A stretch of DNA of 64,000 nt from Lunatimonas sp. (GCF_020832325.1 NZ_JAFIEU010000002.1:62001-126000), one strand, 5' to 3'; shown: positions 1-64,000, numbered from the stretch's first letter. The notes: generated from the sequence alone by a model not told the origin. Made by a program: numbers and translations.

Positions 1-1439
1 TAAACGATTATCATACTGGCGAATTTCTAGATGTGAATGCTAAACTCTTAGAGCCCACTGGTTACGAAAAGAGCGAGTTTCTGGGGTTAAGCTACTTTGA
101 TATCACCCCAGAGGAGTATGCAGACAAAGAGAGCGAGGCTGTGCGGAATATGGAATTGTCAGGGAGATATGGTCCACTTGAAAAGCAGTACATCAGGAAA
201 GATGGATCTCGTTACCCGGTTCTTTTAAATGGTGTCGTCATCAAAGACCTAAATGGCAGGAAGTTAATTTGGTCTGTGATTGAGGATATATCCGAAAAGA
301 AGAAACGCGAAAAAGATCTTCAACGTGCAATTTCCAATTTACAAGCTGTGCTGGATGCAGGGTCACAGGTGAGCATTATTGCCACAGATACGGAAGGTAC
401 CATATCGTTGTTTAATACTGGAGCTGAAAAGATGCTGGGGTATTCAGCGGGTGAAGTGGTAGGAGTTGCCTCACCTCAAGTTTTTCACCTAGAAGAGGAG
501 GTCGTTCAGGAGGCAAATATCTTAACAGATAAGTACGGAGTTGAGGTCTCGGGGTTCGATGTGTTTGTGTTTAGAGCGAAACAGGGTGTCGCTCATACGC
601 AGGAATGGACATATATTCGAAAAGATGGATCAAAATTGCCTGTCTTGTTGTCGGTTACCGCAATAGTTCAAAACGATCATACGATTGGTTACTTGGGCAT
701 TGCGGTGGACATTAGCCAACAAAAGGATGCTGAAAAAAGAATCGAGACATTGCATCAACTCACAATGGCCCAAAACGATCGGCTTAAAAATTTCGCCTAC
801 ATCGTATCCCACAATCTCAGGTCTCATAGTGGTGGGATATCCGGGTTGTTGGAAGTGTTAAAAGCAGTACAACCTGAGTATTTCGAAAACGAAATCGTTC
901 AGATGATTGAAACCGGGTCAGAAAATCTCATGAATACCATCAAGGACCTCTCTGAGGTTATTCGTGTAAACTTGGACGAGGAAGCTAGGTTTATACTTTC
1001 AATTCGGCCGATTGTACGGAAAAACATAGAGAGTTTGCGTGCGATAATCGAAAGAGAAAAAATTGAAGTCATCAACGAAGTTTCCGAGGACCTAAAAATT
1101 CGAATTATTCCTGCATATATCGAAAGCATCACGCTGAATTTTATTACAAACGCCATTAAGTACAAGTCACCCGAACGACCTAGCTGTCTTAAAATATTCT
1201 CAAGAGAAGAGAAGGATGTTGTAAAATTGTATTTTGAAGATAACGGACTGGGGATAGATTTAACTAAATATGGCAAAGACCTTTTCGGCATGTACAAGAC
1301 CTTTCACCGACATGAAGATTCACGGGGTGTTGGCTTATACATTACTAGAAATCAAATTGAAGCTATGGGGGGCTACGTAGAGGTCGAAAGTGAAGTTGGG
1401 AAAGGAACTACCTTTGTGGTGACCCTTCCCTACGAGTGA
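1..1439 (+). CDS. PAS-domain sensor histidine kinase, 5' partial
   Basis: Two-component sensor kinase fragment. The ORF track starts at a GTG at 33, but the frame stays open to base 1 and reads a PAS-like segment (TGEFLDVNAKLL), so the true start lies left of the window. Visible order: the end of one PAS domain, a complete second PAS (about residues 95-230 of the listed ORF), then a short coiled linker, a HisKA-like helix with FAYIVSHNLRSH (presumed phospho-acceptor His), and a HATPase domain with an N box (NFITNAIKY), G1 (DNGLGIDL) and G2 (GVGLYITR). There is no receiver domain. No membrane segment appears in the visible part. The ligand or signal cannot be inferred. It is convergent with the small minus-strand gene that follows. 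The partner response regulator is not in the window. Confidence 0.9.
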   Translation, partial: NDYHTGEFLDVNAKLLEPTGYEKSEFLGLSYFDITPEEYADKESEAVRNMELSGRYGPLEKQYIRKDGSRYPVLLNGVVIKDLNGRKLIWSVIEDISEKKKREKDLQRAISNLQAVLDAGSQVSIIATDTEGTISLFNTGAEKMLGYSAGEVVGVASPQVFHLEEEVVQEANILTDKYGVEVSGFDVFVFRAKQGVAHTQEWTYIRKDGSKLPVLLSVTAIVQNDHTIGYLGIAVDISQQKDAEKRIETLHQLTMAQNDRLKNFAYIVSHNLRSHSGGISGLLEVLKAVQPEYFENEIVQMIETGSENLMNTIKDLSEVIRVNLDEEARFILSIRPIVRKNIESLRAIIEREKIEVINEVSEDLKIRIIPAYIESITLNFITNAIKYKSPERPSCLKIFSREEKDVVKLYFEDNGLGIDLTKYGKDLFGMYKTFHRHEDSRGVGLYITRNQIEAMGGYVEVESEVGKGTTFVVTLPYE

Positions 1440-1472
1440 AACCAATCGTCAGTCAAAGCAAACCTGTACTCT

Positions 1473-1847
1473 TTACCACGATACGGTTCCTAGGTATTGA
1501 TTGTTTGCCTTGTTGGCATCCTTGGTATTGATCTTTAGTTTAAATTTCAGCGGCTTGTTTTTTTTGTCGCTTGGAGTAAATTTTGTCTCTGAGGTGTAAA
1601 GAAGGGATTTGCCGGGATCCAATGCCGAGGTTTTGGTATCCAGGCTGATCACCCGCCCGTTTACTGAAAGGAATACTTCGTAGCTTCCCGCCGGGGCAAT
1701 TTCACTTCCCACGTTGGTGATGAGATACGAAAAATAGCGCTCACCGGCATCGGTGGTTTTCACAACGACCTCTGTGGCTTCCAGGTCATATAGGACGCCC
1801 TGTGGTAAAAAGGTTAGCGCGGTCCATAGCAAAACGGATAAACTCAT
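1473..1847 (-). CDS. Small exported CARDB-like beta-sandwich protein
   Basis: Predicted 124-residue exported protein. The N-terminus is hydrophobic (LSVLLWTALTFLPQGVLYDL), like a signal peptide. The rest fits a single CARDB-like Ig fold: alternating beta segments with YLITNVGSEIAPAGSYEV, VNGRVISLD and a terminal DANKANNQYLG motif typical of that fold's last strand. This is a fold-level assignment by eye; the function is unknown. It lies alone between a convergent kinase and the ompH terminator. It might assist cell-surface adhesion or assembly, but nothing in the sequence shows this. Confidence 0.6.
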   Translation of the reverse strand: MSLSVLLWTALTFLPQGVLYDLEATEVVVKTTDAGERYFSYLITNVGSEIAPAGSYEVFLSVNGRVISLDTKTSALDPGKSLLYTSETKFTPSDKKNKPLKFKLKINTKDANKANNQYLGTVSW

Positions 1848-1896
1848 TTGGTGCTGGGGTTGGGTAAATAAGAAATCTGCCTCTAACTATAAAAGT

Positions 1897-1930
1897 ATAA
1901 AAAAAGCCCACACCGAAGGCGGAGTGGGCT
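1897..1930 (-). terminator. Rho-independent terminator of the bamA-ompH operon
   Basis: On the minus strand the sequence AGCCCAC ... GTGGGCT forms a GC-rich hairpin followed by seven T residues. It lies about 20 bases past the stop of the last ompH gene and faces it, so it most likely ends the long envelope operon. Confidence 0.85.
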
Positions 1931-1951
1931 CATAATTTTTTAATGTTAAAA

Positions 1952-2491
1952 TTAATTATTCGGATTTGCTGGAGGCGTCACTCCCAGTTTGGTCAATACC
2001 AAGTCGGTAAATGGATCATCGTCTTTGGTGTACAATAGTACAGGAGCCTGACCAGCAGAGTCGGCAAAGATATGGGTATAGTTGTTTTCAGCGGCAACCG
2101 CATTGATGGCATTATATACCTTGGTTTGTACGGGCTCTAGAAGCTCCTGAAGCTTGCGCTGATAGGAGGCCTGTACATCCTGCTGAAACTTCTGGATATC
2201 CTGCTGCATTTTGGTAAGCTGCTGCTCTTTCTCGCCTCGGGCCTGTTCCGTCATCGAATTCATGGATTGCTGATAGGATTGCACCTGCTGCTGAAAGTCC
2301 CGGTTTTTGGTTTGGATCTGTTGATCCAATTGTGCACCGTAATCGGTGATATCCGCATCTATCTGCTCCATCTCTGGCATCAGGCTCATGATGTATTCTA
2401 CGTTGGTATAACCAATCTTTACCTCCTGTGCAGAGGCTACAAATCCAAAGCAAAGCACTGCAATTGCCGATAGGATGATTCTTGCTTTCAT
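1952..2491 (-). CDS. OmpH/Skp family periplasmic chaperone (second copy)
   Basis: OmpH/Skp family protein of 179 residues. It has a signal peptide (MKARIILSAIAVLCFGFVASAQ), then the family opening KIGYTNVEYIMSLMPE. A long glutamine-rich coiled coil (about residues 45-115) corresponds to the tentacle helices of Skp, and a short C-terminal strand section with ILADS-like sequence follows. Skp holds unfolded outer-membrane proteins in the periplasm for the BAM complex. It follows another ompH gene by about 20 bases and bamA upstream of that, so the operon pairs the barrel assembly factor with its chaperones. Tandem ompH genes next to bamA are usual in Bacteroidota. It is the last gene before a strong terminator. 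Confidence 0.92.
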   Translation of the reverse strand: MKARIILSAIAVLCFGFVASAQEVKIGYTNVEYIMSLMPEMEQIDADITDYGAQLDQQIQTKNRDFQQQVQSYQQSMNSMTEQARGEKEQQLTKMQQDIQKFQQDVQASYQRKLQELLEPVQTKVYNAINAVAAENNYTHIFADSAGQAPVLLYTKDDDPFTDLVLTKLGVTPPANPNN

Positions 2492-2512
2492 AGTGTTAAT
2501 TTTTATTAAATG

Positions 2513-3037
2513 TTAATTGTTTTCATCTAAACCTAGCTCTTCCAACACAAAGTCGGAGTAATCGTGCCGAGGGTCGGTATATATGATGGCGCTTGGTCCG
2601 GAGGCCTTATCAAAGAGAATTGCCAGTGCATTTCGCTTCGAAACCCGGTCTATGGCATCGTAGATCTTCGATTGAAGGGGCTGCATCAGTTCGGATTGCT
2701 TCTGATAAAACTGCCCATTTACGCCAAAAACACGGTTTTTGAAGGCTACTGCCTCCCGTTCTCTCTCCCTGATCACAGACATTCGCTCCTCATACATCTC
2801 TTCTGTCAGCAGGACTTCTTCCGCCTTTAGGGCGTTGTAGAGTTCCTTTATTTCAGTATCCAATTTTTGTGCCTCTTTTTTCCATTCAGATCCGAGGGCC
2901 TCCACCTCTTCCTGCACTTTCTTGTAATCCGGGTGTTTGTTGAGAATATATTCGGTATCTACATAGCCTATCTTCTGTCCCATACCCACCATCGGCAAAA
3001 GAGACAGCAAAAGTACTAATTTCAGGCACTTTTCCAT
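2513..3037 (-). CDS. OmpH/Skp family periplasmic chaperone (first copy)
   Basis: OmpH/Skp family chaperone of 174 residues. A signal peptide (MEKCLKLVLLLSLLPMVGMG) precedes the family motif QKIGYVDTEYILNKHPDYKK. A charged coiled coil rich in Glu and Lys (about 40-110) and a C-terminal ILFDKASGPSAIIYTDP segment follow. The charge pattern differs from the downstream copy, which is Gln-rich, so the two may form separate homotrimers or serve different clients; this is inference. It starts 2 bases after the bamA stop and so is translationally close to bamA. Confidence 0.92.
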   Translation of the reverse strand: MEKCLKLVLLLSLLPMVGMGQKIGYVDTEYILNKHPDYKKVQEEVEALGSEWKKEAQKLDTEIKELYNALKAEEVLLTEEMYEERMSVIREREREAVAFKNRVFGVNGQFYQKQSELMQPLQSKIYDAIDRVSKRNALAILFDKASGPSAIIYTDPRHDYSDFVLEELGLDENN

Positions 3038-3039
3038 AA

Positions 3040-5757
3040 TTATCTGAACTGTTGTCCAATGGTAAAGTGGAACATGCCACCACTGCGTCCTGGATTTGGA
3101 TTGGAAATGGAAGGGACTTCGTCAAAGCCGTACCCCCAATCTATCCCCAGCAACCCAAAGGCAGGCATAAAAATCCTGGCACCAAATCCCGCTGACTTCT
3201 TCAGGTCGTAGGGGTTGTACTCAGCGTAATTACCCCAGTTGTTACCAGCCTCGGCAAACCCTAGGAGGAAGATGGTTGCTGAAGGGTTGGGTGATACTAG
3301 GAAGCGAACTTCCATCACGTGCTTGTTATAGACCACTCCTCCGTAGGGGATCGGTGCTCCAGGTTGTCCCCTGAAATCCCTACCGGGTGTAATGGATTGG
3401 TTTTCGTAACCCCGCAGACCGATAATTTCCTGGCCAAGGGCAAAGTTCATCATGTTCATACCATCTCCACCCAACACAAAACGCTCCAATGGAATGATGC
3501 CTATACGGTCGCCGTAGGAGCCCACAAAACCCAAGTGTGTTCTGGCACTAAATACCAGTTTATTGGAGCCAAAGAGTGGGGTGTAAAGCGATGCATCAAA
3601 CATCCACTTGTGGTACTCCAACCATTGGTACTTTACCTCATCGGGTGATTCCCGATTGATGCTTCGGTTCATGGACGTGTAAGGCGGCGTTAGTGTACCG
3701 CTCAAAATGATGTTTGAGCCAAATCGAGGATAAATCGGGTTGTCGATGTTATTCCGTGCAATGGTAGTGTTTAACGCGATGCTTCGCGCAGTACCGGTGT
3801 TATAACTTAGTCCAAAGAAGTTTCCATATCGGTCAAAGTCATAGACTTGGAATTGCAGTGAATTACTAACCTGGAAGTAATCATCCGGCCAGGTAACCCG
3901 CTTGGCCAAGCCCACATTGACGCCGGTGATCTTAAAGGATCCCATGTCTGCGCCGAAGTTTTGGCGGTTCCACAGATCAATCTGTCGCTGCACGGAGTGG
4001 TTAAACCCTATGCTCAATGCGTTGGGCTTTTTCCCGCCAAACCATGGCTCGGTAAAGGAGACACTGTAGTTTTGGAAGCTTTGACCGTTGGCCTGAACCC
4101 TAAGGGACACTTTCTGACCGTCGCCCACTGGAAGTGGCCGCCACTTGGAGAAGTCTTTGATGTTTTTGATTGAGAAGTTATTGAAAGTAAGGCCCACCGT
4201 ACCTACAAATCCAAATAATCCTCCCCATCCACCAGATAGCTCTATCTGATCATTGGGCCGCTCTTCCAATTTAAAGACGATATCTACCGTGGCGTCTTCA
4301 AAGTTAGGACGCATATCCGGCTCGATGTTTTCCGGATCAAAATATCCAATCTGGGAAAGCTCCCGGATGGTTCGCACCAAGGCGCTACGGTTGAATTTCT
4401 GTCCTGGAAGTATTCGGATTTCCCGCATAACCACGTGGTCGCTGGTACGCTCGTTACCTTCTATGGATACGGAGTTAACGGTCACCTGTGGTCCTTCAAA
4501 TATTCGCAGCTCGATGTCAATGGAGTCGCCGGCGATATTTACTTCTACTGGATCAATGGTAAAGAACAGGTACCCGTCATCCTGATAAAGAGAACTGACG
4601 TCATCTCCCCGCTGAGGGTCATAGTTTAGTCGTTTGTCTAGCTTCTCTTTGTTGTAGATGTCACCTTTGAAGATGCCAAGCTTGGCCTGTAGCTGCTCAC
4701 TATCATAAATGTAGTTGCCCGCAAACGTAATGTTTCGATAGTAGTATTGACGGCCCTCTTCGATGGAAAGGTCTAGGTTGATCCGGTCTTTATCGTAATT
4801 ATAAATGGAATCCCGTACGATCGCTGCGTCGCGGTATCCTCGGCTATTGTAAAATGCGATAACCTTTTCTTTGTCCTCCCGATAATCATTTCGAACGAAC
4901 TTGGAGCCATTGAAAAAGTTGAGCTTAAAGTTTCGGTTGATGTAGGTTTGGATCTCCTCTTCCGTGACCGGGTTCCGGTATACGATGGCTTGCTTGGCGG
5001 TTTTGGGGGTGGTATTGGTGATACGGGACACCAAGTCTTTAAAGATGTAAAACCTAGGGTGCTCTTTGGTACCTTTTAGCTTTTTCTTGATCTTATTGTC
5101 GGCGATGTTATCGTTTCCGTCGATCTTTATTTCATTGATGCGGACTTTGGTGCCCTTGTCTACGTTAAAAAGTAGTTTCACGCTGTTCGGGAGGGTAGTG
5201 TCCCGTTCCTGCACTACTTTGACCTCGGTATTGAGGAACCCTTTGTCCACGAAGTATGCTTTGATCTTCCGCTGGGAGTTGTTCAATACATCGTCCCGTA
5301 CTACCCGGCCCCGGATAGAGACCTTGTCTTTGAGTTCTCCTTCTTGGGTTTTATTGATACCAGTAAATTCCACCCGGCTGAATCGGGGTCTTTCGGTAAG
5401 TTCTAAAAGCAGGTGAATGTCATCGCCTTCAATTTTGGTTACCAATATCTTCACGTCTCCGATGATCCCTTGTGCCCACAGCTTTTTGAGGGCACTTGAT
5501 ATGGCATCGCCTGGTACGCTGATCTCGTCGTCTACACGGAGTCCCGCCAAGGAGATGATGGCGGTTTCGTCCAAGGTACTCAATCCAACCGCTTGGATTT
5601 CGGCTATTCGGAATTTTTTCGGCTTGGAATAGTCTAGGTCCAGAATATTTGTCGGCCTTTGAGTGGCAAATCTACTTTGGCCCAGACGAATCTGCGCCTC
5701 TGACATGCCCACGGTCAGCAGCAATAAACAGACGATAATACTAAATTTTTTCATCAA
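3040..5757 (-). CDS. bamA: Outer membrane protein assembly factor BamA
   Basis: Omp85-family protein of 905 residues, larger than the roughly 800 of E. coli BamA, as is common in Bacteroidota. It has a signal peptide (MMKKFSIIVCLLLLTVGMSEAQ). Five POTRA-like repeats cover about residues 45-510, including EIQAVGLSTLDETAI and VSIEGNERTSDHVV. A 16-strand barrel domain fills the rest, with the family loop region GLRGYENQSITPGRDF near residue 800 and a C-terminal aromatic strand ending GQQFR. It inserts beta-barrel proteins into the outer membrane. It overlaps the uppS stop by 4 bases (ATGA) and is followed directly by the ompH chaperones, which supports a shared transcript. Confidence 0.97.
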   Translation of the reverse strand: MMKKFSIIVCLLLLTVGMSEAQIRLGQSRFATQRPTNILDLDYSKPKKFRIAEIQAVGLSTLDETAIISLAGLRVDDEISVPGDAISSALKKLWAQGIIGDVKILVTKIEGDDIHLLLELTERPRFSRVEFTGINKTQEGELKDKVSIRGRVVRDDVLNNSQRKIKAYFVDKGFLNTEVKVVQERDTTLPNSVKLLFNVDKGTKVRINEIKIDGNDNIADNKIKKKLKGTKEHPRFYIFKDLVSRITNTTPKTAKQAIVYRNPVTEEEIQTYINRNFKLNFFNGSKFVRNDYREDKEKVIAFYNSRGYRDAAIVRDSIYNYDKDRINLDLSIEEGRQYYYRNITFAGNYIYDSEQLQAKLGIFKGDIYNKEKLDKRLNYDPQRGDDVSSLYQDDGYLFFTIDPVEVNIAGDSIDIELRIFEGPQVTVNSVSIEGNERTSDHVVMREIRILPGQKFNRSALVRTIRELSQIGYFDPENIEPDMRPNFEDATVDIVFKLEERPNDQIELSGGWGGLFGFVGTVGLTFNNFSIKNIKDFSKWRPLPVGDGQKVSLRVQANGQSFQNYSVSFTEPWFGGKKPNALSIGFNHSVQRQIDLWNRQNFGADMGSFKITGVNVGLAKRVTWPDDYFQVSNSLQFQVYDFDRYGNFFGLSYNTGTARSIALNTTIARNNIDNPIYPRFGSNIILSGTLTPPYTSMNRSINRESPDEVKYQWLEYHKWMFDASLYTPLFGSNKLVFSARTHLGFVGSYGDRIGIIPLERFVLGGDGMNMMNFALGQEIIGLRGYENQSITPGRDFRGQPGAPIPYGGVVYNKHVMEVRFLVSPNPSATIFLLGFAEAGNNWGNYAEYNPYDLKKSAGFGARIFMPAFGLLGIDWGYGFDEVPSISNPNPGRSGGMFHFTIGQQFR

Positions 5758-6506
5758 CTTTGTGATTTAATCTGAGCTCCAGTCATACCAAAGCGGCGTT
5801 CCCGCTGTTGATAGGCCAGGATGGCTTCGTGGAGATCTTTCTTTCTGAAGTCGGGCCACAATACCTCGGTGAAAAACAACTCGGTATAGGCCACCTGCCA
5901 GAGCATGAAATTGCTGATACGCTGCTCTCCACTGGTTCTTATCAATAATTCTGGATCAGGTATGCCGGCGGTATTGAGGTGTGCCGCTATCATCTGCTGA
6001 TCGATTTCGTCCTGCTTTATGTCACCGGAGACTATTTTTTTGACAATTTCAGTCACTGCACTGGCAATTTCCCAGCGTCCGCTGTAGCTGAGGGCCAACA
6101 CTACGGTGAGTCCAGTGTTATTTTTTGTCTCTTCCTTACCCCACTTCAGGTGCGACTGACACCCGTCCGGCAGACTACTAACGTCGCCGATAGTCGCCAA
6201 GCGGATATTGTTCTTCATCATGGTGGGGACTTCATCCACGATGGCCTGCACCAATATTTCCATCAGCGCATTTACCTCATCCTGAGGCCGGGACCAATTT
6301 TCGGTAGAAAAAGCATATAGGGTAATGTACTTGACACCCAATTCGGCAGATCCTTCAATCGCATCCCTAACTGCAGAAATGGCATTCCGGTGTCCGAATA
6401 TGCGCATGGCTCCTTTTTTCTGAGCCCAGCGACCGTTACCGTCCATGATTACTGCGATGTGTTGGGGGATGTTATTCCTGTCGATTTTATCCTTCATGCT
6501 TTGCAC
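5754..6506 (-). CDS. uppS: Undecaprenyl-diphosphate synthase (isoprenyl transferase)
   Basis: Cis-prenyltransferase of 250 residues, a normal length. It adds isopentenyl units to farnesyl diphosphate to make the C55 lipid carrier for peptidoglycan and O-antigen synthesis. The catalytic Asp lies in HIAVIMDGNGRWAQ near the N-terminus. LYAFSTENWSRP and the C-terminal LLIRTSGEQRISNFMLWQ and TEVLWPDF motifs are all present. The listed start (MQSMKDK) and the internal Met 3 codons later are both possible. It sits between a DUF6089 gene and bamA, overlapping bamA by 4 bases. Confidence 0.97.
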   Translation of the reverse strand: MQSMKDKIDRNNIPQHIAVIMDGNGRWAQKKGAMRIFGHRNAISAVRDAIEGSAELGVKYITLYAFSTENWSRPQDEVNALMEILVQAIVDEVPTMMKNNIRLATIGDVSSLPDGCQSHLKWGKEETKNNTGLTVVLALSYSGRWEIASAVTEIVKKIVSGDIKQDEIDQQMIAAHLNTAGIPDPELLIRTSGEQRISNFMLWQVAYTELFFTEVLWPDFRKKDLHEAILAYQQRERRFGMTGAQIKSQS

Positions 6507-6593
6507 TTCTCCAAAACTTCTGTTTTTGAAGGTACAAAAATGACATTTCTTTTTTAAAATTCTACCCTAAAGGCTAATTATAAATCGTTAAAG

Positions 6594-7355
6594 CTAGTTA
6601 AAGCACTTAACTTGGTGGAAGGAATAACTGAGCGTGAGGCCAAGGAAATAATACCAATCCCGGTCATTTGGATTGCCAAAATTTAGTGCATAGGGATTAA
6701 TGGTGCGATTGGTAGGGGGCGGCCCGTCCTGAAAACGGGGCAAATACCGTTCTTCATTGGCAATTTTGTCCACCTGATCGCTGAACGTAGCCCGCATACC
6801 TGCTTCCATCCCTAAAATGAGTCGATCTTTTAGCTTGTACTTGAGGCCTATACCGAAGGGGATTACCGGTGTGGAGGTCGTATAACTGCCGGCCGTTAGG
6901 TCATCGTCGTGGGCCTGTCCGTTGCCGCTGAAAATACTGTATCCCAATCCGAAGAAACCGTATGGAGAAAACCGTGTCACGGAATTATGGGCCATGTAAT
7001 CCAGAAAATGGAATTCCATTACGGCGGATACCTCAACGAGGGTCCCACTGAAATGGGCGTTTCTGGCGAAAGCCATCGGGTCTATGGGCCGCACACTGTC
7101 GGCTGCGTTTAAGCGGGCCACATGCACTCCGGCACGCAAGCTCCATGCATTGTCAAAATTTCGTCTGCCAAACAACGTACCTTGAATACCCAACTGACTG
7201 GGATCCACCCTGCGGATGATGTCTCCGGTATAGGTGGCTCCTCCCAATCCAAATCCAACTTCATACTGCTGTGCCTTTCCTGTACTCAGCCCAATAAAGA
7301 AAGCTGAAAACCAAGCTGCTACGTGCAGCGCAACATGGAACGTTTTTCTATTCAA
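6594..7355 (-). CDS. DUF6089 outer-membrane beta-barrel protein
   Basis: Predicted exported barrel protein of 253 residues. It has a signal sequence ending near GLSTGKAQ, then QYEVGFGLGGATYTGDI, the usual opening of this small Bacteroidota family. Alternating aromatic and polar strands follow and the end is YFLGLTLSYSFH. The family is nearly always found, as here, between nadK and uppS-bamA; its biochemical role is not established. A small barrel placed next to bamA may be a BAM client or an envelope integrity factor, but this rests on location only. Confidence 0.85.
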   Translation of the reverse strand: MNRKTFHVALHVAAWFSAFFIGLSTGKAQQYEVGFGLGGATYTGDIIRRVDPSQLGIQGTLFGRRNFDNAWSLRAGVHVARLNAADSVRPIDPMAFARNAHFSGTLVEVSAVMEFHFLDYMAHNSVTRFSPYGFFGLGYSIFSGNGQAHDDDLTAGSYTTSTPVIPFGIGLKYKLKDRLILGMEAGMRATFSDQVDKIANEERYLPRFQDGPPPTNRTINPYALNFGNPNDRDWYYFLGLTLSYSFHQVKCFN

Positions 7356-7429
7356 GTCTGTGCAATTTATAAACTACCCAACGAATAAAAAACCAAACAA
7401 GGTATTTCCCGGGTTAATTTTTGTTAAAA

Positions 7430-8305
7430 CTAATTTCGCATATCAAAGCCCCAATTCAGTTTTTGGCGGAGGGTGTCAAAGAAGCTGTACTTGTGGCATT
7501 TCACCAGTTTGGCGACGAACCGTTCCTTTTTGATCTTCAACTCAACCGAGGCGTCAATGGGTGTGGACCTAGAGTCTAAAGATACCAGAAATTTCTCGCT
7601 TCTTCCCTCTATTTTAAACGAGATTTCACTGTCATCTGAAACCACCATCGGTCGAACATTCAGGTTGTGTGGGCTTACGGGGGTGATTACAAAATTTTTG
7701 GCCGAAGGCGAGATCAATGGACCGCCGCAGCTAAGGGAATAGCCTGTAGATCCTGTGGGTGTGGAAATAATCAGCCCATCCGCCCAATAGCTGTTTACAT
7801 ATTCTCCGTCTATATAGGTATGCACCGTAATCATGGAGGAGGTGTCCCGCTTGTGAATGGTAAATTCGTTTAGCCCAAAGGGCAGCCCATCAAACAGCTC
7901 CGGTTTGGAGTCCAAGTGGACCAAGGTTCTATCTTCTAGGGAATATTCTTTGTTTGCCAAGGTATGAATCGCACCTTCAATATCGTCTTTGGCAATGGTA
8001 GCCAAAAAGCCTAGCCGTCCGGTGTTAATTCCCATGATTGGAATCTCATGAGGGCCCACCAGGCAAACGGCATCCAAGAGGGTGCCATCTCCGCCCACGG
8101 ATATCACCACATCCATCTCCGATATCCGTGTTTTATCAGAAAGAAGGGATATGGATGCCGAAGGTATTCCCAATTTTTGCAAACTTTTAAAAAATGCGGA
8201 AGTAACGAACACCTCAAAGCCTACTCTCTCCAATACCTGGAGAAGTTTTTGGATAGAGGGCTTAAATTCGGGTTCAAAGTTAATACCGTGGAGTGTGGCT
8301 TTCAT
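7430..8305 (-). CDS. nadK: NAD kinase
   Basis: ATP-NAD kinase of 291 residues, making NADP from NAD in the cytoplasm. Family signatures are in order: the GGDGTLLDA nucleotide motif near residue 95, NTGRLGFLA, and the NAD-binding/catalytic stretch DGLIISTPTGSTGYSLSCGG followed by PLISP. It lies 8 bases downstream of a CBS-domain gene and 75 bases before DUF6089, in the conserved Bacteroidota order. A second NAD-related locus in the window (pnuC plus a NadR-like kinase at 17.5-18.7 kb) would supply its substrate. Confidence 0.97.
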   Translation of the reverse strand: MKATLHGINFEPEFKPSIQKLLQVLERVGFEVFVTSAFFKSLQKLGIPSASISLLSDKTRISEMDVVISVGGDGTLLDAVCLVGPHEIPIMGINTGRLGFLATIAKDDIEGAIHTLANKEYSLEDRTLVHLDSKPELFDGLPFGLNEFTIHKRDTSSMITVHTYIDGEYVNSYWADGLIISTPTGSTGYSLSCGGPLISPSAKNFVITPVSPHNLNVRPMVVSDDSEISFKIEGRSEKFLVSLDSRSTPIDASVELKIKKERFVAKLVKCHKYSFFDTLRQKLNWGFDMRN

Positions 8306-8313
8306 CCAGTCAA

Positions 8314-8979
8314 TTAAATGTCTAAAAAGCGCAGCAGGTTGCCAAGTCGGTCCTGTTCCGAGCTTAGTCCGATCTCTTCCTGGTAGTGATCAATGACTTT
8401 ATAACCAAATCGCTCCATGGTTGCCTTGATGTGACGCAGTTCGGTTTGGTCTAACTTCAGGGTCACCTTGATCTTGCTATCATCTAGCGGGTCGCTGGAA
8501 ATGAAACTGCTGAGAATCTTGGCATTTTCAGATTCCACAATCCGCGCAATATCGTATAGGCTATAATCCGTCATAAACATGGACAAGATCAACACCCCGC
8601 CCTGCGATTGGATCGATATGGAATCCGTGAACGCGGTGATCGCATCTTCCACGGTGACTACCCCCTGATAGACCTGATCTTTGTCCAAGACGGCCACCAT
8701 ATTCGCGTGATGTTCCGAGGAAACCCGCAATACCTCGTAGATATGCCTGTCCATCTGCACAAAGCCACCGGTGGAGATAAGATCCATTTCCTGTATGGTT
8801 AGGTCTGGATTGTTGATCTCGTAGATCATCTCGTCAGTTACAAGGCCCATGAAGTGACCTTCGTGGACTACAGGCAACACGTCTGTTCTGATTTCCTCCA
8901 TCCAAGCCAAGGCTTTACCTACCCGGTCGGTAAGTTTAAGAGGTGGAATGAGGTTGTTGATAAATTCGTATGCCTGCAT
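8314..8979 (-). CDS. CBS-domain protein
   Basis: 221-residue protein with two CBS motifs in the first 120 residues (LAWMEEIRTDVLPVVHEGHFMGLVTDE and VSSEHHANMVAVLDKDQVYQGVVTVED), followed by an ACT-like C-terminal domain (SMFMTDYSLYDIARIVESENAKILS). CBS pairs bind adenosine nucleotides, so it may sense nucleotide state. It ends 8 bases before nadK, a conserved neighbour, which suggests a link with NAD(P) supply. No catalytic domain is visible. Confidence 0.88.
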   Translation of the reverse strand: MQAYEFINNLIPPLKLTDRVGKALAWMEEIRTDVLPVVHEGHFMGLVTDEMIYEINNPDLTIQEMDLISTGGFVQMDRHIYEVLRVSSEHHANMVAVLDKDQVYQGVVTVEDAITAFTDSISIQSQGGVLILSMFMTDYSLYDIARIVESENAKILSSFISSDPLDDSKIKVTLKLDQTELRHIKATMERFGYKVIDHYQEEIGLSSEQDRLGNLLRFLDI

Positions 8980-9010
8980 ATATCGCTAAAGATATTAATT
9001 TGAAATCAAA

Positions 9011-9033
9011 AATAAAACGTCCTTATCCGGACG
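9011..9033 (-). terminator. Terminator after pabA
   Basis: The minus strand reads CGTCC-GGATAA-GGACG followed by TTTTATTTTT. It separates the yqeY-cvpA-pabA unit from the CBS-nadK unit. The 5-bp stem is short but the T tract is good. Confidence 0.65.
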
Positions 9034-9086
9034 AATGTTCAAAGTGATAAAAAATGTCAGGAATAAACAGATTTTTTCTTTATTTC

Positions 9087-9674
9087 TTAGGGTTTCGCCG
9101 GTAATTTGTCCAATTCATGTGTAAAAAGCCATGAGCGGATCATTTGCTCTCCGTATTCGGACAGGTAGGCCTCGGGATGAAATTGAATTCCAAGAATCGG
9201 GAGCTTCCGGTGGGCCATGGCCATAATTTCTCCTTTTTCCGTGGTGTATAGGGTTTGCAATTCCTCCGGTAGGTTTTTCAGCTCCAGCGAATGGTATCGG
9301 GTTACGCTAAAGCAGTCAGGCAACCCCTCGAAAGCAGGGTGGGTATGTTGCCGAAATACCCGACTTACTTTTCCATGCATGGGCCTTTCGCTGCGGACCA
9401 AGTCGGCGCCGAAAAACTGACCGATAGCCTGATGCCCCAAACATACCCCCAGTATGGGGATCTTGTCGTGGTAATAGGCTAAAATTTCCATCAAATTACC
9501 TGCTTTTTCTGGTGTCTCCGGGCCAGGAGATACGACTAGGGCAGAATAGTCTGTAAGGATGAGCTGATTTAACTTGACATCGTTTCGGACGATGGAAAGC
9601 GACACCCCTGTGCGGAGGAAATAATCCGCCAATATGTGAGAAAAGGAATCGAAATTGTCAATTAACAGAATCAC
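9087..9674 (-). CDS. pabA: Class I glutamine amidotransferase (aminodeoxychorismate/anthranilate synthase component II)
   Basis: Glutaminase subunit of 195 residues that passes ammonia to chorismate for folate (PabA) or tryptophan (TrpG) synthesis. It opens with ILLIDNFDSFSH. The nucleophile Cys is in PILGVCLGHQAIGQFFG, and the His and Glu of the triad are in ILGIQFHPEAYLSEYGEQ. The start is a GTG inside the end of cvpA (17-base overlap), and no better start exists because the motif begins at residue 2. No trp genes or pabB are adjacent, so the choice between folate and tryptophan is open. Confidence 0.9.
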   Translation of the reverse strand: MILLIDNFDSFSHILADYFLRTGVSLSIVRNDVKLNQLILTDYSALVVSPGPETPEKAGNLMEILAYYHDKIPILGVCLGHQAIGQFFGADLVRSERPMHGKVSRVFRQHTHPAFEGLPDCFSVTRYHSLELKNLPEELQTLYTTEKGEIMAMAHRKLPILGIQFHPEAYLSEYGEQMIRSWLFTHELDKLPAKP

Positions 9675-10203
9675 TTGCTCCGGAGTTTACCAGGTCTTTT
9701 ACCGCCGCCATGGTGGTTTCGATAATGGGCGTGTATTGGTCTAAGAGGCTGACGACGGTAGGGGCAATGGGCGTTAGGATGGGGTAGAGGACAGTACCTT
9801 CCATGAATCTCTCAGGGATTTTAAAATCAAATGCATGGGCTACCCACAAGAGCAGGCTGATCATCATCGCCCACTTAAATACGCCCAGTACCATTCCTGC
9901 AAAACTGTCGAAAGATCCCAATATCGTCAAATTCAAAGCCTGCTTTACCAAGTAGGCCAAGATTCGGATCACTGCTGTCACCACGAAGAAGATAATCAAA
10001 AAAGAGATAAACGGAAGCATAAACGTGAGACTTTCCACCCGTTCTGCCAACATAGCCGCCCCGATATGCATAAAACGGAAGGCCACTAAAAGGCCGAAAA
10101 AGAAGGCGATGATGGACAGTATGCCTATAAATAAGCCTTTCTTATATCCGCTATAGGCCCCCACCCCCAGCATGATGAGCAAGATGACATCAATGGTAGC
10201 CAA
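9658..10203 (-). CDS. cvpA: CvpA family inner-membrane protein
   Basis: Integral membrane protein of 181 residues with four hydrophobic segments (around 3-20, 25-45, 60-85, 100-125). It opens with IDVILLIMLGVGAYSGYKKGLF, the diagnostic start of CvpA, and contains GMVLGVFKWAMMISLLLW. E. coli CvpA is linked to colicin V production and bile or envelope stress; its molecular activity is unclear. It lies 3 bases after yqeY and overlaps pabA. Confidence 0.9.
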   Translation of the reverse strand: MATIDVILLIMLGVGAYSGYKKGLFIGILSIIAFFFGLLVAFRFMHIGAAMLAERVESLTFMLPFISFLIIFFVVTAVIRILAYLVKQALNLTILGSFDSFAGMVLGVFKWAMMISLLLWVAHAFDFKIPERFMEGTVLYPILTPIAPTVVSLLDQYTPIIETTMAAVKDLVNSGASDSVN

Positions 10204-10206
10204 TGC

Positions 10207-10659
10207 TTATGGGTTGAGGAGGGCTTTTACTGTTTGAGATATGGCCTTGCCATCGGCTTTTCCGGCCAATTTTTTGGTGGCAGCACCCATTACTTTTCCC
10301 ATGTCCTTTGGACCTTCGGCACCTACCTCAGCGATAATTGCTTGGAGTTCAGCTTCCAATTCTTGTTCACTGAGCTGTTTGGGAAGAAATTCGTTGATCA
10401 CCCCCAGTTCACTAAGCTCCAGATCTGCCAGGTCCTGACGCTTTTGTTGAAGGAAAATCTCTGCGGAGTCTTTGCGCTGCTTGGCCGCTTTGGTAAGGAT
10501 TTTGAGTTCTTCCTCCTCACTGATTCCCTTATCACCGCCCTCCTTGGTTTCTTCGAGGAGTATCAGCGATTTGATGGCACGCAGTGCACGTAGCCTGTCC
10601 CGCTCCTTGGCGAGCATGGCTTTCTTGATTTCCTCTTCGATTTTCAGTTTAAGGCTCAT
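10207..10659 (-). CDS. GatB/YqeY domain protein
   Basis: 150-residue YqeY family protein (LKLKIEEEIKKAMLAKERDRLRALRAIKSLI ... MGKVMGAATKKLAGKADGKAIS). The fold is related to the tail domain of the GatB amidotransferase subunit, which contacts tRNA. The stand-alone protein may act in tRNA-dependent amidation, but this is unproven. It is the first gene of the yqeY-cvpA-pabA unit and is divergent from pdxJ. Confidence 0.92.
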   Translation of the reverse strand: MSLKLKIEEEIKKAMLAKERDRLRALRAIKSLILLEETKEGGDKGISEEEELKILTKAAKQRKDSAEIFLQQKRQDLADLELSELGVINEFLPKQLSEQELEAELQAIIAEVGAEGPKDMGKVMGAATKKLAGKADGKAISQTVKALLNP

Positions 10660-10769
10660 GGTCTAGATGTTTAGGTTTATTTGGTCTTTGCCAACACATT
10701 TTAAAAAACAAATTTGAAGGCCTCCATGGATTTGCCAAGAAACCAAACGAAATATCGCCGGTTGTGGTT

Positions 10770-10777
10770 TATCTTTG
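10770..10777 (+). promoter_or_regulatory. Candidate -7 element of pdxJ
   Basis: TATCTTTG matches the Bacteroidota -7 consensus TAnnTTTG and ends 38 bases before the pdxJ ATG. A clear -33 TTTG at the right spacing is not seen. Confidence 0.5.
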
Positions 10778-10815
10778 AGGCAGCTTTACCACAAAATTAA
10801 CGTTTAATTAGACAC

Positions 10816-11538
10816 ATGACGAAATTAAGTGTGAATATTAATAAAATCGCCACATTGAGAAACGCCCGCGGAGCCAATAACCCGGACGTGGTCAAAGTGG
10901 CCTTGGATGCAGAGCGTTTTGGTGCCCAGGGTATCACTGTGCATCCACGCCCAGATGAGCGGCACATCCGCTACGATGACGTGCTTGCCTTGCGCGAGGT
11001 GGTCACAACCGAATTCAACATCGAGGGGTACCCGGATAAGCGGTATATGGAGTTGGTGCGGTTGACCAAGCCAGCACAGGCTACTTTGGTGCCGGATCCA
11101 CCGGAGGCGATTACCTCCAATACCGGTTGGGATACTATTGCCCACCAGGCCCTGCTCAAAGATATCATTGCCGAGCTGCATGAATACGGGGTGCGCACGT
11201 CGATTTTTATCAACCCGGAGCCCCGCTATTTCGAGCCGGCAAAGGATACAGGTACCGACCGGGTGGAACTCTACACGGAACCCTATGCCAGCCACTACCA
11301 CCAAGATAGGGACGCCGCGGTGCGCCCCTATGTGGAGGTGGCCAAGTTGGCACGCGAGCTGGGTCTGGGATTGAACGCCGGACACGACTTGGACCTGCAC
11401 AATCTGGCCTTCCTAAAGCAGCAAATCCCCTGGCTTGATGAGGTATCCATTGGCCATGCGCTGATCTGCGATGCGCTATACTACGGTCTAGAGAATACCA
11501 TTCAGATGTACCGCAGGCAGCTAGAGCTACAGGCTTAG
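10816..11538 (+). CDS. pdxJ: Pyridoxine 5'-phosphate synthase
   Basis: PdxJ of 240 residues, the usual length. It condenses 1-deoxyxylulose 5-phosphate with 3-amino-2-oxopropyl phosphate to give pyridoxine 5'-phosphate in the DXP-dependent B6 pathway. TIM-barrel motifs present: [16 protein letters not shown] at the start, [45 protein letters not shown], and the phosphate-binding end GLNAGHDL ... [13 protein letters not shown]. No pdxA or dxs is adjacent. Confidence 0.97.
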
Positions 11539-11574
11539 CAGATTGTTGATAGTAGATGCAAAAAAAGAGATAGT

Positions 11575-12333
11575 ATGCTATTGAATTTTCGAAAAGCGGG
11601 TGAGGGCAAGCCTCTAGTCATTTTGCACGGGCTGTTTGGGTCGGCCGATAACTGGATGGGCATTGCCAAAGACCTATCCCAACACTATACCCTTTACCTG
11701 GTGGATCAGCGTAATCACGGCGACTCACCGCATTCAGACGAATGGAATTATGCCGTGATGGCGGATGATCTGAAGGAACTGCTGGATGGGGAGGGCCTGG
11801 ATACCGTGTACCTGATGGGGCATTCCATGGGGGGCAAGACGGCGATGAACTTTGCGCTGAAGTATCCGGAGCGTGTAGCAAAGCTTGTAGTGGCCGACAT
11901 TGCCCCTCGCTACTATCCCGTACATCATGCCACCATCCTCGAAGGGCTGAACAGCCTGGATTTTGACCAGATAAGTTCCCGGAAGGAAGCCGACGATCAA
12001 CTGGCCAAGTTCATCTCGGAGCTGGGCATACGGCAGTTTCTCCTCAAAAGTCTGACCCGGGTAGATGGCAAATTTGCCTGGAAGATAAACCTGCCCGTCA
12101 TCACTGAAAAAATCGAAATTGTGGGCGAAGCCTTGCAGGGCGAGCGGACTTTTGAAGGACCTACGCTATTTATGGGCGGGGAAAACTCCAAGTATATACA
12201 GGAAAAGGACCGGGAGGACATGGAGCGGTTTTTTCCCGGACATCACCTGATTTTCATCAAGAAAGCCGGCCATTGGCTGCATGCGGAGCAGCCGGAAGCT
12301 GTGGTAGAAACGTTGAAAGCGTTTTTGGGGTAG
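11575..12333 (+). CDS. Alpha/beta-fold hydrolase (YbfF-like esterase)
   Basis: Serine hydrolase of 252 residues. The oxyanion motif ILHGLFGSADNW is near residue 17. The nucleophile elbow is GHSMGG (about residues 82-87). A lid region precedes the acid (probably in the LFMGGENS stretch), and the catalytic His is in KKAGHWLHAEQPE near residue 235. The layout is that of the YbfF/ABHD11 thioesterase-esterase group. It lies 36 bases downstream of pdxJ and may be cotranscribed; the substrate is unknown. Confidence 0.88.
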   Translation: MLLNFRKAGEGKPLVILHGLFGSADNWMGIAKDLSQHYTLYLVDQRNHGDSPHSDEWNYAVMADDLKELLDGEGLDTVYLMGHSMGGKTAMNFALKYPERVAKLVVADIAPRYYPVHHATILEGLNSLDFDQISSRKEADDQLAKFISELGIRQFLLKSLTRVDGKFAWKINLPVITEKIEIVGEALQGERTFEGPTLFMGGENSKYIQEKDREDMERFFPGHHLIFIKKAGHWLHAEQPEAVVETLKAFLG

Positions 12334-12394
12334 AGCAACCTAAATAATTGGTTTTATCTAATATTTTAGGTAATTTTAGATAAAATCTTTCTCT

Positions 12395-13528
12395 ATGGTA
12401 TTTAATGGTGTCCGTTATTTTCCAATAGTATTGGCTGCTATTTTATCCTGTGGCAGTCCAATCGAAGATTCAGGGAAATTAATTACTTTAAGGGAAAGCC
12501 CCACGCCACTTGCCCTTGAGGAGTATTTCTACCATCCAAGTGCGTATGTGTTAGCGGGTGATGCTGAAGTAGGTAGCCGCCATACAGTATTTGTCACAGA
12601 GGAAAAAGTAGTACTGGTTGATCAATACGATCGTGTGGATGTTTCCGTGGTTTCTCTAGACGGAGTGGGGGTAGTGAAGCGGTCTTTTTATGGGGAAGGG
12701 CCAGAAGACTATATAGAGATCACCGCAGCTCAGGTCTATAATGAAGAAATTTACCTATGGATTAATAACAGACAGCAGCTGGATGTTTATGGAATGGACC
12801 TTGGCTTCCGGAGGCGAATTCCGGTCGAACTATCGGCGGGCAGTTTGCTCATAAATGACGAGGGGTTGTTTTTTTATCGTGCTTGGTACGATCCATCCAC
12901 CCCAGCCAAGTTTTCCAGGGTAACCCATGATGGAAAATTAATAGAGGTTTACGCTTATGAGCAGGAAGAACGCTGGCTACCGCCCATTTCTGGTGACATG
13001 TTGGTTCCACTCACTTCAAAATCACTGCTCCAGTATCATCCTTCATCGGATTCGATTTTCTGCATCCAGGCAACGAAGTCTACGGCCTTCCAGATCGACT
13101 TTAACGGACAGTTTTTGAACGCGGCACACATCAGGGATCTACATCCCCTCGAACAACTAAAATACGTCAATGGATTTGAGGGATATCGGACACTGCAATC
13201 CGGTATTAGGCTTAGCAACAATGAAGTACTTTTCTCCCTTAGCTATCAATCCAAGCCTTATCACCTTCTGATTGACCTAGACGGAAAAACAGCTACCCGC
13301 TATAGCCAATTAGTAATGGAGGGTTTCTCTCTACCACAAAATATACGTTTTTTGGGAAGCAATGAAAAGGGAGCCTGGTTTATGATGGCAATGACAACTT
13401 GGGAGATGAGTGGCATGCAGTCTAAAGTCTCACCTACCATTGTTCCCCATGGTGGAGCTATCGACCAAGAATCGTCGGTATTAGTTTATTTGCCGTATAA
13501 GCGATTGGCATTTACTTGTGTTAGCTAA
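12395..13528 (+). CDS. Putative lipoprotein with beta-propeller-like body
   Basis: 377 residues. The N-terminus carries a lipoprotein signal with lipobox-like LAAILSCGS (Cys near 19), so it is predicted to be anchored to a membrane. The body has repeated short strands with DG/DL turns (VVSLDGVGVVK, VTHDGKLIEVYA, LIDLDGKTATRY), resembling the six-bladed propeller lipoproteins (BF3164/DUF4221-like) common in Bacteroidota. The exact family was not recognised. The surrounding DNA is more AT-rich than pdxJ and its neighbours. It is probably monocistronic. Confidence 0.7.
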   Translation: MVFNGVRYFPIVLAAILSCGSPIEDSGKLITLRESPTPLALEEYFYHPSAYVLAGDAEVGSRHTVFVTEEKVVLVDQYDRVDVSVVSLDGVGVVKRSFYGEGPEDYIEITAAQVYNEEIYLWINNRQQLDVYGMDLGFRRRIPVELSAGSLLINDEGLFFYRAWYDPSTPAKFSRVTHDGKLIEVYAYEQEERWLPPISGDMLVPLTSKSLLQYHPSSDSIFCIQATKSTAFQIDFNGQFLNAAHIRDLHPLEQLKYVNGFEGYRTLQSGIRLSNNEVLFSLSYQSKPYHLLIDLDGKTATRYSQLVMEGFSLPQNIRFLGSNEKGAWFMMAMTTWEMSGMQSKVSPTIVPHGGAIDQESSVLVYLPYKRLAFTCVS

Positions 13529-13566
13529 TTGTGAGGTTTGGCTTGTCTGCATGGGTATTTCGTGAT

Positions 13567-13800
13567 TTATCCGCTTACCTTCCTCCACAGATACAACAGC
13601 AGGGTTAGCAGCACGCTGACCAATATGGAGGTACCCAGCGGAAAATAGAAAGTGAAGTTTTCCCTTTTGATCACGATATCGCCGGGCAGCGATTTAAACC
13701 CTCCCCACTTGGGAAGCAGCCAGAGCAGAAACCCCGCTGCGGCCAAAAGCAGTCCGGCAAATATCAGTATCTTTGCCACTTGTCCGGTTCCATGTTCCAT
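13567..13800 (-). CDS. DUF2905 small membrane protein
   Basis: About 77 residues with two transmembrane helices. Between them is the family signature GGFKSLPGDIVIKRENFTFYFPLG. The track starts at a TTG at 13806, but the in-frame ATG at 13800 is preferred. Its start codon lies 11 bases from that of the divergent RsmI-like gene. Function unknown. Confidence 0.88.
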   Translation of the reverse strand: MEHGTGQVAKILIFAGLLLAAAGFLLWLLPKWGGFKSLPGDIVIKRENFTFYFPLGTSILVSVLLTLLLYLWRKVSG

Positions 13801-13811
13801 ACCCAAAAATA

Positions 13812-14528
13812 ATGCATTCCCACGGAAAACTCTACCTCATCCCCAATGTACTGGCCGAAGGCACGGCGCCTCAGGTGATAACGCCTCAGGTGAAGGAGGT
13901 AGTATCCCATACTACCCATTATTTGGTGGAGAATTTCCGTACCGTACGGCGCTACATCAGCAGCCTTCAGCTCGGAGTGGATATTGGTACGCTACAGATG
14001 TCCCTGCTGGATAAAAATTCGTCCGAATCCCAATTGGCAGAACTGATGGATCCTCTCTTCAAGGGCCATGACATGGGCGTGATTTCGGAGGCGGGCTGTC
14101 CGGGCATAGCGGATCCCGGAGCCTTGGCAGTGGCCTATGCGCACCGAAAGGGTATTCAAGTAGTACCCATTCCTGGACCTTCGTCCATTTTTCTGGCATT
14201 GATGGGGTCGGGTTTTAGTGGACAGGCTTTTGCCTTTCACGGATACCTTCCCATAGACAAAAAGGAGCGGGCGGCAGCCATCCGCCATCTGGAATCCACC
14301 GCCCGCAAGGATCAAAGCACGCAGATTTTTATGGAGACCCCCTTTCGCAATCAGCAGCTTGCGGAGGATCTGCTTCGGCACTTACAGCCCACTACCCTGC
14401 TATGCATAGGAAAAAACCTCACCGCTACGGATGAGGAAATCCTCACCCTGTCGGTTAGTGCATGGAAAAGTAAGGGGTTGCCTTCCCTACACAAAATTCC
14501 TACGGTATTCTTGCTATCTGTATCCTAA
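13812..14528 (+). CDS. SAM-dependent methyltransferase, RsmI-like tetrapyrrole-methylase fold
   Basis: About 238 residues when started at the ATG at 13812 (MHSHGKLYLIPNVLAEGT). The longer ORF start at 13773 would run through the divergent DUF2905 start and adds non-family sequence. Motifs: MGVISEAGCPGIADPGA and VVPIPGPSSIFLALMGSG, characteristic of RsmI-type 16S rRNA ribose methylation enzymes (C1402) and related proteins. It is shorter than E. coli RsmI and belongs to the compact Bacteroidota branch, so rRNA methylation is a family-based guess. Confidence 0.85.
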   Translation: MHSHGKLYLIPNVLAEGTAPQVITPQVKEVVSHTTHYLVENFRTVRRYISSLQLGVDIGTLQMSLLDKNSSESQLAELMDPLFKGHDMGVISEAGCPGIADPGALAVAYAHRKGIQVVPIPGPSSIFLALMGSGFSGQAFAFHGYLPIDKKERAAAIRHLESTARKDQSTQIFMETPFRNQQLAEDLLRHLQPTTLLCIGKNLTATDEEILTLSVSAWKSKGLPSLHKIPTVFLLSVS

Positions 14529-14550
14529 AATCTCCATCTAGACCTTGCCT

Positions 14551-15894
14551 CTACGCCTTCTTGGCCAGTGGTTTGAGCGATGTCAAGTCGGCTATTTTTA
14601 CGATTTTTCCGGTTTCGATACTTTGTCGGGCCGCTATTCCGATCAACGCCGACATGGCCCCGTCTCTGGAACCTGCAGACTGCTTAAACCGATCCGGGCT
14701 ATCCGGAAACCGAAAGATTTTGTCTTTCAACCGAGGGTCAGATCCTCCATGTCCACCGGATTGGGGGATTACTTGAATCGTTTTGACGTGACCAAAAAGG
14801 TTGGTAATCACGATTTCTTGGTAGGGAGGCACGCCCGTAGGCATGGAAGATTTGATCCAGGCATCCAGTCTGCCTTTGGTGCCATTGATCGCTACCCGGA
14901 AGCCTTCGTAGGGGGAGAAAGCCGTGAGGGAGTAGTTTACGGGCACCCCATTGGCATACCGGTACTGCACGGCCATGGTGTCATAAATATCAATTTCCTT
15001 TCGGAAAACACATCCATCCCGCAGGTAGCCATCGTGCTTTTCATGATCTACGTACAGGCTCATCGCTCCACGGTCTTTGGTGATGTCCCAATAGAAATTG
15101 CAGGAGGATTTATGCGGGCAGGGCCGGCAATGGGTGTGGTGGATAGGACTGTTTTTTTGTCCATAAAAATCCAGGGAACCGTACGCAAACACCTCTTCGG
15201 GTTCCGAGTCCATCCAGTAATTCAGCGTATCGAAATGATGCGTGGCTTTGTGCACCAAGAGGGTGCCGCCAAACTGTCGCTCTCCGTGCCATCGCCTGAA
15301 ATAGCTGGCGCCATGGCTGGTATCGAGGTACCAGTTCAGATCCACGGATTTGATGTCTCCTATTTCACCGTTACGAAGTAGTTCCCAGATTTCCTCCACA
15401 TAGGGTGTGTAGCGCATGTTGAAGGTGACGATTACTTTGTTGCCGGTTCGCTTTTCGGCTTCAAAGATGGCCTCGCACTTCTCGGCATCGGTAGTCATGG
15501 GCTTTTCGGAGATCACACGCAGGCCAGCCTCCAGACCCTTGATGATAAATTCGTGGTGGGTAGAATCTGTGGTAGTAACGATGAGGGTATCCGGTTTGGC
15601 CTCTCTGAGCATTTTATCAAAGTCCGTGTATACGGGGCAGGCCACTTTCATCTGATTTTTTGCGTAAGCCACCCTGCCCGGGTTGATATCACACAGCCCG
15701 ACGAATTCGACGATATCGCTGTAGGCTTCTACAACGGAAGTGCCCCACATGCCTATGCCTCTACCACCCGTGCCTACCATGGCAAGTCGTTGTTTTTCCC
15801 GGCGGTAACTGTATCCGGTCAAGGGGGATAAAAGGCTCCCCGCGGCGAGTAAGCCAGTATGCTGAATGAATTTCCTTCTATTTAATGCTTCCAT
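14551..15894 (-). CDS. Gfo/Idh/MocA family oxidoreductase, Tat-exported
   Basis: NAD(P)-dependent sugar or inositol dehydrogenase-like protein, about 447 residues. The preferred start is the ATG at 15894, giving MEALNRRKFIQHTGLLAAGS, a twin-arginine signal; the track start 29 codons earlier adds unrelated sequence. The dinucleotide motif is VGTGGRGIGMWG. The family lysine is in RVISEKPMTT. A conserved HTHCRPCPHKSSCNFYW cysteine cluster lies near residue 270, seen in the secreted Bacteroidota branch. It probably acts in the periplasm on glycosides or sugars. It stands alone and is convergent with the methyltransferase gene. Confidence 0.9.
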   Translation of the reverse strand: MEALNRRKFIQHTGLLAAGSLLSPLTGYSYRREKQRLAMVGTGGRGIGMWGTSVVEAYSDIVEFVGLCDINPGRVAYAKNQMKVACPVYTDFDKMLREAKPDTLIVTTTDSTHHEFIIKGLEAGLRVISEKPMTTDAEKCEAIFEAEKRTGNKVIVTFNMRYTPYVEEIWELLRNGEIGDIKSVDLNWYLDTSHGASYFRRWHGERQFGGTLLVHKATHHFDTLNYWMDSEPEEVFAYGSLDFYGQKNSPIHHTHCRPCPHKSSCNFYWDITKDRGAMSLYVDHEKHDGYLRDGCVFRKEIDIYDTMAVQYRYANGVPVNYSLTAFSPYEGFRVAINGTKGRLDAWIKSSMPTGVPPYQEIVITNLFGHVKTIQVIPQSGGHGGSDPRLKDKIFRFPDSPDRFKQSAGSRDGAMSALIGIAARQSIETGKIVKIADLTSLKPLAKKA

Positions 15895-16131
15895 GGAGGT
15901 TGGGGTTATTTCGTTAAAGGGTTGTATTGTTATGCGGATCTGCAGGACTTGGTGATTGTTTGCCCGTGATTTATGATTCACACTACTATTTAAGCATTTT
16001 CAGGCAAAAAAGGATGTGGGTGGTCTGTTTTCTCCTCGACAAGTGATAAACGGCATAGAGTCCCTTCGAAAACCCACTAGCTAGCCTATCACCCAGTCAA
16101 TCCATTGCCCAATAAAAATATCTCGAGCGAG

Positions 16132-16794
16132 CTATGGCTTCTGTAAAAAGTAGTACCGTATACCCAATGTGGGCTGGTCCATCATGCCTTTAATTCCCAA
16201 ACGATAGCCGGTAACTTCTCCTTCACCTTGTGAAGATCTGCTTGAGTTTTTCATCCTCGCGAGGTCTCCTTGTTGAAAAATCAGCTCTATGCTCCATCGG
16301 GGATTTGGGAAGTAGATGATGCCGCCTTCGGCAAAGACCCCCATGTCCCGCTTTCGTTCTACGGTCTCTTCCTGTAGCGGAGAGCCCATGAGCAAATACA
16401 ATTCTTCGTTTTCATGCTGGTAAAAAGCACCCAAGGTGCCTAGAAGGTAAAATTTTTCCGCGACTTGCACGTGTTTCCGGATTCCCGAAAACACCCTAAA
16501 ATCTCTAATCAATCGCTCATTTGGATTGCCGTCAATAAACGACCATTCTTGTGTCCGCCTGTTTGCAGTAGCCCCCGTTATCATGGCGAGGCCATCCCGG
16601 AAAAAGTACGAATAGGAAGGAGTGATTCGCAATGAACCGAAATTTGCACCGCCGACTTCCCAAGAATCTTTGAAGGTGCCACCTGAGAAATCAAGTCCCA
16701 GGGAGTGGGTTCCTTTCTCCAGCTGAGAGAATACAGCCTGCGAGTAGACCATCAGGATGGCAATGAAAAGGGTTGATTTATAGAGCCTGTTCAT
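16132..16794 (-). CDS. Outer-membrane beta-barrel protein
   Basis: 220-residue predicted small porin-like barrel. It has a signal peptide (MNRLYKSTLFIAILMVYSQAVFSQ), then eight or so amphipathic strands with alternating aromatic residues (SLRITPSYSYFFRDGLAM, YLLGTLGAFYQHE), ending in LGIRYYFLQKP. It starts 4 bases inside the end of the upstream barrel gene (ATGA overlap), so the two are cotranscribed relatives. No specific transport function can be read. Confidence 0.8.
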   Translation of the reverse strand: MNRLYKSTLFIAILMVYSQAVFSQLEKGTHSLGLDFSGGTFKDSWEVGGANFGSLRITPSYSYFFRDGLAMITGATANRRTQEWSFIDGNPNERLIRDFRVFSGIRKHVQVAEKFYLLGTLGAFYQHENEELYLLMGSPLQEETVERKRDMGVFAEGGIIYFPNPRWSIELIFQQGDLARMKNSSRSSQGEGEVTGYRLGIKGMMDQPTLGIRYYFLQKP

Positions 16795-17374
16795 TGGTTT
16801 TTCCGGGTAAAGATATAGGCAACGGTAACAAACCCTGAATTGGAAACGTTGGCTGTTAACTGCCGGGTTGTATTTTTACTCGTCGTGCTGATGGCTGTAT
16901 TTACCAATCGGTAATCCAAGGAGCCCAAGGAAAGATCAAACATCCACCGTAGTGTGGGACGGTAAGTCATTCCAGGTGAAAAGCGTAGAGAAAGATCGTT
17001 GAATTTGTATTCATCACTCAGGTTGGTGAGGTAAACCATCGAGGGGCCAAACTGAAAAAAGAGCTTGTCGGTAATGCTGACATACCTTCTGTAAAAAAGT
17101 GAGACTCCACCGGAATGCCTGGCATAGGTACTGGATAGACCACTGTTGATGCTGAGAACCGGAGAAATACCCAAGGCGTCTTGTGACGACGAAAAAAAAC
17201 CGATCGAAGGTTGCAATCCGAATATAGTGCGGGTTTGGGAATTGGTCGCAGTGTACACATCCAAGTTTATCCCGCCTCCGAGAAATGTCCCCCTTTGGCA
17301 AACTGGGCATAGGAGGCCGATAGTGGAGCCAAAAAAAGGAAGGACAGAAAAAGGGATCCGATAAGCTGTTTCAT
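16791..17374 (-). pseudogene. Outer-membrane beta-barrel gene with a frameshift after the signal peptide
   Basis: The track lists only 16791..17264 starting at a TTG. Reading upstream on the minus strand, an ATG at 17374 opens a clear signal peptide (MKQLIGSLFLSFLFLAPLSA, then SYAQFAKGG) that runs into a stop. The downstream frame continues naturally as GTFLGGGINLDVYTATNSQ. The two frames join if the C5 run at 17289-17293 (G5 on the coding strand) had one more base. The body is a barrel protein like its downstream neighbour (ends GFVTVAYIFTRKNQ). This is either a real 1-base deletion that prevents export or a homopolymer sequencing error. Confidence 0.8.
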
Positions 17375-17537
17375 AAACTGAATTTTAATGGAGGTAAAAA
17401 GTCTTATCCCCAGATACCTAACCTACGGGTATAAATTCAAAAGGGTTACATAATTACTAAAATATTAGTGAGTAATTTGTCTTGGGCTAACTGTGGTCGA
17501 AATTTCCGATTTCGCCTTTTTTGTTCGATTTTCGGCC

Positions 17538-18152
17538 ATGGATTGGTTCATGGAAGGGCTTCAGGCCGGAATTGCGGAAATGTCTTGGTTAGAGGCCGTG
17601 GCGGTATTTTTTGGATTGGCATCGGTGTTTTATTCGATGAAGGAGAATATACTGGTGTTTCCGACGGGGATTGTCAGTACGTTGATTTATGTGTGGATCT
17701 GCCTTCAAGTGAAGCTGTATGCAGACATGGGGATCAATGCCTATTATTTCAGCATGTCAATTTATGGTTGGTATGTTTGGTCTAGGCCCAAGCCGGGCAG
17801 TGACCGGCTACCCGTTACCTGGTTGAGCAGGAAGGGAATTTTGAATTCCGTACTGCTACTGGTAGGTTCGTATGTGGTATTATATGTTGTGCTGGTCACT
17901 TTTACCGATAGCGATGTACCCCAGTGGGACTCCTTTACCACTGCTACGGCCTTTGTGGGCATGTGGCTGATGGCCAAGAAAAAGGTGGAGAATTGGATAG
18001 CCTGGATTATCACGGATTTGGTATCCGTACCTCTTTATTTGTACAAGGGGTTGGTGCTTACCTCTTTTCAGTTTTTGGTGTTCACGGTCTTGGCAGTAAT
18101 TGGCCTATTGGCCTGGAAAAAGTCTGCAAAGCAAGTATCTGCCCATGCTTAA
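17538..18152 (+). CDS. pnuC: Nicotinamide riboside transporter PnuC
   Basis: Membrane protein of about 204 residues with seven hydrophobic segments. Motifs include WLEAVAVFFGLASVFYSMKENI, FPTGIVSTLIYVWICLQVKLYADMG, INAYYFSMSIYGWYVW and a C-terminal KKVENWIAWIITDLVSVPLY, all diagnostic of PnuC. It takes up nicotinamide riboside. The ATG at 17538 is preferred to the GTG at 17493. Its last 8 bases overlap the following NadR-like kinase gene, which phosphorylates the imported riboside, so the pair is a salvage operon. No TPP riboswitch was recognised upstream, and the partner kinase argues for nicotinamide riboside rather than thiamine (PnuT). Confidence 0.92.
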   Translation: MDWFMEGLQAGIAEMSWLEAVAVFFGLASVFYSMKENILVFPTGIVSTLIYVWICLQVKLYADMGINAYYFSMSIYGWYVWSRPKPGSDRLPVTWLSRKGILNSVLLLVGSYVVLYVVLVTFTDSDVPQWDSFTTATAFVGMWLMAKKKVENWIAWIITDLVSVPLYLYKGLVLTSFQFLVFTVLAVIGLLAWKKSAKQVSAHA

Positions 18153-18669
18153 GCGCATTGTGATCATAGGCCCCGAGTCCACGGGTAAGAGTACCCTCAG
18201 TGCCGATCTCGCCGCCTACTTCGGCGAGCCTTGGGTACCCGAGTATGCGCGGGAATACCTGAACCAACGCAACGGCTCGTATGACTACGACGACCTATTG
18301 AAGATTGCGGAGGGCCAGGTAATCAGCGAAGATACGTTGGCGGCCTCGGCGAGGAATTTTTTGTTTTGCGACACGGATTTACACGTGATTAAGGTGTGGA
18401 GTGAACACAAATACGGTAAGGTGGATCCGTGGATTACCCAGCAGCTCAAAAGTAGGCACTATGATGCCTATATCCTTACAGGCGTAGATATGCCCTGGGA
18501 GGCGGATCCACTACGCGAGCACCCGGATCCCTCTATGCGCGCGTACTTTTACGGCGTGTATCAGCAGTTGTTGGAAGACCGGGGTCTCCCCCTTTTGGCA
18601 GTTAGCGGTCCTCCATCAACGCGCCTTACAGCAGTAATTAGCTGGCTGGAAACGGAACAGAACTGGTAG
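18145..18669 (+). CDS. NadR-like ATPase / ribosylnicotinamide kinase
   Basis: 174 residues from the ATG at 18145, which overlaps the pnuC stop; the longer track ORF starts within pnuC. Walker A is GPESTGKST (residues about 9-17), followed by VPEYAREYLNQR, FCDTDLHVIKVWSEHKYGK and LTGVDMPWEADPLREHP, matching the kinase domain of NadR. It lacks the adenylyltransferase domain and the HTH domain of enterobacterial NadR. It likely converts nicotinamide riboside to NMN and traps it in the cell. Confidence 0.9.
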   Translation: MLKRIVIIGPESTGKSTLSADLAAYFGEPWVPEYAREYLNQRNGSYDYDDLLKIAEGQVISEDTLAASARNFLFCDTDLHVIKVWSEHKYGKVDPWITQQLKSRHYDAYILTGVDMPWEADPLREHPDPSMRAYFYGVYQQLLEDRGLPLLAVSGPPSTRLTAVISWLETEQNW

Positions 18670-18743
18670 TTCCGCCTGTGGAAAAATGAATGGAATCGAA
18701 AAATATGCGGGACAAACTTTCTATTTTTAGGAAGCGATCGCCT

Positions 18744-18751
18744 TATCTTTG
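18744..18751 (+). promoter_or_regulatory. Candidate -7 element of the SMP-30 lipoprotein gene
   Basis: TATCTTTG fits TAnnTTTG and lies 35 bases before the ATG at 18787. Upstream at about -33 only a T-rich stretch is seen. Confidence 0.5.
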
Positions 18752-18786
18752 ATCATTCAACCCACGGATAGAATCCAATTACGCAC

Positions 18787-19716
18787 ATGAAGAGAAATTT
18801 GCTCCTTGCAGGGGTGGCCATGCTGGCTGCCTGCACTTCCAACTCCAGCCAAAACCAATCTGACACCATGGAAAACACATCAACCGAGGAATACTACGTC
18901 GCCAAGCCCTTTACCACCGGAGGAGAGTTTACCGGCGGGATCGAAGGGCCCGCAGTGGATAAAGCCGGAAACCTGTATGTGGTCAACGTCTTTCGCGAGG
19001 GCACTATCGGTAAGGTAACCCCGGACGGAGAGGTGTCGCTGTTTATTGAGTTGCCGGAAGGAAGTACGGGAAATGGCATCCGTTTCCATAGTTCGGGTAA
19101 GATGCTAATTGCCGACTATACCGGGCATAACGTGCTGCAGGTGGATATGGATACCAAGGAAATCAGTGTCTATGCCCACGACCCGACACTGAATCAACCT
19201 AACGACATCGCCGTTATGGACAATGATATCGTATTCGCCAGTGACCCTAGCTGGAAAAACAGCAACGGACAGATATGGAGGGTTAGTAAAGAGGGTGCGT
19301 TTGAGCTCTTGGAAGCCGATATGGGAACTACCAATGGTATCGAAGTCAGCCCTGACAACAAAACCCTGTATGTCAATGAGTCGGTGCAGCGAAACGTGTG
19401 GGCCTATGATCTGTCCCCTGAGGGAGAAGTTAGCAACAAACGATTGTTGATTCAGTTTGAAGATTTTGGCATGGACGGGATGCGTTGTGACGTTGACGGT
19501 AATTTGTACATTACCCGACATGGGAAGGGCACCGTGGTGAAACTTTCTCCAGCGGGTGAAGTGCTGGAGGAGATTACCATGTCGGGTAGCAAACCTTCCA
19601 ACATCGCCTTTGGTGGTCCCGACGGAAAAACGGCTTATGTGACATTGCAGGACAATGGCAACATCGATAGTTTCCGAGTAGAAAGCCCCGGTAGAGCATT
19701 TCGCCTATTTCAGTAG
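18787..19716 (+). CDS. SMP-30/gluconolactonase-like lipoprotein
   Basis: 309 residues. The N-terminus is a lipoprotein signal with lipobox LAAC (Cys about 16), followed by a Ser/Asn/Gln-rich linker. The body is a six-bladed SMP-30 propeller: GGIEGPAVDKAGNLYVVN, NGIRFHSSGKMLIADYTGHNV, NQPNDIAV, TNGIEVSPDNKTLYVNES and GMDGMRCDVDGNLYI supply the expected metal-binding Glu, Asn and Asp positions. It probably hydrolyses a sugar lactone at the cell surface or in the periplasm. It has its own promoter-like element and a terminator, so it is monocistronic. Confidence 0.88.
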   Translation: MKRNLLLAGVAMLAACTSNSSQNQSDTMENTSTEEYYVAKPFTTGGEFTGGIEGPAVDKAGNLYVVNVFREGTIGKVTPDGEVSLFIELPEGSTGNGIRFHSSGKMLIADYTGHNVLQVDMDTKEISVYAHDPTLNQPNDIAVMDNDIVFASDPSWKNSNGQIWRVSKEGAFELLEADMGTTNGIEVSPDNKTLYVNESVQRNVWAYDLSPEGEVSNKRLLIQFEDFGMDGMRCDVDGNLYITRHGKGTVVKLSPAGEVLEEITMSGSKPSNIAFGGPDGKTAYVTLQDNGNIDSFRVESPGRAFRLFQ

Positions 19717-19770
19717 AATCCTAATTTTTTTAGTTGGTCAAACAACTTTTTGTTTGCAATGAGCTTATAT

Positions 19771-19817
19771 AGGCCTCCTCTTCGATCGTTTGTTCGGAGG
19801 GGAGGTCTTCTTTTTTT
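19771..19817 (+). terminator. Probable terminator after the SMP-30 gene
   Basis: AGGCCTCCTCTTCGA pairs with TCGGAGGGGAGGTCT (some G-T pairs), followed by CTTTTTTT. The rest of the 19717-19936 gap shows no gene. Confidence 0.65.
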
Positions 19818-19981
19818 GAAGCTCAACCTGCTGATGAATAGGTCTATAGTATCTGATTTTTACTTTTCGAATTACTTTTTTGCGCTGAAACATAAAAAAT
19901 CCTTATGGTTCTCATACTAAATCAAAATGAAAACTTATGCGATTTTTTACAAAACTTTGCGGCGAAAAAATCAGGTATCCT

Positions 19982-21637
19982 ATGTCAGAAAATGTACTAG
20001 CACTTATTGCGCTTATTTCTCCGGCGATTTTTGTTGCCGTGGCCATCGCCTCTTGGTTTCAGCGCGGATCAAAACCACGACAGGTGATTTTAGCGGGCAA
20101 ATTTGCCACGATCAGCAGTCTGCTTATTTGTTGCATTTGTTGTTTTTACACCATCAGGTTGGGATTGATCGAGTCTGCTTTAGTCGGAATCAACGACATT
20201 GGATTTAGCGTTCGCCTAGATTCGCTTAGTCTGTTAATGCTGGGAATGATTGCGCTGCTGGGCTTTATCATAATGAAATTCAGCATCAATTATTTGGATG
20301 GAGACGAGCGTCAGGGCGTCTTCTTGGGAAGACTTGCGGCGACGATTGCATCGGTTCAAATGCTGGTTCTTTCGGGAAATATCGGGCTGTTGTTTTTAGC
20401 TTGGGTATTGACAAGTATGTCACTCCATCGCCTGTTGCTTTTCTACCGAGAGCGGCCGGGGGCTCAAATTGCTGCGAAGAAAAAGTTCATCTTGGCCCGG
20501 CTTGGGGATTTCTGCTTGTTAGTAGCCGTTGGATTACTGTACCATCAAGTAGGATCGGGTAACCTTGAAGTCATCTTTTCCTACTTTAAGCATCCCACTA
20601 CCATCGACAGTACGCTCGTGCCGGTTGAGTTAGCAGCGTTGTTTTTAGCCATGGCAGCGATTTTAAAATCTGCTCAGTTTCCTACACACGGATGGCTGGT
20701 TGAAGTAATGGAAACGCCCACCCCGGTGTCCGCATTGCTACACGCAGGTCTTTTGAATGCAGGGCCTTTTCTGATTATCCGTATGAGTTATGTCATGGAC
20801 GCTAGTACGTATGCACCGATGCTGTTGATGGCCTTGGGCGGATTTACAGCGCTTTTTGCGTCTATTGTGTACCTCACACAGACCTCCGTGAAAACTGCTT
20901 TGGGTTATTCGAGCGTTGGTCACATGGGGTTTAGCTTAATGGTTTGTGGTCTAGGTGTATATCCTGCTGCCATGCTTCACCTCGTGGCCCATTCCTTCTA
21001 CAAAGCACACGCTTTCTTATCCTCAGGTAGTGTGATCGATGTGGTCCGAGCATCCAAAATCGCCTACACACCGGAAAAAGTAGATTTGCGACGAGTTATG
21101 GGAGGTATTGTCATGGCCCTATTGATGTATACTGTATTTGCGCTAATTTGGGGTTTAAATCCCTCGAAAGACCTATCCCTACTTTTTGTCGGCGCGGTCA
21201 TCGTATTGGGGTTATCGCGTATTTTTGCCGCGGCACTAGCCGGAAAGTGGCAGCTAGCCCTGATAGCCCGTGCGATGTTTCTCGGGTTGGTGGTTACGGT
21301 TTCCTTTTTTGTATTGGAATCTGGTACCCAGTACTTACTAGGTTCCCAAGTTCCGGAGATGATGCAGCCTAATCTGATAAAAGCACTGGTGATGGGGGTT
21401 CTTTTGCTCGGCTTTGCCTTTGTCGTGTTCGTGCAACATCATCTGTGGCAGCTTTCATCCAACGCCAAATACCAAGCCCTCGCTGTTCACTTTCGAAATG
21501 GATTCTATGCCAATGCTTGGTTTGATAGGGTGATACAAGCCCTACAAGTCCCTTCTGCTGATGGCAACGAGTTGGAGAGAGTCCGTTTTTCTCTAACAAA
21601 GATCGAGGGGTCCCAAAGACGATGGCTTTTAAAGTAA
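19982..21637 (+). CDS. dabB: DabB: NuoL-like proton-channel subunit of the inorganic carbon transporter
   Basis: Membrane protein of about 551 residues from the ATG at 19982 (MSENVLALIALISPAIF); the track starts 15 codons earlier at 19937. It carries the Proton_antipo_M domain of NuoL/MrpA type, with AVELAALFLAMAAILKSAQFPTHGWLVEVMETPTPVSALLHAG being the key region (conserved Lys, His and Glu of the proton path). It has 12 or more helices. It lacks the other complex I or Mrp subunits around it. Instead, dabA follows after 55 bases, which identifies it as the proton-coupled membrane half of a DAB pump. Confidence 0.88.
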   Translation: MSENVLALIALISPAIFVAVAIASWFQRGSKPRQVILAGKFATISSLLICCICCFYTIRLGLIESALVGINDIGFSVRLDSLSLLMLGMIALLGFIIMKFSINYLDGDERQGVFLGRLAATIASVQMLVLSGNIGLLFLAWVLTSMSLHRLLLFYRERPGAQIAAKKKFILARLGDFCLLVAVGLLYHQVGSGNLEVIFSYFKHPTTIDSTLVPVELAALFLAMAAILKSAQFPTHGWLVEVMETPTPVSALLHAGLLNAGPFLIIRMSYVMDASTYAPMLLMALGGFTALFASIVYLTQTSVKTALGYSSVGHMGFSLMVCGLGVYPAAMLHLVAHSFYKAHAFLSSGSVIDVVRASKIAYTPEKVDLRRVMGGIVMALLMYTVFALIWGLNPSKDLSLLFVGAVIVLGLSRIFAAALAGKWQLALIARAMFLGLVVTVSFFVLESGTQYLLGSQVPEMMQPNLIKALVMGVLLLGFAFVVFVQHHLWQLSSNAKYQALAVHFRNGFYANAWFDRVIQALQVPSADGNELERVRFSLTKIEGSQRRWLLK

Positions 21638-21691
21638 TCAATTTGGTCGAATATTCAATAGTTAGAAGATCTGCAATCATAAAAATTCACA

Positions 21692-24169
21692 ATGGAAGAC
21701 CATTTATTAACACAAGAAAAGGAAGCGAAGGTTGCCTCGCTAGCAAGCGTACTCCAAGAGGCTTGTAAGAAGATAGCACCTGTTTGGCCCTTGGAGAATT
21801 TCGTTGCGGTGAATCCCTATTTGGGCCTTACCGATCAAAAGTTCAACAATGTTGCGCAGTATCTTGGCGCTGTCGCAGGCATACAGATGACCTTGCCCGT
21901 ATCTTTTTACCGAACCAAAATCCAGGAAGGGGTAATAACCCGGGGGGATTTGCAGGCTGCATTTAAAAAGCATTCAACCAATGAGGTAGATGTAGAGACG
22001 TTTATTCGAGGGTTAGGTGGAATTTCCGATGCAGGAGACCCCATGACATCCGTTGCCACTTTAACTGACGTTGCCACGGTCGTTTCAGGGAAAGACTGGA
22101 ATCGTTTTTCCATCTCCCGCATATCTACCTGGGCTGCTACGTATTTTGATAATGGCCAAGCGGTTTGGAATGTCTCCAATCGGCAGGGGGGTATGTTTCT
22201 GTCTTGGAAGTGGGAGTCGCAGATCGATAAAACGCCTGAGGTCACGGGTTTGAAAAACTTTCGTGCAGTGGTGAAGGCAATGCCAAACCAACCGCTATTG
22301 GCTGCGAAAAGTGCCTTGGAAGTACTAGGCGTGTCCGATGAAGCCCTGCCCATTTACCTACACCGCCTACTGTTGCGGGTAGGGGGTTGGTCAGCACATG
22401 CTGCGCGACTGGACTGGGACAATGCGTTGTACGGAAAGGAAGGAGGTGTCTTGCAGGAGTTTTTGATCATACTTATTTGCTGGGAAGCCTGCTTGCTGCA
22501 ATGCCTCAAGGAGTCTGAGCTGAACTTTGTATGGTTGGAGGCCAAGAAGCAGCTTTCCGAAGCAGGATTGAAGATAGAGATCAGTCATGCACTTTCGGAA
22601 AAGCTGTTGTTGCAGGAGGCATTTGATATCGCTATGCAGCGGGAGCTTATTACAAAATTTCAAGCTACGGATACCGTTGCTCCAGAGAAAGCAGCGAGGC
22701 CTTTGGCACAAGGGATATTTTGCATTGATGTGCGGTCAGAGGTTTTTCGGCGAAATTTGGAGCAGGTAAATCCACAGATCGAAACGATTGGGTTTGCCGG
22801 TTTTTTTGCCTTTCCGATCAATTTTGTTCCCATCGCCCACGAACAGGGTGAAGCGCAGTGCCCGGTACTAATTCCTACTGGACCCACCATTATGGAGGAA
22901 TTGCAGGATAAGGCATCGCACGAGGTAGCCTATCGGGAGCGCGTGCTGCGGTATCAAGTTAAAAAAATCTGGAAGTCATTTAAATCCGGGGCTGTAACCT
23001 GCTTCAGCTTTGTAAGTCCCATGGGGTTGTCTTTTCTGCCTAAGCTATTTACCGACTCCTTTGGGATGACACGGCCGGTACCTCACCCCGATCGTGCAGG
23101 ACTCAAAGGTATTTCATCCAAGCGCAAGACTGTATCCCTTCAGGTTTGCGATCACCACCAAGGTACCACAGGTATACCCCTGGAGAAGCAGGTTGAAATG
23201 GCCAAAACTGCCCTAAAGGCCATGTCCCTGACGGAAAACTTTGCACAGTTTGTTATGATCATTGGCCATGGAAGTACCTCTGTAAACAATCCCCACGCCA
23301 CTGGATTGGATTGTGGTGCCTGTGGCGGACACACCGGGGAGGCCAACGCCAAAGTGGCTGCGGCAGTGCTAAATGGTAAGCAAGTAAGAGAAGCACTGCG
23401 CAAACAAGGAATAGCCATTCCGGTTGACACGGTGTTTTTGGCATGTCTCCACGATACCACCACCGATGAAGTAACCGTATTTAACGAGGATGCGGTGCCG
23501 GAGTCGATGGTAGAAGATTATACTACGTTGACCACGTCCTTATCTAAAGCTGCTAAAGCGACCCGTGCTGAGCGGGGACTGCGCATGGCGATAACGAGAA
23601 ATCAGGATAAGGCGGTGCTGGCAAGGAGCAAAGACTGGTCGCAGGTCCGACCGGAGTGGGGTCTGGCGGGTTGCCATGCCTTCGTGGTGGCACCACGCAA
23701 TCGTACCAAGCATATAGATCTAGGTGGCAAATCGTTTTTACACTCCTATGATTGGAAAAAAGACAGCGGATTTTCCATCTTGGAACTGATCATGACCGCT
23801 CCGATGGTAGTAACGAGTTGGATCAATCTTCAATACTATGGATCTACCGTGGACAATCTGCATTTCGGTTCCGGAAACAAGACCTTGCATAACGTAACAT
23901 CCGGAACCGGCGTGCTCGAGGGCTACTCTGGCGACCTGCGGGTAGGGCTACCTTTGCAGTCGGTGCATGATGGGGAAAAGTACCAGCACGAACCGGTAAG
24001 GCTCAATGTGATTATCGAGGCACCCTTGGATGCCATGAATGGGATTCTAGAAAAGCACAGTACCGTAAAAAATCTCTGCGACAACGGCTGGATTTCCCTC
24101 TTGGCCCTGAATGAGGAGGGCAAAGTGGCTTATCGCTACGAAGGAGGTTTGCAGTGGGAATGTGTCTAA
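21692..24169 (+). CDS. dabA: DabA: zinc-dependent inorganic carbon transporter subunit (DUF2309)
   Basis: 825 residues, formerly UPF0753/DUF2309. DabA resembles a beta-carbonic anhydrase and, with DabB, is proposed to hydrate CO2 vectorially and so accumulate bicarbonate. Candidate zinc ligands are visible: Cys344 and Asp346 in GIFCIDVRSEVFRR, His526 in IIGHGSTS and Cys541 in TGLDCGACGGHTG. The 15-residue His-to-Cys spacing is the same as in the characterised DAB2 protein. The opening PVWPLENFVAVNPYLGL is also typical. It is soluble and associates with DabB at the membrane. It ends before a hairpin terminator. Confidence 0.93.
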   Translation: MEDHLLTQEKEAKVASLASVLQEACKKIAPVWPLENFVAVNPYLGLTDQKFNNVAQYLGAVAGIQMTLPVSFYRTKIQEGVITRGDLQAAFKKHSTNEVDVETFIRGLGGISDAGDPMTSVATLTDVATVVSGKDWNRFSISRISTWAATYFDNGQAVWNVSNRQGGMFLSWKWESQIDKTPEVTGLKNFRAVVKAMPNQPLLAAKSALEVLGVSDEALPIYLHRLLLRVGGWSAHAARLDWDNALYGKEGGVLQEFLIILICWEACLLQCLKESELNFVWLEAKKQLSEAGLKIEISHALSEKLLLQEAFDIAMQRELITKFQATDTVAPEKAARPLAQGIFCIDVRSEVFRRNLEQVNPQIETIGFAGFFAFPINFVPIAHEQGEAQCPVLIPTGPTIMEELQDKASHEVAYRERVLRYQVKKIWKSFKSGAVTCFSFVSPMGLSFLPKLFTDSFGMTRPVPHPDRAGLKGISSKRKTVSLQVCDHHQGTTGIPLEKQVEMAKTALKAMSLTENFAQFVMIIGHGSTSVNNPHATGLDCGACGGHTGEANAKVAAAVLNGKQVREALRKQGIAIPVDTVFLACLHDTTTDEVTVFNEDAVPESMVEDYTTLTTSLSKAAKATRAERGLRMAITRNQDKAVLARSKDWSQVRPEWGLAGCHAFVVAPRNRTKHIDLGGKSFLHSYDWKKDSGFSILELIMTAPMVVTSWINLQYYGSTVDNLHFGSGNKTLHNVTSGTGVLEGYSGDLRVGLPLQSVHDGEKYQHEPVRLNVIIEAPLDAMNGILEKHSTVKNLCDNGWISLLALNEEGKVAYRYEGGLQWECV

Positions 24170-24191
24170 TTGAAGAAGATAGAAAGTGTGT

Positions 24192-24227
24192 AAAAAGCCA
24201 GGGGGATATTTCTTCTTGGCTTTTTTT
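24192..24227 (+). terminator. Terminator after dabA
   Basis: AAAAAGCCA ... TGGCTTTTT with a 16-base loop, continuing in T residues; 22 bases after the dabA stop. Confidence 0.65.
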
Positions 24228-24275
24228 CTTGGCATAAAATACAAGCTGCTTCGAGGGAAGCGGGGAGTGAAGAAA

Positions 24276-24304
24276 CAAAAAAAGCTGTCCATTTATGGAC
24301 AGCT
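24276..24304 (-). terminator. Terminator of tRNA-Asn
   Basis: Minus strand AGCTGTCCAT-AA-ATGGACAGCT followed by seven T residues, 6 bases after the tRNA-Asn 3' end. Confidence 0.85.
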
Positions 24305-24310
24305 TTTTCG

Positions 24311-24384
24311 CTCCTCCTCTTGGGCTCGAACCAAGGACCCTTTGATTAACAGTCAAATGCTCTAACCAACTGAGCTAAGGAGGA
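24311..24384 (-). tRNA. tRNA-Asn (GTT)
   Basis: A complete cloverleaf reads on the minus strand: acceptor TCCTCCT/AGGAGGA, D arm AGCTCAGTTGGTTAGAGC, anticodon stem TTTGA/TCAAA with loop CTGTTAA (anticodon GTT), T arm CTTGG-TTCGAGC-CCAAG, and discriminator G. 74 bases, CCA not encoded. Its 3' half (32 bases with the flank) is repeated exactly, inverted, at 25673-25704. Confidence 0.95.
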
Positions 24385-24421
24385 ATGTTATCGAAAAAAG
24401 GCATACCCGTTTTTCGTGATG

Positions 24422-24453
24422 CAAACATAACAGGTTCCTTATTTTTTTCCAAA
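24422..24453 (-). promoter_or_regulatory. Promoter of tRNA-Asn
   Basis: Minus strand TTTG, 20 bases, then TATGTTTG: an exact match to the Bacteroidota consensus TTTG-N(19-21)-TAnnTTTG. It lies about 37 bases upstream of the mature tRNA end. Between here and 24617 no gene is seen. Confidence 0.8.
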
Positions 24454-24616
24454 TTACCCAGGGAAAAAATGTACCTCCCCAATTTGTACCACACAATACA
24501 AGCTAGCAGTCAAGTGGTTAATTTTTCTAAAACCACCCTTCAACATGCCTTGGGAAAGAAAGGGATAGGTATATATGAAAACTGCAGGTCAAATTTTTAA
24601 TTTTCTAAATTTATTC

Positions 24617-24624
24617 TAATTTTG
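24617..24624 (+). promoter_or_regulatory. Candidate promoter (-7) of the tRNA-Pro array
   Basis: TAATTTTG fits TAnnTTTG and lies 40 bases before the first tRNA-like copy, the same spacing as for tRNA-Asn. The -33 position holds only TTTT. No comparable element precedes the later tRNA copies or the GIY-YIG genes. Confidence 0.5.
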
Positions 24625-24664
24625 CAGTCCACAAACGTGTGATATACTCGTTCAGGGTGAATCT

Positions 24665-24738
24665 CGGGGTGTAGCGCAGTCCGGTAGCGTATCCTGACAG
24701 GAGTCAGGAGGGTCGTGGGTTGAAATCCTGAATTTGAA
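24665..24738 (+). pseudogene. Degenerate tRNA-Pro copy (unit 1)
   Basis: The first 30 bases are identical to the intact tRNA-Pro 100 bases downstream, covering acceptor and D arm, and GGTCGTGGGTT of the variable/T region is kept. The anticodon arm is instead the palindrome TCCTGAC-AGGA-GTCAGGA (either 5-bp stem with 8-base loop or 7-bp stem with tetraloop), the T loop is TTGAAAT, and the 3' acceptor strand does not pair with CGGGGTG. It is unlikely to be charged or to work in translation. Confidence 0.8.
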
Positions 24739-24764
24739 TTAAAAAAATAGTAAACAGAGAATCT

Positions 24765-24838
24765 CGGGGTGTAGCGCAGTCCGGTAGCGTACTTGCATGG
24801 GGTGCAAGGGGTCGTGGGTTCAAATCCCGCCACCCCGA
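24765..24838 (+). tRNA. tRNA-Pro (GGG)
   Basis: Complete cloverleaf: acceptor CGGGGTG/CACCCCG, D arm GCGCAGTCCGGTAGCGT, anticodon stem CTTGC/GCAAG with loop ATGGGGT (anticodon GGG), T arm GTGGG-TTCAAAT-CCCGC, discriminator A. 74 bases, CCA not encoded. It is followed by a perfect terminator hairpin and then directly by a GIY-YIG gene. Confidence 0.95.
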
Positions 24839-25032
24839 CGAGAGTTTAGCCAGACTGTATCCCAGTCTGGCTTTTTTATGGCATACGTTGTCTACATACT
24901 TTATTCACCGTCCTTGTGCCGATTCTACGTTGGTCAGACGGAGGACCTCGTCGACAGGCTGATCCGGCACAATTCGGGCAGGAACAAGTCCACCAAGGCT
25001 GGTGTGCCTTGGACTTTGGTGCACTCGGAACA
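24833..25032 (+). repeat. Direct repeat, copy A (tRNA 3' end, terminator, 5' part of GIY-YIG gene)
   Basis: About 200 bases nearly identical to 25273-25473 (seven differences noticed, one being an extra T). The match stops sharply inside the GIY-YIG reading frame. Confidence 0.9.
24848..24877 (+). terminator. Terminator of tRNA-Pro, abutting the GIY-YIG start
   Basis: Perfect 10-bp stem AGCCAGACTG-TATCC-CAGTCTGGCT with a T6 tract. The T tract is followed with no gap by the ATG of the GIY-YIG gene. Confidence 0.88.
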
Positions 25033-25135
25033 GGCTCCAAACCGGGCTGAGGCACTGGCAAGGGAAAGAAAGATAAAGAATCTCGGAGCACGGAGATATC
25101 TCAGAAACCTGGGCATAGACTTTGGCCTCAACTAG
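24878..25135 (+). CDS. Small GIY-YIG nuclease domain protein (copy A)
   Basis: 85 residues from the ATG at 24878. The track's 24797 start translates the tRNA and is an artefact. A stand-alone GIY-YIG domain of the URI/YhbQ-like type: VVYILYS and FYVG stand for the GIY and YIG strands, LVDRLIRHNSG supplies the catalytic Arg, ALARERKIKNLG the metal-binding Glu, and the helix ends in GARRYLRNLG. The enzyme class cuts DNA at branched or specific sites; the target here is unknown. It has no visible promoter and sits straight after the tRNA terminator, so expression would need read-through or a hidden promoter. Confidence 0.88.
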   Translation: MAYVVYILYSPSLCRFYVGQTEDLVDRLIRHNSGRNKSTKAGVPWTLVHSEQAPNRAEALARERKIKNLGARRYLRNLGIDFGLN

Positions 25136-25181
25136 GAAAATGATTAAGCGGCGCCGGAATCCGAAAACACAGATAATTAAC

Positions 25182-25278
25182 AGGGGCTGCAGCGCAGTCC
25201 GGTAGCGTATCCTGACTGGTGTCAGGACGGTCGTGGGTTCAAATAGAGCGGACCCTGATGGCAATCAGGGTACCCCGA
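25182..25278 (+). pseudogene. Degenerate, enlarged tRNA-Pro copy (unit 3)
   Basis: It keeps GCGCAGTCCGGTAGCGTA, GGTCGTGGGTTCAAAT and the 3' ACCCCGACGAGAG. The anticodon arm is TCCTGAC-TGGT-GTCAGGA. The 3' side of the T stem is replaced by about 27 bases containing a second palindrome ACCCTGAT-GGCA-ATCAGGGT preceded by AGAGCGG, which itself looks like the D-arm side of another tRNA. The 5' acceptor strand (GGGGCTG) no longer pairs well. Confidence 0.75.
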
Positions 25279-25473
25279 CGAGAGTTTAGCCAGTCTGTAT
25301 CCCAGTCTGGCTTTTTTTATGGCATACGTTGTCTACATACTTTATTCACCGTCCTTGGGCCGATTCTACGTTGGTCCGACGGAGGACCTAGTCGACAGGC
25401 TGATCCGGCACAATTCGGGCGGGAACAAGTCCGCCAAGGCTGGTGTGCCTTGGACTTTGGTGCACTCGGAACA
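25273..25473 (+). repeat. Direct repeat, copy B
   Basis: Partner of 24833-25032, in the same orientation 440 bases away. Similarity falls off immediately after the common GGAACA. Confidence 0.9.
25288..25318 (+). terminator. Terminator-like hairpin before GIY-YIG copy B
   Basis: AGCCAGTCTG-TATCC-CAGTCTGGCT with one internal mismatch compared with copy A, then T7 and directly the ATG. Confidence 0.75.
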
Positions 25474-25606
25474 TTTGCCAGACAGGGTAGTAGCAATTGT
25501 AAAGGAAAAGCAGATAAAAGACCTTGGTGCCAGAAGATGCCTAAAAAGTATTGATAAAGAGTTTGGAACGGACAGTTGTGATATTCATTCGCCTCCAGAC
25601 GTATAA
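25319..25606 (+). CDS. Small GIY-YIG nuclease domain protein (copy B)
   Basis: 95 residues. Residues 1-52 are almost identical to copy A (VVYILYS, FYVG, DRLIRHNSG kept). From about residue 53 it diverges: EHLPDRVVAIVKEKQIKDLG against EQAPNRAEALARERKIKNLG, with a different, longer tail. The putative catalytic Glu (VKEKQIK) is kept. FYVGPTED replaces FYVGQTED. Like copy A it follows a tRNA-like copy and a terminator hairpin. The mosaic pattern suggests gene conversion between two different GIY-YIG genes. Confidence 0.85.
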   Translation: MAYVVYILYSPSLGRFYVGPTEDLVDRLIRHNSGGNKSAKAGVPWTLVHSEHLPDRVVAIVKEKQIKDLGARRCLKSIDKEFGTDSCDIHSPPDV

Positions 25607-25625
25607 AGCACCTATTGACTAATTT

Positions 25626-25703
25626 TCCTGGGGGTTAGCGCCTTAGGTTAGGGCATCCTGACGGTAGTCAGGAGGGTCCTTGGTTCGAGCCCAAGAGGAG
25701 GAG
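25626..25703 (+). pseudogene. Degenerate tRNA-Asn-like copy (unit 4)
   Basis: The 3' half (T arm, acceptor AGGAGGA, discriminator G) is identical to tRNA-Asn at 24311. The D arm is altered (TTAGCGCCTTAGGTTAGGGC), the 5' acceptor TCCTGGG pairs only in part, and the anticodon arm is TCCTGAC-GGTA-GTCAGGA, the same palindrome type as in the tRNA-Pro-like copies. With the extra flanking bases, 25673-25704 is a perfect inverted copy of 24310-24341. Confidence 0.8.
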
Positions 25704-25710
25704 CAAAAAA

Positions 25711-25737
25711 AGAGGTCTCTTTGGACCTCTTTTTTTG
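25711..25737. terminator. Bidirectional terminator
   Basis: AGAGGTC-TCTTTG-GACCTCT flanked by A7 on one side and T8 on the other. It can end the tRNA array on the plus strand and the GH106 gene on the minus strand. Confidence 0.85.
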
Positions 25738-25744
25738 TGTTTGA

Positions 25745-28700
25745 TTACTCCACTTTTAGAATCTTCACCGGACCAAGTAATCCAGAGGGAAGTAGGGGAG
25801 CATTGGCCTGATAGAAAGGCATGGTGGTAAACGTGGATTTTTTCGCACCGGGCTGTGCATCACCAATAAGGCGGTTAACCCAGAGGTTGGCCACACGTAT
25901 CTCCAAAAGGTTTTCACCGCTTTTTAGCACATCGCTGATGTCCAGTTTGAAGGGGCGCTTCCAAACAATGCCCACAGTATGTCCATTTACAGTCAGTTCG
26001 GCGAGGTTTTTCACTTCTCCTAGATCTATCTCGTAGTTCCCGGGAACAAAGTCTGTCGGTAAAACCAGGGAATGGGTATAGGTGGCGATGCCGGAGAAAT
26101 ATTTCAACGTAGGATCCGTATGGGACGACCAAGAACTGAGAGATGGGAAGTTTTCTTTCACGCTTCCGAAATCCAGTTGCCAAGGGCCATCGATGGTTGT
26201 CAAAACAGTCCGTTTTTGCTCGGGTACGCTAAAGGACTCCGCGCTAGCTGCTTCTCGGAACACAATGAAGTAAGCATCCCAAGAGGAGAAAGTTAGTGGT
26301 ATCTCGGTTCTACCTTCCCGTATCTGATAGGAAAGTTCCTGTACGCTGCCGTCTATGGGATTCCAGCGCATGGGCTTTTTATCCGTCATGCGGAAGCTTA
26401 CCAGCGCGGAGGTTTCGTTTGCATGTCGATTGTTTACCCAATAGATATCCGAATCCTCTGTTTTTCGATGTCTGAAAAGGATTTTGTGACTAGTACCCGT
26501 GATCTGTACATCTGGAGCAACCGGAAGTTTAACGGCGGGTCCTACATTACTCTTCTCCCATAGTTCCTTTGCCAACGCCTGAAAGTCTTGGTCTGAATCA
26601 GCTAGGCTGGGTGATTGGACCGGGCGTTCACCAATGATTGGTACACCTGCATCTGCCAAAACTTTCAGTTTACGGAGGACGCGAAGGGTCATCAAGCGGG
26701 TGCTTTCGTCCAGCATTAACGCTTCGTAGGTGTTTCCGCTCCGTGCCTTGAGCCGATCCTTTTCTGCTTCGATGGCCTCGAGTAGAGCGGTAGCGTTGAC
26801 AAAGTCGAATTCATAACCCGCAGGTATAGCTGGGAGTGTTTCCCGCGCAATCCATGTGATATTGGTATTTTCCCCGTATAGGTAAAGAATATCGGCTACA
26901 TTACTCCCTTGCTGCATCATGGCCGAGCTTCTGCTCAGGTAGTCTATCCATGGTTTTGCCAGTTCCGCCCAGGTTTCCTGCCGCGTGAAGTACTGGCCGA
27001 AGGGACCAAGAGAAAAGCCCGGCTTTTTATCATCCAATGGTTGATGCACGGAGGTGTGGATAACGAAGCGGTTGAGTCCGGAAGCGAGCTCTAGGTCGGC
27101 GGTACGTTTTAGCCGTTCGGGGTACTCCTGAAAGGGTCGCCCCACAGAGGTCATGGATTCGGCTGCTACAAAGGGTTTTCCGTAGATATTTGCTACAGAG
27201 GCAGATTCCCGGATGTCAGCCTCGCTGCGCACTTCCTCGTCCTCGCCTCCCGCCAGACTGCCGGGAGTCCACATGGCCGACATGGGGATATCTGCGTTCC
27301 TTTTCACATCCATGCCATCTGCGAGGTAAATGCGTTTGTTTTCGTGGGATTCGGTATACCGCTTCATGCCCCGTTTTTTCAGTTCCTCTCCGATTACGTC
27401 GTAGTGGTAATCGGAGATCATCTCACCGATCGTTTGCCGAAAATCCCATAGAAATTTTTCGCTCGCTTCCACGCTGTTTACGACTCGCCCGGTGAGCGCG
27501 GGCAGGAAGCTTAGTAGGCTATATCCACGCCTTTTTTCAAATTCTGCCGGAAAATCTCCCGTCCAGTTCATGTGGCCGGCCTCGTAGCTGTCCAGAATCA
27601 TGTATTCCAGTCCACCCGGACCCAGTTTGCCGCCGGTGGCGTCTTCGTACAGATCCAGGTAATGGTTGATATAGCGGCGAACTGCTTGTGGATCCAATTT
27701 GTCGACTTCCAGTCCTGTCGCCTCTGGGGAAGCGGGATGGTTCTGCCTTCCGGTCAGGGAGTAGCCAAATCGGATGATCTTCCACCTACCGGAAGGAGCT
27801 GACCAGCTGAGCGCACCATTTTCACCCATTTTGGAAGTCAGGTCCACTACCCCGTCGGCAGGGATAATTCCAACGGCTTCCTGTGTTGCAGGGCTTGCCA
27901 GGAGGTAGTCCTCTGTCCAGGGAGAAAATCCAGCTTTGTCTTCCACCTGATCAATGCGTGATGTGGTGTAAAGCTGAAATTCGGCTACTTCCACCCCATC
28001 AGGTTTGAGTTCACCCTGATTCAGTCCGGCCATGGCCGCAAAAAAGTTCGGCTCGGGAGGCAGTGTTTCAAATGCGATCCGCCAGTATTTCGCTTTAGTG
28101 GCAGGAATCGCTACAGTATTGAAGGGAACCGTACTTCCCGATACAGTGGCTACCGTGTGGAAAGTTACCCCATCGTCGGAGACTTTTAGCCGGCGGTTTT
28201 TCGGACCTCCATTAAATTCAGCCAACGGGCCGTTCATGGCTCCCGAAATGCTGAAAGCCCGAAAGGTTTGCGGCTGCTCGAAGGCGTATTGAATCCACAT
28301 ATCCTCTCCGATTTCCATTGGGGGGAGAAACCCTGATTTTTCTAGGCTACCATCTAGTAATAGCCGGGTGTCAAAGTCACCGCCGCTATGCGTGATGCGG
28401 GGATTTAGATCAGGTAGGGATAATTCTGTTTCGGGCACTTGAAAAGCCACCACGAGTGCATCTTTATAAAACCGTGGTACCTCCCCAATAAACCCGCCGG
28501 ATATGCCACCTCCCTCTAGATGGGCATCCTGGTATTTGCCCGTTTGATCAGAGGGCATGGGCAATGGGCCCGAAAAGGTGCGACCTCCCTCAACTTCCCA
28601 TTCCGACCAAACGTATTTCTTCATTGCATCGTCAGGGCTGACCCAGGGACCTCCTGTTACACTCCACCCGGGTGAGCCGGCAATAGCCATTTCCAAACCT

Positions 28701-29017
28701 TTCTGACTGGCTAGCTCGGTGGTGTGTCGAAAGGCAGCCTTCCACGGCGGTGTCATAAATACCAGTTTTTCCGGAACTACCACCGGCGTAAAGAGGTTGG
28801 CATCGAAATTTTGGAAACCACCTATGCCCGTTTTTTCCATCCATTCCAGGTCTTTTTGGATGCCCTCCTGTGTGATGTTGCCATTCATCCAATGCCACCA
28901 CACCCGCGGTTTGGCGAGGTTGTCGGGGTGCAGAAAGTTAGTGTAAAGGGGGTCTTGCTGACACATGGCGCTGTGTGCCACCCACAGCGATACAACAAGC
29001 AGTATGATTTGCTTCAT
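25745..29017 (-). CDS. Glycoside hydrolase family 106-like (alpha-L-rhamnosidase)
   Basis: 1090-residue secreted enzyme with a signal peptide (MKQIILLVVSLWVAHSAMCQ). The N-terminal region has the GH106 hallmark PRVWWHWMNGNITQEGIQKD, then GIGGFQNFDA, a TIM-barrel region with YMILDSYEAGHMNW and PFVAAESMTSVG (conserved Glu residues, plausibly catalytic), inserted discoidin-like beta domains (about 210-370), and a C-terminal galactose-binding-like jelly roll ending NLWVNRLIGD. GH106 enzymes release L-rhamnose from plant or algal polysaccharides such as pectin. No SusC/SusD pair or other glycosidase is adjacent, so it is not within an evident polysaccharide utilisation locus. Confidence 0.85.
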   Translation of the reverse strand: MKQIILLVVSLWVAHSAMCQQDPLYTNFLHPDNLAKPRVWWHWMNGNITQEGIQKDLEWMEKTGIGGFQNFDANLFTPVVVPEKLVFMTPPWKAAFRHTTELASQKGLEMAIAGSPGWSVTGGPWVSPDDAMKKYVWSEWEVEGGRTFSGPLPMPSDQTGKYQDAHLEGGGISGGFIGEVPRFYKDALVVAFQVPETELSLPDLNPRITHSGGDFDTRLLLDGSLEKSGFLPPMEIGEDMWIQYAFEQPQTFRAFSISGAMNGPLAEFNGGPKNRRLKVSDDGVTFHTVATVSGSTVPFNTVAIPATKAKYWRIAFETLPPEPNFFAAMAGLNQGELKPDGVEVAEFQLYTTSRIDQVEDKAGFSPWTEDYLLASPATQEAVGIIPADGVVDLTSKMGENGALSWSAPSGRWKIIRFGYSLTGRQNHPASPEATGLEVDKLDPQAVRRYINHYLDLYEDATGGKLGPGGLEYMILDSYEAGHMNWTGDFPAEFEKRRGYSLLSFLPALTGRVVNSVEASEKFLWDFRQTIGEMISDYHYDVIGEELKKRGMKRYTESHENKRIYLADGMDVKRNADIPMSAMWTPGSLAGGEDEEVRSEADIRESASVANIYGKPFVAAESMTSVGRPFQEYPERLKRTADLELASGLNRFVIHTSVHQPLDDKKPGFSLGPFGQYFTRQETWAELAKPWIDYLSRSSAMMQQGSNVADILYLYGENTNITWIARETLPAIPAGYEFDFVNATALLEAIEAEKDRLKARSGNTYEALMLDESTRLMTLRVLRKLKVLADAGVPIIGERPVQSPSLADSDQDFQALAKELWEKSNVGPAVKLPVAPDVQITGTSHKILFRHRKTEDSDIYWVNNRHANETSALVSFRMTDKKPMRWNPIDGSVQELSYQIREGRTEIPLTFSSWDAYFIVFREAASAESFSVPEQKRTVLTTIDGPWQLDFGSVKENFPSLSSWSSHTDPTLKYFSGIATYTHSLVLPTDFVPGNYEIDLGEVKNLAELTVNGHTVGIVWKRPFKLDISDVLKSGENLLEIRVANLWVNRLIGDAQPGAKKSTFTTMPFYQANAPLLPSGLLGPVKILKVE

Positions 29018-29266
29018 AGAGAGGTGTTTTGGGTTAATAAAAGTATCGTCTCTTCGAAAAGCTGCTTTCCTTGTTTTGAAAATGGGAACCTATCCGCGGG
29101 AGAATATGGAGGTTCATGCAGCACGTACCTTTCCTCAGAGGAATGATGGGTCTAAGGTACTAAATTGTAGGAAAAAGAAATAGAAAGGGTAGCGACATGA
29201 AGTGGATACTTGCTTATTATCCTTATCTTTCGTAGGGAAATACCAGTAGATCATCTTGCCATACCT

Positions 29267-29998
29267 ATGAAACGACACCTTACCGCTATCATTTTCGCCG
29301 TCGCCTTGATCGTTTCCTCGGCCATTTTGGGGAATGCCTTCATCAACCGTAATAAGAAAACCGGCACGGTGGATGTGACGGGTCTGGGTCAAAAAGATTT
29401 TATGTCCGACTTAGTGGTTTGGGAGGGTAACTTCAGCAGGGAAAGCCAGGACATCAAGGTAGCCTATGCAGAGCTTGAAAAAGATCGCAGGAGCGTGTTG
29501 GAGTACCTTACCCGAAAGGGAATTCCCAACGAGCAGATTATTTTTAAGGCAGTGAACACCAATCCGCTTTACCAGCAGAATTACAGTGCTTCGGGGAATT
29601 ATATGGGGCAGACCTTTTTGGGATATGAACTAAATCAAAGCCTACAGATAGAATCTAAAGAGGTGGACAAAGTGGAGCAGATTTCGAGGGAAATCACCGA
29701 GCTACTCTTGCAGGGGGTGAAATTCTACTCACAACCTCCCAGGTATTACTATACCGATCTGGAAAGCCTAAAGATTGAGATGATATCCCGGGCGACGGAG
29801 GATGCACGGCTGCGTGCGGAGACCATCGCAGAAAACTCCGGATCGAAGCTGGGCCGACTTATCTCTGCCAACATGGGTATTTTCCAGATCACCGGCCAAA
29901 ACTCCACCGAAGACTATTCCTGGGGCGGAACGTTCAACACCGTGTCCAAAGCGAAAACAGCTTCCATCACCATGCGGTTGAGCTATTCGGTCAAGTAA
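29267..29998 (+). CDS. SIMPL domain (DUF541) protein
   Basis: 243 residues from the ATG at 29267 (MKRHLTAIIFAVALIVSSAIL); the track start 19 codons earlier lies in the leader. One N-terminal membrane anchor or signal. The SIMPL domain begins GTVDVTGLGQKDFMSD and contains SLKIEMISRATEDARLRAETIAENSGSKLGRL, the family core. SIMPL proteins are periplasmic with poorly known roles. It stands alone; the 250-base gap from the divergent GH106 gene shows no other gene. Confidence 0.88.
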   Translation: MKRHLTAIIFAVALIVSSAILGNAFINRNKKTGTVDVTGLGQKDFMSDLVVWEGNFSRESQDIKVAYAELEKDRRSVLEYLTRKGIPNEQIIFKAVNTNPLYQQNYSASGNYMGQTFLGYELNQSLQIESKEVDKVEQISREITELLLQGVKFYSQPPRYYYTDLESLKIEMISRATEDARLRAETIAENSGSKLGRLISANMGIFQITGQNSTEDYSWGGTFNTVSKAKTASITMRLSYSVK

Positions 29999-30095
29999 AA
30001 AGTGGCTGGGCCTCTGTCAGCAAGGAAGGGAAGCCATGGATAGTCTTTTTAACAGGTTTTGACGTAAGCGATAGTGATTCACTGATTTCTTTTCC

Positions 30096-31016
30096 ATGAT
30101 GCGATTTCCCTTGTACGTTTTGTTCGGCTTGTGGTTGCAGCTACCTGTAAGCGGAAGCCTTGTCCATGCGCAATCAACTTCCACACCCCAGGAGAGGTTT
30201 TCCTTTGCCTTCCTCACCGATATCCACCTCCAACCGGAACGACGGGCGCCCATTGGATTTCAAATGGCGATTGATAAGGTAAATGAATTGAATCCAGATT
30301 TTGTCATCAGCGGCGGAGATCAGGTGTATGACGTGATGCGCGGCAACCAAACAAGGGCTGATTCTTTGTTTTCGCTTTACGTAGAGATGTGCAAGGGATT
30401 CAACATGCCTATTTACCATACCGTGGGCAATCACGACCTTTTTGCGATTTATCCCGAAAGCCCCGAAACGGAAGGTCATCCGGATTATAAACTTGGCATG
30501 TTTGAGCGCTACCTAGGCCGTCCTTATTACTCCTTCGGTCACAAAGGCTGGCATTTTATCGTGCTAAACTCACTGGATGTGACGGAAGAGAAACGTTACA
30601 AAGCTTCGGTAGATCAAGCCCAAATTGAATGGCTTAAAGAGGACCTTGCTAAGCTAGATGGTACAACGCCAGTGGTAGTGGTGACCCATATTCCCTTGGT
30701 TACGGCCCGGGGCATCGTTACCGGCAATCCAGCAGGAAATTCGGTCACAAACAGTGCTGAGATTATCTCCTTATTCGAAGACCACAACTTAAAGCTCATA
30801 CTACAGGGTCATATTCATTGGAAAGAACATGGGCAGGTCAATGACCGCTTTCAGTATCTAACTGGCGGGTCGATCGCTGGAAATGGGTGGAAGGGCAGGC
30901 GGCACGACACCAAAGAAGGCTTTGTCCTGTTGCATGTGGAGGGAGATGATTTTCGCTGGGAATACATAGACCACGGCTGGGAGGCTGATCGCCTTCGATT
31001 CGGCGTGGAGGAGTAG
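30096..31016 (+). CDS. Secreted metallophosphoesterase (calcineurin-like)
   Basis: 306 residues with a signal peptide (ending SGSLVHAQ). The dimetal motifs are complete: FLTDIHL (D, H), ISGGDQV (GGD), TVGNHD (GNHD), VVVTHIPL and LQGHIHWKEHGQ (GHxH). The overall layout resembles CpdA/Icc-type or tartrate-resistant-like phosphodiesterases with a short C-terminal beta domain. Exported location and context give no substrate. It is probably monocistronic. Confidence 0.9.
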   Translation: MMRFPLYVLFGLWLQLPVSGSLVHAQSTSTPQERFSFAFLTDIHLQPERRAPIGFQMAIDKVNELNPDFVISGGDQVYDVMRGNQTRADSLFSLYVEMCKGFNMPIYHTVGNHDLFAIYPESPETEGHPDYKLGMFERYLGRPYYSFGHKGWHFIVLNSLDVTEEKRYKASVDQAQIEWLKEDLAKLDGTTPVVVVTHIPLVTARGIVTGNPAGNSVTNSAEIISLFEDHNLKLILQGHIHWKEHGQVNDRFQYLTGGSIAGNGWKGRRHDTKEGFVLLHVEGDDFRWEYIDHGWEADRLRFGVEE

Positions 31017-31146
31017 GTACGTTCCTTGACCCTGTCGAATGCTAGTAGGTATCCAAAAGAAACTTAGGGGATATACCGGTGTGCACAAAAAAAAGCCCGC
31101 GCGGTTGGCACAGGTCTTTTCTGTAGATGGGGATCTGGTACAAGGT

Positions 31147-31392
31147 CTATTGTTTGGTCAATCCTTCAATTGCTTCAATCACCAAAAAATCATCGGTGTT
31201 GGACCGCCCTTCCATTTTTTCCTCATCGCTTTGCGAGGGAAACGAACCGTTTTTCAGGTGTTCTTGATAGACGGATGAATCCGCATGAAACATCCCCCTA
31301 CCCGGAAAATAGAAGATATGGTCACCCTTTTTAATCTTCTGTTTGGTCTGTACGCAAACGCCGTCATGCTTTGCATCAATAAACTTTCCCAT
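31147..31392 (-). CDS. Small hypothetical protein
   Basis: 81 residues, no signal peptide. MGKFIDAKHDGVCVQTKQKIKKGDHIFYFPGRGMFHADS suggests a compact beta-rich domain of the kind seen in small Bacteroidota proteins that treat nucleic acids or zinc ribbons. Only one Cys is present, so it is not a zinc ribbon itself. The family was not recognised. A T8 tract after a GC-rich inverted stretch at 31088-31110 (minus) may terminate it. Confidence 0.6.
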   Translation of the reverse strand: MGKFIDAKHDGVCVQTKQKIKKGDHIFYFPGRGMFHADSSVYQEHLKNGSFPSQSDEEKMEGRSNTDDFLVIEAIEGLTKQ

Positions 31393-31514
31393 ATCTGCTC
31401 ATTAAAATGTAGACGAAGCACCGGGCTTATCCCGGATATTCCTGTAAAAACCTCAAACGTCGGTATCGATTTCCCTCAACAGTAGGAGAGATCACGTACC
31501 GAACGGAGCGTGCT

Positions 31515-31546
31515 ACAAAAAACGCTGAAGATTATTCAGCGTTTTT
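31515..31546 (-). terminator. Terminator overlapping the end of the Hc1 gene
   Basis: Minus strand AACGCTGAA-TAATC-TTCAGCGTT followed by TTTTT. The 5' arm is coding (last codons and stop of the histone-like gene). Confidence 0.85.
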
Positions 31547-31708
31547 AATGTCTTGAACTTCTTTTCGGATATCTTGGGCCAGGTTTTTCAGGTCCATCAT
31601 CGCCTTTCTGATCCGAGTTCCAGCAGCTTTGTTTTTGGCGCCATAAAATTTCTCAAAGTCAGCTTCAATGCCGTCTACCAGTTCTTTTACTTCTTTAAAT
31701 CTGCTCAT
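31532..31708 (-). CDS. Histone H1-like (Hc1) DNA-binding protein
   Basis: 58 residues, too short for the ORF track. The translation starts MSRFKEVKELVDGIEADFEK and continues FYGAKNKAAGTRIRKAMMDL, ending EVQDIKNAE. It is the small Hc1-type histone H1 homologue common in Bacteroidota: a basic, helical, nucleoid-associated protein usually present in high amounts. The gene has its own terminator, whose hairpin overlaps its last codons. It is likely monocistronic. Confidence 0.9.
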   Translation of the reverse strand: MSRFKEVKELVDGIEADFEKFYGAKNKAAGTRIRKAMMDLKNLAQDIRKEVQDIKNAE

Positions 31709-32027
31709 TGTAATAATGGTTTTTTGGTTAATTTGTTTGCTCTATTTTCTAAAGTTAGTTAAAATTCTCAATTAGCCCATTAATTTGGAATGAAAAGCGT
31801 TTAATTTTTTGCGCACTTTCTGCCTTTCCGGAGTCCTTGAGCAGGTTTTTTAGACCAGCTCCTTGGTTGTTCCAAACGGTGAAAAACCAAAAAACGCATC
31901 TCGGCCAAATTTATTTGCATTTCGAGAGGGAGTCGCCTGCTGCGCTTCCCGGGGATGCGGGTTACAAAAACGGTGCCTTTTTTTCCGGATACCCCTTTCT
32001 TTTTTTTCCCTGAGGCGGCAGGAGGGA
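31709..32027. other. Gene-free stretch
   Basis: About 320 bases upstream of the Hc1 gene. No ORF, tRNA or clear hairpin was recognised. It is AT-rich near 31710-31800, which probably holds the Hc1 promoter (a weak TAACTTTA is seen on the minus strand). Homopolymer T and A runs occur near 31980-32010. Confidence 0.5.
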
Positions 32028-32063
32028 TAAAAAAATCCCCCAGCCGGGTGGGGCTGGGGGATT
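32028..32063 (-). terminator. Strong terminator of the small basic protein gene
   Basis: Minus strand AATCCCCCAGCC-CCACCC-GGCTGGGGGATT followed by T5 and ATCCC. Confidence 0.85.
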
Positions 32064-32095
32064 TCGACTAGGCCCTTTAAGTTATGGACACCGTA

Positions 32096-32209
32096 TTATC
32101 CTGCTTTTTTCTTCGCATCCTGTTTGGCTTTCTTGTCAGCCCGCTTTTCTATCAGGCTTTTAGCCGCTTTCTTTTTGGGGTCTTTTTTCTCCCCTTTGTC
32201 CTTGCTCAT
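32096..32209 (-). CDS. Lysine-rich 37-residue protein
   Basis: The translation MSKDKGEKKDPKKKAAKSLI continues EKRADKKAKQDAKKKAG and then stops. About 40 percent of the residues are Lys, and there are no aromatic residues. It is followed by a strong terminator, which supports a real transcript. It may bind nucleic acid or ribosomes, as similar tiny Lys-rich proteins in Bacteroidota are often suggested to, but no function is known. Not in the ORF track because of its length. Confidence 0.7.
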   Translation of the reverse strand: MSKDKGEKKDPKKKAAKSLIEKRADKKAKQDAKKKAG

Positions 32210-32276
32210 AGTAGTATAGCGATTAGGGAGAAAGGTACAAATAATTTCTGCAAATTACCATTTACCCATGGGGGAA

Positions 32277-32630
32277 TTAACCACGCTTTAATAGTCGGAT
32301 CAGGTCTTCGAGGAGTTTATTTTTCTCCTTCTCGGCATGAAGCAGTTGTTCCAAGTAATGAATCTTTTGGGTCAAAGCTGCCTCCGTTTTTTCGGAAAGG
32401 CTTTCCTCGTCAGTGACAAGCATGGAGCCGTTGCCGGTAAGCAGCCAAGTGGGGTTGATGTCTGCATAGCTCTTTACAAACCGTGCGATCCATTCGGATA
32501 AGACGTCTTTGTCTTTTCCTATTGCCTTGGATAGTGTCCCATTCCCGGCCCCAATCTCCATTTCTATCCGTCGTATACTGATCCCTTTTCTTTCGGCGTA
32601 CAGCCCAATTCGGTCTACAATGCTTCCCAT
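32277..32630 (-). CDS. XRE/CI-repressor-like HTH protein
   Basis: 117 residues. The N-terminal helix-turn-helix follows the Bacteroidota phage-repressor-like pattern: DRIGLYAERKGISIRRIEMEIGAGNGTLSKAI, then INPTWLLTGNGSMLVTDEE. A C-terminal coiled coil (about 85-115, LEQLLHAEKEKNKLLEDLIRLL) may dimerise it. No peptidase domain. It lies about 100 bases downstream of the methyltransferase-HIT gene and could regulate the HNH cassette; this is inference. Confidence 0.82.
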   Translation of the reverse strand: MGSIVDRIGLYAERKGISIRRIEMEIGAGNGTLSKAIGKDKDVLSEWIARFVKSYADINPTWLLTGNGSMLVTDEESLSEKTEAALTQKIHYLEQLLHAEKEKNKLLEDLIRLLKRG

Positions 32631-32726
32631 GTATTCTTTTGACTACGATTTCATTCTAGGTTACACGTATGTGCGAAATCACGTAGGAAGAGTCAAAAAT
32701 AAAGCGATTGATATCCTCCCAATCCT

Positions 32727-33590
32727 TCAAAAGTATGTTTTCTTTTCCGGAATCACCCCTCTCACACCTCCCTGTGGATCTTCCACATCTCCGTCATACC
32801 TCGGAATCAAATGGATATGAACATGCGAAACCGTTTGTCCGGCCTTTTCGCCAATATTGATCCCAACATTAAATCCCTCAGGGTTAAAACGTTTCTGAAC
32901 CTCCTTTTTTACCTGATTAAGCATAAGCAGGCAAGAGGCTTGCTCTTTATAGTTTAATTCGAAATAATCCGAAACATGCTTCTTGGGGATTATCAGGCTA
33001 TGGCCAGGATTTACCGGATATTTATCGAATAGGGAAAACGTCCGCCCTGATTCCAAAATCAACTCCACATCTCCACCCGGATTGCAAAACGGACACGCAG
33101 ACTCAACTCTTTGTAGTTGATTATAATGCCGGTATTCGTATATCTCACAACTATCATTTCGGAAAATCGACTGAAATGGCAAAACTACATTGGTCTGATA
33201 GGTTGGTTTTTGATGTATTCTGTGCATTCGGAATCCCTCATAAACCAGATCTCTTCGTACGGCAAAATAGGCTTTGCCGGAAGGTTTAAGCAAGGAAGAA
33301 ATTTCCATTAGTACCGATGCCTGTTCTTCCGGAAGCAGCACATTTAGCACATAAAAGCAAATAATGGTATCAAATTTTCGTTCTGGAAATTTGGGGAAAT
33401 AATGCTTATCATATCCTTCAATTAGAATGCCTTGATTGGCTAATATCTCCACATCTTTCCCAAAACCGCACCCAAAATCTAGCACATCCCCATCCATAAG
33501 CCCCCTTTCCTTCACTACTCTCGCAGGAAAGGAAAGGGAATCTCGCTCTTTGGCGGTGAGGTGAGAATACTGGTTAGCGTTTAGGTTCAT
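32727..33590 (-). CDS. Class I SAM methyltransferase fused to a HIT domain
   Basis: About 287 residues from Met at 33590 (MNLNANQYSHLTAKERDSL); the track start at 33617 overlaps the HNH gene further. Residues 1-150 form a Rossmann methyltransferase with motif I VLDFGCGFGKDVEIL and motif IV region FDTIICFYVLNVL. Residues 160-285 form a HIT domain opening ACPFCNPGG, with the histidine triad SHVHIHLIPRY. HIT proteins hydrolyse or transfer nucleotidyl groups, and aprataxin-type members repair adenylated DNA ends. The fusion together with an upstream overlapping HNH nuclease suggests a nucleic-acid modification or repair role, possibly defence. The DNA is AT-richer than the flanks. Confidence 0.88.
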   Translation of the reverse strand: MNLNANQYSHLTAKERDSLSFPARVVKERGLMDGDVLDFGCGFGKDVEILANQGILIEGYDKHYFPKFPERKFDTIICFYVLNVLLPEEQASVLMEISSLLKPSGKAYFAVRRDLVYEGFRMHRIHQKPTYQTNVVLPFQSIFRNDSCEIYEYRHYNQLQRVESACPFCNPGGDVELILESGRTFSLFDKYPVNPGHSLIIPKKHVSDYFELNYKEQASCLLMLNQVKKEVQKRFNPEGFNVGINIGEKAGQTVSHVHIHLIPRYDGDVEDPQGGVRGVIPEKKTYF

Positions 33591-34638
33591 AGATTTCAAA
33601 GCCATTATTATGGGCAATGGTTATCAATGGTTCAAGCGTTTCCTTTAACCTGGCCTTTCCCGTTTTCTCTATAAGAAGCCCATCAATGGAAGGGAAAATC
33701 GAGAGGTATTGCTCGATGTATTTAGAACGGGGAGCTTTTCTGAAAACGATCTCAAAACTCTTTCTTTGAATTTCAAAAAACACATCAAAAAATTGCGTGA
33801 GTCTAGGGAGTTTATCGCTTTTCGAAGAATTGACTGAACGATGGGCAGGAACCAAATTCCAGTTCAAATCATGTGATACGAAATTGTATGGCACAAAATG
33901 GTCTAGCGAATAATCTCTTTTAGTCAATAGATTGCCTGAATAAATACATCGTTGTTCTTTTACTTCATCAAAATACAAATTCCAATACCCCTTTTTGTGA
34001 TTTTCTAGGCTTCCTCTTCTTATAGGTTTTATCAATTTGTTTGGAATATCCGGAACATTTGGGTTATGCTTCTGAAGGAAAAGGCTTAAATTCCAAAAAC
34101 AAAAGTCTTTTAGGATGGCGGAATTTTTGGTCAGGTATTCCTGCCATGCAGGATTTACTTCCACATAGTCCCTTTGCAAAAAATAAGGGCTGTTGATTGC
34201 TGGATTCTTAGAGTGGACGTATATCTGTTTTTTCTTGTATTTAGACGGAAACCAGGGAGAAATAAACCAATGAGGAACCTGATTATCGAAATGGAGGAGG
34301 CAAGAAATGGATGCAGTGTCCTTACAGGTCAAAATGCTTTCCCAGACTTCATGTCGGGTTAAATCTATGGGGATTCCCCTTTGTTTGTGAAAAAAGGAAA
34401 TTGCTTCCTGTATCTTATCCTGCTTTCCAAAGGATAGCTTGTAATAGTTTATCGGGTACCATGCGTTCGCTAGCATGCGGGCAAAGATTTTCCGCTTTTC
34501 AATTTTAACCCCTTCTTCCTCAAGAAGCTGGAGCAATGACAGAAACCAGTAAAACTTGTACGTCGCCGATGTATTTTTAAAAGTGGCGGACAAAAGCTGA
34601 ACAGGTAGATTTTGATTTGGTGGTATATTAAAATTCAT
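33574..34638 (-). CDS. HNH endonuclease-domain protein
   Basis: 354 residues. The first 200 residues are helical and not assigned. The HNH domain (about 225-290) reads EQRCIYSGN, then YSLDHFVPYNFV (catalytic His) and HDLNWNLVPAHRSVNSSKSDKLP, the pattern of McrA-like HNH proteins, with only one clear zinc-site Cys. The stop lies inside the start of the methyltransferase-HIT gene, so the two are translationally coupled. It probably cleaves DNA, though the target (modified DNA, tRNA gene, phage DNA) cannot be told from sequence. Clear AT-rich composition suggests acquisition by transfer. Confidence 0.85.
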   Translation of the reverse strand: MNFNIPPNQNLPVQLLSATFKNTSATYKFYWFLSLLQLLEEEGVKIEKRKIFARMLANAWYPINYYKLSFGKQDKIQEAISFFHKQRGIPIDLTRHEVWESILTCKDTASISCLLHFDNQVPHWFISPWFPSKYKKKQIYVHSKNPAINSPYFLQRDYVEVNPAWQEYLTKNSAILKDFCFWNLSLFLQKHNPNVPDIPNKLIKPIRRGSLENHKKGYWNLYFDEVKEQRCIYSGNLLTKRDYSLDHFVPYNFVSHDLNWNLVPAHRSVNSSKSDKLPRLTQFFDVFFEIQRKSFEIVFRKAPRSKYIEQYLSIFPSIDGLLIEKTGKARLKETLEPLITIAHNNGFEIYEPKR

Positions 34639-34698
34639 AGCTTTTAAAAAAACAACATCAATATACTAAAACAGCCACGAAAAGTCAAAATTATCTTA

Positions 34699-35898
34699 TC
34701 AATCTACCGAATGCAAATACACCACCCTACTCGTCAACTCCATTCTGTCCAGACCACTGACCTCGATCAAGACTTCGTAGTACTTGGGGACAGCGCCCCA
34801 TGCGGTCTTCATCTCCTCTTCCAGGTCCAGGGCCAGTTGGGAATCCGTAAAGATCTTCAGGCTTTGTGTGGCACCCGTGTCCCAGATCCCCCCAAACACA
34901 TAGACCGCATTGCCGTTGGGTCCGGGCACCTTGGTCAGCACGGCATAGTCGGTGTGGTAGCCATTTGGGTCACCGAAGGGCGCATAGACCTTGCTTTCCC
35001 CTCCCTCCGACACACGAATCCCGTCTAATTCTGCGTCGTACAACAGCCGGGACCGCGGAAAAAAATCCCTGAAAAGCCCCAGCGTCTTCAGCATACCTAC
35101 CACCAACAGGTCCTGATCCTGAATTTCCTTCGGGTTAAAGCGGGACATGGTGCGGATAGAGTAATCTTTGCCCAGTACTCCAAACATCTCGGTCAGGTTC
35201 TTTATCCAGTGCGCACTGCCCTGTATCAAAAGGCCGTAGGTGGCTGGGTTCCATGTCAAATGGGGAGGCTGTTGTTGCTCTTTAAAGGACTCAAACTCCC
35301 TCAGGGAATTGATGCCGGCGTCCCGGATGGTTCGTGTGGTTCCCCGTTCCGGATCCTCTTCGTTGAAGATAAATAAGTCGCCCAGCAGTACCGTGGTCGG
35401 AAACCGGCTCCTTTGCAGGTCCGACCAAAGGGATGGTAGGGGTGCCGGACGGGTATCCGGGCCGGTTAGACGCATCGTCATATACATACCAGCAGCCGCC
35501 ACCAATAGCAGGATCAGTGCAGCTACCAGCTTTTTTTTAGACTTACGGGGTCTAGAGTGGCGCGGACTTAGCTGCAGGGCGTAGCTGCCTTTTGGTATGG
35601 TCAGGATGTCCGGTTCCTCGCTGCCTTCGTTGACGTAATAGGCTGCTAGTTTCTCCCGAAGCTTGTACATGTATACCCGGATCAGCGTACTCTGTGAGGG
35701 GTCATAGTCCTCCTTTCCAAATATCTCTGCCGCGATCGTAGCCTCTTTGGGCACATTTTCGGCCGCCGTACACCTCGCTAGGTAGCGGAGCAGATTGGCA
35801 TAGGTGAGGGACCTCCCAAAGGATTTGCTTTGAATGATCCGATCTACAATTTGCTCATAATCTTGGGTATGCATGGACGATTTACTTTCTCCATTCAA
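34699..35898 (-). CDS. Winged-helix membrane protein (transmembrane regulator-like)
   Basis: 399 residues; the internal Met at 35874 is an alternative start. The N-terminal 105 residues are like an OmpR/ToxR-type winged helix (STLIRVYMYKLREKLAAYY, ILTIPKGSYAL). A single membrane helix (about 124-142) follows, then a 250-residue extracytoplasmic domain starting SLWSDLQRSRFPTTVLLGDLF. It is divergent from the DUF1553-DUF1501-NHL operon with only 117 bases between, which suggests that it regulates that operon in response to an external ligand. The layout is ToxR-like: DNA-binding inside, sensing outside. It is not a response regulator because no receiver domain is present. Confidence 0.82.
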   Translation of the reverse strand: MNGESKSSMHTQDYEQIVDRIIQSKSFGRSLTYANLLRYLARCTAAENVPKEATIAAEIFGKEDYDPSQSTLIRVYMYKLREKLAAYYVNEGSEEPDILTIPKGSYALQLSPRHSRPRKSKKKLVAALILLLVAAAGMYMTMRLTGPDTRPAPLPSLWSDLQRSRFPTTVLLGDLFIFNEEDPERGTTRTIRDAGINSLREFESFKEQQQPPHLTWNPATYGLLIQGSAHWIKNLTEMFGVLGKDYSIRTMSRFNPKEIQDQDLLVVGMLKTLGLFRDFFPRSRLLYDAELDGIRVSEGGESKVYAPFGDPNGYHTDYAVLTKVPGPNGNAVYVFGGIWDTGATQSLKIFTDSQLALDLEEEMKTAWGAVPKYYEVLIEVSGLDRMELTSRVVYLHSVD

Positions 35899-35965
35899 AG
35901 ATAATCATTAATTTTAACTGTTAACAAAACGGTTTTTTAACGGAATTTCCGCAGATATAAAGGTG

Positions 35966-35973
35966 TATATTTG
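35966..35973 (+). promoter_or_regulatory. Candidate -7 element of the DUF1553 operon
   Basis: TATATTTG fits TAnnTTTG, 41 bases before the ATG at 36015, in the divergent region shared with the winged-helix gene. Confidence 0.5.
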
Positions 35974-36014
35974 GATTTCGTGAAAGAACGTACAACAAAC
36001 CCAAGGAATCAAGC

Positions 36015-39000
36015 ATGATGTTATGTAAGGACAGGCGATGGATTTTCTCACTGAACGTTGCCGGGCTATGCCTGCTACTTGCCTGCGGGCGATGGGAAGC
36101 CCCCGACGAGGTGGCCATCCATTTTAAGGACCTGCCGGAGCAGATCGACTTCAACTACCACGTGAAGCCTATTCTATCCGACAAGTGTTTTGCCTGCCAC
36201 GGGCCGGATGCCACCAATCAGTTGTCCAGCTTTCGGATAGACTTGGAGGAGTACGCCTTTGCCGCCTTAGAGGGAAGTCCGGGGAAAAAGGCCCTTGTGC
36301 CAGGCAAGCCCGGAAAGAGCGACGCCCTCCTTCGGATGCTATCCCAAGATGCCGCCTACCAAATGCCTCCGCCGGAATCCCACCTTACTTTGGAGCCTAG
36401 GGAAATCGCCCTCATAGCCAAATGGATCGAACAAGGTGCCGAGTATAAACCCCATTGGTCCTTTATTCAGCCCGAAAAGGCATCTCCTCCTTCAACCCGA
36501 TTCGCAGACTGGGCAGTAAACGACATAGACCGGTTTGTAGGGAAGAAACTGGAAGCGCATAACCTGTCTCCTTCGCGGGAAGCTTCCAAAGAAACCCTGA
36601 TCCGCCGGCTTAGCTTTGATCTGACCGGCTTGCCGCCCACTTTGGAGGAAATCGAAGCCTTTGTCCAGGACGAATCTCCCGATGCCTATGAGCGGCTGGT
36701 AGAAAAATACCTGGCATCTCCCGCCTACGGGGAGCGCATGGCAGCCGATTGGATGGACGTGGCCCGGTATGCCGATTCGGACGGTTACCTCGACGACAAG
36801 CACCGGGATTTCAGTCCCTACCGGGATTGGGTCATTCAGGCCTTTAACGATAACATGACCTACGAGCAGTTTATCACCTGGCAGCTCGCAGGAGATCAGA
36901 TCGATCACCCATCCAAGGAAAGTATATTGGCTACGGCCTTTAACCGACTTCATAAGCGGAACTCCGAGGCAGGAATCGTCTTTGAGGAGTATCGGGTGGA
37001 GTATGTCGCAGACCGTGCCCAAACGGTGGGTAAGGCCATCATGGGGCTTACCATGGAATGTGCCCGATGCCACGACCACAAGTATGATCCCATCACCCAA
37101 CGCGAATACTTTGAACTATTTGCCTTTTTTAACAGCACCAATGAGATCGGCACGGCCGTGTACGGACCAGGACAAGTGCCGGGACCTTCGCTGCTGCTGA
37201 CAGATGAAGAACAGGAAAAATTGCTAAACTACCTGGATGCACAAATACGCGAAGATAGCGACGAGCTGCATGCGTTGTTGAAGGTAGAAGCACCGGATCT
37301 GCATGCTTGGTCGGAGCAACCCGACCGGGTCTTGGCTTCGGTAGAAAAAGGCCTACGGGATGGATTGGTCGCCTATTACCCGCTGGACCGCCTAGATGCC
37401 CAGGAGCAGCCGGGCCAGTATACGAGCCCCAATGCCGTTCCAAATGGAAAGCCAATCCGGGTCAAGGAACCCGACAGCGGCAAGGGCTTTCGGGGGGAAG
37501 GTATCTTCCTAAACGATTACACCACGTTGACCCTTCCCGAAAAAGTGGGCTGGTTTGACCATACGGACCCTTTCAGTGTGTCGTTGGCGGTTTTTCCGGA
37601 AAAGGAGTTTGAAGAGGCGGGTATATTTTACCATTGCGAGGATATCCGACTCGGATTAAAGGGGTACTCCCTTTTTTTGGAGGACAACCGATTGAAGTTT
37701 ATCATTTCCTATTCTTGGCCCACCAATGCCATACAGGTGGAGACCGTGGATCCAATTCCCGTGCAGGAGTGGACGCAGGTTACCCTGACCTACGATGGGC
37801 AGGGAAAAGCCGCCGGCATTGGGATTTACCTAAACGGAAAGCCGGTACCGGTGCAGGTGAAAGCCGATAACCTATACAAGTCCATCCTGTTCAAGCCCGA
37901 TATTCATACCTATGGGTTCCGGGGCCTAATCTTGGGAGAGCGGGACAAGATGAAGACCTTCCTCAAAAGCGGGTTGGATGAGCTCGCAGTATTCGCTACC
38001 GAGCTGACTCCGCTCGAGGTGATGCAGCTATACGACCGGGAATCTGTCAAGAGCGCCCTTTCCGAGCCCACAAAGCCTCAGCAGTTTGAGTTGATACGTG
38101 CTCAGTATCTGAAGCGGGAATCAGTAGAGGTAAGGCGCTTGCAGGAAAGGATCCGGACCAAAAAGAGGGAAAAGATGCAGTTGGTGGAGGACATTCCGGA
38201 GATCATGGTGTTGGGAGATACCGAGGAGCCTCGCGCTACCTTTGTATTGGACCGAGGGTTATACAGTGAACCTACCGAGGAGGTTTTCCCGGCTTTGCCG
38301 GAAAGGGTTCTGCCATTTGACGAAAGCCTGCCCAGAAATCGGCTTGGCCTGGCGAAGTGGCTGTTTGATCCCGAAAACCCGCTTACGGCGAGGGTTTTTG
38401 TGAACCGCCTCTGGCAGATGCACTTTGGCAAAGGCTTGGTGGCTACTGCCGATGACTTTGGTAATCAAGGGAGCCTGCCTACCCATCCGGAATTGCTGGA
38501 TTGGCTGGCGGTGACTTTTCAGGAGTCGGGATGGGACATCAAGCACATGCATAGGCTGATGGTCCTTTCTGCTACCTACCGGCAGTCCTCTTATGTCAGC
38601 CCCGAATTGTTGGAAGTAGATCCGGCAAATGACCTCTTGGCCCGCGGGCCCAGTTACCGCATGACGGCCGAGATGGTACGCGATAATGCGCTCGCAGTAA
38701 GCGGTCTGTTGTCGACACGGGTGGGTGGTCCCAGCGCCTATCCCTACCAACCAGAAGGATTGTGGGATGAGTTATCCTCCAAGTCCTGGCGCTACAAGTA
38801 CCTACAGGAACCAGGCGAGGGGCTGTATCGGAGAAGTTTGTACACGATATGGAAAAGGACCTCAGGGCCACCTTCCATGATGATCTTCGATGTGGGGGAT
38901 CGAAACGAATGCTCCGTACGGCGAAGGCAAACCAGTACACCACTACAAGCCTTGGTGCTGCTGAACGACCCACAATACCTAGAGGCAGCCCGGATACTGG

Positions 39001-39281
39001 CAGAAAATCTGCTGGAAACCTCTCCGGAACGGGAGGCTAGGCTAAAAAGGGCTTTCCTGCTAAGCATAGGACGGACACCGGGCGAGCGGGAGTTTGAGCT
39101 GGTACGCAAGTATCACCAAGAAGAGTTGGAGAAATTTCGCGTGAATAACCAAGATGCCATTGCCTATGTGGGCATTGGTAGCACACCGCTGAGGCCGGGA
39201 TCAGATCCCGTAGAGGTGGCCGCACTAGCCACCGTCATCAATGGTCTTATGAATACTTCCGACGGATACACCATTAGATAA
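36015..39281 (+). CDS. DUF1549/DUF1553 protein with planctomycete-type cytochrome domain and LamG insert
   Basis: 1088 residues, lipoprotein-like signal (LCLLLACGRW). Domains in order: PSCyt1 c-type haem domain with CFACHGPD (about 55-60), DUF1549/PSCyt2 (about 155-370) containing a second CxxCH-like CARCHDHKYDPI, a LamG/concanavalin-like insert (about 445-680), and C-terminal DUF1553/PSD1 (about 770-1040) with NPLTARVFVNRLWQMHFGKG and RRRQTSTPLQALVLLNDP. Such proteins are abundant in Planctomycetes and always sit with DUF1501 proteins. They are thought to handle glycans or sulfated compounds outside the cell, but no activity is established. It is the first gene of a three-gene operon. Confidence 0.9.
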   Translation: MMLCKDRRWIFSLNVAGLCLLLACGRWEAPDEVAIHFKDLPEQIDFNYHVKPILSDKCFACHGPDATNQLSSFRIDLEEYAFAALEGSPGKKALVPGKPGKSDALLRMLSQDAAYQMPPPESHLTLEPREIALIAKWIEQGAEYKPHWSFIQPEKASPPSTRFADWAVNDIDRFVGKKLEAHNLSPSREASKETLIRRLSFDLTGLPPTLEEIEAFVQDESPDAYERLVEKYLASPAYGERMAADWMDVARYADSDGYLDDKHRDFSPYRDWVIQAFNDNMTYEQFITWQLAGDQIDHPSKESILATAFNRLHKRNSEAGIVFEEYRVEYVADRAQTVGKAIMGLTMECARCHDHKYDPITQREYFELFAFFNSTNEIGTAVYGPGQVPGPSLLLTDEEQEKLLNYLDAQIREDSDELHALLKVEAPDLHAWSEQPDRVLASVEKGLRDGLVAYYPLDRLDAQEQPGQYTSPNAVPNGKPIRVKEPDSGKGFRGEGIFLNDYTTLTLPEKVGWFDHTDPFSVSLAVFPEKEFEEAGIFYHCEDIRLGLKGYSLFLEDNRLKFIISYSWPTNAIQVETVDPIPVQEWTQVTLTYDGQGKAAGIGIYLNGKPVPVQVKADNLYKSILFKPDIHTYGFRGLILGERDKMKTFLKSGLDELAVFATELTPLEVMQLYDRESVKSALSEPTKPQQFELIRAQYLKRESVEVRRLQERIRTKKREKMQLVEDIPEIMVLGDTEEPRATFVLDRGLYSEPTEEVFPALPERVLPFDESLPRNRLGLAKWLFDPENPLTARVFVNRLWQMHFGKGLVATADDFGNQGSLPTHPELLDWLAVTFQESGWDIKHMHRLMVLSATYRQSSYVSPELLEVDPANDLLARGPSYRMTAEMVRDNALAVSGLLSTRVGGPSAYPYQPEGLWDELSSKSWRYKYLQEPGEGLYRRSLYTIWKRTSGPPSMMIFDVGDRNECSVRRRQTSTPLQALVLLNDPQYLEAARILAENLLETSPEREARLKRAFLLSIGRTPGEREFELVRKYHQEELEKFRVNNQDAIAYVGIGSTPLRPGSDPVEVAALATVINGLMNTSDGYTIR

Positions 39282-39288
39282 GAAAGCG

Positions 39289-40758
39289 ATGGATGAATAT
39301 TTAAAGCATTTGCAGTTTACCGAAAGCAGAAGGGGATTTCTCAAGAAAACATCCATGGGGTTTGGCGCCATTGCTTTGGCGTCGCTAATGGGTAAATCGG
39401 GATCCTTTGCCGAGGAGTTGGCTGCGCCTCGGGGGGCGGCGGGCATGGGTGGGTTGCTAAATGGCACCCATTTTCCTCCCAAGGCCAAGCGGGTCATCTA
39501 CCTGTTTCAAAGTGGCGGGCCCTCCCAGATCGAAACCTTTGACTACAAGCCTGAACTGGCCAAATGGCACGGTCAGGAGATACCTCCCTCCGTACAAGGA
39601 ACCCAGCGAAATTCCGGCATGGTGTCTGACCAGTCGACTTTTCCCCTGGTTAAGTCCATTTATGACTTCAAACAATACGGCCAATCCGGCGCCTGGGTTA
39701 GCGAGCTGTTTCCCCATACCGCCAAGGTTGTGGATGATCTGTGCATCATCAAGTCCCTAAAGACCGAAGCAATTAACCACGAGCCGGCGGTGATGTTTGT
39801 GCAGACAGGTAGTCAGCTGAGCGGGAGACCATCGATCGGTTCTTGGGTAAGTTATGGCTTGGGCAGTGACAACAAAAATATGCCCTCCTTTGTGGTATTG
39901 ATATCCCAAAGCCAGGGAGACCAGCCGCTAAACTCCAATGCGTGGGGCAACGGTTTCTTGCCATCCCATCATCAGGGGGTGCAGTTTCGTTCGGGCAAGG
40001 ACCCTGTGCTGTACCTGAACAATCCCCACGGCATTCACGATCAGGACCGGAAGAAGGCCCTTTCCTTTATCGAAGAACTAAACCACGAGCAATTCGAGAT
40101 ATGGAATGATCCCGAAATCCACTCCAAAATAAGCCAATACGAAATGGCTTATCGCATGCAAAACTCCGTTCCGGATGCGGTGAATCTCTCCGAAGAGCCC
40201 GAACACATCTATAAACTGTATGGAGACGATGCCCGGATTCCGGGCACCTACGCGGCCAATTGCCTTCAGGCGAGGCGTCTTGCGGAGCGGGATGTGAAGT
40301 TTATACAGCTTTACCACATGGGATGGGATCAGCACGGGAATCTGCCACGAGGCATCAAAACCCAGGCACAGGCCACCGATCAGGCTACCGCAGGCCTGAT
40401 TATGGATCTCAAACAGCGAGGGCTTTTGGACGATACCTTGGTCATCTGGGGAGGGGAGTTTGGCAGAACGAGTTTTTCCCAGGGTAGGCTTACCAAGGAC
40501 AATTATGGCAGAGACCATCATCCCGGCTGTTTTACCATGTGGATGGCAGGTGCAGGTGTTAAGCCCGGCATCGTCTACGGCGAGACGGACGAGTTTAGCT
40601 ACAACGTGGCCGAAAACGGCGTGCACGTGCATGATTTTCAAGCCACCCTGCTCCACTTGATGGGCGTCGATCACGAGCGGCTTACATTTAAGCATCAAGG
40701 GAGAAGATACCGCCTCACCGATGTGCACGGACACGTAGTCAAGGATATTTTAACCTAA
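39289..40758 (+). CDS. DUF1501 sulfatase-like protein, Tat-exported
   Basis: 489 residues. The N-terminus ESRRGFLKKTSMGFGAIALAS is a twin-arginine signal. The DUF1501 core shows RVIYLFQSGGPSQIETFDYKP, KTEAINHEPAVMFVQTG and a C-terminal LVIWGGEFGRTSFSQ with GRDHHPGCFTMWMAGAG, which give the Asp and His metal ligands of the alkaline phosphatase/sulfatase superfamily. There is no Cys/Ser sulfatase maturation motif. It lies 7 bases after the DUF1553 gene, its constant partner. The exported pair probably works together on an extracellular substrate. Confidence 0.9.
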   Translation: MDEYLKHLQFTESRRGFLKKTSMGFGAIALASLMGKSGSFAEELAAPRGAAGMGGLLNGTHFPPKAKRVIYLFQSGGPSQIETFDYKPELAKWHGQEIPPSVQGTQRNSGMVSDQSTFPLVKSIYDFKQYGQSGAWVSELFPHTAKVVDDLCIIKSLKTEAINHEPAVMFVQTGSQLSGRPSIGSWVSYGLGSDNKNMPSFVVLISQSQGDQPLNSNAWGNGFLPSHHQGVQFRSGKDPVLYLNNPHGIHDQDRKKALSFIEELNHEQFEIWNDPEIHSKISQYEMAYRMQNSVPDAVNLSEEPEHIYKLYGDDARIPGTYAANCLQARRLAERDVKFIQLYHMGWDQHGNLPRGIKTQAQATDQATAGLIMDLKQRGLLDDTLVIWGGEFGRTSFSQGRLTKDNYGRDHHPGCFTMWMAGAGVKPGIVYGETDEFSYNVAENGVHVHDFQATLLHLMGVDHERLTFKHQGRRYRLTDVHGHVVKDILT

Positions 40759-40766
40759 AAGAAGGA

Positions 40767-41831
40767 ATGGCAAATAGACGGGAGTTTTTGAAAGCATCGG
40801 CCTTGGGGGCCGTGTCATTGGGAACAGGTGTCAATACCTTTCACATCGGCAAAACAAAACGGCATCTCTCAGACGAGCTGTTGGGCCATGGAGACTTCCA
40901 ATACCGATTGGACCGAGCCTGGGGCGATCTGGATCCGGCCAGGACCCCGGTAAACAACTGCCACGAAATGGTGATGGACCGAAGGGACCGACTTTTTATG
41001 CTAACGGATCACCCTAAAAATAATATCATTGTCTACGATACCGGAGGCAAGCTGTTGTTTACCTGGACTCTAGGCTTTTCGGGTGCCCATGGGCTCACCC
41101 TGGTAGATGAGGGCGATGCGGAGTACTTGTATGTGACCGATTCCGGTTTGGGAAAAGTGGTGAAATGTACATTGGATGGAAACGTGGTCATGGAATTACC
41201 CACTCCGCTGCAGGTAGGTACCTATACCGAAACCATGCCCTACCGCCCTACGGAAACAGCGGTAGCCCCTAACGGAGACATCTATGTAGCCGACGGCTAC
41301 GGAGCTCAGTTTATCCTTCAGTTTGACGCCAAGGGACAGTTTATCCGGAAATTTGGTGGAGATAGTTTTTTACAGCCGGATAAGTTCAAGCAGGTACATG
41401 GTGTGGCGATGGATCTAAGAGACCCCAAAAATCCTACCCTGTTATGCTCGGCGCGAATAAAAAACACCTTCAAGCGCTTTACCTTGGACGGGCAACACCT
41501 GGAAGATATCTATTTGCCTGGTGCGTTCATCAGTAGGCCCGTATTGGACGGCGATAACCTCTATTCCGGGGTTTGCTTTGGCATGTCAGAAGGGAATTAC
41601 AACATGCAGTTGAACAAAGGTTTCATTACTATTTTGGATAAAAATAACCTGGTGGTATCCAATCCTGGAGGAACGGCTCCGCGTTATGAAAACGGGAAGT
41701 TGACCCTCATGCTTCAAGAGGCACCTGTTTTTAAACACTGCCACGATGTGTGCGTGGACCGGGATAAAAATCTATACGCATGTCAATGGAACGCGGGTGG
41801 CATTTATCCCTATAAGCTGCACCGTGTTTGA
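40767..41831 (+). CDS. NHL-repeat beta-propeller protein, Tat-exported
   Basis: 354 residues. It has a short Tat signal (ANRREFLKASALGAVSLGTG). The body has NHL-like blades: GAHGLTLVDEGDAEYLYVTDSG, TAVAPNGDIYVADGYGAQFILQFD, FKQVHGVAMDLRDP and CHDVCVDRDKNLYACQWNAGG. Two His are placed in the family pattern of peptidyl-glycine lyase-like propellers, but no further support exists. It starts 9 bases after the DUF1501 gene and is the last of the operon. Confidence 0.85.
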   Translation: MANRREFLKASALGAVSLGTGVNTFHIGKTKRHLSDELLGHGDFQYRLDRAWGDLDPARTPVNNCHEMVMDRRDRLFMLTDHPKNNIIVYDTGGKLLFTWTLGFSGAHGLTLVDEGDAEYLYVTDSGLGKVVKCTLDGNVVMELPTPLQVGTYTETMPYRPTETAVAPNGDIYVADGYGAQFILQFDAKGQFIRKFGGDSFLQPDKFKQVHGVAMDLRDPKNPTLLCSARIKNTFKRFTLDGQHLEDIYLPGAFISRPVLDGDNLYSGVCFGMSEGNYNMQLNKGFITILDKNNLVVSNPGGTAPRYENGKLTLMLQEAPVFKHCHDVCVDRDKNLYACQWNAGGIYPYKLHRV

Positions 41832-41879
41832 AAGGCACGAGCTTATCCCCCACCTTAGCTGCACTACCCCTTTAAACTG

Positions 41880-41912
41880 AAAAAAGCTATGAAACAATGT
41901 CTCATAGCTTTA
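41880..41912 (-). terminator. Terminator of the tRNA-like RNA
   Basis: Minus strand AAAGCTATGA-GACATTGTT-TCATAGCTTT followed by TTTT. On the plus strand the same hairpin might end the NHL operon, but the T tract is poor there. Confidence 0.8.
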
Positions 41913-41942
41913 GTCAATTAACAATAAACCCAAAATAACCTG

Positions 41943-42066
41943 CTGTAGGAGAAGGATTCGAACCTCCACGGGGCAGTTAGGCGAAACACGAGCTCCATGT
42001 TTGCTTTATCCTTAGCTCCCCACCCCCGAGACCGGAGGGCATGTCTGCCAGTTTCATCACCCTACA
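41943..42066 (-). ncRNA. Class II tRNA-like RNA with abnormal anticodon loop and long variable arm
   Basis: 124 bases that fold as a tRNA: acceptor TGTAGGG/TCCTACA, Leu/Ser-type D arm (ATGAAACTGGCAGACAT), T arm GGAGG-TTCGAAT-CCTTC, discriminator G. The anticodon arm is CCCTC-CGGTCTC-GGGGG, with G instead of the universal T at position 33. The variable region is about 55 bases and carries its own hairpin (GCAAACA ... TGTTTCGC). It has an exact promoter and a terminator, so it is probably expressed. It may be a divergent tRNA, a tRNA-derived regulatory RNA or a decoy. It does not fit tRNA-Sec (no 8-bp acceptor stem or TCA anticodon). Confidence 0.65.
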
Positions 42067-42111
42067 TTGTCAACAAACCTTTTCGACACGTTTTGTCTTT
42101 GTTTGATATTT

Positions 42112-42143
42112 CAAAGGTAGTATAAGGCAGTGTGTTTTGCAAA
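42112..42143 (-). promoter_or_regulatory. Promoter of the tRNA-like RNA
   Basis: Minus strand TTTG-N20-TACCTTTG, an exact consensus promoter, 45 bases before the tRNA-like 5' end. The remaining gap up to 42301 shows only AT-rich sequence. Confidence 0.8.
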
Positions 42144-42301
42144 TAATATAAAAAAAATATTTAAAAAATACATATATCGTAAAAATAAACCTTATTTGTT
42201 AACGAATCATAAATTTCATATCGCTGAAAGGCAGGGCTTATTGAAAAATACTTAATCGGTTTTTTGAGCGGAAGATGGAGAAAATCCTTCTCGGATCGGT
42301 T

Positions 42302-42724
42302 TTAGACTCTTCCATAGCGGGTTTCCTGAAAGCGAATGGTCTGTTGAATGAGATTTTTTAACACCGACTCGTCGATATCGGAAAGCTGTTTCACGTAAAT
42401 GCATGCTTTACCCATGGTATACTTGCCCAGTCCATTCAGGTAGTGTAGATGTTTCTCAAGTCCCGTAAAAACGTACAGGGACATAGCTTTCTTTCGGGGG
42501 GAAAACCCGACGAGAGGTGCAAAGCCCTCATGTCCACTGGTATATTTGTAATGGTATTTTCCAAACCCAATGATGCTGGGGCCCCACATTTTGGCCGGGT
42601 GCCCGGTGATTTGTTCCATCCACTGTATGAGTTGCAGGCTGTCGGCCTGTTTTTGAGTGGAAGGCACATCGGCGATGTAATTAAGCACATCCTGCCCGGT
42701 TTCTTGGTTTTTCTGTTTGCTCAT
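42302..42724 (-). CDS. DUF1801 domain protein
   Basis: 140 residues. YIADVPSTQKQADSLQLIQWM, MWGPSIIGFGKYHYKY, PLVGFSPRKKAMSLYVF and GLGKYTMGKACIYVKQLSDID are the family pattern (YdhG-like, DUF1801). Cytoplasmic, function unknown. It stands apart from the M14 genes that follow on the same strand by 40 bases. Confidence 0.9.
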   Translation of the reverse strand: MSKQKNQETGQDVLNYIADVPSTQKQADSLQLIQWMEQITGHPAKMWGPSIIGFGKYHYKYTSGHEGFAPLVGFSPRKKAMSLYVFTGLEKHLHYLNGLGKYTMGKACIYVKQLSDIDESVLKNLIQQTIRFQETRYGRV

Positions 42725-42763
42725 GTTTTTTGGGTCAGTCCGTTACGGTAGTGAAGAATTGAG

Positions 42764-44512
42764 CTAGGGTTTCCATTCTGCCATGCCTCCTTTGGCGGAG
42801 TCCACCTGAATGCGGTAGGGCCTGTTTCCTTTCACAATCCAGCGTACTTTGACCGTTCCCATTCCCGGGATATTTGTCACGCGAAGTTTTTCAGGTTCAA
42901 AGGTCTGTTCCTGCACTTTGTTGAAATCCTCGTTCTCGACGATCATCCCGGAAAGCACCTCCACGCCGCTGATCGACACGAAATCCGGCCTTTCGATGCG
43001 GTACTTTAAATCCTGACTGGAATGAGTGGGCATTAGGCGCTCGTTTTGGATGGTGGCGGTGATGGCTTTTAGACCTCTGCCCAGGTCTTCTTCTTTTACG
43101 TCACTCACAGACAGTTTGGGAGTATGGTAGCCATGGTAAATCGTAAAGGCCATGTTTCTGTGCGCATCTTGTTCCAGGAGAAACCCAGGATGCAGGCGGC
43201 CAAAATTTTTCTTGAACCCACCAATTTCGACCGTGCCAAACTGCGGGTGTTCGAATTCCTCCCAAGGCACAAATGCATCGCCAAAGGTCAGGTACTTGTC
43301 CACTTTCATTTCTTCGTCTTGGTTACCTCTGCCGGCATTTTCGTGGAAATACAGGTAGGATACCATCAGCTCGTTGGTGTAGGTATAGATACCCCTTCCG
43401 CCATAAAACCAATCCAACTCTCCCCCAAATACGGAATACAGATCCTTATAGACAACCAGGTATCTGTAGCCGGGGATCATTTCCTCTCCTTTTTTGGCGA
43501 TGGCATCGTAAATGCGGATATCCTGTTGGTTGTAGGTGTCCAGATCTTCTTCGGCACCAGGTCCGCGAAGGATCATGCCTCCGTAGTTGTGGTAACTTTG
43601 CGCTCCGGCGATGTTGGGGTGCTTCATGACAAACTCCATGACGGCGCGGTTTTCGGGTAGGCTAAAGGGGTATTTATAAGCACCTCGTTGCACGTAATCG
43701 GGTTGCCATTTCCATCCCCAGTCCCGGTTGGGATCGTAGTATCCGATGCCGTCTTCGTTTACCCTTCCGTCTCCGTCGCGGTCGATGCCCTCGTAGCCCA
43801 GCACTTCGTAGTCACCAAACTCCTCCACCGATACAGGAATGAGCTTTCGGGGGTCACGGGAATCTTTGACATACCGCCCGGTGGGAGACTTTCGAATCAT
43901 TTGGGTGATGTGTCCGTCTGCGTTCAGGTCGTCGAACCCGTCTTCACCGGCCAGTCCATCTTGGTCATCGTCCAGCTTGATCATCCCCGATCGGGGGGAG
44001 TGGGGTGTGTTGGCCGCTTTGATGAAGTAATCGCGGGCATCGGGGTTGATGGTGGGAGCTATGTAGAAGGTCTTGTCCAGTAGCAGCTCGCGGATAAAAT
44101 CCAGTTCACCATACATCTCGGTCAGGTACCAGGCGGTATATAGGGCAAACTCGGATCCCTGCAATTCGTTGGAGTGGATATTTCCATCGATGTACATGGC
44201 TGGCTTTCGGTCCGGATCTCCCTGGCTGAAATCAGAGATCGTGAGCAGCCAGATATCTCTGCCTTCGTAGGATTTGCCGATGCTTTGAAGTTTTGCCAAG
44301 GATGGATGGGCTTTGACCATGCGCTGCATGATATCCAGCAGGCCATCGTTGGTATGATAGCGGTTCCAAGCCACCTCCACTTTGGGTTGGTGGGGAGTTC
44401 CAATGGCCCGGAAGAACTTTTCTTGGGCATTAATTTCTAAGGAAACAAGCAGAAATATCGTTCCGAAAAATAGAATCTTTTTATTGAAAGGAATCATAGT
44501 GAAACGGATCAT
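42764..44512 (-). CDS. M14 family zinc carboxypeptidase, secreted
   Basis: 582 residues (or from the Met 5 codons later), signal peptide ending LEINAQ. Zinc site: IDGNIHSNELQGSE (HxxE) and SYHNYGGMILRGPG (second His). The catalytic Glu is in YTYTNELMVSY. Acidic loops DDDQDGLAGEDGFDDLNADG and DRDGDGRVNEDG look like calcium-binding, dockerin-type inserts. It removes C-terminal residues from peptides outside the cell. It overlaps the stop of the upstream M14-like gene by 4 bases and so forms an operon with it. Confidence 0.9.
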   Translation of the reverse strand: MIRFTMIPFNKKILFFGTIFLLVSLEINAQEKFFRAIGTPHQPKVEVAWNRYHTNDGLLDIMQRMVKAHPSLAKLQSIGKSYEGRDIWLLTISDFSQGDPDRKPAMYIDGNIHSNELQGSEFALYTAWYLTEMYGELDFIRELLLDKTFYIAPTINPDARDYFIKAANTPHSPRSGMIKLDDDQDGLAGEDGFDDLNADGHITQMIRKSPTGRYVKDSRDPRKLIPVSVEEFGDYEVLGYEGIDRDGDGRVNEDGIGYYDPNRDWGWKWQPDYVQRGAYKYPFSLPENRAVMEFVMKHPNIAGAQSYHNYGGMILRGPGAEEDLDTYNQQDIRIYDAIAKKGEEMIPGYRYLVVYKDLYSVFGGELDWFYGGRGIYTYTNELMVSYLYFHENAGRGNQDEEMKVDKYLTFGDAFVPWEEFEHPQFGTVEIGGFKKNFGRLHPGFLLEQDAHRNMAFTIYHGYHTPKLSVSDVKEEDLGRGLKAITATIQNERLMPTHSSQDLKYRIERPDFVSISGVEVLSGMIVENEDFNKVQEQTFEPEKLRVTNIPGMGTVKVRWIVKGNRPYRIQVDSAKGGMAEWKP

Positions 44513-46134
44513 AGGTTAACAGTGATTTCGGTAAAGCCAGTATGTGGTGCTCCTGCTTGTATGCGGACAGCACCCTTTCCTTTAACCACCCAACTTAAGG
44601 TCGTTTTCCCGTACGCCTCGAGGCTGTCAATCAATTTGATTTTATCTCCTACCAGGATGTCGGCGGCCTCCCTGCCCATATCCACCCGGATTTTTTGAAA
44701 CCAGCGGGAGCGTTTTCCCATTTCGGTATGGGTGGGAAAGGGTGCGTCGTTAAACAGCTCCACTGTAATTCGGGTCAAGTCTTTGTCCAGTGTTTCCGTT
44801 TTCAGATCTAGCAACATCAATTTGGGATGTTGACGTGCTACCTGTAGGATAAAATCCGTGTGCATCAGCGCTAAGCTGTCTGCCATGCCAAAAGGAGGAT
44901 TGTGCATAACAAAGGGTTTGATGCCACCCACTTCCACCTGTTTGCCGGGATAATCCGGGTGCTCTATTTTTGTCCAGGGCACAAAAACATCCTCCATGTC
45001 CATGGAATCCGCCCAAGCCAGAAAATTGGCTTCGGAAGATCTGAAGTTTTTGGTATCACCTGTTTTCATTTCAGGTACCCACCATCCAGGTGTGGACAAG
45101 CTTAGCCGGGCAAAATGAAAATAGGCCCATTGGAAAAAATCTCCAGGAGTTCCCTGATTGGTTTGTCCATAGGATTTTAAGGAAACCGTTCCTCCATAAA
45201 GCGTTGCCAGACGCTGATTTAGCTGGGCATCTTTCTCTAGGATGGAGGTGACAACTCGTTTTTGGGCATTGGCTGCCTGATACGGTAAGGCTTCGGATAG
45301 GTTATTCGCTGGCCCAAACGTAAATACCGTATAGATATTCACTCGTTCGTACAGGTAATCTAGCAGCAACCGACTTTCTATCTGGGATACGGGAAAGTCA
45401 CCGGCTAACGCTTCAAACGCCGGGAATTGGTAGGATAAGCTTTTGTTGAAAGCAATACCCTCTTCCAAGTCTTCATTGAGTTGTCCGTCTTTATCGTTGT
45501 CAATTCCCTCAATGAGGTACATATGGGTTCCTTTTTCACCTTTTTTAGAATCAATGGGCCGTAGTAGAAGCGGGTTTTCTTCCGAGGCAATATATCCTCC
45601 CAAGGGGGACTCAATCCGCATCATCGTAATATACCCGTCTCCATTTAGATCATCGTATCCATCTTCACTGACAGCTCCGTCCCTATCATGGTCTACCGCT
45701 GTTGCATTTCCCCTGCGTTCGTATTTGATGGGGGCAAAATATTGCTGATAGGCATCCGGAGACATGTTTGGAAAGATGTAGAACGTTTGGGAATCGAGGA
45801 TTTCTTTGTTGGAGGTGAGAAGGTTTTCGGCAAATTTAAGGGCAAGTGTAACCCCCAAGAGATGGTAGCCTTCCACTCCTCCAAATACCGCCATGGCAGG
45901 CTTACTGTCCATCCTGCCGGTCCCAACTTCGAGCACCCAGATATCTTTACCGCCAGCGGTCTTTCCAAGGCTTTTAAGTGTTGCCTCAGGATGGGCGTTT
46001 GCCAGTTGCCTCAACTGCGCTGCCAGTTGGTCCAATGTTGGGTAATCCCCCTGCCCGTTGACAGCAACTGTAATCGTGAGGGACACCATCATTCCCAATC
46101 CAAAAAGCAGGTGTTTCATATTTTTTATAGACAT
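44509..46134 (-). CDS. M14-like protein with altered metal site
   Basis: About 541 residues from the Met at 46134 (MSIKNMKHLLFGLGMMVSL; another Met is 5 codons on); the ORF start at 46323 adds non-family sequence. Signal peptide ends VAVNGQ. It matches its neighbour in layout, including calcium-type loops (DHDRDGAVSEDGYDDLNGDG). The HxxE zinc motif is replaced by GGVEGYHLLG, i.e. the His and Glu positions are exchanged (ExxH). The region of the second His reads TVFTFGPANN, and the catalytic Glu region reads SLSTPGWWVPE. It is probably not an active carboxypeptidase and may bind substrate or partner the active enzyme. Confidence 0.82.
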   Translation of the reverse strand: MSIKNMKHLLFGLGMMVSLTITVAVNGQGDYPTLDQLAAQLRQLANAHPEATLKSLGKTAGGKDIWVLEVGTGRMDSKPAMAVFGGVEGYHLLGVTLALKFAENLLTSNKEILDSQTFYIFPNMSPDAYQQYFAPIKYERRGNATAVDHDRDGAVSEDGYDDLNGDGYITMMRIESPLGGYIASEENPLLLRPIDSKKGEKGTHMYLIEGIDNDKDGQLNEDLEEGIAFNKSLSYQFPAFEALAGDFPVSQIESRLLLDYLYERVNIYTVFTFGPANNLSEALPYQAANAQKRVVTSILEKDAQLNQRLATLYGGTVSLKSYGQTNQGTPGDFFQWAYFHFARLSLSTPGWWVPEMKTGDTKNFRSSEANFLAWADSMDMEDVFVPWTKIEHPDYPGKQVEVGGIKPFVMHNPPFGMADSLALMHTDFILQVARQHPKLMLLDLKTETLDKDLTRITVELFNDAPFPTHTEMGKRSRWFQKIRVDMGREAADILVGDKIKLIDSLEAYGKTTLSWVVKGKGAVRIQAGAPHTGFTEITVNL

Positions 46135-46308
46135 ATTGGATAAAAAGAAAATCAAAATTAGGGATAAGTATTGATTGAGGATTAAAGATAATTGAAAAAT
46201 TAACTCGGAGGGTGATTGGTTGACTAAATAGAAGGAACCACGGTGGACCCGGAGAAATTTTTTAAACCGTTTCGGGTATCGTTGTGCCCGCTTCGTCAGA
46301 AAAAAGAA

Positions 46309-46408
46309 AACCACAGAGACCACGGAGGTTCACAGAGTACACGGAGTTTTTTTGAAGACACGATGTGGCCGTTGTGCCTACTTGGTGATCTTTGTGGCTT
46401 TATGGTGG
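46309..46408. repeat. CACAGAG-type interspersed repeat with inverted arms
   Basis: The left arm has heptads CACAGAG, CACGGAG, CACAGAG, CACGGAG every 9-10 bases. The right arm on the minus strand has CACAAAG, CACCAAG and CACAACG-like heptads. Such CACAGAG-rich stretches are scattered in many bacterial genomes, function unknown. A weaker related piece is at 46237-46254. The right arm runs straight into the truncated DUF4143 frame. Confidence 0.6.
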
Positions 46409-47114
46409 ATTTCCTGAGCCTGCGCTTAGTGAAAGCATTAAATACAAACAAACCTGGTATGCGAGTTTTATCCATAGTTACATCCAAAGAGATCTGCCAT
46501 CCCTAGGTTTAACCGCCAATCCGAATATCACGAGGCAACTTATGATGATGTTAGCTTCACTTAACGGTGCAATAGTAAACTACAGCACGTTGGCGAAGTC
46601 ACTTGGCCTAAGTATGCCAACCGTCAAAACCTACACGGGGTACTTTGTCAACGCCTTTTTGGTTACCGAGCTGCCTTCATGGCATATCAATGTCAAAAAG
46701 CGGCTGGTAAAATCCCCAAAAATCTATTTTAGGGATACGGGCATGCTTCATTACCTGCTAGGTATTAAAGGCATGGAGGGCCTTTATGGAAATATAGCCG
46801 TTGGGAGCTCGTGGGAATCCTTTGTCGTTCATCAGGTAAAGGCTGTACTACATATTGATGATGAGCTATATTTTTACCGCACGCAGGACGGGGCCGAGAT
46901 TGACCTACTGATAAGGAGGGAAAACCGCTGGCTTGCCGCCGCGGAAATTAAACTAAGCCTATCTCCCAGGCTGACTAAGGGCACCTATATCGCCATGGAG
47001 GACCTCGGTATCGATAAATTGCATATCATCACACCTGGTGAGGATAGCTATGTTTATGATTCGAAGGTGCAAGTGGTTGGATTACGGGGTTTTTTGGAGA
47101 AGCTGGTAGGATAA
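46392..47114 (+). pseudogene. Truncated DUF4143 protein (ATPase half missing)
   Basis: 240 residues in frame, without a good start (TTG just after an in-frame TGA). The sequence matches the C-terminal half of AAA+/DUF4143 proteins: LYGGFPEPALSES, SYIQRDLPSLG, YSTLAKSLGLSMPTVKTYTGYFVNAFLV, KIYFRDTGMLHYLLG, and the nuclease-like QDGAEIDLLI with AAAEIKLS. The N-terminal P-loop ATPase expected before GGFPEP (about 180-200 residues) is absent. The break point coincides with the CACAGAG repeat, so a deletion or insertion there removed it. Confidence 0.85.
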
Positions 47115-47324
47115 GGCTGTTTGTTAGATGAAAGAATTGATTGAGCCGGCATTGCAAATGCCTAAAGTCCGTGAACAGACAGATAAATAAGATGTAGATG
47201 CAGTCTACACCCAGTAAACGGAAAAAATGCTTCAGTCGTTGAGTTTACTTTTTATTCCCGGAAGGGACCAGATTTCCCAATATTTTTACCTACTTTGATT
47301 TTTGATAGAGATCCCGAAAAAAAT

Positions 47325-48155
47325 ATGTACCGGAAGATAGCCCTTGCCATAGCGTTTTCGCCCAGGATAGAGGCGTTGATTGCCGAAACCAAGAGATTGA
47401 AAGATTTACACCGCTCCGAGTTGGTATTGATCCATATCGGAAAGAAAACGGCGGAACTGGAGAATCGACTTTTTGAGATGCTCAAAAAATACGGGGTGAA
47501 CTTAAGTCAAACCAAGATTGTATGGGAAGATGGTAAGCCGGCAAAAAAAATCATCCAAGTCTGCAATACGGAAGGGGTGGACCTGCTGGTGGCAGGAGCG
47601 CTAAAAAAGGAAGAATTGTTTACCTACTACATAGGTAGTATTGCCCGGAAAATTATCCGCAAGGCAAAATGCTCGGTGTTGGTCTTAATCGAGCCAAGCA
47701 ATACGTCTCGTCCTTTCCATAAGATCGTCATTAACGGTACACAGCAGACCCAGACTCCCTACGTCATCGGGCAGGGAGTGGAACTCTGCAAATTGGAGCA
47801 GGCCAAGCAGGTCTTTATTTTAAACGAAATAAAAATGTATGGCCTAAAGATGGCCACCATATCCGACAACAGCGAGGAAGAGGTTTCAAAAAACCGGAAA
47901 AAGCTCGTAAGCGAAGAGGTCAGCTATGTGGAGGATATCCTTAAGACCATAGATCAGGGTGATCTAAAGATAAATATCAAGGTTACTTCAGGCCGATGGG
48001 CACCGGAGTTGGCCAAGTTTTCGGAAAGTATCTCCGCGGATTTGCTCATTTTGGGAGGGCACGAAAACCTTACTTTTTTTGACCGGCTTTTTCCTCACGA
48101 CATTGAGGACATTTTGGGGAATTTACCCTGTAATCTTTTGATTGTTAAAAAATAA
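47325..48155 (+). CDS. Tandem universal stress protein
   Basis: 276 residues from the ATG at 47325 (MYRKIALAIAFSPRIEALI); the track start 10 codons earlier lacks family sequence. Two Usp domains: residues 1-130 with VDLLVAGALKKEELFTYYIGSIARKIIRKAKCSVLV, and 135-276 ending SADLLILGGHENLTFFDRLFPHDIEDIL. The first half has the better nucleotide-binding loop. It sits 10 bases before a cation:proton antiporter, suggesting a regulatory partner of the transporter. Confidence 0.88.
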   Translation: MYRKIALAIAFSPRIEALIAETKRLKDLHRSELVLIHIGKKTAELENRLFEMLKKYGVNLSQTKIVWEDGKPAKKIIQVCNTEGVDLLVAGALKKEELFTYYIGSIARKIIRKAKCSVLVLIEPSNTSRPFHKIVINGTQQTQTPYVIGQGVELCKLEQAKQVFILNEIKMYGLKMATISDNSEEEVSKNRKKLVSEEVSYVEDILKTIDQGDLKINIKVTSGRWAPELAKFSESISADLLILGGHENLTFFDRLFPHDIEDILGNLPCNLLIVKK

Positions 48156-48164
48156 ATTCCCTAC

Positions 48165-49421
48165 ATGAGCGGACTATCCCATACCGAGGTCATCAACCTA
48201 TTGATTCAGCTTGCAACCATGCTTTTTATGGCACGGATGTTTGCCGAACTGGCCAGAAAATTTAAGCAGCCGGCTGTGGTGGGAGAGCTCTTGGCCGGTA
48301 TTCTATTGGGGCCTACCATTTTGGGGACCGTGGCTCCGGGCATGTTTGAGTCCTTGTTTATGAGTAACCCCTCGGCCAATCTCGCATTGGACGGCTTTAT
48401 ACAAATCGCGGTTATTTTACTTTTGTTCATAGCAGGCTTGGAAGTAGAACTACACCTGGTGTGGTCACAAGGCAAAGCTGCCCTCAGCATCAGTCTGTTG
48501 GGATTGGTGGTTCCTTTTGCCCTAGGCTTTGCATTTCCCTATTTCTTTCCGGATTTCTTTGGCTTAGCAGAAGGGAATAGGATGCTGTTTTCCCTATTTA
48601 TGGGAACGGCCATGTCCATCACCGCGCTGCCGGTGGTGGTACGAATATTAATGGATTTGGACCTGTTCAAGACGAAGATGGGGATGCTGATCGTGGCTTC
48701 GGCCATGGTAAACGACATCATCGGCTGGCTGATTTTCTCCGTGATTCTTTCCTTTATGGGAAAATCGGGTAGCCTATCCCTACTTCAGACCATTGGCATT
48801 ACCTTACTCTTCACCTTTTTTATGCTTACCATTGGCAAGGCACTGATCAATAAGGGACTGCCCTGGGTGAATAAGAAATTGGCCTGGCCGGGAGGCGTAC
48901 TTTCGCTGTCGATGGCTGCCTGTTTTATCGCGGCGGCGTTTACTGAGTGGCTGGGAATCCACGCCATATTCGGTGCCTTTCTCTTGGGCGTGGCCTTGGG
49001 TGATAGCGAGCACATGTCGGAACGGGCCAAGGAAATCGTCCATCAGTTTATCAACAACATATTCGCACCCTTGTTTTTTGTGTCGATCGGTCTTAAGATC
49101 AACTTTGTTGCCAACTTTGACCTCTTTCTGACGCTAGCTGTATTGGCGATCTCCTTTGTGGGCAAGATCGTGGGAAGCGGATTTGGGGCCTATCAGGGCG
49201 GCTTTAAAGTCAAAGAGTCGCTGGCCGTGGGCTTTGGGATGAATGCCCGCGGAGCAATGGAAATTATCCTAGGCCTCATTGCCTTGGAAAATGGCCTGAT
49301 CGACGAAAAATTGTTTGTCGCCTTGGTAGTGATGGCCATCGTGACGAGTATGACCTCCGGGCCGCTGATGAAATGGAGCCTGAAAAAGGCCAAAGACCTA
49401 CCAGACCCACAGATCAAATAG
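48165..49421 (+). CDS. CPA2-family cation:proton antiporter
   Basis: 418 residues with about 12 helices. Motifs: AELARKFKQPAVVGELLAGILLGPT, LLLFIAGLEVELHLV, VVASAMVNDIIGWLI (conserved Asn-Asp) and AFLLGVALGDSEHMSERAKEIVHQFINNIFAPLFFVSIGLKI. No TrkA-N or Usp tail. It exchanges Na+ or K+ for H+. It directly follows the Usp gene on the same strand and is convergent with the second antiporter. Confidence 0.9.
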   Translation: MSGLSHTEVINLLIQLATMLFMARMFAELARKFKQPAVVGELLAGILLGPTILGTVAPGMFESLFMSNPSANLALDGFIQIAVILLLFIAGLEVELHLVWSQGKAALSISLLGLVVPFALGFAFPYFFPDFFGLAEGNRMLFSLFMGTAMSITALPVVVRILMDLDLFKTKMGMLIVASAMVNDIIGWLIFSVILSFMGKSGSLSLLQTIGITLLFTFFMLTIGKALINKGLPWVNKKLAWPGGVLSLSMAACFIAAAFTEWLGIHAIFGAFLLGVALGDSEHMSERAKEIVHQFINNIFAPLFFVSIGLKINFVANFDLFLTLAVLAISFVGKIVGSGFGAYQGGFKVKESLAVGFGMNARGAMEIILGLIALENGLIDEKLFVALVVMAIVTSMTSGPLMKWSLKKAKDLPDPQIK

Positions 49422-49437
49422 CCGAGAGCAGGAAGTT

Positions 49438-51570
49438 TTACTTCTTCTTGAACAGCGCTTTGAGCGTTTGACCAATATCATCGAGTCGCTCAAAGTTGTT
49501 CACAAACGGACTGAAAATATTGCCGGCTTTAAACTCGGAAAGCCCCTGCTGCATGGGGTAGATCAGCGCAAAATTATAGGTTTGGAAGTACTTGTTGAGG
49601 TATTTGGGGATATTGTCCATGTAGGGATTAAAGGAAATTTCGTTTTTGCGACTCAGTATTACCAGCAGTGCATCGTTTTCGCGCATATCTCTGGAGATAA
49701 TCAGGAAGTCCTCCCAGTCGGAGAATTCTCTGTATTCTACCTCCAGCCCATGGTGTTTGTGTATTTCTTTGACATAGTTGATCAGGCCTTTTGTTCCATA
49801 GAATACCAATTTAGCTCCCGTGTTTCGGCCTATATTCCAGATACGTAGTAACCAAAAGGGGAAACCGATTTCTTTTTCGGCGTTTTCGGGAGCAACGATG
49901 ATGTACCGCTCTATGGTGTTTAGCGGCTGCGAAAAGCGGTAGATCAACGTAGTGGCGTTTACCCTGCTTAAGATGCCCTCGGTGAGATTTCCCAAAAAGG
50001 ATCCGGATAGTCCTGAGTGCTTGTGCAGCCCTAAAATGATGTCGGAAACCTTTTGTTCTTTCACCACATTGGTGATGCCCTGCACGATGTTGCTGTCGTA
50101 GCGAACCAACTCCGTGATCTGATTATCGGTGGCCGCGGCAGCAATACTTGCTTTTTCCAGGAGCTTTTTTGCGTCTTTTTCGAGCTTCACGTCGTCGTTA
50201 TCGGTGGGGATGATATTTAGCGCAATCAGCGTGTTCTGGGATTTTTGCGATTTGATGGTGACGCCGAGGTTGATCAGCTCCTCGATATTTTCCGGGTAGT
50301 TAATCGGAATCAGGATTTTTTCCGCGCCATCTTGGTCGGAAGAACCGTCCTCTTCGGTATCCATTTCCTCCAATGCAATCTTGGTGCCTCCTCTTTGCGC
50401 AACGAATGACGCGATGGTACAGGTAACCAGGATCATCAAGATGGTGCCGTTTAGGATGGCTTCGTTCAGTAGGCGAATGGGTTCACCTTCAGCGGTTTCC
50501 CCCAGAATGATTTCATAGCCGACCAATACCGCTGCCAAGGTGGCCGCAGCCTGTGCATTGGACAGGCCAAAGATCACATCCCGCTGTGCCTTAGACAGGG
50601 AATAGGTCTTTTGCGTGAGGGTTGCTGCCAGGTATTTGGATAGGGTGGCAATCACCGTCATCACCAGAGCTACCCAGATGGTTTGGATGTCTACGAAGAA
50701 CACCCGGAAATTGATCAACATCCCCACGCCAATCAAAAAGAAGGGAATAAACAAGGCGTTGCCGACAAACTCGATCCGATTCATCAGGGGTGAAGTGTGT
50801 GGAATCAGCCTGTTGAGCGCGAGGCCTGCAAGGAATGCACCGATGATGGCTTCTACTCCTGCGGCTTCTGCCAAGAAGGAGGCCAAAAACACCAATCCCA
50901 GCACAAAGATGTATTGCGATATGTTATCGTCGTAGTTTTTAAAAAACCAACGCGCCAGCAACGGGAATACAAAGATGACGATGCCTGCAAAGATAACCAT
51001 GGAAATGCCCAGTCGTACCCAAAAATCATTGGTAATCTCCCCCACAGCCATGCCGGCAATCACCGCGAGTACTAGCAAAGCGAGGGTATCGGTGATCATG
51101 GTACCTCCCACGGTGATGTTCACTGCCCGGTTTTTGGCGATACCCAGCTTGCTGATCAAGGGATAGGCGATGAGGGTATGGGAAGCAAACATACTCGCTA
51201 GCAGTACCGAAGTCATCCAGTTGAATCCCAATACGTAGGTTCCCGAAAGGGTTCCCAATCCCATAGGGATCAAAAAGGTATAGAGCCCGAATACAATGCT
51301 TTTGTTCTTGTTTTTTTTGAAGTCTCCCAGGTCGATTTCCAGCCCTGCCAAAAACATGATATACAGCAGCCCTACCGTACCGAAGAGAACCACGCTAGAT
51401 TCTCTCTCGAGCAGGTGGAATCCGTTGGGACCAACCAGGGCCCCGGCAATGATTAACCCAATCAGCTGTGGGACGCGGATCTTATTGAGTAATAAGGGCG
51501 CAAAGAGAATAATGAACAGGATGATCGAAAACTTCAAAACGGGGTTTTGAAGCGGCAGGGAAAAATTCAT
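49438..51570 (-). CDS. CPA2 antiporter fused to a C-terminal universal stress-like domain
   Basis: About 710 residues from the Met at 51570 (MNFSLPLQNPVLKFSI; an earlier Met pair at 51588/51585 is possible, while the track start at 51654 adds unrelated sequence). Residues 1-420 are the transporter (KIRVPQLIGLIIAGALVGPNG, LYIMFLAGLEIDL, GGTMITDTLALLVL). Residues 440-700 are cytoplasmic and resemble tandem Usp domains (KILIPINYPENIEELINLG, VSDIILGLHKHSGLSGSFLG). Together with the neighbouring Usp-antiporter pair this is a locus where Usp modules accompany CPA2 transporters both as separate and as fused proteins. Confidence 0.9.
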   Translation of the reverse strand: MNFSLPLQNPVLKFSIILFIILFAPLLLNKIRVPQLIGLIIAGALVGPNGFHLLERESSVVLFGTVGLLYIMFLAGLEIDLGDFKKNKNKSIVFGLYTFLIPMGLGTLSGTYVLGFNWMTSVLLASMFASHTLIAYPLISKLGIAKNRAVNITVGGTMITDTLALLVLAVIAGMAVGEITNDFWVRLGISMVIFAGIVIFVFPLLARWFFKNYDDNISQYIFVLGLVFLASFLAEAAGVEAIIGAFLAGLALNRLIPHTSPLMNRIEFVGNALFIPFFLIGVGMLINFRVFFVDIQTIWVALVMTVIATLSKYLAATLTQKTYSLSKAQRDVIFGLSNAQAAATLAAVLVGYEIILGETAEGEPIRLLNEAILNGTILMILVTCTIASFVAQRGGTKIALEEMDTEEDGSSDQDGAEKILIPINYPENIEELINLGVTIKSQKSQNTLIALNIIPTDNDDVKLEKDAKKLLEKASIAAAATDNQITELVRYDSNIVQGITNVVKEQKVSDIILGLHKHSGLSGSFLGNLTEGILSRVNATTLIYRFSQPLNTIERYIIVAPENAEKEIGFPFWLLRIWNIGRNTGAKLVFYGTKGLINYVKEIHKHHGLEVEYREFSDWEDFLIISRDMRENDALLVILSRKNEISFNPYMDNIPKYLNKYFQTYNFALIYPMQQGLSEFKAGNIFSPFVNNFERLDDIGQTLKALFKKK

Positions 51571-51752
51571 GTCCGAAAGGAACATCATGGTAGACAGCGG
51601 TTTCGTTAGTGCCGAACAGCAGGTGGCTGCACAGACCTGCACAAAGATATACATTCTCTTCTACCTTTCGTGAGCACCAGACAAATTACCAGCACGCGGG
51701 CCACCGAAGCGGGAATTGGCGCATCGCCTTTCCTTTTTATAACATTTGGGTG

Positions 51753-51760
51753 TACCTTTG
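51753..51760 (+). promoter_or_regulatory. -7 element of hemH
   Basis: TACCTTTG fits TAnnTTTG and lies 31 bases before the ATG at 51792, supporting that start over the 61-codon-longer track ORF. Confidence 0.6.
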
Positions 51761-51791
51761 GTTTAAAGAGCATGTCAACGGAAAACCGAAT

Positions 51792-52829
51792 ATGATGAGT
51801 AAAAATACCGCTAAAACCGGCGTATTGCTGGTTAACCTGGGAACCCCGGACAGCACGGCTACCGGCGATGTCCGCAAATACCTCAGGGAATTTTTAATGG
51901 ACGGCAGGGTTATCGATTTTCCATTCATCCCCCGGTGGATGTTGGTCAATCTGATCATCGCGCCGTTTCGGGCACCCAAGTCGGCCAAGGAATACCGCAA
52001 ACTGTGGACCGAAAGGGGCTCTCCGCTTATGTTTCATACCCAGGACCTCAAAGACAAGCTAAAGGAAAAGTTAGATCCGAAAAAATACCACGTGGAAATG
52101 GCCATGCGGTACCAAAGCCCCAGCATCGCAGATGGCCTGAAGGCTCTGAATAAGGCCAATGTCAAGAAGATTATTATACTGCCCCTGTTTCCGCAATACG
52201 CCTCGGCGACAAACGGTTCGGTGATAGACAAGGTAATGGAGGAAGCGCGGAAATGGCAAATCATTCCCAGTATTTCCTACGTCACCAATTTTGTGGAGCA
52301 CCCACTGTTTCTACAGGCCTGGGAAGAGCTCGGTAGGGAATATGTGGCAAAGGAGGAATACGACATGTTTGTGTTTTCCTACCATGGCCTGCCTGAACGC
52401 CAAATCAGAAAGGGTTCGGTAGACGGGTATTGTCAGCTTAGTGATAAGTGTTGTGCGCAGTACACCAAGAAAAATCAGTTTTGTTACCGTTCGCAATGCT
52501 TTCTGACCACCCGTTTGATTGCCGAGCGGTTGAATTTGCCGGAGGATAAGGTCAAAACCTGCTTTCAATCCCGGCTGGGCAATGACCCCTGGATCAAGCC
52601 CTACACCGAAGATCTGATCAAGGAAATGGCCGCAAAGGGTGTCAAGAAGGTGTTGGTTTTTTCACCGGCCTTTGTAGCCGACTGCCTAGAAACCACCGTG
52701 GAGGTAGGAGAGGAATACAAGGAAGAGTTTATCGAGCTGGGAGGCACTGCCTGGGATTTAGTTCCCAGCCTGAACTCAAACGATACCTGGGTATCCTGTG
52801 TGCAAGCGATTGTCGAGCAGGAAGCCTAG
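51792..52829 (+). CDS. hemH: Ferrochelatase
   Basis: About 345 residues from the ATG at 51792 (MMSKNTAKTGVLLVNLGTPD). It inserts Fe2+ into protoporphyrin IX, the last step of haem synthesis. Catalytic His is in FVFSYHGLPERQIRKG, the Glu in FSPAFVADCLETTVEVGEEY. The Cys-rich DKCCAQYTKKNQFCYRSQC segment occurs in the Bacteroidota/proteobacterial branch. The N-terminal extension of the track ORF overlaps the divergent antiporter start and has no family similarity. Confidence 0.96.
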   Translation: MMSKNTAKTGVLLVNLGTPDSTATGDVRKYLREFLMDGRVIDFPFIPRWMLVNLIIAPFRAPKSAKEYRKLWTERGSPLMFHTQDLKDKLKEKLDPKKYHVEMAMRYQSPSIADGLKALNKANVKKIIILPLFPQYASATNGSVIDKVMEEARKWQIIPSISYVTNFVEHPLFLQAWEELGREYVAKEEYDMFVFSYHGLPERQIRKGSVDGYCQLSDKCCAQYTKKNQFCYRSQCFLTTRLIAERLNLPEDKVKTCFQSRLGNDPWIKPYTEDLIKEMAAKGVKKVLVFSPAFVADCLETTVEVGEEYKEEFIELGGTAWDLVPSLNSNDTWVSCVQAIVEQEA

Positions 52830-52875
52830 CAAACATGTTCCTTTGATCAGGGTTTCTTGAGCCTATGAAGATATC

Positions 52876-52913
52876 AAAAACGCCCGCTGTATCGAGATGC
52901 AGCGGGCGTTTTT
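52876..52913. terminator. Bidirectional terminator between hemH and the sialate esterase gene
   Basis: AAAAACGCCCGCTG ... CAGCGGGCGTTTTT, a 14-bp inverted repeat with A5 and T5 ends, between two convergent genes. Confidence 0.92.
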
Positions 52914-52919
52914 GCAAAC

Positions 52920-54368
52920 TTATTTTTTTCCGTAGGTTATTCCTGGCCAATCGTCTGTACGGAAAGGATTTAAAGGAAGTCCCTCTTTATTGTACACGTT
53001 TACATCGTCCGGATTATCCGCCCATCCATAGCGGATGGCCACGGGGTTGGAAATGGAAGAAACATCCAGCAGGATATCATTGCCGTCCTGGCGTCCGGTT
53101 ACCCAATGAAATGTGCGATCCGAACCGGCTACCGCAAACCCCTTTACATACCCATACTTGTCTTTAACCATTAGACCGGATCCCAGATGATCAAAGCTGA
53201 CGCGCAGGCTATTGCCCTCTAGCTTCATGGCCTTGTACATGGGCCCGCTGTATACAACGTCTTTGCCATAAGCGACCTTTTCGGCTGTCCGGTAGAGTCG
53301 GTTGGCCACGGTCCACTTATCTCTGGGGTGAATGTCGGTGGCCTCGCCACGTTCTATGATGACGGCCTGTCCGGTATTAGGTAAGGAAAGCGTCATGGTC
53401 TGTGCTTCCCGGAGTTCGGCCCAGTCGCTATCCTCCGGCTGCTCTTTGGGAGCCTTGAAATTTGCCAGTTGTACCCACAGGAAGGGGAAGTCTCCCTGTC
53501 CCCACTGCTTGCGCCAGTCTTGAATCATCAATGGGAAGATCTCACGATACTGATACGCTCTAGGGGCGTTGGATTCGCCCTGGTACCAGAGGGCACCCTT
53601 GATACCGAAAGGTATCACCGGTTCCAACATGCCGTAAAAGAGGCTGGTGGGCCATAGGTTGGGTCTTTTGTCAGATGGATCAAAACCTTCTACTGGTCCG
53701 GTTTGAAAGTTGACCATTCGCTCCGCAAAATCAGGATGGGAGCTAAGCGCTTCGTGGCTGGTCCAGACTTCGGATAGCGTACCTCCCCAATTTATATCCA
53801 GCAGTCCGACGGGCACGCCTTTTTCCAGGTGTAGTTGCTTGCCGAAATAGTAGCCTATTGCCGAAAAGTTGGCCACCGATTCGGGTGTGCAAATCGACCA
53901 AGAGGCCTCTGGGACGTCCTTGATGGGCGTTAGGCTCATGTTCCTGCCCACTTCAAATAGACGGATATGTGGAAAGTCGGCAACGGCGATACTGTCTTCA
54001 CCGTGATTGGTGTTTTTAAGGGCCCATTCCATATTGGATTGCCCGCCAAGCATCCATACATCGCCCATCCATACATCCTGGAAGGTTTTGCTATCGGTTT
54101 TACCTGTTATTTTTAGGGTAAATGGGCCACCTGCGGGGCTCGGATCCATTTTCAGCATCCATTTTCCTTCTTTGTCGGCTCGTGCGGTGTAGCTTTTGCC
54201 CTGAAAGGATACCTGCACGCGCTCACGGGGTGCTGCCCAACCCCACACGGGCACCTCCATGTCCCGCTGTAGGACCATGTGATCTGAAAAAACTTTGGGC
54301 AACATCCATTCCGCTTGCGCAATCGTTGCAAATAACATCAGGCTAAGTAGCCAAACAATCTTTTTCAT
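52920..54368 (-). CDS. Sialate O-acetylesterase-like SGNH hydrolase
   Basis: 482 residues with a signal peptide (ending FATIAQAE). MLPKVFSDHMVLQRDMEVPVWG is the typical opening of the family. The nucleophile Ser is in MLGGQSNMEW, and KGALWYQGESNAP holds the second conserved block. The Asp/His block is near DIHPRDKWTVANRL. It removes O-acetyl groups from sialic acids or other glycans in the periplasm. No sialidase is adjacent. Confidence 0.92.
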   Translation of the reverse strand: MKKIVWLLSLMLFATIAQAEWMLPKVFSDHMVLQRDMEVPVWGWAAPRERVQVSFQGKSYTARADKEGKWMLKMDPSPAGGPFTLKITGKTDSKTFQDVWMGDVWMLGGQSNMEWALKNTNHGEDSIAVADFPHIRLFEVGRNMSLTPIKDVPEASWSICTPESVANFSAIGYYFGKQLHLEKGVPVGLLDINWGGTLSEVWTSHEALSSHPDFAERMVNFQTGPVEGFDPSDKRPNLWPTSLFYGMLEPVIPFGIKGALWYQGESNAPRAYQYREIFPLMIQDWRKQWGQGDFPFLWVQLANFKAPKEQPEDSDWAELREAQTMTLSLPNTGQAVIIERGEATDIHPRDKWTVANRLYRTAEKVAYGKDVVYSGPMYKAMKLEGNSLRVSFDHLGSGLMVKDKYGYVKGFAVAGSDRTFHWVTGRQDGNDILLDVSSISNPVAIRYGWADNPDDVNVYNKEGLPLNPFRTDDWPGITYGKK

Positions 54369-54562
54369 GAATTTTTTGGGTTTAAGAATTGGGGTAAAAG
54401 GTAGCGAATTTTTCGCTTGTAGGTATTACTAGGAGTTAATTATTCGCCTTTTCAATCGCAGACAAAACCTTATTGGTCATTGCAGGGAGCGAGAAAGTGA
54501 ATGGATACAGGTAAGGTGGTGTGGGTTAGTCTTTCACACGCCTGCATGACTCTACACGAGTG

Positions 54563-55144
54563 TCAGTGTTCTGAAAGACTATTAATCAGTTCTTGGGCGC
54601 GGGGATGGTTACTTTTTTCAAGTGTCGTTATTGCCGATGTCCGGTCCCCTTCCAGCACATAGGCCAACCCCAGATTCCACTTCGCTCTTAGCCGCAAGGG
54701 CGAGTTGCTGTCATTGGCCACTTCCCGAAGGTAGTAGACAGCGGGTTTTGCCTGACCGAGTGCCAGGTGTGAGGCGCCGAGAAAATACTTAAGTGTGTCG
54801 CTCCTTGGGTACTGCTCAAGGATGGTCCTGCCGAGGTTTATGGCATCGTTGTATTTTTCCGCCTGATAGGCAGTAATGGCCCGTTCGAAAAGACTCCCAT
54901 ACTCCGTTGACGGGTGCACTGTCAGATCATTTTCTACCTCAAAGTACTTGGAGAATAAGTCGGGTACCTTGTACCAGGAGCTCAAAAGCCACATGCTATT
55001 AATGAAGGCTACGATGACTAAAAATGTAACGATCCCTCTCAACACGCCCTTGGAGACGCGCATCAATAGGGTAGTTCGTTTTACGAAGGCTGTAACCTTC
55101 TCCGCTTTTAGTTTCTTTATCACCGGGCCCCTAATTAATGCCAA
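54563..55144 (-). CDS. TPR-repeat membrane protein
   Basis: 193 residues. A basic N-terminus, one membrane helix (about 34-54) and then tetratricopeptide repeats (FERAITAYQAEKYNDAINLGRTILEQYP; LKYFLGASHLALGQAKPAVYYLREV; AKWNLGLAYVLEGDRTSAITTLEKS). A likely scaffold at the inner membrane, partner unknown. An inverted repeat AGTCTTTCA ... TGAAAGACT spans its stop, without a T tract. The gaps on both sides (54369-54562 and 55145-55373) show no other gene. Confidence 0.7.
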   Translation of the reverse strand: MALIRGPVIKKLKAEKVTAFVKRTTLLMRVSKGVLRGIVTFLVIVAFINSMWLLSSWYKVPDLFSKYFEVENDLTVHPSTEYGSLFERAITAYQAEKYNDAINLGRTILEQYPRSDTLKYFLGASHLALGQAKPAVYYLREVANDSNSPLRLRAKWNLGLAYVLEGDRTSAITTLEKSNHPRAQELINSLSEH

Positions 55145-55373
55145 TTTTTAATGAAATGAGCCGTTGTTTGGTTCATGAAGCTATGGTTGTAAAAGGCGAT
55201 TCCTTAAAATTCTTTCGACGGTGAAATATAAAATAAAATCAGCGCTATCCAAAAACGGGTTATTCGGATCCTTTGTTTTTGATTGGGTCTTTCGCCAAAT
55301 TCAAACCGCTTTTTTTTGCAGTTAGTTCCTAAATTACAAATCCTACGTTTCCGACGAACGGAGACCCTAACCC

Positions 55374-56522
55374 TTAGACGCGGCGTGTACCCTCCGAAGT
55401 GGTGACTCGATAGGGTTTCAAGGTGATCCCGAAGGTATTCGTGTAGGCCTTGGATACCTCTGACAGGAATGTATCTACGTATGCGGAGGCAATAAGGTTG
55501 ATGGTGCAGCCGCCAAACCCTCCACCCATCATTCTCGCTCCCAGAACCTCTGGTTTATTAATCGTTTGGGCTACAAGGAAATCCAACTCTTCGCAGCTCA
55601 CCTCATATTGCCGGGATAAACCTTCATGTGATGCGTACATTGCGTCCCCAAACGCGCTTAGATTTCCCATTTCCAGTGCTTCACAGCTTTTCAGCAGGCG
55701 CTGATTTTCGGCCACCACGTAAGAACACCGATCGTATACCCTTCCGGGCAGGTGGTTTCGAACGGCATCTAGCATGTCTGCGCTGACATCCCGGAGGCTG
55801 TTCACCTGCGGGAATTGCGTGCGTACCGTTTCTACCCCAGTCTGACACTCGTCCCGCCGAGTGTTGTAGGCCGTGTCGCCGAGGGAATGCTCTACTCGGG
55901 TGTCCAGAAGCATCAACTCGTATTCTCCTAGCGAAAGCGGGAAATAGGCAAATTCCAAGCTTCGGCAATCCAAGCGCAACGCGTGACCGCTTCTACCCAT
56001 CATGGAAGCAAACATGTCCATGATGCCACATTTGACACCGGCAAACTCGTGCTCGGCTTTTTGCGCGAATTGGACCAACTCCAATTTGGGGATTCTTAGG
56101 TCGAAAAGTTCGGAAAGCCCCATTCCGACACCGTTTTCCAATGCAGCGGAAGATGAAAGGCCGGCTCCAATGGGGATATCTCCGCCAAATACGCAGTCGA
56201 ATCCTTCGATGGGATATCCTGCTCGCAGCAGTTGGGCGGTCACGCCCATGAGAAAATTGATCCAGCCCTTTTCGCGGGGCACGAGCTCGTCCAAGGAAAA
56301 GGAGTCCATGGCTTGGTAGTCCAAACTGTAGATACGGCAGTTTCGGGTGCCGTTTTTGGCAAACCCCAGGTAGATGGATTTATCGATGGCTGCGGGCAAT
56401 ACAAAGCCGTCGTTGTAGTCGGTGTGTTCCCCGATAAGATTGATTCTGCCAGGGGAGGCAATTAGTAGGGGAACGCTTCCAAAATGACGGGAGAATTCAG
56501 TTTGAATTTGGTGGGTGAGCAT
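55374..56522 (-). CDS. galK: Galactokinase
   Basis: About 382 residues from the Met at 56522 (MLTHQIQTEFSRHFG); the track start lies 20 codons upstream. GHMP kinase of the Leloir pathway, phosphorylating galactose at C1. Motifs: galactose signature PGRINLIGEHTDYNDGFVLPAA, ATP motif GDIPIGAGLSSSAALENGVG, and C-terminal VLGARMMGGGFGGCTINL. No galT, galE or mutarotase is adjacent. It starts about 26 bases after the M28 peptidase stop. Confidence 0.96.
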   Translation of the reverse strand: MLTHQIQTEFSRHFGSVPLLIASPGRINLIGEHTDYNDGFVLPAAIDKSIYLGFAKNGTRNCRIYSLDYQAMDSFSLDELVPREKGWINFLMGVTAQLLRAGYPIEGFDCVFGGDIPIGAGLSSSAALENGVGMGLSELFDLRIPKLELVQFAQKAEHEFAGVKCGIMDMFASMMGRSGHALRLDCRSLEFAYFPLSLGEYELMLLDTRVEHSLGDTAYNTRRDECQTGVETVRTQFPQVNSLRDVSADMLDAVRNHLPGRVYDRCSYVVAENQRLLKSCEALEMGNLSAFGDAMYASHEGLSRQYEVSCEELDFLVAQTINKPEVLGARMMGGGFGGCTINLIASAYVDTFLSEVSKAYTNTFGITLKPYRVTTSEGTRRV

Positions 56523-56547
56523 GGTTGTTGGGTTTGTGGTGTACCGT

Positions 56548-57531
56548 CTACTCCTGGTACAAGGTAAAGAGTACCGTTTCACCTACCACTTGCAGGGTTT
56601 TTCGGTCGATTAGGTCCATATTATCCGCATGGGTATGGTGGTAATGCCCAAATCCATAGTCCGGGCTGTACTCGATAATATTGATCATGGGGATGTTTGC
56701 ATCCTTGTTGACAAACAAATGGTCGTCGGTGATGGCCTCTGTCTGTCGCATGATAAAGAAGTCACCGTGCCCCAGGAAGTGGGCGTAGCTCCAGACCTTG
56801 TCTACCACGTTTTTGGCGTAGTGGATGGAATATCCTTCTTTGTAAAAACGGGCACTTTTTCCACCTACCATGTCCAATAGGATTCCAAAGTAGGCGCTAT
56901 ATCCTGGTTTATGGGTGTTTTTGGACCAGTGTTGAGAGCCTAAACACCACCAGATTTCATTGTTATTCCGTCTGCGGGAAAACTCCGGTTCTCCGTCGTC
57001 TTCCCCATCGAAGAGGATAAAATCCACCCCAACGGAGGGGGGTAGTTCGGTCAGGCTGAGAACGCGTGCCAGTTCCAGGATTACACCCACCCCACTGCCG
57101 CCGTCGTTGGCCCCATCGATGGGTTCGTTGATTCGTTCCGAGTCTTTGTCGGCGATTCTTCGGGTATCCCAGTGTGCTGCAATGAGGATGCGTTTGGATG
57201 CTTGCGGCTGGAAGGAGGCAATGATGTTGGTCAGGTTCCAGTTGAGGCCGTCGTGGGTTTTGGCGGTAAATTCCTGTCTTTCTACGGCTAGGCCAAACGA
57301 CTCGAACTTGGCCACCAGCCAGTCAGCCGTTTGGCGATGGGCCGGGGTGTTGGGGACCCGGGGGCCAAAGTCTACCTGTCGCTGTATATAGGCATAGGCT
57401 GAGTCGGCGTAGAAATCCGGGATGTTTTCATTGTAGGAAACCGGCGTGGTTTCTACGGTCTCCCGGGTAGTGGATTTTTCGCAGGCTACTAAGAGCAGCA
57501 GGATCACGGGGATCCATCCTCTATTCTTCAT
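56548..57531 (-). CDS. M28 peptidase / glutaminyl cyclase-like lipoprotein
   Basis: 327 residues. Lipobox LLLLVAC (Cys about 17). The single-zinc or dizinc M28 fold shows [39 protein letters not shown] and a late His in [11 protein letters not shown]. The [12 protein letters not shown] insertion and the Trp-rich context resemble glutaminyl-peptide cyclotransferases of bacteria, so N-terminal pyroglutamate formation is possible instead of peptidase activity. It overlaps the cysS stop by 11 bases. Confidence 0.88.
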
Positions 57532-59014
57532 AAGCCCAGTCGATTTTGTTTTTCATGTCTTTTACAATGATGCCCAGGGTTTTTAGATTCGCCCGGATTT
57601 CATCCACCCTTCGGTAGTCTCTTTCGGTTTTTGCTTCTTGGTATAGGGTTAACAGCATTTCCAGTAAAGGTTCCTGCGCATCCACCTTTTCTTCCAACAA
57701 ACCTAGAATTTCTGTCACAAAAGAGCGGAAGGTGGTGATCATTTGGTCAAATACCTCTCTGCCGAGAACGGAAGGAGAGAGCTGTCCGGTATAAATGCTG
57801 TTGATTTTTTTCAGCAGATTGAAGAGGTGGCCGATTGCCTGGGCGGTGTTGAAATCGTCGTCCATGGCTGCATAGGCAGCACGGACGCTCTTTTTTACCT
57901 GGTCCGCCTGTTTTTCGTCCATAGCGGACCCGGGATCTTCTGTGTATTTCAGCATGCCCGATATGCGGAAACCATTGATCAGTTTTTTGTAGCCTTTTTG
58001 TGCAGCTTGCAGGGCTTGATTGGAAAAGTCCAGTGTGGACCGGTAGTGGGCTGTCAAAATGAAATACCGGATGGTCATGGGGCTGTAAGCTTGTTCTAAG
58101 ACGGCATGATCGCCGTTGAAAAGCTGCTGCAGCGTGATAAAATTGCCCAGAGATTTGCCCATCTTCTGTCCATTGATGGTGATCATGTTGTTGTGCAGCC
58201 AGTACTTGGCGGGATCCTGATGGTTGCAAGCGTTGCCCTGTGCGATCTCACACTCGTGATGTGGGAACATCAGGTCCATGCCTCCTCCGTGAATGTCAAA
58301 GTGGTGCCCCAGGTACTTGCTGGACATGGCTGTACACTCCAAGTGCCAACCCGGAAAACCGAGACTCCAAGGAGAGGGCCACTTCATCAGGTGCTCGGGA
58401 GCGGCCTTTTTCCATAGGGCGAAGTCCAAGGCATTTCTTTTTTCAGACTGGCCGTCCAGTTCCCTGCTACCGCTAACGAGCTCTTCGATCACCCGTCCAG
58501 AGAGGCGTCCGTACTTCGTCTTTTCGTTGTAGGCCAACACGTCGAAATACACGCTACCGTTTACCTCGTAGGCCAGCCCCTCCCGCAGGATATCCTTTAC
58601 GAGTTGGATTTGTTCGGGAATGTGGCCCGTGGCTCGGGGCTCTATGCTAGGTGTTAGTGTATTCAGGAGTTCCATGTCCCGGTGGTACGACTCGGCATAG
58701 TGCTGTGCCACCTCCATGGGTTCCAATTGTTCGAGTTTGGCTTTCTTGGCGATTTTATCCTCTCCATCGTCCGAATCCGCTTCCAAGTGGCCTACGTCCG
58801 TGATGTTTCGCACGTAGCGAACCTTGTACCCCAGAAAACTCAGGTATCGAAATACCACGTCAAAGGAAACGGCTGCACGGGCATGACCAAGGTGCGCATC
58901 GCCGTAGACAGTAGGTCCACAAACGTACATTCCCACATGGGGAGGGCTGAGTGGTTCGAATTTTTCTTTTTGGCGGGTAAGCGTGTTGAATAGTTTTAGG
59001 TCATGTGATTGCAT
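57521..59014 (-). CDS. cysS: Cysteinyl-tRNA synthetase
   Basis: 497 residues, normal length. Class I synthetase with the zinc Cys and HIGH motif in [33 protein letters not shown] (zinc ligands), HHECEIAQ and the KMSKS equivalent [14 protein letters not shown]-terminal helical anticodon domain follows. It charges tRNA-Cys. It is divergent from the rimP operon; the leader of that operon carries a terminator-like hairpin. Confidence 0.97.
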
Positions 59015-59064
59015 CCCGCAAATTTATCAAACTTTCAATACTTTTTTTAGGAAAATAATTTTAT

Positions 59065-59072
59065 TACCTTTG
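59065..59072 (+). promoter_or_regulatory. -7 element of the rimP-nusA-infB operon
   Basis: TACCTTTG fits TAnnTTTG, about 96 bases before the rimP ATG, which leaves an untranslated leader of roughly 85-90 bases. Confidence 0.6.
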
Positions 59073-59094
59073 TATCGTATATGACAATCAGCCA

Positions 59095-59124
59095 AGAGGG
59101 GACGCAGCGTCCCCTCTTTCGTTT
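59095..59124 (+). promoter_or_regulatory. Terminator-like hairpin in the rimP leader
   Basis: AGAGGGGACG-CAG-CGTCCCCTCT, a perfect 10-bp stem followed by TTCGTTT. It lies between the promoter and rimP, so it would be a premature terminator. GAGGGACG at 59156-59163 can pair with the 3' arm (CGTCCCCTC, one bulge), giving a possible antiterminator. Confidence 0.6.
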
Positions 59125-59167
59125 AAAACATGAAAACACGTAAGGGACACTCTCTGAGGGACGAAAA

Positions 59168-59638
59168 ATGGAATTAGAACAGACTATTGCTGAGATTGTA
59201 GAAAAGCACTTGCCGGATGATTCCCATTTTGTGGTCGAAGTAAAGGTGAACCAACTGGGAAATAAAACGGTGTTGAACATTCTTATTGATGCAGATCAGG
59301 GGTTAAACATCGATAGCTGTGCCAAGGTAAGTCGTCAGGTTTCAGAGGAAATAGAAGCGAAGGAGTTGATTTCCGATGCCTACACGATCGAGGTTTCTTC
59401 CCCGGGTGTGGATTACCCCTTGAGTTCCAGGCGGCAGTATGCCAAGAATCAAGGAAGGAATCTGAAGGTTCAGCAGGAATCTGGCGAGGTTTTGGAGGGC
59501 GTACTTAAAGAGGTAGGACAGATGGGGATAGTATTGATCGTAAAGCAGAAGGAAAAAGGCAAAAAAGCGACGGAAGAGGAGATATCCATCGCCTTTGATC
59601 AGATAAAAAAGTCAACAGTATTGGTTTCTTTTAAATAA
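59168..59638 (+). CDS. rimP: Ribosome maturation factor RimP
   Basis: 156 residues. ELEQTIAEIVEKHLPDDSHFVVEVKVNQLGNKTVLNILIDADQGLNIDSCAKVSRQVSEEIE and YTIEVSSPGVDYPL are the family core. It helps 30S subunit maturation. The first gene of the conserved rimP-nusA-infB operon; nusA starts 5 bases later. Confidence 0.96.
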   Translation: MELEQTIAEIVEKHLPDDSHFVVEVKVNQLGNKTVLNILIDADQGLNIDSCAKVSRQVSEEIEAKELISDAYTIEVSSPGVDYPLSSRRQYAKNQGRNLKVQQESGEVLEGVLKEVGQMGIVLIVKQKEKGKKATEEEISIAFDQIKKSTVLVSFK

Positions 59639-59643
59639 AAACA

Positions 59644-60891
59644 ATGGATGCTAAAGTTTTAATTGAATCGTTTGCGGAGTTTGCAAGGTCCAAAAACGTG
59701 GACCGTCCCACGATGATCCGGATTTTGGAGGATGTATTTAGGGCCATGATTCGAAAGAAGTACGAGACGGACGAAAACTTTGACGTCATCATCAATGCAG
59801 ACAAGGGTGATTTGGAAATCGTCCGGATCCGGGAGATTGTGGATGACGATTCGGAAGATATCTGGGATTACGATAAGATTAGTCTTTCAGAAGCCAGAAA
59901 GATAGAGCCTGATTTTGAAATCGGGGAAGAGACCTACGAGCGCATCGAGCTCGAAGATTTTGGACGTAGGGCGGTCATGATGGCCCGTCAGACGCTGATT
60001 CAGCGGATAAAGGATTTGGAAAAAGATATTCTTTTTCAGCATTACGAAGAGCTGGCGGGAGAGATTATCAATGCGGAAGTTTATCAGATTCTCGGTAGGG
60101 AGACCCTGTTGATGGATGGTGAAGGCAATGAACTGATCCTGCCCAAAGGAGAACAAATTCCCAAAGACCGCTTCCGCAAGGGAGATATGGTCCGTGCGAT
60201 TGTGCATAAAGTGGAGATGAATAACGGTAACCCACGCATCATCCTCTCACGCACTTCGCCCATTTTCCTTGAGCGCCTCTTTGAAAACGAAGTGCCCGAG
60301 GTGTATGACGGATTGATTACCATCAAGAAGATCGTGCGTGAGCCCGGAGAGCGGGCAAAAGTCGCCGTGGAGTCGTATGACGACCGCATCGATCCAGTAG
60401 GAGCCTGCGTCGGGATGAAGGGTAGTAGAATCCATGCGGTGGTAAGGGAGCTACAGAACGAAAATATCGACGTGATCAACTACACGGAGAATTTGGACCT
60501 GTATGTAACCCGTGCGCTGAGTCCGGCAAAGGTGTCTTCTATACAAGTAGACGAGGAACGGAAGCGTATCTCGGTATTTCTGAAACCCGATCAGGTGTCT
60601 TTGGCTATAGGCAAAGGTGGATTTAACATTCGCTTGGCAAGCAGGCTGGTGGGCTATGAAATTGATGTCTTCAGAGAGCTATCCGAGTATGAAGAGGAGG
60701 AAGATGTGGATCTGTCAGAATTTTCTGATGAGATTGAAGAGTGGGTCATCTTGGAGTTCAAAAAAACGGGTCTGGATACAGCCAAGAGCGTCTTGGCCCT
60801 CACCAAAGAGGACTTAATCCGTAGAACGGAACTGGAAGAAGAGACGATTGATGAGGTCTTCCGGATATTAAAACAAGAATTTGAGCAATAA
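59644..60891 (+). CDS. nusA: Transcription elongation/termination factor NusA
   Basis: 415 residues. An N-terminal RNA polymerase-binding domain (1-130), S1 domain (KGDMVRAIVHKVEMNNGNPRIILSRT), and two KH domains (VGACVGMKGSRIHAVVRELQNENIDVI; LAIGKGGFNIRLASRLVGYEIDV) are followed by a single acidic C-terminal helical domain (EEVDLSE-like, then LTKEDLIRRTELEE). It lacks the two long C-terminal repeats of gammaproteobacterial NusA. It acts in pausing, termination and antitermination, and might itself act on the leader hairpin of this operon. Confidence 0.97.
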   Translation: MDAKVLIESFAEFARSKNVDRPTMIRILEDVFRAMIRKKYETDENFDVIINADKGDLEIVRIREIVDDDSEDIWDYDKISLSEARKIEPDFEIGEETYERIELEDFGRRAVMMARQTLIQRIKDLEKDILFQHYEELAGEIINAEVYQILGRETLLMDGEGNELILPKGEQIPKDRFRKGDMVRAIVHKVEMNNGNPRIILSRTSPIFLERLFENEVPEVYDGLITIKKIVREPGERAKVAVESYDDRIDPVGACVGMKGSRIHAVVRELQNENIDVINYTENLDLYVTRALSPAKVSSIQVDEERKRISVFLKPDQVSLAIGKGGFNIRLASRLVGYEIDVFRELSEYEEEEDVDLSEFSDEIEEWVILEFKKTGLDTAKSVLALTKEDLIRRTELEEETIDEVFRILKQEFEQ

Positions 60892-60962
60892 AATCCCATA
60901 GATTATTCGCTTTCGGGGTTATATTTGCAGAACATTAAAATTATTAGGAATAGGTTTAGCGT

Positions 60963-63962
60963 ATGTCAGAAGAAAAAATGATGCGATTGGGCCAAGTTGC
61001 CAGAAAACTCAACGTGGGTATGTCAACCATCGTGGAGTCTATGGCAAAAAAAGGCATTGAGGTAGAAGGGAATCCAAACTCCAAAATAAGCTTGGAGCAT
61101 TTCAATATGCTTGCCAAGGAGTTTAAGTCCTCTGCCCAAGACAAAGAGGAGGCCGCTCATCTATCTATTGGTAAACGCCACGGCGAGAACATAGTGATCA
61201 AGGCTGAATCTGAAATTGAGCCCGAAAAGCCCAAAAAGCAGGAAATCCCTGACAAACCTGCCGAAAAGGTGGAGAAGAAACCTGAACCGGTACAACCTAT
61301 TGCGACCAAGGAAGAGGCAGAGAAAGTCGCATCTGAAGCTCCCAAGCTACAGGGCATCAAGGTGGTCGGAAAAATCGACCTCGATGCGAAGAAGCCGGTA
61401 GAGCAGGAAGTAAAGCCCAAGGTGGAAAGTACGGCCCCGACGCCCGCACCAGTAGCTCCGAAACCCGAAAAGGTTGAGCCGAAAGTGGAAGCCCCTATAG
61501 CTCCGAAAACAGAATCAGCGCCACCTAAGCCAGAACCTCCCAAACAATCAGAAGCCCCAAAACCCGCTCCGGTAGTGCAGCCACCCGCTGCTGAAACCCC
61601 CGCTGTTCCAAAACCAGTGGAAAAGCCTGCTACAGAGTCGAAGGAAACGCCAGCCACTCCAAAAGACAGTACCGCCCAAAAGGTGGATCAACCCTCTGAT
61701 GGAGAACCGAATACACCCGTGAATCCATCAGAGAAAACAAGCAACCAAAACGAAGTGATTTCGGCCAAGGCCGATTCCCTCAAAGGGCTAACCGTTTTAG
61801 GCAAAATTGAATTGCCGGTAGACAAGCCAAAGAAGAAATCCAAGCCGGTAGCCTCGTCGGATGAGCGCGGCAGCAAGAACCAGAAAAAGCGTCCAAGAAA
61901 GCGCATCGACCAAAAGCAAAAGCCGGGCGAAGCCCCTGCTGCCGGAGATGCCGCAGCACAGGCACGAAGCGCGGCGGGTACCAGAAGACCAGCGCCAGGT
62001 GCAAGAGGTAACGCCAATCGACCTCCCGCCCGTGGAGGTGCCGGAACTGGCAGGTACCAGAAAGCTGAGCCTACCCAAAAGGAAATCCAAGAGCAGATCA
62101 AGCAAACCCTTGCCCGTCTCCAAGGAGGATCCAAGGGCGGTGGAAAAGGTAAGAACCGTCGCGATAAACGACTGGAGCGCAACAAGGAAGTAGAGGAGTA
62201 TGTAGAGGATACACGTATACTCAAAGTGACAGAGTTTATCTCTGCCAACGATTTGGCATCGCTTATGGATGTCTCGGTAAACGAAGTGATTTCGGTATGT
62301 ATGTCCTTGGGGATGTTCGTATCCATCAATCAACGCTTAGATGCCGAGGCGATTACAATCATTGCCGACGAGTTTAACTACGACGTGGAGTTCACCAAAG
62401 CGGATGAAGAGGAAAATGTAATCAAAACGGAGGATTCCCCCGAGGAACTCGAAGAGCGGGCACCGATCGTGACCATCATGGGACACGTAGATCACGGTAA
62501 AACATCCTTGCTGGATTATATCCGAATGTCGAAAGTGACTCATGGAGAGGCTGGAGGTATCACCCAGCACATCGGCGCCTATGATGTGATGACGAATACG
62601 GGTCATAAAATTGCCTTTTTGGATACACCGGGTCACGAAGCCTTTACGGCCATGCGGGCCAGGGGTGCCAAGATTACCGACGTAGCGATCATCGTGATTG
62701 CCGCTGACGATAACGTGATGCCTCAGACCAAAGAAGCCATCAACCACGCTCAGGTGGCGGGAGTTCCGATGATCTTTGCGATTAACAAAGTGGATAAACC
62801 AAACTCCAGACCGGAGAAAATCAAGGAGGAGCTTGCAAACATGAACCTGCTGGTAGAAGATTGGGGTGGGAAATACCAATCTCAAGAAATCTCTGCCAAG
62901 ACCGGGTTGGGTATAGACGAACTTCTCGAAAAAGTATTGCTCGAATCCGAGATATTGGAGTTGAAAGCAAACCCGAATAAGAATGCGGTAGGTACCGTGG
63001 TGGAAGCTTCTCTGGATAAGGGAAGGGGCTACGTGTCCACCATCATGGTTCAGGCCGGTACCCTCAAAGTGGGGGATGTAATCTTGGCCGGTCAGCATTA
63101 TGGCCGCGTAAAAGCCATGTTTGACCATTTGGGGCAAAAAGTTGAAATAGCAGGACCCTCTACCCCGGTGCAGGTTCTTGGCCTCGGCGGAGCCCCTCAG
63201 GCGGGAGATATCTTTAAGGTATACGATACGGAACGTGAAGCTAGAGAAATTGCCAACTCTAGGGAACAGATACAGCGGGAGCAAAGTCTCCGTACCAAGA
63301 AGCACATCACACTCGACGAGATCGGCAGACGATTGGCCATTGGAAGCTTCAAAGAGCTTAACATCATCATCAAGGGTGACGTGGACGGATCGGTGGAAGC
63401 CCTTTCGGATTCCTTGCTGAAGCTCTCCAAAGACGAAGTCAGCGTAAATATCATCCATCAAGGGGTGGGTCAAATATCCGAGTCGGACGTATTGTTGGCT
63501 TCTGCCTCAGACGCCATTATCTTGGGATTCCAGGTGAGGCCATCGGCTAATGCGAAAAAGCTAGCCGAGCAAGAGGAGATCGAAATCCGGCATTACTCGG
63601 TTATTTACGATGCCATCAATCAGATCAAGGATGCCATCGAGGGGATGTTGGAGCCTGAGTTTGAAGAGGTAATCACCGGAAACATCGAAGTACGGGAGGT
63701 ATTCAAGATCTCCAAAATCGGTACCGTGGCGGGATGTTATGTCACCAACGGGGTGATGAACCGAAAGAACAAAATCCGAGTGATTCGGGACGGTATTGTA
63801 ATCCACGACGGTGATATCGATCAACTGAAACGCTTCAAGGACGATGTCTCCGAAGTGAGATCCGGCTACGAATGCGGTGTGTCTATCAAAGGGTTCAACG
63901 ACATACAAGTGGGAGATACCTTTGAAGGGTACAAGATGGAAGAGATCAAACGTAAAAAATAA
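60963..63962 (+). CDS. infB: Translation initiation factor IF-2
   Basis: 999 residues. An N-terminal IF2_N domain ([25 protein letters not shown]), a long low-complexity linker rich in Pro, Glu, Lys and Ala (about 80-400), a second IF2_N-like segment ([25 protein letters not shown]), and the GTPase with G1 [10 protein letters not shown]3 DTPGHEAF and G4 NKVDKP. Domains II, III and C2 (fMet-tRNA binding) end in [13 protein letters not shown]. It brings initiator tRNA to the 30S subunit. Leader bases 60892-60962 hold no hairpin that I can see. Confidence 0.98.
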
Positions 63963-63973
63963 GTTTCATCATC

Positions 63974-63998
63974 AAGAGGCAGCTGCAGGCTGCCTCTT
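63974..63998 (+). terminator. Probable terminator after infB, cut by the window end
   Basis: AAGAGGCAGC-TGCAG-GCTGCCTCTT, a perfect 10-bp stem 12 bases past the infB stop. Any T tract lies at or beyond the window end. Confidence 0.65.
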
Positions 63999-64000
63999 CG

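Follow-up and report, generated by a model that had tools for sequence, protein, structure and literature searches.

A 1.4-kb array in the DNA analysed here, a 64,000-nucleotide stretch of a Lunatimonas sp. genome (the window), is best explained as a tandemly amplified minimal selfish element of homing type that is specific for tRNA genes, a reading to which we give a probability of about 0.7. The nuclease activity, the cut site and the role of the hairpin are inferred. Sequence comparisons show insertion relative to an empty site, targeting of tRNAs on one strand, isotype-linked nuclease lineages, amplification, gene conversion and purifying selection.

Organization of the array

The array lies between a dabB/dabA-like gene pair (19937-24169) and a GH106 rhamnosidase gene (25745-29017). 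An intact tRNA-Pro(GGG), two GIY-YIG genes and three tRNA copies broken by hairpins, two of them Pro and one Asn, share one orientation (+). The features are as follows.

24310-24384 (-): tRNA-Asn(gtt), intact (ARAGORN)
24665-24730 (+): degenerate tRNA-Pro copy, 5' (sequence, exact strings)
24692-24709 (+): hairpin TCCTGAC-AGGA-GTCAGGA (pattern search, exact strings)
24765-24839 (+): tRNA-Pro(ggg), intact (ARAGORN)
24849-24877 (+): intrinsic terminator, part of the repeat unit, GCCAGNCTGTATCCCAGTCTGGC (sequence; recurs at 25289)
24878-25135 (+): GIY-YIG gene 1, 85 aa, clade B (Pfam PF01541, E 5.6e-13; AlphaFold pLDDT 94.5)
25183-25279 (+): tRNA-Pro remnant with hairpins in the anticodon arm and T-arm (sequence, exact strings)
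25210-25227 (+): hairpin TCCTGAC-TGGT-GTCAGGA (pattern search, exact strings)
25252-25271 (+): hairpin ACCCTGAT-GGCA-ATCAGGGT in the T-arm (pattern search, exact strings)
25289-25318 (+): terminator, second copy, GCCAGNCTGTATCCCAGTCTGGC (exact strings)
25319-25606 (+): GIY-YIG gene 2, 95 aa (Pfam PF01541, E 7.9e-11)
25627-25704 (+): tRNA-Asn remnant, 3' end intact (sequence, pattern search, exact strings)
25656-25673 (+): hairpin TCCTGAC-GGTA-GTCAGGA inside the Asn remnant (pattern search, exact strings)
25711-25736 (+): terminator 3' of the last remnant (exact strings)

The original prediction, made from the window alone, had named Pro and Asn copies and two GIY-YIG genes in one orientation, with a terminator shared by both genes. 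The tRNA copies and genes were recovered with ARAGORN, PF01541 and exact strings, and the same terminator was located by exact strings directly before each gene (24849-24877 and 25289-25318). The degenerate Pro copy at 24665-24730 consists of a 5' half, a hairpin replacing the anticodon arm and a partial T-arm. In each broken copy, the anticodon arm is swapped for TCCTGAC-NNNN-GTCAGGA, and the Pro copy at 25183-25279 has a further hairpin in its T-arm. We counted 4 occurrences of the hairpin pattern in the window, compared with 0.04 expected from shuffles, and 41 in the 5.34-Mb genome, compared with 2 for the reversed control. The array is therefore far above chance.

The 3' end of the tRNA-Asn on the minus strand (24310-24384) and the Asn remnant at 25675-25704 form an inverted repeat. 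This intact tRNA-Asn, the signature hairpin and the mirror-image 5'-type architecture described below had no place in the original prediction.

The encoded proteins

Both window ORFs encode a catalytic domain of homing type (PF01541). The window proteins and L221 matched PF01541 only, without a Y1/HUH or DDE domain, and L234 gave an additional weak match to T5orf172. The best PDB match by both sequence and fold was the UPF0213 protein 1zg2; Slx1 matched by fold, and I-TevI more weakly. Residues Y6, Y17, G19, R27, H31, T39, A59, E63 and K67 are kept in 23 diverse members, with Y6, Y17, G19, R27, H31, E63 and K67 invariant. The window belongs to clade B. PHROGs, NCBIfam and PADLOC returned no usable family, and no relative of the window protein was found among 50,697 phage records. 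Searches of plasmids gave four weak matches, all outside Bacteroidota. The three of these that were examined, on Legionella, Azospirillum and Acetoanaerobium plasmids, have no annotated tRNA neighbour, which is weak evidence, as the Acetoanaerobium plasmid is barely annotated and the PLSDB tables contain no RNA genes.

Linkage to tRNA genes across Bacteroidota

Small GIY-YIG proteins from 39 related genomes were placed in a tree, which splits into clade A and clade B (SH-aLRT 99). Of 297 genomes sampled across the phylum, 188 gave a match to a clade-B HMM (E 1e-10), and a single genome contained as many as 18. An intact tRNA was present less than 200 nt away on the same strand in 107 of the 135 clade-B clusters, compared with about 0.4 expected; this expectation (0.36 of 135 clusters) is our own estimate and assumes 45 tRNAs per 4 Mb. 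No clade-B cluster had an opposite-strand tRNA neighbour. The tRNA was located just upstream in 82 clusters, downstream in 19, on both sides in 5 and inside in 1, and none was detected in 28. The excess of GIY-YIG genes near tRNAs, whose absence would have refuted the original prediction, thus holds for clade B. That all small GIY-YIG genes are tRNA-linked was rejected, since none of the 22 clade-A clusters lies near an intact tRNA. The tRNA-linked clusters span 66 genomes, 56 genera, 17 families and about 30 tRNA anticodon types. The linkage of clade B is phylum-wide and not a local oddity of the window array.

The 28 clusters without a detected tRNA count against our preferred reading; some of them are cut by contig ends or contain remnants. 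We also considered whether loci without an upstream tRNA are exceptions, and this was rejected because most of them have a tRNA directly downstream (the 5'-type layout). Rfam confirms tRNAs in most of these loci, and only tRNA matches were returned for the 20 loci of this group that were searched. Adjacency and hairpins were scored by custom scripts, and many draft contigs end at arrays.

Anatomy of the repeat unit

Two mirror-image layouts recur. In the 3'-type, the intact tRNA is followed by the terminator, the GIY-YIG gene and a hairpin-bearing remnant, after which terminator and GIY-YIG gene come again, and so on. The remnant spans the D-arm, anticodon or T-arm through the tRNA 3' end, and hairpin-bearing tRNA 5' halves are sometimes found upstream. 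The 5'-type consists of n units, each a tRNA 5' fragment with hairpin followed by a GIY-YIG gene, and ends in the intact tRNA; the GIY-YIG stop codon often lies within the tRNA start. Tandem units may be as much as 98-100% identical at a constant period, with 5 x 315 bp at one locus (L198) and 5 x 450 bp at another (L234).

A junction hairpin was found in 78 of 86 elements with an identifiable 3' remnant, compared with 6.5% of random 38-nt windows. This comparison is approximate, as the control required a stem of at least 5 bp and allowed a wider loop range, and the remnant scan used a stem of 4 bp. When the scan was instead confined to a window of fixed size 3' of the last GIY stop codon, only 27 of 84 contained a hairpin, which reflects the many clusters without a 3' remnant in that window. 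The remnant hairpins mostly contain TCC...GGA, and their upper stem is variable yet paired. The hairpins in our upper-stem table were chosen for TCC...GGA and found by complementarity, so the table illustrates this pattern and does not test covariation. The place of the hairpin is typical of the isotype: 27 or 30 nt from the 3' end in Met, directly after the CAT anticodon; mostly 17 nt (T-arm) in Asp and Gly; 31 in Ala; and mostly 32-35 in Val.

Filled and empty sites in Flavobacterium

As an independent replicate, a scan of named genomes with the Met-type sub-alignment returned 80 loci. Among the 66 loci with at least 300 bp of upstream sequence, a tRNA-Met(CAT) lies at most 250 nt upstream in 55, and no other isotype occurs there. 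The Flavobacterium elements occupy at least three distinct tRNA-Met loci in 1-4 copies. In Flavobacterium nitrogenifigens (L280), a 372-bp insert separates the tRNA-Met from its native terminator. The order is tRNA-Met, terminator, GIY-YIG gene, CAGGATTCTTA-TCCGCCAACGCGGA, the 3'-terminal 27 nt of the tRNA and the native terminator; 27-30 bp of the tRNA 3' end are thereby present twice as a direct repeat, with the native terminator displaced beyond the remnant. The GIY-YIG gene is alone in this insert, without an integrase or site-specific recombinase. In a sample of 61 Flavobacterium members, the native terminator directly follows the tRNA-Met in 30 of 30 orthologous loci, which represent the empty allele. 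Occupancy differs despite flanks up to 97% identical (G257 compared with L280). The terminator of the element (AACACCAC...) is found again in different species and at both fMet and other Met loci, whereas the one that follows the last remnant is often specific to its locus.

Variation among relatives in copy number and location was a check set for the original prediction and is borne out by the 1-4 copies, the at least three Flavobacterium tRNA-Met loci and the 30 of 30 empty congeners. The further check, that the flanking tRNA copies co-vary, holds wherever these were scored, as they match the local tRNA, but the Asn piece of the window is an exception. The evidence for mobility is between species, with mostly one genome per species and no data on movement at the strain level. 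One further genome (G002) was uninformative for an empty Pro site, as its contig ends inside the tRNA-Pro.

Gene conversion and purifying selection

An array at the same place in relatives, without copy variation, was to have counted as refutation. The Pro array does lie at the same place in the congener G001, but it has undergone independent gene conversion there. The tRNA-Pro of the window is identical to that of G001 across aligned stretches. The terminator and about the first 50 codons are 95-100% identical between copies within each genome, and the same tract is 75-95% identical between the window genome and G001. Because identity within genomes exceeds that between them, homogenisation of this tract took place separately in each lineage. 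For the 3' half of gene 1, similarity is higher between the two genomes than between copies, and gene 2 has a 5' half homogenised with gene 1 and a diverged 3' half. The median dN/dS of Flavobacterium Met-type genes was 0.09 (31 genes, 201 pairs), showing purifying selection for a working enzyme.

Isotype specificity of the nuclease lineages

On a tree of 126 clade-B proteins, isotype requires 35 changes (minimum 16; shuffled mean 71.8; 0 of 200 shuffles as low), and host family requires 56 (shuffled 77). Judged by these counts, nuclease lineages track tRNA isotype better than host family. The Met, Asn, Ser and Asp clades each cross several families. The trees are based on about 85-100 columns and are poorly resolved. 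Isotype is strongly conserved on the tree, but with many forks unresolved, the number of lineage switches is not given by it. Two apparent switches between fMet and other Met tRNAs (both CAT) occur within Flavobacterium, and there the tRNA pieces on the flanks correspond to the new local tRNA. The element thus does not merely bring constant homology arms with it, which counts against our preferred reading.

Proposed mechanism and alternatives

We propose an element composed of a terminator, a GIY-YIG gene of 80-100 codons and a hairpin, about 0.3-0.45 kb in all and near 0.35 kb for the window type, which is inserted such that an intact tRNA lies on one side and a fragment of the same tRNA on the other. 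The nuclease would cleave a tRNA gene that lacks the element, either directly or as a folded or cruciform structure, a possibility allowed by the Slx1/UPF0213-like fold. Host recombinational repair would then copy the element in and duplicate the tRNA end. The hairpin would replace a stem of the remnant tRNA, removing both the target and the tRNA fold, and may also serve as an end signal. Repeats between units would let the array grow by unequal recombination. The reading first offered from the window, a tRNA-linked selfish or homing element, is supported by the comparisons, but cutting of tRNA genes and repair-driven copying are still inference. The remnant is disrupted by the hairpin, but an intact tRNA persists adjoining the nuclease gene. 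How this tRNA of the donor escapes self-cleavage is unexplained and counts against this reading, as does the lack of biochemical or genetic support for either cleavage or transfer. Two sub-models can be distinguished, homing via tRNA homology and staggered cutting with target duplication. The local origin of the tRNA repeats after the switches between fMet and other Met tRNAs speaks slightly for the second. Gene conversion and tandem growth require ordinary recombination under either.

A transposition-like process is possible, but we consider it less likely. Here, the nuclease, alone or together with the host, would make staggered nicks at the tRNA 3' end and 17-35 nt inside, the tRNA repeats would be target-site duplications of local DNA and not belong to the element, and the hairpin would be a true end signal recognised in single-stranded or cruciform form, comparable to IS200/IS605 and REP/RAYT. 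The match of the tRNA pieces to the local tRNA even after the apparent switches, a near-universal hairpin whose variable upper stem remains paired, and the nearest folds, UPF0213 (1zg2) and the branched-DNA nuclease Slx1, are all compatible with such a process. It is weakened by the absence of a Y1/HUH or DDE domain, by a repeat length that varies with isotype and by a terminator that sometimes falls within the repeat. To our knowledge, no GIY-YIG enzyme acts as a transposase.

Two further readings seem about equally improbable. The tandem arrays of clade B adjoin tRNAs, and SegB of phage T6 drives segmental amplification of tRNA loci (PMC13096335), so the nuclease might amplify tRNA copies on demand as a dosage device. 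What is amplified, however, is the nuclease and broken tRNA pieces only; the intact tRNA is normally single, the remnant stem is replaced, and presence is patchy between close species. Alternatively, the nuclease might be a toxin that cleaves tRNA, or an anti-phage device, for which the tRNA-like pieces serve as decoy or antitoxin RNA; this would account for a nuclease adjoining pieces with altered anticodon or T arms. These pieces, however, differ widely in the parts of the tRNA that they retain and are usually unable to adopt a tRNA fold, PADLOC gave no match, the fold is of the DNA-nuclease type, and many loci are single-copy at one essential tRNA. Finally, tRNA 3' ends are classical integration sites, and the genes might be inert passengers of hot spots used by integrative elements, but this is barely tenable given an entire Flavobacterium insert of 372 bp with one gene and no integrase, the isotype-linked lineages, the same-strand rule, the 5'-type arrays and strong purifying selection.

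Comparison with known systems

The selfish homing-type element that we favour has its closest counterparts among nucleases that live beside or at the end of other genes. In T-even phages, the 221-aa SegB, a free-standing GIY-YIG homing endonuclease, is encoded beside tRNA genes (PMC13096335). It reportedly cleaves within tRNA genes, at the motif RAWTSGAAC, which resembles the T-loop, and leads to segmental amplification of the tRNA locus via homologous recombination (PMC13096335). Both systems thus combine a GIY-YIG gene adjoining tRNA genes with tandem amplification of the locus. SegB, however, is phage-borne and amplifies full-length tRNA, whereas the window type has 85 aa, resides on bacterial chromosomes, is isotype-linked and is accompanied by broken tRNA pieces and hairpins. 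The two proteins showed no significant similarity (BLASTP E 0.23 over 37 columns). In the fungal mitochondrial mORFs (Allomyces atp6, Rhizopus atp9, and Glomus atp6, atp9, cox2 and nad3), an endonuclease gene has entered the end of a host gene without abolishing its function, and the native 3' end is displaced downstream (PMC3630166). As in L280, the host-gene 3' end is duplicated and the native one lies 3' of the nuclease gene. mORFs target mitochondrial protein genes and bring a foreign, diverged 3' end (PMC3630166), unlike the present element, which targets a tRNA gene, matches the local tRNA at both ends and has a hairpin in place of part of the remnant. We rate it as a selfish homing-type nuclease element that belongs to neither the SegB nor the mORF family.

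Other systems share single properties. Free-standing homing endonuclease genes likewise have occupied and empty alleles, as seen for L280 and the 30 empty Flavobacterium loci. REP/RAYT (TnpA-REP) and IS200/IS605 also tie small palindromic hairpins to one small nuclease gene, but the present element has no Y1/HUH domain, and its hairpin lies within tRNA remnants at a fixed, isotype-typical position. UPF0213, by sequence and fold, and Slx1, by fold, are the best matches but have no known tRNA linkage. Unlike ICE/IME and satellites, the element in its 372-bp Flavobacterium form has no site-specific recombinase, and unlike group I/II introns in tRNA, it leaves intact contiguous tRNAs and gave no intron RNA in the 20 loci searched with Rfam. 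No published description of such an element was found in the open-access literature. We suggest, tentatively and with less than even confidence, that it forms a class of its own within autonomous mobile DNA and is one of the smallest known, with one GIY-YIG gene of 80-100 codons and a structural hairpin. Such an element would insert beside tRNA genes of one isotype, duplicate the local tRNA, recognise tRNA-gene structure (cloverleaf or cruciform DNA) rather than a long sequence, and have colonised about 30 anticodon types across Bacteroidota.

A selfish nuclease living on essential tRNA genes of bacterial chromosomes would explain the small genes commonly annotated in Bacteroidota as 'GIY-YIG nuclease family protein', so far without explanation. 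Arrays of tRNA pseudogenes would have the same cause, as might assembly breaks at tRNA loci. The isotype-linked nucleases, about 80-100 residues long, provide a natural set for studies of DNA recognition, and culturable Flavobacterium with filled and empty sites make mobility directly testable.

Other copies in the same genome

The genome contains five small stand-alone GIY-YIG genes, including the two of the window array. The third lies 3' of a tRNA-Met, with Met copies bearing CCCCGAT-NNNN-ATCGGGG in the anticodon loop. The fourth lies 3' of three tandem tRNA-like copies with CCCGAC-NNNN-GTCGGG, and the fifth, at the edge of a contig, begins after a tRNA 3' end. We considered whether the hairpins are generic REPs of this genome and rejected this, as the dispersed CCCGATAGCTATCGGG sites whose contexts were read mostly belong to a longer, unrelated repeat. 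Ten of the 41 genomic hairpins are located in the arrays on C50, C36 and C18, and 4 more form a cluster at the contig end of C12.

Inverted tRNA-Asn ends around the Pro array

The Pro array, which comprises tRNA-Pro(ggg), hairpin-broken tRNA remnants and two GIY-YIG genes, lies among the following features.

19937-24169: Proton_antipo gene (dabB-like), then dabA (PF10070, E 1.5e-256)
24310-24384, strand opposite to the array: intact tRNA-Asn, 0.3 kb upstream
25627-25704: tRNA-Asn piece, the terminal remnant of the array
25745-29017, minus strand: GH106 alpha-L-rhamnosidase gene with carbohydrate-binding-like domains, immediately adjoining the array

The 3' ends of the two tRNA-Asn sequences form a 30-bp inverted pair spaced about 1.3 kb apart, and the congener genome G001 shares this pairing. 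Because an Asn remnant ends the Pro array and an intact tRNA-Asn faces it with an inverted 3' end, an inversion or a Pro/Asn element hybrid is suggested. The dabB-like/dabA genes are a putative inorganic carbon uptake pair in a Bacteroidota genome.

Related nuclease genes and dispersed repeats

In the single genome of Niabella ginsengisoli, three clade-B nuclease genes of the Met type (L331, L325 and L330) occupy three tRNA-Met loci, each on a separate contig. Their identity at all three makes a good case for recent spread.

Dispersed in the Lunatimonas genome itself is a repeat some 70-100 nt long (L135, L137, L143-L146), in which ccggcaggcaggt...catcccagtgtgtgacggctacgtcatgc stand on either side of the core CCCCGATAGCTATCGGGG.

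Clade A, a second GIY-YIG family of about 95-110 aa (e.g., L064, L081 and L085), was never found beside a tRNA in the L050-L094 set. Its genes frequently adjoin other dispersed palindromes, such as the CATTGCGAG and CTTCGCTGCGCTC types, and may represent a further nuclease-palindrome partnership.
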